Source of the DNA: Acidaminococcales bacterium
Lineage (GTDB): Bacteria > Bacillota > Negativicutes > Acidaminococcales > JAISLQ01
DNA: 33,054 nt
NCBI GenBank assembly: GCA_031290885.1
Contig: JAISLQ010000007.1
Span: 1-33,054, forward strand
Reading direction: 5' to 3'
A program made the position numbers and the translations under genes. Positions 1 to 33,054 of this stretch are shown here, piece after piece. Numbering within the stretch: the stretch's first letter is position 1; each line of letters opens with the position of its first letter. The notes under the pieces are model-generated. The model had not been told where the DNA came from. It was given only the letters and a program-made list of their open reading frames with translations, and searched no databases.

Positions 1-402
1 ATAGAAGAATTTTTCGCCGCCGCTGTTGTTCCTTGTCGCTAACCCTTCTTGGCCGGCGAACGCTTGCTTGATTTCCGGAAAATTTTTTTGATTGAAAGGT
101 GAAATATGCTTGTTGGAAGCGAAAATGACCGCTCCGCTTTCGTTTATTATCTCTATGTTCATATGCCTGGTCTGCTCCGAATTTGGCAGCAGCAGGGAAA
201 TCCACTTGTAGCGGTCGGATCCGTAATGGGAGTTGACGATGTGTTCGCTGTGCTTGGCGTAGTTAAAAAGCATGACAGTGAAATGTCTTTCGCTGTATTT
301 CCTGACCTCGTTCAACGCATAAAAACTGAAAATGGACAGGGTGAGGATAACCATGCCGAGAAGGGCGGCCATTATCTTGAACCTTATGCTTGTCTTATAC
401 AT
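1..402 (-). CDS. Membrane sensor protein, N-terminus only (probably sensor histidine kinase)
   Basis: The minus strand is open from an ATG at 402 to the window edge (134 codons), with a GGGAG ribosome site about 8 bases upstream. The product starts MYKTSIRFKIMAALLG, has one membrane segment at about residues 8-30, and then an extracytoplasmic stretch. That stretch contains IEIMNESGAVIFASN and later QAFAGQEGLATR. The GxEGxATR pattern near the end of a short extracytoplasmic PAS/Cache-like domain is typical of sensor histidine kinases such as PhoR/WalK relatives, but chemoreceptors and diguanylate cyclases can look alike here. The HAMP, kinase or other output domains lie beyond the window. It is transcribed divergently from the septum gene at 608. 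The sensor topology is seen; the kinase assignment is inference. Confidence 0.6.
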   Translation of the reverse strand, partial: MYKTSIRFKIMAALLGMVILTLSIFSFYALNEVRKYSERHFTVMLFNYAKHSEHIVNSHYGSDRYKWISLLLPNSEQTRHMNIEIINESGAVIFASNKHISPFNQKNFPEIKQAFAGQEGLATRNNSGGEKFFY

Positions 403-495
403 AAAAGGCACTCCCGGGGAATATTTTTGCGCATCGGCAATAAAAAGCTGTCCCAAGGCTGACAAAGGGCGAATTAAATGCTATACTTAACTATA

Positions 496-527
496 ATTAT
501 ATGCTTGTTAAAATGAAATTTTGTAAA
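496..527 (-). promoter_or_regulatory. Possible promoter of the sensor gene
   Basis: On the minus strand a perfect TATAAT (plus coordinates 496-501) lies about 94 bases ahead of the start at 402. A TTTACA (522-527) is upstream of it, but the 20-base spacer is too long for a good sigma-70 promoter, so the -35 assignment is weak. The surrounding 403-607 gap is AT-rich and holds nothing else I can name. Confidence 0.3.
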
Positions 528-607
528 AATTTGTTAATATCGGGCCACAAAAGCCAGTCCCCGCCCTAGAAAAAAGGCGCGCGGCAAAATTTATTTGCGG
601 TGGGTTT

Positions 608-883
608 ATGATAAAGCACAGAAAAATAAGTCTTTTTCGCTGCACTTTTATTGTTTTGCTGTGTTTTTTCGTTGTGCAGATTATTGAGCAGGAAATTAAG
701 ATTTATCATTTGAATAATGAAATAAACGCGACCAGGACAAAGGTTGCCGAATTGACGCGCCAATATGAAAAAATGCAGGAAGAGCAAAAAAGCGTCAACG
801 ACCCTTCTTATATAGAAAAAGTTGCCCGCGAACATTACAATATGGTAAAAAAAGAGGAAATGCCGGTATTGGTGAAAGAGTAG
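608..883 (+). CDS. Septum formation initiator, FtsB/DivIC family
   Basis: A 91-residue protein with the FtsB/DivIC layout: short basic cytoplasmic N-terminus (MIKHRKISLFR), one membrane helix at about residues 9-26, then a heptad-rich coiled coil (about 30-65) and a short tail. DPSYIEKVAREHYNMV matches the D-P-x-Y-I/L-E-x-x-A-R-x-x-x signature at the end of the coiled coil. Such proteins form a trimeric complex with FtsL/FtsQ-type partners at the division site and help activate septal wall synthesis. Position directly ahead of an S1-domain gene and tilS-hpt-ftsH is the Firmicute divIC neighbourhood. The ribosome site is weak (GGTGGG about 4 bases before ATG). Family is clear; DivIC versus FtsB naming is not decidable from sequence. 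Confidence 0.85.
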   Translation: MIKHRKISLFRCTFIVLLCFFVVQIIEQEIKIYHLNNEINATRTKVAELTRQYEKMQEEQKSVNDPSYIEKVAREHYNMVKKEEMPVLVKE

Positions 884-886
884 TTG

Positions 887-916
887 TTGACACGGAATAA
901 TTTGCAAGAGTATAAT
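887..916 (+). promoter_or_regulatory. Consensus sigma-70/A promoter ahead of the S1-domain gene
   Basis: Perfect TTGACA at 887-892 and perfect TATAAT at 911-916 with an 18-base spacer. The -35 begins four bases after the septum gene's stop. Predicted transcription start is near 923, giving a leader of about 40 bases before the ATG at 964. It should make the S1-domain gene independent of read-through from the septum gene. Confidence 0.8.
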
Positions 917-963
917 TATTATGGTTATAGAAGGAAGTTAAATTAGGAGGCCTGTCTGGGTAT

Positions 964-1401
964 ATGGCGATAGAAGCAGGTTCTGTCATTGAGGGAGTTA
1001 TCACGCGAATCACTAATTTCGGGGCTTTTGTTGAATTGCCTGAAAACAATGTGGGACTTGTCCATATTTCCGAGGTTTCCGACTTATATGTGCGTGACGT
1101 GCATGATTTTCTTAAAGAAAAGGAAAAAGTCAAAGTCAAAGTGCTTTCCGTTGACCCGCGCGGAAAGATAGGGTTGTCCATAAAACAGGCGTCGCCCGAA
1201 AACAAACAAAGAGCCGCTGGGGAAGCGCGTATAGCGGCAAAGCCGGCGGTGCGGCCGGCCGGGCGGCCGCCGGTTGCCGCAGCGTCTTTTGAGGACAAGA
1301 TATCGAGGTTCTTAAAAGACAGCGAGGATCGGCTGACTGACCTTAAAAAGAACACGGAAACAAAACGCGGCGGGCGCGGCGCTAACCGCCGCAGCGGCTG
1401 A
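964..1401 (+). CDS. S1-domain RNA-binding protein (YabR/GSP13-like)
   Basis: 145 residues. Residues 1-78 form an S1 (OB-fold) RNA-binding domain: GSVIEGVITRITNFGAFVEL, then GLVHISEVSD and the final KVLSVDPRGKIGLSIKQ. These elements match the S1 repeats of ribosomal protein S1, polynucleotide phosphorylase and YabR. Residues 80-145 are a low-complexity, Ala/Pro/Arg-rich linker with a short helix (FEDKISRFLKDSEDRL) and a basic Gly-Arg tail (GGRGANRRSG), likely an extra RNA-contacting tail. The gene lies between divIC/ftsB and tilS as in many Firmicutes. AGGAGG lies 13 bases before the ATG, longer than usual, but no better in-frame start exists. The precise role of YabR-like proteins is not settled; a link to the ribosome is likely. 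Confidence 0.85.
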   Translation: MAIEAGSVIEGVITRITNFGAFVELPENNVGLVHISEVSDLYVRDVHDFLKEKEKVKVKVLSVDPRGKIGLSIKQASPENKQRAAGEARIAAKPAVRPAGRPPVAAASFEDKISRFLKDSEDRLTDLKKNTETKRGGRGANRRSG

Positions 1402-1438
1402 CCCGCCGGCAGGCGCGCGCAGGCTGGGTGCCGGCGAA

Positions 1439-1466
1439 AGGGCATTTCCCGATGCTCTTTTTGTTT
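1439..1466 (+). terminator. Probable intrinsic terminator after the S1-domain gene
   Basis: A 7-bp stem (AGGGCAT at 1439-1445 with ATGCTCT at 1452-1458, one G-U pair) and a 6-base loop run straight into CTTTTTGTTTATTT. It is 37 bases after the stop codon at 1401 and fits a rho-independent terminator, leaving tilS to another start site or read-through. Confidence 0.5.
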
Positions 1467-1544
1467 ATTTGTTGAACGCGGTTGCAACCCCGCATTGGAC
1501 TGTCTGCCCAAAGGCAGCCCGTTTTATGCCGGAGAGGGGACTCC

Positions 1545-2969
1545 TTGGATTTGGACGGGGCGCTTGTCAATAAAGTAAAAAATTACATACAGAAACACAA
1601 TCTGCTTAAATACCGCGAAAAAGTGTTGGTTGCCTGTTCCGGCGGAATGGATTCCGTTTGTCTTGCGGAAATACTGTGCGTATTGTCGCGCCTTTTCAGT
1701 TGGCAGATTACAGTCGGGCATGTGAATCATCAAATCAGGGGAGAAGAAGCGCAGCAAGACGCTTTGTGGGTAAGTGATTTTTGCCGGCGGCGCGGCCTGC
1801 CTTTTGTTTTGGCCAAAGTAGACGTGCCGGCGTTTGCGGAAGAAAACGGCTGCTCGACAGAGGAAGCGGCGCGCATCTTGCGCTATCGAGCTTTGGATGG
1901 CATGGCGAAAGAACATGACTTGTCGGTTGTCGCCGTGGCGCACAACCAGGAAGACAACGCCGAAACCATCCTTATGAATATTTTGCGCGGCAGCGGCATC
2001 GAAGGGGCAAGCGGGATAAAAAACCGCCGCGGCAATGTTGTCAGGCCGCTCCTGTTCGTATCTAGGAAAGAAATAGAAGCGTTTTGCCGGCAAAACAACA
2101 TTGACTATCGGACGGACAGCAGCAACTCAGACAAGAAATATTTGCGCAACAAAGTGCGCCTGGAACTTTTGCCGATCCTCGGCGAATACAATCCTGAAGT
2201 AATTCCGGCTATTTGCCGTTTCGGCGGCATGCTCGCGCGCGACGCCGATTTTTTGGCCGGTTTGGCCAGGGAATGTTATCGGACAGAAGCGGTTTCTGTC
2301 CAAGACGGGGAAGTATCCCTTGCGAGCGGTAAATTGAAAAGCATGGATCCGGCCATTGTTTCCCGCGTACTGCTCATGGCGATCAAGGAATGTTTGCAGG
2401 AGAAACCGGATGCCTACATAAATTATAAACACATCGCAAAAGTGCAGGAGCTTTTAAGCGAAAGCAGGACAGGCGCCGTGCTGGAGTTGCCGGGCGGACT
2501 GAAGGTAAAAAAAGATTACGCCGCATTGCAGCTCTCGGCCGCCAATCTGCAGGAGAAAAAGGCGGCGCTTTCCGGCGAATATTTCCTGCCCGTGCCCGGA
2601 CGGGTAGTATTGCCGGATAAACGGATAGTGCGTGCCTCGATTTTTCGCGGTGAAAAGCCAAGGGCAATCGATGCCCGCAAAGCGGCCTTTCCGGCTGCCG
2701 TGGCCGATAAAGGGCTTGTTGTCAGGGCAAGGGCGCCCGGGGACGTGTTTTTGCCGCCAGGCATGAACGGCAGCAAGCGCAAACTCAAAGAATTTCTTAT
2801 TGACAGCAAAATACCGCTGGCGGAAAGAGACAATATACCTTTGGTAGTCGATGGCGCCGGTATATTGTGGATTGCCGGCGTGCGCGGCGCTTACCGCGAA
2901 GAATCCGGTTCGGTTGACAAATGGATTTATCTTGAACTGATCGAAAAGGAGTACATAAATGGATCTTGA
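1545..2969 (+). CDS. tilS: tRNA(Ile)-lysidine synthetase
   Basis: TilS joins lysine to C34 of the CAU anticodon of a minor tRNA-Ile so that it reads AUA. The N-terminal PP-loop ATP pyrophosphatase motif SGGMDS is at residues 32-37, followed by GHVNHQIRGEEA and a HNQEDNAETILMNILRGSG segment, both TilS hallmarks. The remaining C-terminal half is the tRNA-binding part (KLKEFLIDSKIPLAERDNIPLV). I chose the TTG at 1545 because GGAGAGGGG (1531-1539) sits 5 bases upstream and known TilS proteins begin close to this point; the frame is open further up to 1482 without a good ribosome site. 474 residues is normal. The 3' end overlaps hpt by 11 bases, so the two are translationally coupled. Many AUA codons in neighbouring genes fit its need. 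Confidence 0.95.
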   Translation: MDLDGALVNKVKNYIQKHNLLKYREKVLVACSGGMDSVCLAEILCVLSRLFSWQITVGHVNHQIRGEEAQQDALWVSDFCRRRGLPFVLAKVDVPAFAEENGCSTEEAARILRYRALDGMAKEHDLSVVAVAHNQEDNAETILMNILRGSGIEGASGIKNRRGNVVRPLLFVSRKEIEAFCRQNNIDYRTDSSNSDKKYLRNKVRLELLPILGEYNPEVIPAICRFGGMLARDADFLAGLARECYRTEAVSVQDGEVSLASGKLKSMDPAIVSRVLLMAIKECLQEKPDAYINYKHIAKVQELLSESRTGAVLELPGGLKVKKDYAALQLSAANLQEKKAALSGEYFLPVPGRVVLPDKRIVRASIFRGEKPRAIDARKAAFPAAVADKGLVVRARAPGDVFLPPGMNGSKRKLKEFLIDSKIPLAERDNIPLVVDGAGILWIAGVRGAYREESGSVDKWIYLELIEKEYINGS

Positions 2970-3507
2970 ACAGGACATTGAACGCATATTTGCCGATGCC
3001 GGCAGGATAAAGGAACGGGTAGGGCAGTTGGGCGAGGAGATAACGCGCGACTATGCCGGGCAGGAAATAACAATGATCGGCCTTTTGACCGGCGCGGTAA
3101 CTTTTATGGCCGATCTGGCGCGGCAAATACGTTTGCCGGTCTATTATGATTTTATGTCCGTGTCCTCTTACGGCGGGTCGTCCATGTCCAGCGGACGGAT
3201 AACCGTGAAAAAAGACGTGGGCGGCGATATGGCCGGCCGCCACATTATTTTGGTGGACGACATCGCGGATACTGGATTGACGCTCAATTACACAGCCGCC
3301 AAGCTGTCCGGGTTGGGCCCGGCCAGCTTAAAAATCTGCGCCTTCCTTGACAAGCCCGCGCGCCGCGAAACTGCCCTGACAGTTGATTACACGGGTTTTG
3401 TCGCGCCGGATGAATTTCTCGTTGGCTATGGGCTGGACTACGCGCAAAAATACCGCAACCTTCCCTATGTCGGCATATTGAAAAAAAGCGTATACAGTAA
3501 AACTTGA
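2959..3507 (+). CDS. hpt: Hypoxanthine phosphoribosyltransferase
   Basis: 182 residues, the usual length. Purine salvage: hypoxanthine (and guanine) plus PRPP to IMP/GMP. The PRPP-binding motif is seen as IILVDDIADTGLTL, with SVSSYGGSSMSSG upstream forming the flexible loop and FLVGYGLDYAQKYRNLPYVG forming the purine-specific C-terminal region. AAAGGAG lies 6 bases before the ATG. The start lies inside the end of tilS, and tilS-hpt-ftsH is the conserved Firmicute order. A cytoplasmic enzyme; nothing odd seen. Confidence 0.95.
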   Translation: MDLEQDIERIFADAGRIKERVGQLGEEITRDYAGQEITMIGLLTGAVTFMADLARQIRLPVYYDFMSVSSYGGSSMSSGRITVKKDVGGDMAGRHIILVDDIADTGLTLNYTAAKLSGLGPASLKICAFLDKPARRETALTVDYTGFVAPDEFLVGYGLDYAQKYRNLPYVGILKKSVYSKT

Positions 3508-3575
3508 ACTGTTTCCTTGCCGCCGCGTTTTTGGCGGGTGCCGGTTAATTGGCGGTAAAGTATATTAAATACCGC

Positions 3576-3607
3576 TTGCCCTTGCCGCCAACATATTGTA
3601 TTATAAT
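3576..3607 (+). promoter_or_regulatory. Probable promoter of ftsH
   Basis: TTGCCC at 3576-3581, a 17-base spacer, and TATTAT at 3599-3604 that overlaps a perfect TATAAT at 3602-3607. It lies about 70 bases before the chosen ftsH start. An inverted repeat GCGGTA...TACCGC sits just upstream of the -35. No CtsR- or CIRCE-like repeat was seen. Confidence 0.6.
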
Positions 3608-3675
3608 ATTCAAGCGTGCGGTTGATGATTTGATTGTTGCCGTTGGCTTTCACTGCCGGAGGGAGGATTGTATTT

Positions 3676-5598
<1,923 letters not shown>

Positions 5599-5605
5599 CA
5601 ATTTT

Positions 5606-5653
5606 CCACCCTAAAAAATAGCGACGGACAGCCGTCGCTATTTTTTAGGGTGG
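5606..5653. terminator. 22-bp perfect hairpin, bidirectional-type terminator after ftsH
   Basis: Left arm 5606-5627, 4-base loop 5628-5631 (ACAG), right arm 5632-5653, with no mismatch. The arms contain CCACCC, an AAAAAA tract and GCGACGG on the left and their complements on the right. The internal T6 tract at the end of the GC-rich inner stem gives the classic intrinsic-terminator form for plus-strand transcripts, and the A6 tract does the same on the other strand. It lies 8 bases after the ftsH stop and 23 bases before birA. Confidence 0.85.
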
Positions 5654-5675
5654 CATCGGGGGTTCAGAGGCAAAA

Positions 5676-6668
5676 ATGCGGGATGCCATCATAAACATTT
5701 TACGCGAACATATCGGGACTCCGCTGTCGGGGGAAAAAATATCGAAAAAACTGTTGGTTTCGCGGACGGCTGTATGGAAACACATCCAGAGGCTGAAACA
5801 AGCCGGCTACGACATTCAGGCCGTCAATAAAAAAGGCTATATCCTCTATTCCCCGCCCGACCTCGTCCTGCCGGGGGAGATAGCCGCCTGTTTGGACACG
5901 CGTTGGCTGGGGCGAAGGATCATCTACCGCACTTCGGTAAAATCCACCAACAATGTCGCCAAGCAAGAGGCGCTTGACGGTTGCCCGCACGGGACGCTCG
6001 TCGTCGCGGAAGAACAGACAGGCGGCCGCGGCCGCCTTGCCAGGGGCTGGTTTTCGCCTTTGCACAGGGGACTTTGGTTTTCCGCCGTATTGCGCCCGCC
6101 CTTTCTGCCGCAAGAAGCGCCGAAGCTAACCTTGCTTATGGCGGTAGTTTTGGCGGAGGCGCTGGCCATTTATCCGGGAGTGCAAGCGAGCATAAAATGG
6201 CCGAACGATATTTTGCTGCAAGGAAAGAAAATTTGCGGCATACTGACGGAAATGAGCGCCGAGATGGAAGCGATCAATTATGTGGTCATAGGGGCGGGCA
6301 TAAACACCGATATACCGGAGGATGTTTTGCCCGGCGACCTGAAAGGCAAGGCCGGCTCGCTGAATGATTTCGCCGCCGCGCCGGTCAAGCGGGCGCGCCT
6401 TCTGGCCAATGTGCTTGGCACGCTGGAGAAAACATATGACGAGACGGTAAAGGGCGGCTTTGTCCCGGCGCTGAAACGGTGGCGCGAATATTCCGCAACC
6501 TTGGGGCGCAAAGTGCGCGTAGACGCGCCGGACGGATCCTTTGCCGGCGAAGCCGTGGATATTGATGAAACCGGAGCGCTGCTGGTGCTTCGCGATTCCG
6601 GCAAGTTGGAAAAAGTCCTCGCAGGCGATGTCTCTGTCCGTATGGCCGGGAGCGGAGGCTATGTTTAA
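5676..6668 (+). CDS. birA: Bifunctional biotin repressor / biotin-protein ligase
   Basis: 330 residues. Residues 1-60 are a winged-helix DNA-binding domain (GEKISKKLLVSRTAVWKHIQRLKQAGYDI), so this is the two-function, group II type. The ligase core has the ATP/biotin loop GGRGRLARGWFSP (from 116) and KWPNDILLQGKKICGILTE (from about 174). The C-terminal SH3-like domain is residues 275-325. It makes biotinyl-AMP, biotinylates carboxylase/decarboxylase carrier domains and, when carriers are saturated, represses biotin genes. The ribosome site is modest (AGAGG). Its 3' end is 53 bases before coaX, the usual Firmicute pairing. No biotin operator was recognised inside this window. Confidence 0.95.
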   Translation: MRDAIINILREHIGTPLSGEKISKKLLVSRTAVWKHIQRLKQAGYDIQAVNKKGYILYSPPDLVLPGEIAACLDTRWLGRRIIYRTSVKSTNNVAKQEALDGCPHGTLVVAEEQTGGRGRLARGWFSPLHRGLWFSAVLRPPFLPQEAPKLTLLMAVVLAEALAIYPGVQASIKWPNDILLQGKKICGILTEMSAEMEAINYVVIGAGINTDIPEDVLPGDLKGKAGSLNDFAAAPVKRARLLANVLGTLEKTYDETVKGGFVPALKRWREYSATLGRKVRVDAPDGSFAGEAVDIDETGALLVLRDSGKLEKVLAGDVSVRMAGSGGYV

Positions 6669-6721
6669 CGCGCCTGCGATGGCAATATTGACATTATTGA
6701 TACGAGGGGGCAAGCAATAAA

Positions 6722-7573
6722 ATGCTGTTGGTGTTGGATGTCGGCAATACCAATATCGTCGCCGGCATTTATGACGAGGAAACGCTTGTGGTGCACTGGC
6801 GCGTCTCCAGCGACCGGAACAAGACGGCCGACGAATACGGCATACTGATCGGGAACCTCTTCGCGCACAGCCGTATAGACATGGAAGCGATACGCGACAT
6901 AGTCATCTCCACCGTTGTGCCGCCTTTGACGGTGCCGCTCGTTCGCATGTGCCAGCGGTATTTTAATGTCAAGCCGCTCATCGTCGGCCCCGGCGTAAAA
7001 ACCGGTATAGCCATTAAGTATGAAAACCCGCGCGAAGTCGGCGCCGACCGTATCGTCAACGCCGTGGCCGCCTATGAAAAATACCGGGATTTTGCGCCCA
7101 TTATTGTCATAGACATGGGCACGGCCACGACCTTTTGCGTGATCAACGGAAAAGGCGAATATTTGGGCGGCGCGATCGCGCCCGGCATAGGAATTTCCAC
7201 GGACGCCCTCTTTCAGCGCGCGGCCAAATTGCCGAGGATCGAATTGCGCAAGCCCCGGACGGTTATCTGCCGCAATACAGTACGCAGCATGCAGGCCGGC
7301 ATCATTTACGGCTATGTCGGGCTGATCGAAGGCATAATAAAAAGGATGAAAGAAGAACTTGGCCAATCTGCCCACGTCATAGCCACCGGCGGTTTAGCCG
7401 CGCTGATGGCTTCCGAAGCTTCGGCCATTAATTCTCTGGAACCGTTTTTGACCCTTGACGGGCTCAGGATCATCCATAAACGCAACTTGCCGGCGCCAGA
7501 GGTAAATCATGCAGATAAACAAACTGACCATAGAACCGCCGATCGTTTTGGCGCCGATGGCGGGCATAACTGA
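6722..7573 (+). CDS. coaX: Type III pantothenate kinase
   Basis: First step of coenzyme A synthesis; type III enzymes of the ASKHA fold need a monovalent cation and are not inhibited by CoA. Residues 1-11 give [11 protein letters not shown] (phosphate-1 loop), followed by [12 protein letters not shown] and the DMGTATT motif at 131-137, then [11 protein letters not shown] and a C-terminal TGGLAAL. GGGGGC lies about 10 bases before ATG. At 283 residues it is about 25 longer than the family norm. The extra tail (after RNLPAPEV) is read from the first 65 bases of dusB in another frame and is unlike any CoaX C-terminus. Family identity is certain; the tail is a product of the overlap. Confidence 0.95.
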
Positions 7574-8546
7574 TCAACCGTTCCGGCGGCTGGCCAAGGA
7601 AAAGGGCTGCGGCCTTTTGGTGTCGGAGATGGTCAGCGCCAAGGGGCTTTTATATAGCAACAAAAACACTTTGGCCCTAATGCGGTTTGAACAGGCGGAA
7701 AGGCCGTTCGCCGTGCAGCTTTTCGGCCGCGACCCGGAGGAAATGGCTTTGGCCGCCAAACGCGCGGCTGATCTTTCGCCCGACATAATCGACGTCAATA
7801 TGGGCTGCCCGGCGGCCAAAGTAGTAAAAAACGGCGAGGGCGCGGCACTTTTACGGGAACCGGCGCTTGTTTACGAGATAGTCGCCCGGATGGCCGATAG
7901 CGTAAATATACCGGTAACGGTGAAAATACGCTCTGGTTGGGACGAACATGCGGTGAACGCGCCGGAAATCGCTTTTTTGGCCGAGAAAGCCGGCGCATTG
8001 GCCATAACCGTTCACGCCCGGACGCGTTCCCAATTTTACGCCGGCGCGGCCGACTGGCAGGTGATAAAGGCGACCGTTGGCGCGGTTGGCATACCCGTCA
8101 TCGGTAACGGCGACATAAAAGCCGCTGCGGACGCCAAGCGGATGTTTGCCGAAACCGGCTGCGCGGCGGTTATGATCGGGCGGGCGGCAGCGGGCAACCC
8201 TTGGCTGTTTGCCGAAATCGCCGCTTGCCTGCGGGGAGATCCTTTGCCGCCCCCGCCGGGCGCGCCGGAAAAATTCGCGCTCATGGCGCGGCATTTGGAG
8301 CTTTTGATTGAACACAAAGGGGAAACCGTGGCGCTTAAAGAAATGCGCCGGCATGCCGGCGATTACATCAAGGGGCTGCCCTTTGCGGCGGAATGTCGCA
8401 AGCTGTTCGGCCAAGTTTGTACGCGGCGGGAATTTTGCCGCGCGCTGCGCGCTTACGAAGGCAGGCTGCTCCGGCGCGGCGCCTGTGCAGGCGGAGCGGA
8501 GATTGAAAAGGCGGCGGGCGAAAATAATTTACTTGTTGACAATTAG
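7509..8546 (+). CDS. dusB: tRNA-dihydrouridine synthase, DusB type
   Basis: FMN-dependent reduction of uridines in the tRNA D-loop. The TIM barrel is visible as [21 protein letters not shown], then [22 protein letters not shown] (the catalytic Cys follows G-C-P), [31 protein letters not shown] and [13 protein letters not shown]. The C-terminal helical domain ends near residue 320 ([13 protein letters not shown]). 345 residues is typical. AGAGGT lies 6 bases before the ATG. It overlaps the end of coaX by 65 bases. The -35 box of the next transcription unit is inside its last codons. Confidence 0.95.
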
Positions 8547-8564
8547 CGTTAATGCTGTCATAAT
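8536..8564 (+). promoter_or_regulatory. Promoter of the ilv-leu operon
   Basis: Perfect TTGACA at 8536-8541, a 17-base spacer and CATAAT (5 of 6) at 8559-8564. The -35 and first spacer bases lie within the last codons of dusB (stop at 8544-8546). Expected transcript start near 8571, directly ahead of the T-box leader. Confidence 0.8.
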
Positions 8565-8570
8565 ATTAAA

Positions 8571-8867
8571 CAATTAAGACAATATGCCAATAAATGTGAT
8601 GACCAGGAAAAAAGCTGCGGGCAGGCCGGTTTAGAGAGTTGGCGGTTGGTGCGAGCCAAGACGGTTCCGTCAGGGGGTCGGGAGACTTTCGGTAGTGAAT
8701 ACTTCGCCTGGGAACATCTTGCCTGAAAATTTGTAGGGCAAGGCGTCGGCGGACGTTACCCGCGGCCGGATGAGAACAGCATTAGTTCGGTGCAGAGCAA
8801 AAAATAGGGTGGTATCGCGTTTTTGCGCCCCTATCCGCAGATTCGGCGGATAGGGGCTTTAGGTTTT
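8571..8867 (+). promoter_or_regulatory. T-box leader (tRNA-sensing riboswitch) of the ilv-leu operon
   Basis: Stem I elements AGAGAG and GGTTGGTG are at about 8633-8651. A stem III-like hairpin TTGCC...GGGCAA follows near 8719-8742, then GCGG...CGTTA. The T-box itself is AGGGTGGTATCGCG at 8806-8819; the family consensus is AGGGTGGNACCGCG, so one base differs. Its UGGU can pair with the ACCA end of uncharged tRNA with discriminator A. The terminator is an 11-bp stem (8827-8837 with 8847-8857) followed by TTTAGGTTTT. Uncharged tRNA should stabilise the antiterminator and let ilvN and the rest be transcribed. The specifier codon could not be read with certainty: CTT (Leu, 8702-8704) is the better placed candidate. 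Confidence 0.9.
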
Positions 8868-8881
8868 CAGGGGGGATGGCA

Positions 8882-9433
8882 ATGAAAAAGGTTTTGTCAA
8901 TAGTGGTAAGGAACCAACCGGGGGTGCTTATGCGCGTGGCCGGCATGTTTTCCCGGCGCGGGTTCAATATCGACAGCCTGGCCGTCGGCATGACGCAAAA
9001 CAAAAAATTTTCGCGCATGACGGTAACCGTGGACAACGACGACGCGACGGTGGAGCAGATCATGAAACAGCTTGTTAAATTAGTCGAGGTGGAAGACGTG
9101 CGCCTTTTGCCTGATGAAACAAAAATGTCAAGAGGGATGGCGCTTGTCAAAGTGGCGGCAGGCAGCAACCGCATGGAAATATTAAAGCTGGCCGAGGTGT
9201 TTCGCGTCAGCGTCATAGATATCGGCGCCGAAGCCGTTATATTCGAGGTAACAGGCGTTGAGCGCAAAATCAAGGCTTTTGTGGATATAATGGCGCCTTA
9301 CGGCATACTCGAAATGGTGCAGACGGGCGTCATCGCCCTTGAGCGGGGGGACAAATGCATGAGTTTCGGCAAGGCTTCCAGATATAACTGGCCGGATGAG
9401 GATGTGGGGGAAAATACCTGCATGGTGATCTGA
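8882..9433 (+). CDS. ilvN: Acetolactate synthase, regulatory small subunit
   Basis: 183 residues. N-terminal ACT domain (VLSIVVRNQPGVLMRVAGMFSRRGFNIDSLAVG), then the conserved C-terminal domain of AHAS small subunits (VDIMAPYGILEMVQTGVIALERG). It binds the large subunit and mediates valine/isoleucine feedback. Two ATGs are in frame: the first (8876) abuts AGGGGGG with no spacing, whereas 8882 has it 6 bases upstream, so I use 8882. It is the first gene behind the T-box. Its catalytic partner ilvB is eight genes and about 7 kb away, at the other end of the operon. The short tail after ALERGDK (KASRYNWPDEDVGENTCMVI) is not family-typical. Some annotations call this gene ilvH. Confidence 0.95.
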   Translation: MKKVLSIVVRNQPGVLMRVAGMFSRRGFNIDSLAVGMTQNKKFSRMTVTVDNDDATVEQIMKQLVKLVEVEDVRLLPDETKMSRGMALVKVAAGSNRMEILKLAEVFRVSVIDIGAEAVIFEVTGVERKIKAFVDIMAPYGILEMVQTGVIALERGDKCMSFGKASRYNWPDEDVGENTCMVI

Positions 9434-9504
9434 CGGCCGTTTTTCAATTGGATGTTCCCTGAAAATAAAATCTACAGATAATTTACTTTAAAGGAGAGGT
9501 AAAA

Positions 9505-10500
9505 ATGGCAAAAATGTATTATGACAAAGACGCGAACATGGAATTTTTGAAAGGCAAAACAATAGCGGTTATTGGCTACGGCAGCCAAGGGCACGCGCAC
9601 GCCCTCAATCTGAAAGACAGCGGCGTCGATGTGGTCGTTGGACTTTATAAGGGCAGCAAGTCAATCGAAAAAGCGGAAAAAGCCGGCCTTAAAGCCTTGG
9701 AAACTGCCGAGGCCGTGAAAAAAGCCGATATAGTAATGATACTTGTTCCGGACGAAAAACAGGCCGCCCTCTACAAAGAGCAGATCCAGCCGAACCTTAA
9801 AGAAGGCGCGGCGCTTGCTTTCGCGCACGGGTTCAATATCCATTTCGGGCAAATCGCGCCGCCGCCGAACATCGACGTATTCATGGTCGCCCCCAAAGGG
9901 CCAGGGCATCTCGTGCGGCGCGTATATACGGAAGGAGCCGGTGTCCCCTGTCTTTTGGCCGTGCATAAAAACGCCTCCGGCAACGCCCATGACATAGGGC
10001 TGGCTTACGCCCGCGGCATCGGCGGGACGCGCGCCGGGGTTTTGGAAACTACTTTCCTCGAGGAAACCGAAACGGATCTTTTTGGCGAACAGTGCGTTTT
10101 GTGCGGCGGCATTACCGCCCTGATCAAGGCCGGGTTTGAAGTGCTGGTGGAAGCCGGCTACAAGCCGGAAAGCGCCTATTTTGAGTGCATGCACGAAATG
10201 AAATTGATTGTCGACCTGCTCTATGAAGGCGGAATGGGCAAAATGCGCCATTCGGTCAGCGACACCGCCGAATACGGCGACTACGTTTCCGGGCCGCGCA
10301 TCATTACGGAGGAAACAAAAAACGAAATGCGCCGGATTTTGAAAGAGATACAAAACGGAACCTTCGCCAACCGCTGGCTGTTAGAGAACCAAGCCAACCG
10401 CCCGGCCTTTAACGCGGCCCGCCGGCGCGAAGCCGCGCATCCGATAGAAGTGGTCGGGCGCGACCTGCGGTCGATGATGAGTTGGATAAAAAAGCAATAG
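9505..10500 (+). CDS. ilvC: Ketol-acid reductoisomerase (class I)
   Basis: Second step of valine, leucine and isoleucine synthesis: isomerises and reduces acetolactate or acetohydroxybutyrate with NADPH and Mg2+. 331 residues, the short class I form. The Rossmann nucleotide motif [17 protein letters not shown] lies near the N-terminus, [15 protein letters not shown] follows, and the knotted C-terminal domain carries the Mg2+ ligands DLFGEQ and [12 protein letters not shown]. The end SMMSWIKKQ is typical. AAAGGAGAGG lies 6 bases before ATG. It is 71 bases after ilvN, with no convincing separate promoter. Confidence 0.97.
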
Positions 10501-10512
10501 TTCCGTGAACTT

Positions 10513-10544
10513 CTAATAATCCATGGCTTCCGCCAGATTATTGG
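10513..10544 (+). other. Intercistronic hairpin between ilvC and leuA
   Basis: CTAATAATC (10513-10521) pairs with GATTATTGG (10536-10544), 9 bp with one G-T pair, and TGG/CCA can close the inner loop. No T tract follows, so it is unlikely to terminate. A role in RNA processing or protection of segment ends is possible but unsupported. Confidence 0.35.
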
Positions 10545-10592
10545 AGCTTCCTCTCGGACAAAATGCCGGCCGCTATTTTTAGGAGGTATTGT

Positions 10593-12134
10593 ATGGATAA
10601 CCGGATAGTCAAGATTTTTGACACAACCATGCGCGACGGGGAGCAGACTCCCGGCATAGCGCTCGGCATACCGGAAAAACTGGAAATAGCCCGCGCGTTG
10701 GCCAAGATGAAAGTAGATGTTATTGAAGCGGGTTTTCCCATAACTTCAAACGGCGATTTTGAAGCGGTAAAAGCGATCGCGGAAAACATCAAGGAATCTA
10801 TCGTCTGCGGCCTGGCCCGAACCGCGCAGGAAGATATCGAACGTGCCGGAGAGGCGCTCCGGGCGGCGGAAAATCCGCGCATACACGTATTTATCGCCGC
10901 TAGCGACATACACTTGGAGTACAAATTGAAGATGACCCGGGACGAAGTATTGGAAGCGGCGGAAAAGTCGGTCGCGCTCGCCCGCCGATACGCAGGGGAA
11001 GTGGAATTTTCCGCCGAGGACGCGACCCGTTCGGATTGGGACTTTCTCCGCCGGCTTTACCAAAAAGCCATAAATGCGGGCGCGTCCATTGTCAATGTGC
11101 CCGATACCGTAGGCTATACCACGCCGGGCGAATACGCCGGCCTTATCCGCTATCTGCGCGAGCATGTGGAGAATATCGACAAAGCGGTCATCAGCGTGCA
11201 TTGCCACGACGATTTGGGCCTTTCCGTGGCCAACTCCCTCGCGGCGATTGAAGCGGGCGCGCGGCAGGTGGAATGTACGGTAAACGGCATTGGCGAAAGG
11301 GCCGGCAACGCCGCCATGGAAGAGGTAGTAATGGCCCTGGCGACCCGCGGCAATTACTATAAGGTGGCCACCAACATAGACACGCAGCAAATATTCAGGA
11401 CCAGCCGGCTGGTCAGCTCGCTGACCGGCGTCGGCATCCACCCCATTAAAGCGATTGTCGGCGAAAACGCTTTCGCGCATGAGGCGGGCATACACCAGCA
11501 CGGCGTACTCTCCAATCCCTTGACTTACGAGATTATGACGCCGGAAACTGTCGGCATAAGTTCCAATGCCATCGTCCTCGGCAAACATTCCGGGCGGCAC
11601 GCTTTCGTCGCCCGTTTGCAGGAAATGGGCTACGATTTTGATCAGGAGAAAAACAACCAGCTTTTTGTTCGTTTTAAAGAATTGGCCGACCGCAAAAAGA
11701 ATATCTCCGACCGGGACATCGAAGCGTTGGTATCCGAGAAGGCCGCTTACCGGCCTGAATGGTTCCGTTTGGTATCTCATCAGGAACACAGCTCAAGCGG
11801 AGGGCGGGCGATCGGTTCGGTAGTGTTGGAATCAAGCACGGGCAGGACGGAAGAAGTCTGTTTCGGCGACGGGCCGGTTGACGCCGCCTATAAAGCGGTG
11901 GAAAAAGCGGTAGGCTTTGACATTGATCTGAAAGATTTCCAATTGAAAGCCGTTACCGGCGGCGTGGACGCGCTCGGTGAATCTACGGTGCTTGTCGAGC
12001 GCGAAGGCAAGAAATTTTACGGGCGCGGTCTTAGCACAAACATTATCGAAGCCAGCATAAGGGCCTACATAAACGCGATCAACAGCATGATCGCAGCTTG
12101 CGGGTTTCCAGGCAACGACGAGGGCGCGCTGTGA
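10593..12134 (+). CDS. leuA: 2-isopropylmalate synthase
   Basis: Commits 2-oxoisovalerate plus acetyl-CoA to leucine. 513 residues. The HMGL-like TIM barrel has FDTTMRDGEQTPG (metal and substrate site), SVHCHDDLGLSVANSLAAIEAGA and NGIGERAGNAAMEEVVMAL. HEAGIHQHG is in the linker. Residues from about 390 to the end are the LeuA dimerisation/leucine-feedback domain (TGGVDALGESTVLVEREGKKFYGRGLSTNIIEASIRAYINAIN region), arguing against a simple citramalate synthase. The frame opens at 10563, but AGGAGG (10581-10586) is 6 bases before the ATG at 10593. It is 27 bases from leuC. Confidence 0.95.
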   Translation: MDNRIVKIFDTTMRDGEQTPGIALGIPEKLEIARALAKMKVDVIEAGFPITSNGDFEAVKAIAENIKESIVCGLARTAQEDIERAGEALRAAENPRIHVFIAASDIHLEYKLKMTRDEVLEAAEKSVALARRYAGEVEFSAEDATRSDWDFLRRLYQKAINAGASIVNVPDTVGYTTPGEYAGLIRYLREHVENIDKAVISVHCHDDLGLSVANSLAAIEAGARQVECTVNGIGERAGNAAMEEVVMALATRGNYYKVATNIDTQQIFRTSRLVSSLTGVGIHPIKAIVGENAFAHEAGIHQHGVLSNPLTYEIMTPETVGISSNAIVLGKHSGRHAFVARLQEMGYDFDQEKNNQLFVRFKELADRKKNISDRDIEALVSEKAAYRPEWFRLVSHQEHSSSGGRAIGSVVLESSTGRTEEVCFGDGPVDAAYKAVEKAVGFDIDLKDFQLKAVTGGVDALGESTVLVEREGKKFYGRGLSTNIIEASIRAYINAINSMIAACGFPGNDEGAL

Positions 12135-12161
12135 AAACGCGCCGGCAAAGAGGTGTTTTTT

Positions 12162-13418
12162 ATGGGCATGACCATAACGGAGAAAATATTGGCAAAACAC
12201 GCCGGCCGGGCAAAGGTCGAACCGGGGGAGCTTTTGATCTGCGGCGTCGACTTGGTGCTGGCCAACGACATAACGGCGCCGCCGGCAATCTGGGAATTTG
12301 AAAAAATCGGCCAGGGAAAAGTTTTCGCCAAAGATAAAATTGCGCTGGTGCTGGATCATTTCGCGCCCAATAAAGACATCAAATCGGCGCAGATGTGCAA
12401 GGTCGTCCGTGATTTTGCCTTTGCGCAGGATATAACCCATTATTACGACGTGGGGCGCATGGGCGTCGAACACGCCCTTTTGCCGGAAATCGGACTGATC
12501 GCGCCCGGGGAAGTCATTATTGGCGGCGATTCGCATACCTGCACGTACGGCGCGCTGAACGCTTTCGGCACGGGTGTCGGGCAGACGGACATCGGCGCGG
12601 CCATGGCGTCAGGCAGCAGTTGGTTCAAGGTTCCCCCTACCATTAAAGTGGAGCTTACGGGCCATCTGCCGCCTTACGTGAAGGGCAAGGACGTCATACT
12701 TTCCCTTATCGGCATGATCGGGGTGGACGGGGCGCGCTACCGGTCGCTGGAATTTTCCGGCGACATAGCGCAGCTTTCGGCGGACGATCGCCTGACCATC
12801 TGCAACATGGCGATCGAAGCCGGCGGCAAAGCCGGGATCTTTCCTTTTGACGCCATCACGGAAAAATATTTGAGCGGCAGGGCGGCCCGACCCTATGAAC
12901 CGGTCGCGCCGGACGGGGACGCCGCCTTTGAACAGACGATAACCCTTGACCTTTCCCGGTTGGAACCGGTGGTCGCCTGCCCGCATCTGCCGGAGAACGT
13001 CAAGCCGGCTGCCCAACTCAAACAAACGAAAATAGACCAGGTGATTGTCGGTTCCTGCACTAACGGCCGGCTGTCGGATCTAAAGCAAGCGGCGGAGATT
13101 GTTCGCGGCCGCAAAATTCACGAAGGCGTACGGATGATCGTTTTGCCGGCTACGCAAGCTGTCTATCTGGAAGCGATGGAACGCGGCTACATAAAGGACT
13201 TTATCGAAGCGGGGGCGGCGGTCAGCACTCCCACCTGCGGGCCTTGCCTGGGCGGGCATATGGGCATACTGGCGGCGGGGGAGCGGGCAGTGTCCACGAC
13301 CAACCGCAATTTCAGGGGGCGGATGGGACACGTGGACAGCGAAGTCTATCTGTCCGGGCCCTATGTTGCCGCCGCCAGCGCCGTATTGGGCCGTATCGCC
13401 CATCCGGCCGAAATATGA
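12162..13418 (+). CDS. leuC: 3-isopropylmalate dehydratase large subunit (first copy)
   Basis: 418 residues, aconitase superfamily, the shorter LeuC/homoaconitase type. [4Fe-4S] ligands are seen at C299 (VVGSCTNGR-like, VIVGSCTNGR) and C359/C362 (TPTCGPCLGG). [20 protein letters not shown] and STTNRNFRGRMG are further family signatures. AGAGG is 8 bases before the ATG at 12162; the frame also has an upstream GTG at 12153. With leuD, 25 bases downstream, it should isomerise 2-isopropylmalate to 3-isopropylmalate. A second, clearly homologous large-subunit gene follows leuD. In copy one the residues after SLEFSGD differ from copy two, and the cysteine ligands are intact in both. Confidence 0.93.
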   Translation: MGMTITEKILAKHAGRAKVEPGELLICGVDLVLANDITAPPAIWEFEKIGQGKVFAKDKIALVLDHFAPNKDIKSAQMCKVVRDFAFAQDITHYYDVGRMGVEHALLPEIGLIAPGEVIIGGDSHTCTYGALNAFGTGVGQTDIGAAMASGSSWFKVPPTIKVELTGHLPPYVKGKDVILSLIGMIGVDGARYRSLEFSGDIAQLSADDRLTICNMAIEAGGKAGIFPFDAITEKYLSGRAARPYEPVAPDGDAAFEQTITLDLSRLEPVVACPHLPENVKPAAQLKQTKIDQVIVGSCTNGRLSDLKQAAEIVRGRKIHEGVRMIVLPATQAVYLEAMERGYIKDFIEAGAAVSTPTCGPCLGGHMGILAAGERAVSTTNRNFRGRMGHVDSEVYLSGPYVAAASAVLGRIAHPAEI

Positions 13419-13443
13419 CAAATAAAACCGGAGGTTGCCGATT

Positions 13444-13935
13444 ATGAGGAAAAAAGCAGGAAATGTCTGGCGCTACGGCCACCATGTCGATACCGACGTC
13501 ATCATTCCCGCCCGCTATTTGAATATAGCCGACCACCATGAACTGGCGGAACACGCCATGGAAGACATAGACGCCGATTTCGCCAAACAGGCGCGGACAG
13601 GCGATTATATAGTCGCAGGCAAGAACTTCGGTTGCGGCTCCAGCCGCGAACACGCGCCGCTCGTGCTTAAAGTCAGGGGAGTGCCGGCGGTCATCGCCGA
13701 CAGCTTTGCCCGAATCTTTTACCGCAACGCTATCAACATTGGCCTGCCGGCCATGGAAATAGGGGAGGAAGTGGAAAAGATCGAGGACGGCGACACGCTG
13801 GAGGTAGACGCCGCCAAAGGCGAAATTAAAATCACAAACAAAAATATAACCATCGCGACCAAGCCCCTGCCGGGATTCATACAAGAAATAACCAAAGCGG
13901 GCGGGCTGATCAACTACGTCAAAGGAAAAAACTGA
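13444..13935 (+). CDS. leuD: 3-isopropylmalate dehydratase small subunit
   Basis: 163 residues, the short swivel-domain form paired with the LeuC type seen here. Motifs are [21 protein letters not shown] (substrate-specificity loop around YLN), [16 protein letters not shown] and [25 protein letters not shown] lies 9 bases before the ATG at 13444; an in-frame TTG at 13435 has no ribosome site. It sits between the two leuC genes and ends only 2 bases before the second, so one small subunit may serve both large subunits. Confidence 0.95.
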
Positions 13936-13937
13936 CC

Positions 13938-15206
13938 GTGGGCATGACCGTAACGCAAAAAATACTCGCCAGGCGCGCCGAAGTGGATAAAGTGGAGGCG
14001 GGCGACATTATAACCGCCGCCGTTGACTTGGCGCTGACCAACGACATAATGGGCGCGCAGACTTTCGCTGAATTTGAGAAAATTGGTCGACCGGCGGTTT
14101 TTGACAAAAATAAAGTTGTGCTGGTGCCGGATCATTTTTGTCCGGCCAACGATATGAAATCGGCGGAATTGGCGAAGAAACTGCGTGAATTTGCCCGAAA
14201 ATATCAAATAGCCCATTACTTTGAAATAGGCCGCATGGGTATAGAACACGCCCTCCTGCCGGACAGCGGGCTAATCGCGCCCGGGGATCTGATCGTCGGC
14301 GCCGACTCGCATACCTGCACTTACGGGGCGCTTAACGCTTTCGCCACCGGCGTTGGCCTGACCGACCTCGGGGCGGCGCTCGCGACCGGCCGGGCCTGGC
14401 TTAAAGTCCCCGCCGCCATTGGCGTTGAACTTTGCGGCAGCCTGCCGCGCTACGTGCGGGGCAAGGATGTAGTCCTTGCGCTTATCGGGCGGATCGGCGT
14501 AGACGGCGCCCGTTATAAATCATTGGAATACTCGGGATCGGGCGTTGCGCGGCTGACGATGGCGGATCGTTTTACCATAGCGAACATGGCGATCGAAGCC
14601 GGCGCCAAAAATGGCATATTTCCCTGCGACAGCGTTACCGAAGCCTATCTTGAAGGGCGCGCGCAGCGGGCATGCCGGCCGGAAACGGCGGATGCGGACG
14701 CGTTTTACGAGAAAAGGGTTGCAATAAACCTTTCCCTGCTGGAACCGGTGGTCGCCTGCCCACACCTGCCGGAAAACGTCAAGCCCGCCAAAGAACTTTC
14801 CGGCGTCGCCATAGATCAGGCGGTCATAGGTTCCTGCACGAACGGGCGGCTGGACGATCTCGCCCAGGCGGCGGAAATCCTGAAGGGGCGCAAAATAAAT
14901 AAAAAAGTCCGCGCCATCGTCATTCCCGCCACGCAAGAGATCTACAGCCAAGCGATGGCTCTCGGCTACCTGCGGACATTTGTCGACGCCGGGGCGGCGG
15001 TCAGCACTCCTACCTGCGGGCCTTGCTTTGGCGGGCACATGGGCATACTGGCGGCGGGCGAGCGGGCAGTGTCCACCACCAATCGCAATTTCAAAGGGCG
15101 CATGGGGGCGGCGGACAGCGAAATATACTTAGCGGGACCTTACGTGGCGGCGGCCAGCGCCGTAACTGGCCGGATAACCGATCCGGCTGAAATCGCCGGC
15201 GCTTGA
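13938..15206 (+). CDS. 3-isopropylmalate dehydratase/homoaconitase-type large subunit (second copy)
   Basis: 422 residues, similar to the first LeuC along its whole length (roughly two thirds identical by eye). Cluster ligands are C300 (VIGSCTNGR) and C360/C363 ([10 protein letters not shown]). Start is the GTG at 13938: it aligns with the ATG of copy one (both read MGMT) and AAAGGA is 11 bases upstream; ATG at 13944 is the alternative. Short identical DNA stretches, for example around the CGPC region, suggest an old tandem duplication, possibly with conversion. It could be a redundant isopropylmalate isomerase or could use a related substrate such as citramalate, homoaconitate or dimethylmalate; sequence alone does not decide, so no symbol is given. 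Confidence 0.9.
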
Positions 15207-15250
15207 CGCCCAAGGCGAAGCATCGCCTTGTTGGGCGGCTCGCGCTTTTT
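15207..15250 (+). other. Intercistronic hairpin between leuC2 and leuB
   Basis: CGCCCAAGGCGA (15207-15218) pairs with the segment ending TTGGGCG at 15237; the right arm carries an extra bulge and the loop is about 4 bases. A T5 run (15246-15250) lies 8 bases past the stem, too far for a standard terminator. It begins exactly at the leuC2 stop codon. It may act as a weak attenuator or a messenger-stability element. Confidence 0.45.
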
Positions 15251-15314
15251 GAAAATGATAGTGTTCCCGTTCCGGCGCGCGTCCGGCGAGATGAAAGTAA
15301 ATGAGGCGGAAACG

Positions 15315-16382
15315 ATGAAGAAAATCATACTCATACCCGGCGATGGCATAGGGCCGGAAATAGTGGCCGCCGCCCGGCGCGTGCTGGACAAAGCGGCGGC
15401 AAAACAAAAAATAAATTTTGAATTTGTGGAAAAATGCGCGGGCGGCGCGGCGCTTGACAAATTCGGGCTGCCTTTGCCCGCCGACACGGTAACGGCCTGC
15501 GCGGAGGCTGACGCGGCGCTGCTCGGCGCGGTCGGCGGGCCAAAGTGGGACGATGTGCCGCCGGAACTTAGAGCGGAAAAAGCCATACTCGGTTTGCGCA
15601 AAGAAATGGGCCTTTACATAAACCTGCGCCCTGTCCGCGTCCAGCCCGCGCTGGCCGACAACTCGCCCCTTAAAGCGGAAAATGTCGTTGGTGCTGACCT
15701 TCTGATCGTGCGCGAACTTACCGGCGGCATATACTTCGGCAAGCGCCGCGAGGCTTTTATCGATGGAGAAACAATAGAGCGCGCCTGGGATATGGAGGAG
15801 TACAGCGCGCCGGAAATTGAGCGGGTGGTGCGTTATGCCCTGCGGGCGGCGCTGTCGCGCAAAAAAAAGGTAACGTCGGTCGACAAATCCAACGTGCTCG
15901 CGTCATCGCGCCTCTGGCGGAAAATCGCGGCGCGGGCGGCGCTGGATTTCCCCGGGGCGCGCCTGGAGAATATGTACGTTGACAATTGCGCCATGCAATT
16001 GATCTTAAATCCCAAAGCCTTTGACGTCATAGTAACAAGCAATCTTTTCGGCGATATTTTAAGCGACGAGGCCGCCGTCATTACCGGTTCGATCGGCATG
16101 CTGCCGTCCGCCAGCGTGGGCGAAGGGCCCGGCTTGTTTGAGCCTATTCACGGGTCGGCGCCGGACATTGCCGGATTGGGCATCGCCAACCCATTGGGCG
16201 CCATTCTTTCAGCCGCCATGCTTTTGCGTTTTTCCCTGCGCGAGGAAGCCGCCGCCGCCGCGATAGAAGGCGCGGTGGACAAAGTTCTGGCAATGGGCTA
16301 CCGGACGGCTGACCTTTACGGCGCAGGTTTTACCAAAGTAACGACGGAACAGATGAGCGCCCTGGTGGAAAAAGAGCTTTAA
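15315..16382 (+). CDS. leuB: 3-isopropylmalate dehydrogenase
   Basis: NAD-dependent oxidative decarboxylation of 3-isopropylmalate, the third leucine-specific step. 355 residues. Signature elements are IPGDGIGPEIVAAARRVL at the N-terminus, LRKEMGLYINLRPVRV, RELTGGIYFG, DKSNVLASSRLWR, NLFGDILSDEAA (divalent metal aspartates) and FEPIHGSAPDIAG. The ATG at 15315 has GAGG about 8 bases upstream and gives the normal N-terminus; the frame is open back to 15228 but that region covers the hairpin. 33 bases before ilvB. Confidence 0.96.
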   Translation: MKKIILIPGDGIGPEIVAAARRVLDKAAAKQKINFEFVEKCAGGAALDKFGLPLPADTVTACAEADAALLGAVGGPKWDDVPPELRAEKAILGLRKEMGLYINLRPVRVQPALADNSPLKAENVVGADLLIVRELTGGIYFGKRREAFIDGETIERAWDMEEYSAPEIERVVRYALRAALSRKKKVTSVDKSNVLASSRLWRKIAARAALDFPGARLENMYVDNCAMQLILNPKAFDVIVTSNLFGDILSDEAAVITGSIGMLPSASVGEGPGLFEPIHGSAPDIAGLGIANPLGAILSAAMLLRFSLREEAAAAAIEGAVDKVLAMGYRTADLYGAGFTKVTTEQMSALVEKEL

Positions 16383-16415
16383 TAGCGCCGGGCAGGTCAT
16401 TGGGGAGGATACGAT

Positions 16416-18086
16416 ATGCAAATGAGCGGCGCCAATATAATACTTCGCTGTTTGGAAGAACAAGGGGTGGACAAAGTGTTTGGCTACCCCGGCGGCGCTA
16501 TTTTGCCTTTTTACGATGCGCTGGCCGGCTCAAAAACTATTGAGCATATACTTACCGTCCACGAGCAGGGGGCGGCGCACGCCGCCGACGGTTACGCCAG
16601 GGGCAGCGGGCGGGTCGGCGTATGTATCGCCACCTCCGGCCCGGGCGCAACCAACTTGATAACAGGCTTGGCCACCGCTTTCATGGACTCCATACCGGTG
16701 GTGGCGATCACCGGGCAGGTGGCGCGAAACCTGATCGGGCGCGACGCTTTTCAGGAAGTCGATATAACCGGGATCAGCATGCCGGTTACCAAGCATAATT
16801 TCTTAGTTAAAAACCCGAAACATCTTGCCGGGACCATCCGGCTGGCTTTCGACATCGCCAAATCCGGCCGGCCGGGGCCGGTATTGGTCGATGTGCCGCG
16901 TGACATACAGGTCATGCCGATCGAATATGTTCCCGGCGAAGGAAAAAACCGGGATGTCGCGTTTGAGCGGCAATGCGGCAACGACGACATCGACGCGGCC
17001 GCCGCGGCGATCAAGAACGCGCGCCGGCCGCTTCTTTTGACCGGCGGAGGGGCGGTTGCCGCCGAGGTGCAGCCGGAACTGGTGGAGCTGGCGGAGAAAA
17101 TAAATATGCCCGTGGGCAGCACGCTCATGGGCCTGGGCGCTTTTCCGGGAGAACACCGCCTGTTTTTGGGCATGACCGGACTGCACGGACTGGAGCGGGC
17201 GAACAACGCGGTACAGGCCGCCGACGTCCTTCTGGCGGTGGGCAGCAGGTTCAACGACCGGGTTACCGGCGACCCCAAAGCCTATACCGAAAAGAAAACT
17301 GTTATACACGTAGACGTCGATCCGGCGGAAATTGACAAAAATGTTTTTGCCGGCATAGGTTTGGCAGGCAACATGAAATGCTGCCTGCGGAAACTTTGTG
17401 CGCGAATCAGCGGCAAAACCCCGCAATCCTGGTGGAATTCCATTAACGAATGGCCGGGCGTCGACGAGTCTTTCCGGGGGACGGCCGCGCCGCTTTTTGT
17501 GCGGGCTTTGGATGATGCGGCGCGTGGGCGCGACGTAATTATCGTAACCGACGTCGGACAGCATCAAATGTGGGTGGCGCAGCACATCAGGATTGCCCGC
17601 CCGCGCAACTGGATAACTTCCGGCGGACAAGGTTGCATGGGGTTTGGCCTTCCGGCGGCGATCGGCGCGCAGTTTTCCCGGCCGGGTAGCCGCGTTGTCG
17701 TCGTGTCAGGCGACGGCGGCTTCAAAATGACCGGCAACGAGCTTTATACTATTGCCCGGCATAAATTGCCGATTGTCAGCGTACTGTTCAACAACGACGG
17801 ATTGGGCATGATACGCCAGTTGCAGCAAGTGCTTTTTGAAGGGCGGCGTTTTTCCTGTGAATTGCCGCCCATAATGGATTTTATCGCTTACGCGGGAGCT
17901 TTCGGAATAAAGGGCGAGCGGGCGGATACAGCGGAAAAATTCGCAGCCGCGCTCGACGGGGCGCTGGCGGCTGATGAGCCTCGGTTTATTGAGGCCGTAA
18001 TCAAGCCCTCTGACATGGTAAAGCCCATGGTGAATATCGGCGGCGGCTTAAATTCCTATGTAAAGTTTCCTTTGCCGCCCGAATAA
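16416..18086 (+). CDS. ilvB: Acetolactate synthase, catalytic large subunit
   Basis: Thiamine-diphosphate enzyme condensing two pyruvates, or pyruvate with 2-oxobutyrate. 556 residues. The catalytic Glu is in VHEQGAAHAADGYAR (about residue 50). The FAD/middle domain follows (LLLTGGGAVAAE, VGSRFNDRVTG). The ThDP motif begins with GDG at about 432 and ends with NNDGLGMIRQ. GGGGAGG lies 7 bases before ATG. It is the last gene of the operon, far from ilvN, its regulatory subunit. The C-terminus (VKPMVNIGGGLNSYV) is slightly short compared with enterobacterial enzymes but complete in motifs. Confidence 0.96.
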   Translation: MQMSGANIILRCLEEQGVDKVFGYPGGAILPFYDALAGSKTIEHILTVHEQGAAHAADGYARGSGRVGVCIATSGPGATNLITGLATAFMDSIPVVAITGQVARNLIGRDAFQEVDITGISMPVTKHNFLVKNPKHLAGTIRLAFDIAKSGRPGPVLVDVPRDIQVMPIEYVPGEGKNRDVAFERQCGNDDIDAAAAAIKNARRPLLLTGGGAVAAEVQPELVELAEKINMPVGSTLMGLGAFPGEHRLFLGMTGLHGLERANNAVQAADVLLAVGSRFNDRVTGDPKAYTEKKTVIHVDVDPAEIDKNVFAGIGLAGNMKCCLRKLCARISGKTPQSWWNSINEWPGVDESFRGTAAPLFVRALDDAARGRDVIIVTDVGQHQMWVAQHIRIARPRNWITSGGQGCMGFGLPAAIGAQFSRPGSRVVVVSGDGGFKMTGNELYTIARHKLPIVSVLFNNDGLGMIRQLQQVLFEGRRFSCELPPIMDFIAYAGAFGIKGERADTAEKFAAALDGALAADEPRFIEAVIKPSDMVKPMVNIGGGLNSYVKFPLPPE

Positions 18087-18164
18087 ATGCCCAATGCCGC
18101 CGCATTCCGAAAAAATCCTGCGGCGGCGCAGCCGGGGCGACTATTTTTCAGCGAAAGGCGAACC

Positions 18165-19037
18165 ATGAACAAGCGCGAATATATTCTTTTTATCATGTTT
18201 TTTTTGATCGCCGCCGGACTGGCGGGCGAAGGAGCGCTAAGGCCGCCGTCCGTAGAGGACAGGCCCCGGCAGAAAATAACAAAAATAGTGTCTTTGTCGC
18301 CGTCGAATACGGAAATACTTTTCGCGCTCGGCGCCGATGCGGAGATTGTCGGGGTAACCACTTACTGCGACTATCCGGCGCAGGCGCTGTCCAAAGAAAA
18401 AATAGGCGGATTTTTCGCCCCCGACATAGAAAAAATCGTCCTGCTCGGCCCTGACGTCGTATTCGCCAACAGCACCTTGCAGTCGGAGGCGATCCGCCAA
18501 TTGCAAAGGGCCGGCCTTTACGTCATGCCGGTGAAGAACGCGGACATTGACGAAATACTCGCGAGCGTAGACACTATTGCCCAAACAATAGGAAGAGAGA
18601 AAGAAGGCGGCGCTTTGCGCCAAAAACTGGACGCGGGGCGCCGGGAGGCTAAAACGCGGCTTGCCCGGCATACGGACAAGCCGCGCGTGTTTATAGAGGT
18701 TTGGGACAAACCCATCCTGACCGTTGGCCGGCGTTCCTATCTGAGCGGGCTGGTGGCGGAAGCGGGCGGCATTAACGTCGCGGGCGGCGCGGATGCCGAC
18801 TACTACAATTGGGACATTGAAAAAATATACGCCGCCAATCCTGACGTATACCTTAGGCTGCGCGGCAACGACATGGGAAGCCGCGCCGATATAATGCCGG
18901 ACACGCTGAGGGAGTTGGGCGCCGTGCGCGGCGGCCGGGTGGTTACTGTGTTCGGCGATTGGATTGTGCGCCCCGGCCCGCGCAGCATTGAAGCCCTGCC
19001 GCAGATTGTGGACGCCGTTTACGGCGAGGGACGGTAA
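18165..19037 (+). CDS. Periplasmic substrate-binding protein of a BtuF/FecB-type ABC importer
   Basis: 290 residues. N-terminal signal peptide (basic MNKREY, hydrophobic core about 7-23) with no lipobox cysteine, so the product should be a soluble periplasmic protein, as expected for a diderm. The mature part matches type III binding proteins: KIVSLSPSNTEILFALGADAEIVGVTTYCDYPAQA at the start, IEKIVLLGPDVVFAN, and GRRSYLSGLVAEAGGINVA. Such proteins bind corrinoids, haem or ferric siderophores. The ATG at 18165 follows AAAGG; the frame runs back to 18087 without a signal-like start. The permease starts 1 base after its stop. BtuF-like features (TYCDYP) make B12 plausible but not proven; no cobalamin riboswitch was found upstream. 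Confidence 0.85.
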   Translation: MNKREYILFIMFFLIAAGLAGEGALRPPSVEDRPRQKITKIVSLSPSNTEILFALGADAEIVGVTTYCDYPAQALSKEKIGGFFAPDIEKIVLLGPDVVFANSTLQSEAIRQLQRAGLYVMPVKNADIDEILASVDTIAQTIGREKEGGALRQKLDAGRREAKTRLARHTDKPRVFIEVWDKPILTVGRRSYLSGLVAEAGGINVAGGADADYYNWDIEKIYAANPDVYLRLRGNDMGSRADIMPDTLRELGAVRGGRVVTVFGDWIVRPGPRSIEALPQIVDAVYGEGR

Positions 19038-19038
19038 A

Positions 19039-20019
19039 ATGAAAACAAGCTGGTCTTTCGTTCTAGCCTTCGCGGCGCTTTTAATCAGCGTATGCCTGCT
19101 TTTGTCTGCAGGCGCGCACGAGATAGGCTTTGCCCATTTTGTCCGTTCATTGCTCGGTTTCGGCGACAATTTCACGGCGCAGGAAGAATTGATTGTCTGG
19201 CGGCTGCGCTGGCCGCGGATATTGCTGTCACTTACCGTGGGGGCGGCTCTCGCCACCGCCGGCGTATGCCAGCAGGCGATATTCAAGAATCCCTTGGCGG
19301 AGCCGTTTATACTCGGCATCTCCGGCGGCGCGGCTTTAGGGGCGGCCATCGCCATTATCGCGGGCTATCCCAACTTAATCGCCTTCATGGCTTTTGTCGG
19401 CGGCATAAGCACCGTCGCCATCGTCAAAGGGCTTGACGCCAAATTCGCCGTGACCGGGTCGATAACTCACCTGCTTTTGGCCGGCGTAGCCATTTCGTCC
19501 CTCGCCAGTGCTTGCTTGAGCGCGCTCATGTCGCTTTATTCCCAGCAAATGCAACTGATCTTTTTTTGGATCATGGGCAGCGTCGCCATGCCGCCGGACA
19601 ATTATCCTTTCATTTGCGGCTTTATCGTCCTGTGCATAATCATAACCTGCGGCTACGCCCGCGAACTTGACCTTATAAGCATAGGGGACGAGCAGGCGTT
19701 TTTTCTCGGCGTGGAAGTAAAAAAAGTACGCAACGTAATCCTTTTTCTTTCCGCAGTCATCACCAGCCTCGCCGTTTCCATGAGCGGGTCGATCGGTTTT
19801 ATCGGTTTGGTCGCGCCGCATCTTCTGCGCAATTGGACGGGCGCTTCGCACGTTACCCTGCTGCCGCTTTCGGCTGTTTGGGGCGGGATAATGCTTTTGT
19901 GGGCGGACGGGCTTATCCGCCTTGCGCCGTGGTTTTCCGCCTTGCCGGTCGGCGTCGTTACGGCACTTTTCGGCGCGCCCTTTTTCCTTTACATCCTTTG
20001 GGCAAGGGGGCGCATGTGA
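19039..20019 (+). CDS. ABC importer permease, FecCD/BtuC family
   Basis: 326 residues, strongly hydrophobic, with about ten predicted membrane helices, the BtuC/FecCD architecture. Family signatures are VWRLRWPRILLSLTVGAALATAGVCQQAIFKNPLAEPFILGISGGAALGA (read in parts: RLPR-like RLRWPRIL, and the NPLA-P-x-x-LG-x-S-G-A motif) and GSIGFIGLVAPHLLR (the coupling region facing the ATPase). GGACGG precedes the ATG by 4 bases. It overlaps the ATPase start by one base (TGATG), so translation is coupled. Confidence 0.92.
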   Translation: MKTSWSFVLAFAALLISVCLLLSAGAHEIGFAHFVRSLLGFGDNFTAQEELIVWRLRWPRILLSLTVGAALATAGVCQQAIFKNPLAEPFILGISGGAALGAAIAIIAGYPNLIAFMAFVGGISTVAIVKGLDAKFAVTGSITHLLLAGVAISSLASACLSALMSLYSQQMQLIFFWIMGSVAMPPDNYPFICGFIVLCIIITCGYARELDLISIGDEQAFFLGVEVKKVRNVILFLSAVITSLAVSMSGSIGFIGLVAPHLLRNWTGASHVTLLPLSAVWGGIMLLWADGLIRLAPWFSALPVGVVTALFGAPFFLYILWARGRM

Positions 20020-20795
20020 TGGACAAATCGCTTCTCGTGGCCGACAATGTTTCTGTTCGGTTAGGGAAGGCCACTATTCTCGCCGATTTTTCTTTTGCTT
20101 TAAACAAAGGGGAGTTTTGGGGGGTATTGGGTCCCAACGGCAGCGGCAAGACCACCTTCTTAAAGACCTTGGGCGGCTGGCTGCCTTGTTGCAAAGGGGC
20201 GGTCTTTTGGGAAGGCAGGCCGCTCGCCGACATGGAACGCAAAGCGGTTGCCCGCAGGATAGGGATGGTCGCGGTCGAGGAAGGGAACAATTCTTTTACC
20301 GTCGAAGAAACGATATTCATGGGAAGGTTTGCGCATCTGGGACGTTTCGCGCGGGTAGAGGCGGATGACAAGGGCAAAGTGGAGGAAGCCATGCGCTCCG
20401 TGGGGATCAGCGACAAGCGCGGCCGTTTCATGCATCAACTCAGCCAAGGGGAAAGGCAGAAAGTATGGGTCGCCCGCGCGCTCGCGCAAGACGTTGACGT
20501 ATTGCTGCTGGACGAGCCGACCGCGCATCTTGACGTAAAAAGCCAAAGCGAGGTGTTTTCCATACTGGAAAACCTGTGCGTCAGCGCTGGGCTCGCGGTC
20601 GTCGCCATATTGCACGATGTCAACCTGGCGCTTTGTTTCAGCAGCCACCTTTTGCTCATACAAAACAGAAAAGTCAAGGCGGCGGGGCGGAAAGAAAACA
20701 TTCTGGACGCGGAAAAATTCACCGAACTTTATCAACTGCCCTTTACCCTGCAGCAAAGCGGCGCAAGCTGTTGGGCCAAGATAAATTATAAATAG
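20019..20795 (+). CDS. ABC importer ATPase, BtuD/FecE family
   Basis: 258 residues. Walker A GPNGSGKTT (38-46), signature LSQGERQKVWVARAL (from 141), Walker B VLLLDEPTAHLD (from 161) and the H-loop ILHDVNLAL. The C-terminal region (AGRKENILDAEKFTELYQLPF) is typical of iron/B12 importer ATPases. Starts on the stop of the permease. The TAG stop (20793-20795) includes a TA that lies at the outer edge of an inverted-repeat element, so the current C-terminus may have been set by that element. Confidence 0.93.
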   Translation: MDKSLLVADNVSVRLGKATILADFSFALNKGEFWGVLGPNGSGKTTFLKTLGGWLPCCKGAVFWEGRPLADMERKAVARRIGMVAVEEGNNSFTVEETIFMGRFAHLGRFARVEADDKGKVEEAMRSVGISDKRGRFMHQLSQGERQKVWVARALAQDVDVLLLDEPTAHLDVKSQSEVFSILENLCVSAGLAVVAILHDVNLALCFSSHLLLIQNRKVKAAGRKENILDAEKFTELYQLPFTLQQSGASCWAKINYK

Positions 20796-21065
20796 GGGCG
20801 CATCTGACAATCGCTTGCGGGATGTCGGGCGAGGGGTTTTTGCGGCCGCGGGCGAGCAATGAACTGCCGATTGTCCGCGATGGGGGGGGGCGGCAGCCTC
20901 AAACCTTCGCCTGCCTTGCGGGGACGGGCTTACCTTGCCCTAAATGGCGGCGTGTTTTCAGGCCGCTTGGCCGCTGAAAGCTGGCGGGGCTGCCGCCCTT
21001 TCGCCAAAGCGGCCCAGACGGGAAAAAATTCGCCGTAGTGCCGCGATGGATTGTCAGAGGCTCCC
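20796..21065. repeat. GC-rich non-coding block with 25-bp imperfect terminal inverted repeats (MITE-like)
   Basis: The 25 bases at 20796-20820 match the reverse complement of 21041-21065 at 19 positions, including ten in a row (TCTGACAATC at 20803 and GATTGTCAGA at 21049). TA dinucleotides sit just outside on both sides (20793-20794 and 21067-21068). Inside there is a further CGATTGTC (20868-20875) that can pair with the left arm, a nine-base CCGCGATGG repeated at 20876 and 21041, and a run of nine G. No frame inside gives a protein I recognise; there is a 51-codon open frame from 20822 without a ribosome site. It could be a non-autonomous transposable repeat or a structured RNA. Confidence 0.55.
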
Positions 21066-21078
21066 TTAACGCCGTTTT

Positions 21079-21108
21079 AAAAGCGCGGCGCAAAGAGGCC
21101 GCGCTTTT
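21079..21108 (+). terminator. Intrinsic terminator after the transporter/repeat block
   Basis: An 11-bp perfect stem: AAAAGCGCGGC (21079-21089) pairs with GCCGCGCTTTT (21098-21108) around an 8-base loop. A T4 tract preceding the left arm and the T4 at the end make it usable in either direction. It is the probable end of the btuFCD-like transcript; the following 76 bases hold only the leader of the next gene. Confidence 0.75.
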
Positions 21109-21184
21109 GCCGGGGACCGGTATTGCCCTGCCTTTGCAGGATTATGTCATGGAGTGGGCGAAATAACGGTATGAGGTGAAAAGA

Positions 21185-21679
21185 ATGAACTTCGTGGATC
21201 TGCTGCTGGAAAACATCGTAGTCATTTCCGGCGCCGACGTGATAAACATAGTGCTGGACAAATGGGGGAAGCTGCGCCACGGCATAACCGAGGAGACCGC
21301 CGCCAATTACCCGCAGTTTATCAACGATCTTTTGCATATCGCGGACTTTAACAATTCGGCTTGCTTTGAGGGGCTGATTTCCTTTGTCTGTTATTGCGAC
21401 AGGCTGGGCATGGAGAACACCGTCAAAGCTTTCCGCAATATAAAAGCCTACAAAGACGCGGAAATACTTGAAGAAATATTCAACATCGCCGAAGTTCAAA
21501 GACTTTACTCCGGCCGGGCGAAAACATTGCCGGACGAAGTGGTTGAGCGGATTGTCTTTCTCGGCGCGGCAATGTATTTTAATCAAGCGGAAACAGAGGT
21601 TTGGGAACTATTGGAACAATACGTCGACAAAGAAATGCACAGCTATACCATGCACATAAAAACCCGGTTGAAAAACTGA
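21185..21679 (+). CDS. Uncharacterised 164-residue protein
   Basis: I do not recognise this family. The product is acidic, predicted mostly helical, soluble, with no signal peptide. Segments include NFVDLLLENIVVISGADVINIVLDKWGKLRHGI, a central ADFNNSACFEGLISFVCYCDRLGMENTV with two cysteines, and a C-terminal helix WELLEQYVDKEMHSY. There is a faint resemblance in layout to DMP19/DUF4375-type proteins, too weak to use. GAGGTG lies 5 bases before the ATG at 21185; an in-frame GTG at 21176 is inside that ribosome site. It stands alone between a terminator and the PBP promoter. Codon use and the ribosome site argue that it is real. Confidence 0.7.
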   Translation: MNFVDLLLENIVVISGADVINIVLDKWGKLRHGITEETAANYPQFINDLLHIADFNNSACFEGLISFVCYCDRLGMENTVKAFRNIKAYKDAEILEEIFNIAEVQRLYSGRAKTLPDEVVERIVFLGAAMYFNQAETEVWELLEQYVDKEMHSYTMHIKTRLKN

Positions 21680-21723
21680 AGAAAAGGCATTTTTCCTGTA
21701 ATTTATTATTTTGTTTTTTATGT

Positions 21724-21729
21724 TATAAT
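21724..21729 (+). promoter_or_regulatory. Probable -10 box ahead of the PBP gene
   Basis: Perfect TATAAT in an AT-rich stretch (21690-21745), 46 bases before the ATG at 21776. No good -35 lies 16-18 bases upstream (ATTTAT at best), so strength is uncertain. Confidence 0.5.
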
Positions 21730-21775
21730 ACAAATGAAATTATAACCTAAACAGTTCCAGGGGGTTTTCCTGCCA

Positions 21776-23854
21776 ATGCCGGACAAATACGCCAAAAGCG
21801 CCGCTAAAAAGACTGCGGGGAAAAAGCGGGCCAAACTTAACTTGCTGCGCTTGTTCGCGGTGGTTTTCGTTATAGGTTTCGTCATAATCTGCGGGACAAT
21901 AATCGGTTTTGTTACCGCCAGCGTGAAAAACCTGCCCGAACAACTTGGCAGCCTTGAGCCGGCCGCCGCCTCGCAGTTTTTCGACAATCGCGGCAGTCTC
22001 ATCGCGACGACCAAATCGGAAGAAAACCGCATACCGGTAAAGCTCAGCCAAATTCCTAAGGATGTGCAGGACGCGTTTATCGCGGTTGAGGACATCCGCT
22101 TTTACCAGCACGCCGGCATTGACCTGCGCGCCATCCTGCGGGCGGCCTGGAGCAATATAACCAATACGCAGATCGCGGAAGGCGGCAGCACCATAACCCA
22201 GCAATTAGCCAAAAATACCGTCCTGACACAAGAGCAGACGCTCAACCGCAAAATACAGGAAGTGGTCGTCGCGCTCAAAATAGAAGAAAAATACACAAAA
22301 TCCGAAATCCTTGAGATGTACCTTAACCAGATCTATTTCGGGCAGGGCGCTTACGGAGTGCAGTCGGCTTCGATGGTTTACTTCGGCAAAGATGTCGGCA
22401 AACTTTCTTTGGCCCAGGCCGCCATGCTGGCGGGCATCCCCAAGAGCCCCAACTATTTTTCGCCGCTCGCCAATTTTGACGCCGCCAAAGAGCGCCAGCA
22501 CATTGTTTTGGATCAGATGGCAAAATACAAATTCATAACGCCCGAGGAGGCAAAGGCCGCCCGGGAGGAAAAAATCGACGTTACTTCGCACCGCAAAGCC
22601 GCTTCCAACAAACTGGATTACTACATTGACTACGTAACGCAGATCCTGATCGATAAATTCGGCGCGGACGCCGTCTACAAAGAAGGCCTGAAGGTATATA
22701 CGAGCATCGACATGGCCGTGCAGCGGGCGGCGGAAAACGCCATGCGCGACGTGCCTGTTTACGAGACCGACGCCAACGGCCTAGAGCAGCCGCAGGGCGC
22801 GCTGATCGCCCTTGACCCGCGCGACGGGCAGATAAAAGCCATGATCGGCGGGCGGGGGACAGATCAATTTAACCGCGCGGTTTTAGCGGTGCGACAGCCC
22901 GGCTCCGCTTTTAAACCTTTCGTGTATCTGGCGGCGATCGACAGCGGGCTCACGTCGGCCACGATAATGGACGACAAAGACCTGAAACTGCCCGGCGGCT
23001 GGTCGCCGCGCAATTATGACTGGACTTTTCACGGCAAGATAAGCATGCGCACGGCTTTGGTAAACTCCTACAACATCCCCGCCGTTTTTCTCGCCCAGCA
23101 GGTAACGCCGGAAAGAGTGCTCAGTTTCGCTCAGAAAATGGGAATATCCACACTTGTGCTCTCAGGCAACGTGAATGACATCAACCTCGCCATGGCGCTC
23201 GGCGGGCTGACCCGCGGCGTTACGCCCCTGGAGATGGCCAGCGCGTTCGGCGTGTTTGCGCAAAACGGCTTGTATACGGAACCTGTGGCGGTAATGAAAG
23301 TTGTCGACCGCAACAACAAAACGATATTTATGGCGAGAACCAATTCCCGGCAAGTAGTTCCGGTCAACAGCGCATACATCGTCAACAACATGATGCAGGA
23401 CGTGATCAGCCGCGGCACAGGCTATGCCGCCAACATCGGCCGCCCGGCGGCCGGCAAGACCGGCACTACGAGCGAATACAAAGATGCCTGGTTTGTCGGT
23501 TTTACGCCGGACCTGTCCGCCGCCGTATGGATCGGCATTGACAGCGGCGGCGATCTCCGGGGCATGACCGGCGGCGATTTGCCCGCCCGACTGTGGGGCA
23601 AATTTATGGCCGAAGCATTGAAAGATACTCCCGCGCAAAACTTCAAACGTCCGCCCGGAGTGATAATACCGCCGGAGCCGGTAATCAAAAAAGACACCGA
23701 TCCCGTAGAAAAAGACAAAAAACAGCCAGGCGCGTCGCCGCCGATCAAAAGGCCGCCGCCCGCCGCTAAAAACGCCGACAAAAACGATAGCAAAAAACCG
23801 GCCGAAACCCCCCCGCCTTCCAACCGGCGGCGAACCGGCGACAGTAAATTGTAA
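21776..23854 (+). CDS. Class A penicillin-binding protein (PBP1A type)
   Basis: 692 residues, bifunctional peptidoglycan glycosyltransferase and transpeptidase. Short basic cytoplasmic tail, membrane anchor at about 25-48. GT51 domain: AVEDIRFYQHAGID (catalytic Glu about 105), GGSTITQQLAKN, RKIQEVVVALKIEEKYTKSEILEMYLN and YFGQGAYGVQSAS. Transpeptidase: SAFK at 377-380 (active Ser 377), SYN at 431-433 and KTGTT from about 561. After residue 620 comes a Pro/Lys-rich low-complexity tail ending in NRRRTGDSKL, probably disordered in the periplasm. AGGGGG lies 11 bases before ATG. Convergent with the zinc-ribbon gene only 22 bases away. Confidence 0.95.
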   Translation: MPDKYAKSAAKKTAGKKRAKLNLLRLFAVVFVIGFVIICGTIIGFVTASVKNLPEQLGSLEPAAASQFFDNRGSLIATTKSEENRIPVKLSQIPKDVQDAFIAVEDIRFYQHAGIDLRAILRAAWSNITNTQIAEGGSTITQQLAKNTVLTQEQTLNRKIQEVVVALKIEEKYTKSEILEMYLNQIYFGQGAYGVQSASMVYFGKDVGKLSLAQAAMLAGIPKSPNYFSPLANFDAAKERQHIVLDQMAKYKFITPEEAKAAREEKIDVTSHRKAASNKLDYYIDYVTQILIDKFGADAVYKEGLKVYTSIDMAVQRAAENAMRDVPVYETDANGLEQPQGALIALDPRDGQIKAMIGGRGTDQFNRAVLAVRQPGSAFKPFVYLAAIDSGLTSATIMDDKDLKLPGGWSPRNYDWTFHGKISMRTALVNSYNIPAVFLAQQVTPERVLSFAQKMGISTLVLSGNVNDINLAMALGGLTRGVTPLEMASAFGVFAQNGLYTEPVAVMKVVDRNNKTIFMARTNSRQVVPVNSAYIVNNMMQDVISRGTGYAANIGRPAAGKTGTTSEYKDAWFVGFTPDLSAAVWIGIDSGGDLRGMTGGDLPARLWGKFMAEALKDTPAQNFKRPPGVIIPPEPVIKKDTDPVEKDKKQPGASPPIKRPPPAAKNADKNDSKKPAETPPPSNRRRTGDSKL

Positions 23855-23876
23855 AGTTTCGCCGCCGGCGGCCGCG

Positions 23877-24233
23877 TTACGCGAACAGCCGATAAATGAA
23901 CCACGCGGCGGCCAAACCAAGCGCGATAAAAATAAAAGCCGGCAACAGCACAAATACGGAAAAAAGCAAAATAGCCGCCAGCAAAAGGCTTCCCAATATT
24001 CCCGAAGGAAAGCGCGCCGTCCAAACCCGTGCGCGCGGATCGTTGCGCCATTCGCGCCGGTCGAAGCCTTGACCCTCGTAAAAACCGTCCTCGTTTATCG
24101 TTATCTCCGGCGGTTTTTCCCCCATTCGGTTAAAAGCCGTTTGGCGGTTCAGCTCCTTATCGGGCACGGCGCCGCAATATGGGCAGTCGCCGCCGGTCTC
24201 GTCAAATTCCCGGTCGCAGTTCGCGCAGCGCAT
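23877..24233 (-). CDS. Zinc-ribbon membrane protein of unknown function
   Basis: 118 residues. The N-terminus MRCANCDREFDETGGDCPYCGAVP is a C-x2-C ... C-x2-C zinc ribbon. A hydrophilic middle (EITINEDGFYEGQGFDRREW) follows, and two close hydrophobic helices occupy about 76-117, so the zinc ribbon probably faces the cytoplasm at the membrane. GGGGGA lies 6 bases before the ATG. Same strand as the 508-residue gene, which ends 96 bases upstream, so the two may be one transcript. The function is unknown; similar short zinc-ribbon membrane proteins are common in Firmicutes. Confidence 0.75.
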   Translation of the reverse strand: MRCANCDREFDETGGDCPYCGAVPDKELNRQTAFNRMGEKPPEITINEDGFYEGQGFDRREWRNDPRARVWTARFPSGILGSLLLAAILLFSVFVLLPAFIFIALGLAAAWFIYRLFA

Positions 24234-24329
24234 CAGCTATCCCCCAAAATAATTTTTGCCGCCTCCGGCAGCGCTGCCGCCGATCTGCGGTTAAACTCGT
24301 ATTCGGTTTTTACCGTGGATCAATATGGT

Positions 24330-25856
24330 TCAATGATCCATCAGCAACATGATGAAGCCTTCTTCGTTGAGATAGCGCAAATCGTAAGGCTCGATGCCGA
24401 GCGCGCGGGAAATGTAGCTTTTGTATCTATAGACGGCGGCCAGCGGCACTTTAAATATGTTCGCGATATAATCATAATCAACGGTAAACGCCGAATTAAG
24501 GTCGACAAAAATCGCCACAATGCCAGCCGCCCACAGTTGGGGCTTTTTGACCGCTGTTTTCCTTTGCGCGCAGTAATCGAGCCACATGCGCAGAGCCAGC
24601 TGCTGGTCGTGAAAAGAAAACATATTTTCCGCCATAGCTGGCAGCAATTTGCCGATCACGCCCGTATTCACGAGCTTTTCGGCCGGTTGGGAGCGCTGTG
24701 CCTGCCGGGGGGCGGCAATATCGGGGACGGCGTTCAGTTTGCTGAAGGTCGTGAAAATATCTATGGCGTGCCGCACCGCCACCGCGTGCCGCCGGAAAAA
24801 CCCGTCCCAATTGGCGTCCGGCTCCTGCGCCAAGTAAAATTTCATCTGTTTTTCCACTTCGTTCTTTATTCGCCGCCGCAGTTTCAAACTTACCGGTACG
24901 CTCATAACGTAATTTACCAGGACCATATTGTCGGAGAAAAGATGCCCCATGAACAAAAGCTCTTTCAGGGGCAGCGTGTTTTCAATCGGATTGGGCAGAA
25001 AGAAATTGTGGCCGGTGAAAAGATCCTCGCACTCCAGCCAGTCCTCGGCCGATACGTTTTTGACGAAAAAAACGGCGAAGCGGGCGTTGATCAGCTCGTC
25101 CAAAAGTTCGGCCGTTTCCGCCGGATAATCGCCGAGGTCACGGAAATTCCGAAGCGGGGTCTTGTCGTTTTTGAGCAGCCGGTAATCAAAAAGAAAATAA
25201 TCCCAAAACCCCAGCCAAAAATCCTGCCGGCGGTTCTCGAGGTCATCCTCGTCCCAGCCCATGATGCCATGATACAAAAATATGGCTCGTTCAAAATCGG
25301 GCATATACTCCCTTTTCTGGTAAAATTGGTTTAAAAGCAAAAGCAGCTCCTGCAAATGTTCGTCCAATTTAAGATAAATAGGGGCGGGCGCGTCCGGGGT
25401 GGCGAATTTGTCGGAAACGAAGGAAAGGTTGATGTCCTTGCGCAGGGCGTCAGGCAATTTCAACTCGCCGCGCGCCATAAACTTAGCGGCCTCGCGCAGC
25501 GCGCCGGTCGGCTCAACGATCTTTTTTTGGGACAAATAATCATAAAAATCGATCAAAGTATTGAAATAACGCTCGACCGAAGCCGAATTCAATTTGAAGT
25601 CGGCCACGTTGCGCCCAAGCCAATTCAGCATTTCGCGAAAATTAATCAGTTTGGCCTGCTGGAGGGAAATGTCCGCGTAGGCCAAATAAAGGCCGAACAT
25701 CAAAAGCTGCTGCCACATCGCCTGGAGTTTTTTGTCGTCGGCGTGCTGCCAGGCTTTTTTTCGTAGAAAACCTTCCACCCATTCATATTTAATTATATCG
25801 TTCCACGCCGCGTCTTGTTCATAAAAAAAACGCACGGCATCATAAACATTTTTCAT
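24330..25856 (-). CDS. Uncharacterised 508-residue helical protein
   Basis: No signal peptide; aromatic-rich and mostly helical. From memory, the segment FWDYFLFDYRLLKNDKTPLRNF followed by LLDELINARFAVFFV and LFTGHNFFL resembles the middle of bacterial SEC-C/UPF0149-associated proteins, but no SEC-C cysteine motif is present. The C-terminal 90 residues (LALRMWLDYCAQ, PQLWAAGIVAIFVDLN, YIANIFKVPLAAVYRYKSYISRALGI) look like a cyclin-like repeat ending in a helix-turn-helix. The frame extends to 25946, but the promoter at 25891-25919 and GAGGGG 5 bases before 25856 fix the start at MKNVYDAV. Probably cotranscribed with the zinc-ribbon gene. A regulatory or nucleic-acid role is inference only. 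Confidence 0.8.
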   Translation of the reverse strand: MKNVYDAVRFFYEQDAAWNDIIKYEWVEGFLRKKAWQHADDKKLQAMWQQLLMFGLYLAYADISLQQAKLINFREMLNWLGRNVADFKLNSASVERYFNTLIDFYDYLSQKKIVEPTGALREAAKFMARGELKLPDALRKDINLSFVSDKFATPDAPAPIYLKLDEHLQELLLLLNQFYQKREYMPDFERAIFLYHGIMGWDEDDLENRRQDFWLGFWDYFLFDYRLLKNDKTPLRNFRDLGDYPAETAELLDELINARFAVFFVKNVSAEDWLECEDLFTGHNFFLPNPIENTLPLKELLFMGHLFSDNMVLVNYVMSVPVSLKLRRRIKNEVEKQMKFYLAQEPDANWDGFFRRHAVAVRHAIDIFTTFSKLNAVPDIAAPRQAQRSQPAEKLVNTGVIGKLLPAMAENMFSFHDQQLALRMWLDYCAQRKTAVKKPQLWAAGIVAIFVDLNSAFTVDYDYIANIFKVPLAAVYRYKSYISRALGIEPYDLRYLNEEGFIMLLMDH

Positions 25857-25890
25857 CCGTACCCCTCGCCGGTCAAAATTGAACTGATTA

Positions 25891-25919
25891 ATTATACCAC
25901 AAGAAAAATTGATTGGCAA
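25891..25919 (-). promoter_or_regulatory. Strong promoter of the 508-residue gene
   Basis: On the minus strand: TTGCCA (plus 25914-25919), 17-base spacer, TATAAT (25891-25896), with TGG just before the -10 (extended -10). The expected start near 25884 gives a leader of about 28 bases to the ATG at 25856 and excludes the longer upstream reading frame. Confidence 0.75.
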
Positions 25920-26026
25920 AATACCGATAAAATTTGAGTTTTTCAAGCGGCAGCCGCAGGGCAGGCGCGCACGGCTTTTTGTAACGCTGTGATAATTTTC
26001 GGGCTGTTTTTCTTTAAAAAATATGG

Positions 26027-26032
26027 TATAAT
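26027..26032 (+). promoter_or_regulatory. Extended -10 promoter of the TonB-receptor gene
   Basis: TGGTATAAT (26024-26032) is an extended -10 with a perfect hexamer. The -35 region (around 26004-26009) is poor, as is usual for extended -10 promoters. All but the first T of the hexamer is inside the left arm of an 18-bp palindrome. Leader to the ATG at 26123 is about 84 bases. Confidence 0.65.
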
Positions 26033-26067
26033 GCCCTTAGTTATCTACAGATAACTAAGGGCATTAT
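26028..26067. promoter_or_regulatory. 18-bp perfect inverted repeat over the -10 and start site, likely operator
   Basis: Left arm 26028-26045, loop TACA (26046-26049), right arm 26050-26067, no mismatch. The left arm begins inside TATAAT and contains CCCTTAGTTATC; the right contains GATAACTAAGGG. Because about 11 bases of the left arm are upstream of the expected transcript start, the full repeat exists only in DNA, which favours protein binding over an RNA hairpin. No T tract follows. Half-sites (TTAGTTA/TAACTAA) vaguely recall DtxR-family boxes, but the spacing differs, and it is not a Fur box. Confidence 0.6.
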
Positions 26068-26122
26068 TGCGGCAGAGGATAGGTTTTATAGGCATATTAT
26101 TTTGTTTTGAAAGGAGATCGGC

Positions 26123-28039
26123 ATGAAAAGGAAAAAGTTTTTCGCGGGACTGCTCGGCGTTTTTGCCCTGGGCGCGCCTGCGGTCGCTTTGGCCGAAGAT
26201 AATGCCGCCGAGTTTGAACTGGCGCCGATCGTGGTTACGGCCACCCGCGTTGCCAGCGACACCAAGGAAGTGGCGGCGGCCGTGCAGGTCATAACCAAAG
26301 ATGACATGGAGCGGATTGGCGCGCAAGACCTTGGGCAGGTTTTGCGCTTGGCCACCGGCATCCAAGTGGTTGGCGGCACGGGCAAAAAAAGCATAAACAT
26401 CCGCGGCTTTGACTCGCGCTTTTCCATGATCATGGTGGACGGCCGCCGCCTTGCTGCGGAACCGGATCAGCTTTTTGAACTGGGGCGCATACCGCTGGCC
26501 AACATCGAGCGCGTCGAGATCGTCCGCGGGCCGCAAAGCGCCCTTTACGGCACCGAGGCTTTGGGCGGCGTAGTCAATATAATTACGCGAAACGCCAAAG
26601 AGCAGTCCTTCAATCTGTCTTTGGATCTTGGGCGCTACGCCCACGACAAGAGCGACACGGGCAATTACGATTTTAATTTCCAGTCCGGCCAGGCCGGGCG
26701 CTTCCGCTATTCCCTGTATGCGTCTTACCGCGACAGCCAGCCCTTGTACCGAGGGCCCGGTTATACCTACCAACCTTATGGCTGGCATCGGGACGTCGGG
26801 ACGCGGATCGACTACGACCTGTCCCCGACGGAAACCCTTACCCTCAACCTTTCTTACGGGGAGGAAAGGACGAATGAAATAACCTTTAGGCCCAATCCAT
26901 CGTTTTTGCGCCGGACGCTGGACAACAACCGGCGCGACGAGCAGTCGCTCAGCTATACCCGCAAGGCCGAAGGAACCGAACTGTTCTTTCGTTATTACCA
27001 GGGGCGGCTCAGCAAAGATGTCGATCAATTGAACAATACTACCGGCGCCCTGATGAACTCGGGCAGTTGGGTACGGGCCGAACGCGTCATGCGCGTCTTG
27101 GAAGGACGCCTGACCAGAAAAATAAACGAGCGGCATACCTTAGTTGCCGGCGCCGAATACCGGCCGGAAAAGTTCCGCGGCACCGCCGTGAATACCGGCG
27201 AAGGCATTTTCTACGTTACCTACGCGGGAACTACGAAACAAGGTTCTACCGCCTGGCTTGATTATCTCGGCCTGTATGTTCAGGACGAATGGCGGGTTAC
27301 GCCTAAATTCAAAACCATTCTTGCCCTGCGTTATGACGACAACAACAAATTTGGCAGCGATTTCAGCCCCAAACTTGGATTGATTTATCAGTTTGACGAC
27401 GCGTCAAGGCTGAAAATCAACGCCGCAAAAGCTTTCCGCAGCCCAACGCCCAACCAGCTTTACAATATGACCGCCGGACAAATTGGCAATCCGAACCTGC
27501 GCTCGGAAAAAGCCAATTCTTACGACTTGTCCTATGAAAAGGAATTCGCCCGCTCCCGTTATAAAATTACTTGGTTCTACAACGACGTGAAAAATCTTAT
27601 TGATATTTCTTCCGGCCAATACACAAATATTGACAAAGCGACCATTCAAGGATTGGAAGCGGAATACGCTGTCAAATTAGGTAAAAACTGGTCGTGGGCG
27701 AACAGCTATGCCTTGCTGGACGCAACCAACGACACAACTCATGCCCGCTTGCCTAACCGCGCGCGCGACCTATTCACTTCGCGCCTGTCCTGGGACGACC
27801 ATAAATGCTTTACTGCCGATTTCTGGGCGCAGCTTTATGGCAGCTATCTGCCGGCCAACGATGCGAGTATCGCCAATCAGCGCGCGCGTTCTTACGTTCT
27901 CTGGAATCTTGCCGGCAGCTGCAAATTAAACAAAAACACCAAGATAGTCGCCGGGCTTTACAACATATTCGACAAGCGCGACGAAGACACCTTGGAAATG
28001 GGGCGCTATTGGCATGTCAGCATGCGACTGAGCTTTTGA
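26123..28039 (+). CDS. TonB-dependent outer-membrane receptor
   Basis: 638 residues. Signal peptide 1-24 (basic MKRKK, then a hydrophobic core ending AVALA). A TonB-box-like IVVTATR is at 36-42. The plug domain follows: VQVITKDDMERIGAQDLGQVL, INIRGFDSRFSMIMVDGRRL, IERVEIVRGPQSALYGTEALGGVVNIITR. The rest is a 22-strand barrel with alternating aromatic pattern, and the last residue is Phe (SMRLSF), the outer-membrane sorting signal. By plug sequence it is of the BtuB/CirA/FepA kind; iron-chelate, haem or corrinoid are possible ligands. GAAAGGAG lies 6 bases before ATG. It stands alone behind a palindromic promoter. The BtuFCD-like importer 6 kb upstream is a candidate inner-membrane partner. 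Confidence 0.93.
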   Translation: MKRKKFFAGLLGVFALGAPAVALAEDNAAEFELAPIVVTATRVASDTKEVAAAVQVITKDDMERIGAQDLGQVLRLATGIQVVGGTGKKSINIRGFDSRFSMIMVDGRRLAAEPDQLFELGRIPLANIERVEIVRGPQSALYGTEALGGVVNIITRNAKEQSFNLSLDLGRYAHDKSDTGNYDFNFQSGQAGRFRYSLYASYRDSQPLYRGPGYTYQPYGWHRDVGTRIDYDLSPTETLTLNLSYGEERTNEITFRPNPSFLRRTLDNNRRDEQSLSYTRKAEGTELFFRYYQGRLSKDVDQLNNTTGALMNSGSWVRAERVMRVLEGRLTRKINERHTLVAGAEYRPEKFRGTAVNTGEGIFYVTYAGTTKQGSTAWLDYLGLYVQDEWRVTPKFKTILALRYDDNNKFGSDFSPKLGLIYQFDDASRLKINAAKAFRSPTPNQLYNMTAGQIGNPNLRSEKANSYDLSYEKEFARSRYKITWFYNDVKNLIDISSGQYTNIDKATIQGLEAEYAVKLGKNWSWANSYALLDATNDTTHARLPNRARDLFTSRLSWDDHKCFTADFWAQLYGSYLPANDASIANQRARSYVLWNLAGSCKLNKNTKIVAGLYNIFDKRDEDTLEMGRYWHVSMRLSF

Positions 28040-28262
28040 CGTCGTTGACCATGAGCGTTCGGCAGCTTCACTGTCCAATGGCCGTACTTTGCCGAGCCGA
28101 CGCGCTCTATTAAGCCCAACGCTTTTAGCGCTTGAATGTGAACCTGAACGTTGCGCGGCGCCATGGCGACTGCCTTGGCAATGGCTTTTGCGGTTGCTAT
28201 CGGTTCAGTTTGCGCCGACATTTTCTTCAATGCGTTCTACGATGTTTTTTGCGCCGCCAACA
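28006..28262 (-). pseudogene. Remnant of a winged-helix C-terminal domain (AlbA_2/RecG-like ATP-binding protein)
   Basis: Just after ppk, minus-strand frame 1 reads VGGAKNIVERIEENVGAN then stops; the next frame, overlapping it, continues TEPIATAKAIAKAVAMAPRNVQVHIQALKALGLIERVGSAKYGHWTVKLP. Together they look like the VGxN-rich linker plus winged helix found at the C-terminus of proteins with an AlbA_2 DNA-binding domain, with one frame break between the parts. The rest of the protein is absent. A 74-codon open frame (28006-28230) survives but has no ribosome site. It overlaps the 3' end of the TonB-receptor gene by 34 bases. Likely debris of a larger accessory gene; the family call is from memory. 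Confidence 0.55.
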
Positions 28263-28268
28263 TCGGTG

Positions 28269-30434
28269 TCAAACCCGATCTTCTTCCAGATAATTGTTTT
28301 CCTCTTTCTTGTAAAGCGGCCGCATTTTTTGCTGCAATGAAGGCTGGCCGCTTTGCGCGTATTCGCAGGCTGAACGATAAAGTTCCGCCTGCGCGTCAAT
28401 TTGGGGCGGGCGGCTGCCAAACCGCCGGTATGTGCCGTTGCTGCCCATAGTGTAAGCCTTGACGTTGTCTTTAAGATAAACGTCCAGTATGTTTTTAATC
28501 CTTTCGATATGTTCGCCCCTTTCGACCGGGAAAAGCAGTTCCACCCTGTCGTTAAGGTTTCTTTCCATCCAGTCCGCGCTGGAAAGGTACACTTCTTCTT
28601 CGCCGCCGTTGAAGAAATAAAATATCCGCGTATGTTCAAGATAGCGGCCGACAATGCTGCGGACGGCGATGTTTTCGCTTACGTTCTGCTTGCCGCCGAT
28701 AAGACCGCAAATCCCCCGCACTATGAGGTCGATCCTTACGCCGGCGTGGGACGCTTCGTAAAGCTTTAAGATCATGTCTCGGTCGATCAAGGAATTCATT
28801 TTGGCAATGATGCGTCCTGTTCCGCCATTTTTGGCAATGGCGATTTCGTTGTTGATAAGCTTATAAAACTTTTCCCGGAGACCAATGGGAGCCATGGCAA
28901 GTTTGTCCAAAAGCGGAGGCTCCGAGTAACCTGACAGCACATTGAAGAAAGCCGAGGCGTCCGCGCCTATTTGCTCGTTGGAGGTGATTATGCCCATATC
29001 GGTATACAAGGCGGCGGTATTGTCGTTGTAGTTGCCTGTGCCCAGGTGCACGTAGCGTTTAATCCGGCCGTTTTCCAGCCGGACGATCAAAATGATCTTG
29101 GAATGGGTTTTCAGTCCGACCAGGCCGTATATGACGTGGCAGCCTGATTTTTCCAGCCGCTTGGCCCAGGTTATATTATTTTCTTCGTCAAATCGTGCCT
29201 TTAGCTCTACCAGCACCGTTACCTGCTTGCCGTTTTCCGCGGCTCGCGCCAAAGCGTCCACTATGGGGGAATTGCCGCTAACCCGGTAAAGGGTCTGTTT
29301 TATTGCCAGCACCTCCGGATCCTCGGCCGCGTTGCACACCAATTTGACCAGCGGCTCGAAAGATTCAAAAGGATGGTGAAGCATGATGTCTTTTTCCTTT
29401 GCCAAAGCCAGAATGTCATCGCAGCATAGAAGGTCGGCCGGCGTTTGGGGAGGCTGCGGCGCATTGCAAAGGGACGCGAAATCGGGCATGTTCGCCAACT
29501 TGAAAAAACAAGTAAGATCAAGCGGCCCGTTTATTTCATATATGTCGCTTTTGTCCAGCGACAGATTTTTCTTTAAAAAAATTATTATTTCATCGTCGTC
29601 GGCGGCATTGACTTCCAAACGCACCACGTCGCCGCGGCTGCGTTTGCGCAAGGAGCGCTCGACTTCTTTCAGCAAGTCGTCCGTGTCAATGTCGTCAATA
29701 TAAAGGTCGGCGTTCCTGGTTATGCGAAAAGGCAGAACCGTTTTTATCTTATGGCCCGGGAAAAGCGCCTGGCAATATTGCATAATCAACTCTTCCAGGA
29801 AGACGAAAACGCGGCCGCTGTCGTTTGTTTTTACTTCCAGAAGGCGCGGCAGCACGGACGGCACCTGTACAAAGGCGATATGCTTGTGTTCGCTTTTATC
29901 GTTTTTATTTTCCTGAAAAGTTACCGCCAGATTGACGCTGCGGTTGGCCAGGAAAGGGAACGGCCTGCTGGCGTCCACCGCCATGGGCGTCAAAACAGGA
30001 AAAACCGTGTTGTTGAAATACTGGCGTAGCCATTCCCCGCCCTCCGGGGAAAGATCGCCCGTGCGGGCGATAATTATGCCGTGATTGCGCAATTCTTTAA
30101 TGAGCGGGAACAGATACTTATAAAATGTTTTCATCATCTTGTGCGTGGCAGCCGATACTTTGTCAAACTGAGCCGTTGCCGTAAGGCCCGCCGGGTCGCG
30201 CCCTTGGTAGCCGCTTTCCAGAAGGTCTATCAAATTGGCTACCCGCACCATGAAAAACTCGTCAAGGTTTGCGGCGGCGATACTGATAAAGCGCAGGCGC
30301 TCCAATAAAGGAAGTTCCCTCACGGTAGATTCGTTCAGGACCCGGGCGTTGAATTTCAGCCAGCTTAGCTCCCGGTTTATGAAGTTCTCCGGCATATTGA
30401 ATTTGCTTTTGCTCAAGGGGGCATATTTCGGCAT
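28269..30434 (-). CDS. ppk: Polyphosphate kinase, PPK1 family
   Basis: Reversible synthesis of inorganic polyphosphate from ATP through a phospho-histidine. 721 residues. N-terminal domain begins FINRELSWLKFNARVLNES; head domain follows with SIAAANLDEFFMVRVANL; the catalytic half contains HHPFESFEPLVKLV, TLYRVSGNSPIVDAL, KARFDEENNITWAKRLE, the phospho-acceptor His in GLKTHSKI, YVHLGTGNYNDNTA, and RYLEHTRIFYF with the second conserved His. The ATG at 30434 has GAGGT 7 bases upstream; ATGs at 30452 and 30461 overlap the previous gene without ribosome sites. Starts 10 bases after the Ppx/GppA-HD gene, so they form an operon. Confidence 0.96.
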   Translation of the reverse strand: MPKYAPLSKSKFNMPENFINRELSWLKFNARVLNESTVRELPLLERLRFISIAAANLDEFFMVRVANLIDLLESGYQGRDPAGLTATAQFDKVSAATHKMMKTFYKYLFPLIKELRNHGIIIARTGDLSPEGGEWLRQYFNNTVFPVLTPMAVDASRPFPFLANRSVNLAVTFQENKNDKSEHKHIAFVQVPSVLPRLLEVKTNDSGRVFVFLEELIMQYCQALFPGHKIKTVLPFRITRNADLYIDDIDTDDLLKEVERSLRKRSRGDVVRLEVNAADDDEIIIFLKKNLSLDKSDIYEINGPLDLTCFFKLANMPDFASLCNAPQPPQTPADLLCCDDILALAKEKDIMLHHPFESFEPLVKLVCNAAEDPEVLAIKQTLYRVSGNSPIVDALARAAENGKQVTVLVELKARFDEENNITWAKRLEKSGCHVIYGLVGLKTHSKIILIVRLENGRIKRYVHLGTGNYNDNTAALYTDMGIITSNEQIGADASAFFNVLSGYSEPPLLDKLAMAPIGLREKFYKLINNEIAIAKNGGTGRIIAKMNSLIDRDMILKLYEASHAGVRIDLIVRGICGLIGGKQNVSENIAVRSIVGRYLEHTRIFYFFNGGEEEVYLSSADWMERNLNDRVELLFPVERGEHIERIKNILDVYLKDNVKAYTMGSNGTYRRFGSRPPQIDAQAELYRSACEYAQSGQPSLQQKMRPLYKKEENNYLEEDRV

Positions 30435-30444
30435 TTTCTTTACC

Positions 30445-31998
30445 TCAACCATCCATTTCAAGCAAAACCGGCTTCAGGCCGAAAACTTCTTCAAACGCGG
30501 CGCTTTTGTCCTCAATCGTCCAGCGTTCCAGCGACATATCCTGGCCGGCCTTTACTATTATTTGCATTTCATCGCCTTTTAAAGATATTTTGCATTGAGC
30601 GGCCTTTTGTCTGTAACTGCGATCCAGCGCGTCCGCGATGCGCAAAATAGCCGACAGTTTGGCGACTATCGGCATGAGGTCGCGTTTTGGCCCGGCCATG
30701 CCTTCCATTGGTTTGGAGAAAAGGTCTTTGGCGTGATAATAAACTATGTAGGCGACCAGCTGTTTTTCTTCGTCGCTCAACCCAAATATGTCAGTGGACA
30801 AAATCAGCCTGTATGAATAAAAATAATGCTGCCGGAGATTGACGAATTTCCCTATGTCGTGGAGAATCGACGCTATTTGCAGAATAAGCCTGTGCCGGTC
30901 GGAAAATCTATAAGGCTTTCGCATACGCGCAAAAATCTGCTCCGAGAGTCTGGCGACTTGTTTGGCGTGCGCGCTTTGGTAGTTGTAATGTTTGGCGATG
31001 TTGCCGACAAAATTTACTATTTCAGCATCAAGCTCGCGCAGCCACTCATGGTTTTTCTCCCTGGCTATGTACAAAACGACCATGGCGTCAATAAAACTGT
31101 CGGGGGGGACGACTATTTCCTGAACCGAGGTCAGGGCGATGAGCTGCTGATAAAAAATAATCGTGGGCAGGACAATTTCCGCGACCTGTTCGCTCAGGGC
31201 AAATTCGTGCATTATTTTTGCCAGCTTCATATCAATTACGCGCTGGTAAAGCGCTTCGAAAAGACTGGTCGGCAAAATGGCGACTTTGTCTTTCAGATCT
31301 TTTTTGCCCAGCATGTTCAGCAGCAGGGAGGTATTTGTCCCCGACAGCACGATCCTTTGAATGTTGAAGTTTTGCAGATTGTCATGGACCGGCGAAACAA
31401 TGCTGTTCAGATATTCCGTCAGGGACGTATTGAAAGCGGCGGTGGAACGCTGCTTTTTGTCAAAACTTTCCTTTACGCGGATAACGCCGATATGTATGTT
31501 CTGCTGATATTTTATCTCGCCGTTTTCCACCATGGTAATGCCCAGGCCGCCCGAGGAAATATCCGCGAACAGCGTGGCCGAACCGTCGGCGCCGATGCCC
31601 GCTTTTTTCAGCGTCCTGGCGATGGAGATATATTTGTAATATATTTCCAAAGGCATGTCAATGACTTCCACTTTGAGCCCTGTCGCCATCAATATCTGAT
31701 CGATCATGAAAACGCGGTTGCGCGCTTCGCGCATGGCGGTAGTTCCAATAAGAAAATAGTTTTCCACGCCGTATTCTTTCATCAGGCGTTTGTAATTGTT
31801 GAGAATTTCGCAAAGTTCCCTGACCAAAACCAAAGAAACCATGCCGGTTTTAAATGTTTCTTCGCCTATCCTTACCCGCTGCTCGGCAAAATCCAGAACT
31901 TTTATGTATTCAAGCGAGCGGTACTCTACAATTTTCAAACTTACTTTTTCCGATCCCAAATGAATCGCGGCAAAAATGTCCGCCGCTTTTTTACTCAT
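30445..31998 (-). CDS. Ppx/GppA-like protein with HD domain, degenerate N-terminal catalytic motifs
   Basis: 517 residues. Residues 1-300 have the ASKHA layout of exopolyphosphatase/guanosine pentaphosphatase, but key motifs are changed: the family DxGSNSxRL reads AIHLGSEKVSL (12-21 region), and the D-x-GGGS loop reads FADISSGGLGI (144-153). The second gene at 32237 keeps both canonical forms. The C-terminal part is an HD domain with its expected ligands: His344 (SAHAKQVARLSEQIF), HD at 380-381 (ILHDIGKFVN) and Asp in RIADALDRSY. So the HD phosphohydrolase site looks intact while the Ppx site may be inactive or altered. AGAGGTG lies about 7-9 bases before ATG. First gene of the operon with ppk. 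A regulatory role for Ppk or polyphosphate is inference. Confidence 0.85.
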   Translation of the reverse strand: MSKKAADIFAAIHLGSEKVSLKIVEYRSLEYIKVLDFAEQRVRIGEETFKTGMVSLVLVRELCEILNNYKRLMKEYGVENYFLIGTTAMREARNRVFMIDQILMATGLKVEVIDMPLEIYYKYISIARTLKKAGIGADGSATLFADISSGGLGITMVENGEIKYQQNIHIGVIRVKESFDKKQRSTAAFNTSLTEYLNSIVSPVHDNLQNFNIQRIVLSGTNTSLLLNMLGKKDLKDKVAILPTSLFEALYQRVIDMKLAKIMHEFALSEQVAEIVLPTIIFYQQLIALTSVQEIVVPPDSFIDAMVVLYIAREKNHEWLRELDAEIVNFVGNIAKHYNYQSAHAKQVARLSEQIFARMRKPYRFSDRHRLILQIASILHDIGKFVNLRQHYFYSYRLILSTDIFGLSDEEKQLVAYIVYYHAKDLFSKPMEGMAGPKRDLMPIVAKLSAILRIADALDRSYRQKAAQCKISLKGDEMQIIVKAGQDMSLERWTIEDKSAAFEEVFGLKPVLLEMDG

Positions 31999-32236
31999 GG
32001 CCAGTCACCTCTGGCGCCGCGCAAAACGGCTTCATTTCCCAATATAGTTTTTATTCTACACAAAAAGCCGAATCCCTGCCGTAAAAAATGGCAAAGATGC
32101 CTTGCCCTTTTAGGCGGCGTTGGCCTTTTGGGCCGCGTGCAGAAGAAACAGTTTTTTTATTGCCATTTTTGTGCTATTGTTAAAAAGGAACGCCGGCCAA
32201 GCCAAATACCTGAAAAGAGCATCCCGGAGGAAAAGC

Positions 32237-33054
32237 ATGCAACGCGTAGGCATAATCGATCTTGGCTCAAACGCCGCCCGATTGGTAATTGTGCACATCC
32301 ATGAAGACAACTCGCACTATTTAATTTACGCGCAAAGGAGTTCCCTGCGCCTGAGCCAGCGTATCAATAAAAACGACGAGATTACGGCGGACGCGGTCAA
32401 AGACATACTTGACGCGATCCATAAATTTCGCCACATGTGCGTATTGTTTCAAACGACAAAAATTATCGGGGCGGCTACCGCCGCCATGCGCGGCGCCAAA
32501 AACGGCAATGAAATCATAAACCTGATAAAAAAAGAAACCGGGCTGGAGATAGACATCATCAGCGGCGAAACCGAGGCCTATTACGGCTATCTGGGCGTCG
32601 TCAACACCATTGACGAAAAAAACGCCGTGCTTTTTGATTTGGGCGGCGGCAGCATAGAGCTCGCGCTCATACGCGACCGCCGCGCGGAACATTTGGTCAG
32701 CCTGAACATTGGCACGACGAACATGACCGAAAAATTCAAGATTTCCGACAAGATGCCCAGCAAGACTTTTCGGGAGATAACTGCGTATATCGGGCAAAAA
32801 ATAAAAAAATCCTTTCCCTGGCTGAAAAATTCCAAACTGCCGATCATCGGCATAGGCGGCACCGTGCGTAACGTCGCCAAGATATATCAACGGCGCGTAA
32901 ATTACAGTTACCCGAAACTGCACAATTATCGCCTGAACAATGCCCAGTTTAACGAGGTGTTCAATATCCTGCGCAATACCAGCTGCGAACAAAGAAAAAA
33001 AATACCCGGTCTCAACAGCGAACGCGCCGATATCATTTTGGCCGGCGAGATCGG
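32237..33054 (+). CDS. Exopolyphosphatase/guanosine pentaphosphatase, Ppx/GppA family (cut at window end)
   Basis: 272 codons are visible with no stop. Canonical ASKHA motifs: GIIDLGSNAARLVIV at residues 5-19, AATAAMRGAKNG, IISGETEAYYGYLG (with the catalytic-type Glu), VLFDLGGGSIELALI, LNIGTTNMTEKF and IIGIGGTVRNVAKI, then GLNSERADIILAGE. It should hydrolyse polyphosphate ends or pppGpp. CGGAGG lies 6 bases before the ATG. It is transcribed away from the Ppx-HD/ppk operon across a 238-base gap in which I saw a weak hairpin (GGCAA...TTGCC near 32091) and no clear consensus promoter. Whether it also carries an HD domain cannot be seen. Confidence 0.92.
   Translation, partial: MQRVGIIDLGSNAARLVIVHIHEDNSHYLIYAQRSSLRLSQRINKNDEITADAVKDILDAIHKFRHMCVLFQTTKIIGAATAAMRGAKNGNEIINLIKKETGLEIDIISGETEAYYGYLGVVNTIDEKNAVLFDLGGGSIELALIRDRRAEHLVSLNIGTTNMTEKFKISDKMPSKTFREITAYIGQKIKKSFPWLKNSKLPIIGIGGTVRNVAKIYQRRVNYSYPKLHNYRLNNAQFNEVFNILRNTSCEQRKKIPGLNSERADIILAGEI

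Follow-up and report, generated by a model that had tools for sequence, protein, structure and literature searches.

A ppk-linked Ppx/GppA homologue with a rewritten active site in Negativicutes: a candidate partner of polyphosphate kinase 1

The window analysed here, a stretch of 33,054 nucleotides, is the complete contig C7 (G000:C7) of a 2.13-Mb draft genome of an Acidaminococcales bacterium. At one end it carries ppk, the gene for polyphosphate kinase 1 (PPK1), together with two genes for Ppx/GppA homologues, one of which (A) lies upstream of ppk on the same strand while the other (B) is divergently oriented (Table 1). The first-pass annotation of this DNA had read the arrangement as a division of labour between one true phosphatase and one sensor or HD-dependent hydrolase, and had raised the possibility of a dedicated regulator of Ppk. 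The switching of bacterial PPK1 is poorly understood.

Table 1. Features of the ppk locus, in positions of the window.
Feature	Position	Strand	Remarks
ppk, polyphosphate kinase 1	28269..30434	-	start 10 nt beyond the A stop
A, Ppx/GppA homologue whose active site is rewritten	30445..31998	-	P0001; 517 aa; stop codon counted
A residues 331-485, Ppx/GppA domain III, HD-like	30544..31008	-	H344, H380-D381, D456, D459
A residues 146-153 (DISSGGLG), phosphate-2 loop	31540..31563	-	canonical D-x-G-G-G-S-x-E
A E118, equivalent of catalytic E121 of E. coli Ppx	31645..31647	-	retained
A residues 13-17 (HLGSE), phosphate-1 loop	31948..31962	-	canonical Ppx D-x-G-S-N
Divergent intergenic region, A-ppk versus B	31999..32236	.	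238 bp
B, N-terminal 272 aa of a canonical long-form Ppx/GppA	32237..33054	+	cut by the contig end

Two long-form Ppx/GppA homologues and ppk

Pfam profile searches matched A to PF02541 (66.3 bits, cut-off 27), to the Ppx-GppA_III profile PF21447 (69.7 bits, cut-off 27.3) and to the HD profile PF01966 (28.7 bits, cut-off 22). With the ASKHA domain and domain III both above their gathering scores, A is on profile evidence a Ppx/GppA homologue of the long form. It scores below the NCBIfam cut-offs for exo_poly_only (101.2, cut-off 307), Ppx (49.5, cut-off 864) and GppA (58.6, cut-off 624), which long-form Bacillota Ppx may also miss, the truncated B giving 250.8. The top PDB matches of an AlphaFold model of A (mean pLDDT 92.7, pTM 0.89) were all Ppx/GppA proteins (Foldseek E 4e-26 to 1e-20, probability 1.00). 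The ASKHA part of the model matched short, single-domain Ppx structures with TM 0.73-0.84, and the whole chain gave a high rmsd against several full-length Ppx structures, from which the modelled domain arrangement probably differs. Orthologues of A at 30-51% identity are found throughout the Negativicutes.

B gave a strong Ppx-GppA match. As had been noted at first pass, its visible Ppx motifs are kept, with one exception: DLGSNAAR has Ala in place of the usual second Ser of DLGSNS. The rest of B, an open fragment of 255 aa, lies at one end of contig C2 (L003 883-1650, minus strand) and covers the final part of Ppx-GppA followed by Ppx-GppA_III with HD-like motifs. The ends of C7 and C2 (L003 1599-1652) share a 54-nt overlap that contains 5 mismatches, which suggests strain variation or a break in the assembly within ppx gene B. 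In G001, a genome of the same genus, a single uninterrupted protein encoded next to A aligns with both parts (243/270 and 220/255 residues identical), and relatives in the order have a B of about 500 aa at the same place. The reading of B as a short Ppx without HD was ruled out as a contig-end artefact, domain III being encoded on C2. Because full-length B also has this domain, the HD fusion that had been taken as the distinguishing feature of A does not set it apart; the predicted architecture of both proteins is that of a long-form Ppx, in which an HD-like domain III is the ordinary arrangement common to A, B and the solved structures. A further Ppx candidate on contig C12 was rejected as an MreB-like ASKHA protein.

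The ppk product matched NF003920 with 946.8 bits (cut-off 935). PPK1 is complete, and the E. coli PPK positions checked are all conserved, including H435, H454 and H592. A and ppk are co-oriented in 60/60 scored loci, and in these pairs the closest Met preceding the PPK motif lies mostly between -10 and +7 nt from the A stop, which suggests that the two genes are translationally coupled. Open frames of 1183-1230 aa in three genomes had the appearance of A-PPK fusions; these were ruled out, the genes being separate. A stop codon divides A from ppk in G148 (L087), A and ppk occupy two separate frames in G121 (L113), and the long frame of G036 runs over the antisense sequence of B. In the divergent intergenic region neither a sigma-70-type promoter nor any Rfam family was matched, and an RNA element reading was dropped. 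The leader of the A-ppk operon contains a hairpin resembling a terminator, with a T run after it (32106-32090, minus strand). A conserved leader terminator was ruled out, similar hairpins being present in only 6/49 relatives.

The active site of A compared with that of B

Protein A has IHLGSEKVS where the DxGSNSxR of motif 1 is expected, and DISSGGLG where the DxGGGSxE of motif 2 is expected. In E. coli numbering, D17, N21, G145, G146, S148, E150, T219 and R267 are all replaced in the window protein. The loss of DxGSNSxR- and DxGGGS-type residues described at first pass is confirmed for most of the site but not for all of it, as the general-base Glu E121, its partner Arg R93 and D143 are kept.

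An alignment was made of 64 A orthologues, 67 B orthologues and the E. coli proteins Ppx and GppA. In the A proteins D17 has become His (61/64), G146 Ser (64/64), S148 Gly (57) and E150 Gly (59/64); N21 is replaced by Glu, Ser or Val and G145 by Ser or Thr, T219 has mostly become Glu, and the R267 position shows no conservation. E121 and D143 are each kept in 62/64. The catalytic positions of the 67 aligned B proteins are invariant wherever the sequence covers them. At the four catalytic acids D17, E121, D143 and E150 the window A reads H, E, D and G, and all four are kept in 0/77 A-family proteins versus 66/66 Negativicutes B proteins. The losses differ by lineage: the pattern is H-E-D-G in Negativicutes, D-E-N/S-E in the f45/f85 lineages, where D143N or D143S accompanies loops of GMGG type, and D-E-D/N-Q or D-Q-D-Q in the class of G318, where E150Q, seen in five A-family members, is combined with changes at N21. 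Glu at the T219 position recurs in 9/12 non-Negativicutes A proteins.

At first pass it had been stated that dispensable changed residues would count against the reading. The evidence does not show them to be dispensable: besides being intact in every Negativicutes B scored, the acids are needed in D. radiodurans Ppx, where the mutants D7A, E143A, E114A and D136A reduce kcat/Km from 2.28 to 0.04-0.1 (PMC11234463 Table 2), the values for alanine at the equivalents of D17, E121, D143 and E150 being 0.05, 0.05, 0.1 and 0.04 (PMC11234463). Because mutation of the equivalent acids has this effect, it is very unlikely that A carries out ordinary Ppx catalysis. The D. radiodurans enzyme also contacts polyphosphate through N11, S12 and H14, and since the equivalent positions of A are replaced it is doubtful that polyphosphate itself would be bound in the A cleft.

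Negativicutes A retains E118, R90 and D146, and some residual or altered catalysis is for this reason conceivable. These three residues, the His that replaces the Mg-binding Asp and the very strong conservation of the altered cleft would all be compatible with a Ppx-like hydrolase or phosphotransferase whose chemistry or substrate has changed. We regard such an enzyme as decidedly improbable, as Negativicutes A has neither the Mg-binding D17 nor the water-binding E150, and Ala at either equivalent in D. radiodurans leaves about 2% of kcat/Km; moreover, the acids lost differ by lineage, which fits a loss of catalysis better than one new scheme.

The pocket columns (HxGS, DI[ST]SGGxG) are nevertheless among the most conserved of Negativicutes A. 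An alignment of 38 A orthologues has 21 invariant columns, including H13, G15, E118, D146, S149 and G220. On average the pocket columns lie at the 89th conservation percentile, a value equalled by 0/100,000 random column sets, and the H13 column is in the 99th percentile. Because the altered cleft ranks among the most conserved parts of the protein, its rewriting, as judged from these alignments, is not simple decay. That A is a functionless duplicate decaying in the manner of a pseudogene is hardly credible: lost catalytic residues and a divergence greater than that of B are what decay would produce, but the open frames are intact in nearly all relatives, the invariant residues are kept class-wide and the operon position persists, so that the idea is contradicted by conservation.

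Five long Ppx proteins of canonical type from outside the Negativicutes (L239, L243, L245, L246 and L247) have Lys in place of E150, with no ppk in the stretch fetched, and perhaps form another non-standard Ppx group. Loss of E150 by itself is accordingly not unique to A among the aligned sequences.

Distribution of A and its linkage to ppk

Our survey of the class covered 161 genomes of at least 95% completeness, with E <= 1e-40 as the threshold for A (G044, in which a contig end truncates A, was also counted as positive). A and ppk occurred together in 104 genomes, ppk only in 23, neither in 34 and A only in 0. A is present in 104/127 ppk-positive versus 0/34 ppk-negative genomes (Fisher 6e-20, a value that ignores shared ancestry, the genomes being sampled species and not independent events), and it adjoins ppk in the loci read. 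The genetic linkage of A to ppk is obligate in the genomes surveyed, and this dependence, with no A-only genome, suggests a dedicated regulator. The Ppk-linked role that had earlier been a possibility is much better supported by these counts and by the way in which A abuts or overlaps the ppk start.

The 23 ppk-only genomes include losses of A in at least four lineages, with B abutting ppk in some of them, and also genomes with a different, short ppx-ppk pair. PPK1 can function in the absence of A, as ppk is retained without it in at least four lineages.

Of 200 sampled Bacillota genomes, 31 had ppk, and all 6 A genomes were among those 31. Three non-Negativicutes genomes of this sample encode A-type proteins, two targeted searches added more, and every non-Negativicutes A is directly upstream of a ppk match. 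A family confined to Negativicutes, which a scan of named genomes with one motif pattern had indicated, was ruled out by this phylum search. An unrooted, long-branched tree of 86 proteins (48 A rows) is divided by one branch, with an SH-aLRT of 100, into the A family and the remaining proteins. Two strongly diverged selenomonad sequences were omitted from this tree; in another analysis they grouped with A. By these searches the family spans the Negativicutes, is sporadic in other Bacillota and lies directly upstream of ppk. Conservation of an A-ppk pair across Negativicutes, which the first pass had suggested checking, is borne out by a clade found with ppk in which none of the 77 members scored keeps the four acids; the acids lost differ between lineages, H-E-D-G being the Negativicutes pattern. 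The family is homologous to known Ppx/GppA proteins, and no description of its ppk-tied, catalytically altered clade was found in the openly available papers searched.

Two selenomonad loci (L096 2867-4537 and L097 3018-4571) encode an extremely diverged A-like protein directly upstream of ppk, with the changes D17Y, E121I and D143S/Y. In L096 the PF02541 match is gone and the domain III match remains.

The gene neighbourhoods also bear on whether A might be a dead-paralogue partner of B, forming a hetero-oligomer that tunes the exopolyphosphatase and not the kinase. A and B have a fold in common and their genes are usually divergent or in tandem, and there is a precedent in the trypanosome AdoMetDC prozyme, a dead paralogue that activates the live one (PMC5201418). 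A partnership of this kind is nevertheless quite improbable: the A-ppk loci L060, L087, L113 and L234 have no adjacent full-length B in the stretch fetched, the absence of any A genome without ppk ties A to ppk and not to B, and B persists without A and, in G163 (L103), without ppk.

Domain III and a putative role beside PPK1

The full HD triad reported for the window A (H344, H380-D381 and D456) is indeed present. Across the alignments it is complete in 34/65 Negativicutes A and 6/12 other A proteins versus 1/67 B proteins, the latter keeping H-HD with the last Asp changed to Glu in 64/67. The triad is complete in most A proteins of Phascolarctobacterium type and Sporomusa type, whereas a Mitsuokella-type genome has it partly altered and Veillonella, like some related lineages, has it destroyed. 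In Veillonella the key HD positions of A read C/S/E/A and C/R, with cleft and gene order retained.

The HD set of the window A, which scores above the Pfam HD cut-off, the above-average conservation of the HD core (permutation p 9e-4) and the difference from B in triad counts would suit an active HD-domain, metal-dependent phosphohydrolase gated by the dead Ppx part as its sensor. We consider this unlikely for A, given that the triad is incomplete in half of the family, that the Veillonella HD is broken though cleft and gene order are kept, and that the HD-broken proteins L078 and L092 gave no HD match when scanned with Pfam. Since 31/65 Negativicutes A proteins lack the complete triad, HD catalysis does not appear to be the shared function of A, and it may persist in the lineage of the window. 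Of the division of labour proposed at first pass, HD-dependent hydrolysis as a general function is weakened by these incomplete and destroyed triads, and the remainder stands in qualified form: B is probably the true phosphatase, and A, coupled to ppk, is probably not a polyphosphatase.

Short proteins encoded near long-form Ppx genes in three loci (L232 3075-3656, L242 2797-3645 and L249 2831-3472, all minus strand) match only the HD-like C-terminal part of Ppx profiles, with a complete H-HD-D set.

We put at about an even chance the reading in which A is a non-hydrolysing, Ppx-like sensor or regulatory partner dedicated to PPK1, with B as the working exopolyphosphatase. Somewhat more tentatively, the A family as a whole may consist of pseudo-exopolyphosphatases that serve as dedicated regulatory or sensing subunits of PPK1 in Negativicutes and other Bacillota, the Ppx cleft having become a ligand-sensing pocket. 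A would be made in step with PPK1, and its actin-like cleft and C-terminal domains would bind a phosphate-rich ligand without hydrolysing it, candidates being a polyphosphate end, a nucleotide or an alarmone. The bound state would then set the activity, chain length or placement of PPK1, and hydrolysis would be left to the intact long-form Ppx B. Domains 3 and 4 of E. coli Ppx can bind polyphosphate in the absence of domains 1 and 2 (PMC5025862).

Our search of open-access literature, outside which most subscription papers lie, gave no description of a Ppk-linked Ppx pseudoenzyme. The A family would be a specific candidate for a PPK1 switch encoded beside ppk in gut, rumen and oral bacteria, its hosts including Phascolarctobacterium, Veillonella and Dialister. 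An "exopolyphosphatase" annotated next to ppk in these bacteria may not mean polyphosphate degradation, and models of polyphosphate turnover built on such annotations could err. The clade is also a natural series of active-site losses that may help to separate binding from catalysis in the Ppx/GppA fold.

A shares the multi-domain fold of the long-form enzymes of E. coli (1U6Z), H. pylori (6PC0-6PC3) and D. radiodurans (8JGO), that is, ASKHA domains with an HD-like domain III, and in Negativicutes it keeps E121, R93 and D143. It differs from them in its low identity (14-18% over the structure alignment), in the replacement of Mg-binding D17 and in its place in a dedicated ppk-coupled operon. 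Yeast Rtg2p, a Ppx-like signalling protein with Gln at the E150 position (PMC5417653), is comparable as a Ppx-derived ASKHA protein with a signalling role (in the retrograde response) and has the same Gln as A of the G318 class, whereas Negativicutes A has Gly there; unlike A, it is eukaryotic, unlinked to a polyphosphate kinase gene and keeps other site residues. The AdoMetDC prozyme resembles the role proposed for A in that a catalytically dead paralogue regulates an enzyme, but the prozyme acts on its own paralogue, whereas the proposed target of A, PPK1, belongs to the same pathway without being related to A.

As in the ppk-ppx pair of E. coli, a Ppx-family gene lies beside ppk on one strand. 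In E. coli, however, ppx follows ppk and its product is an active enzyme, whereas A is an altered paralogue upstream of ppk, usually with a second, intact ppx alongside. The converse of A is seen in two loci from other Bacillota (L237 3899-7566 and L251 3466-7088), where the Ppx that overlaps ppk, in the same gene order, has an intact catalytic site and a broken HD.
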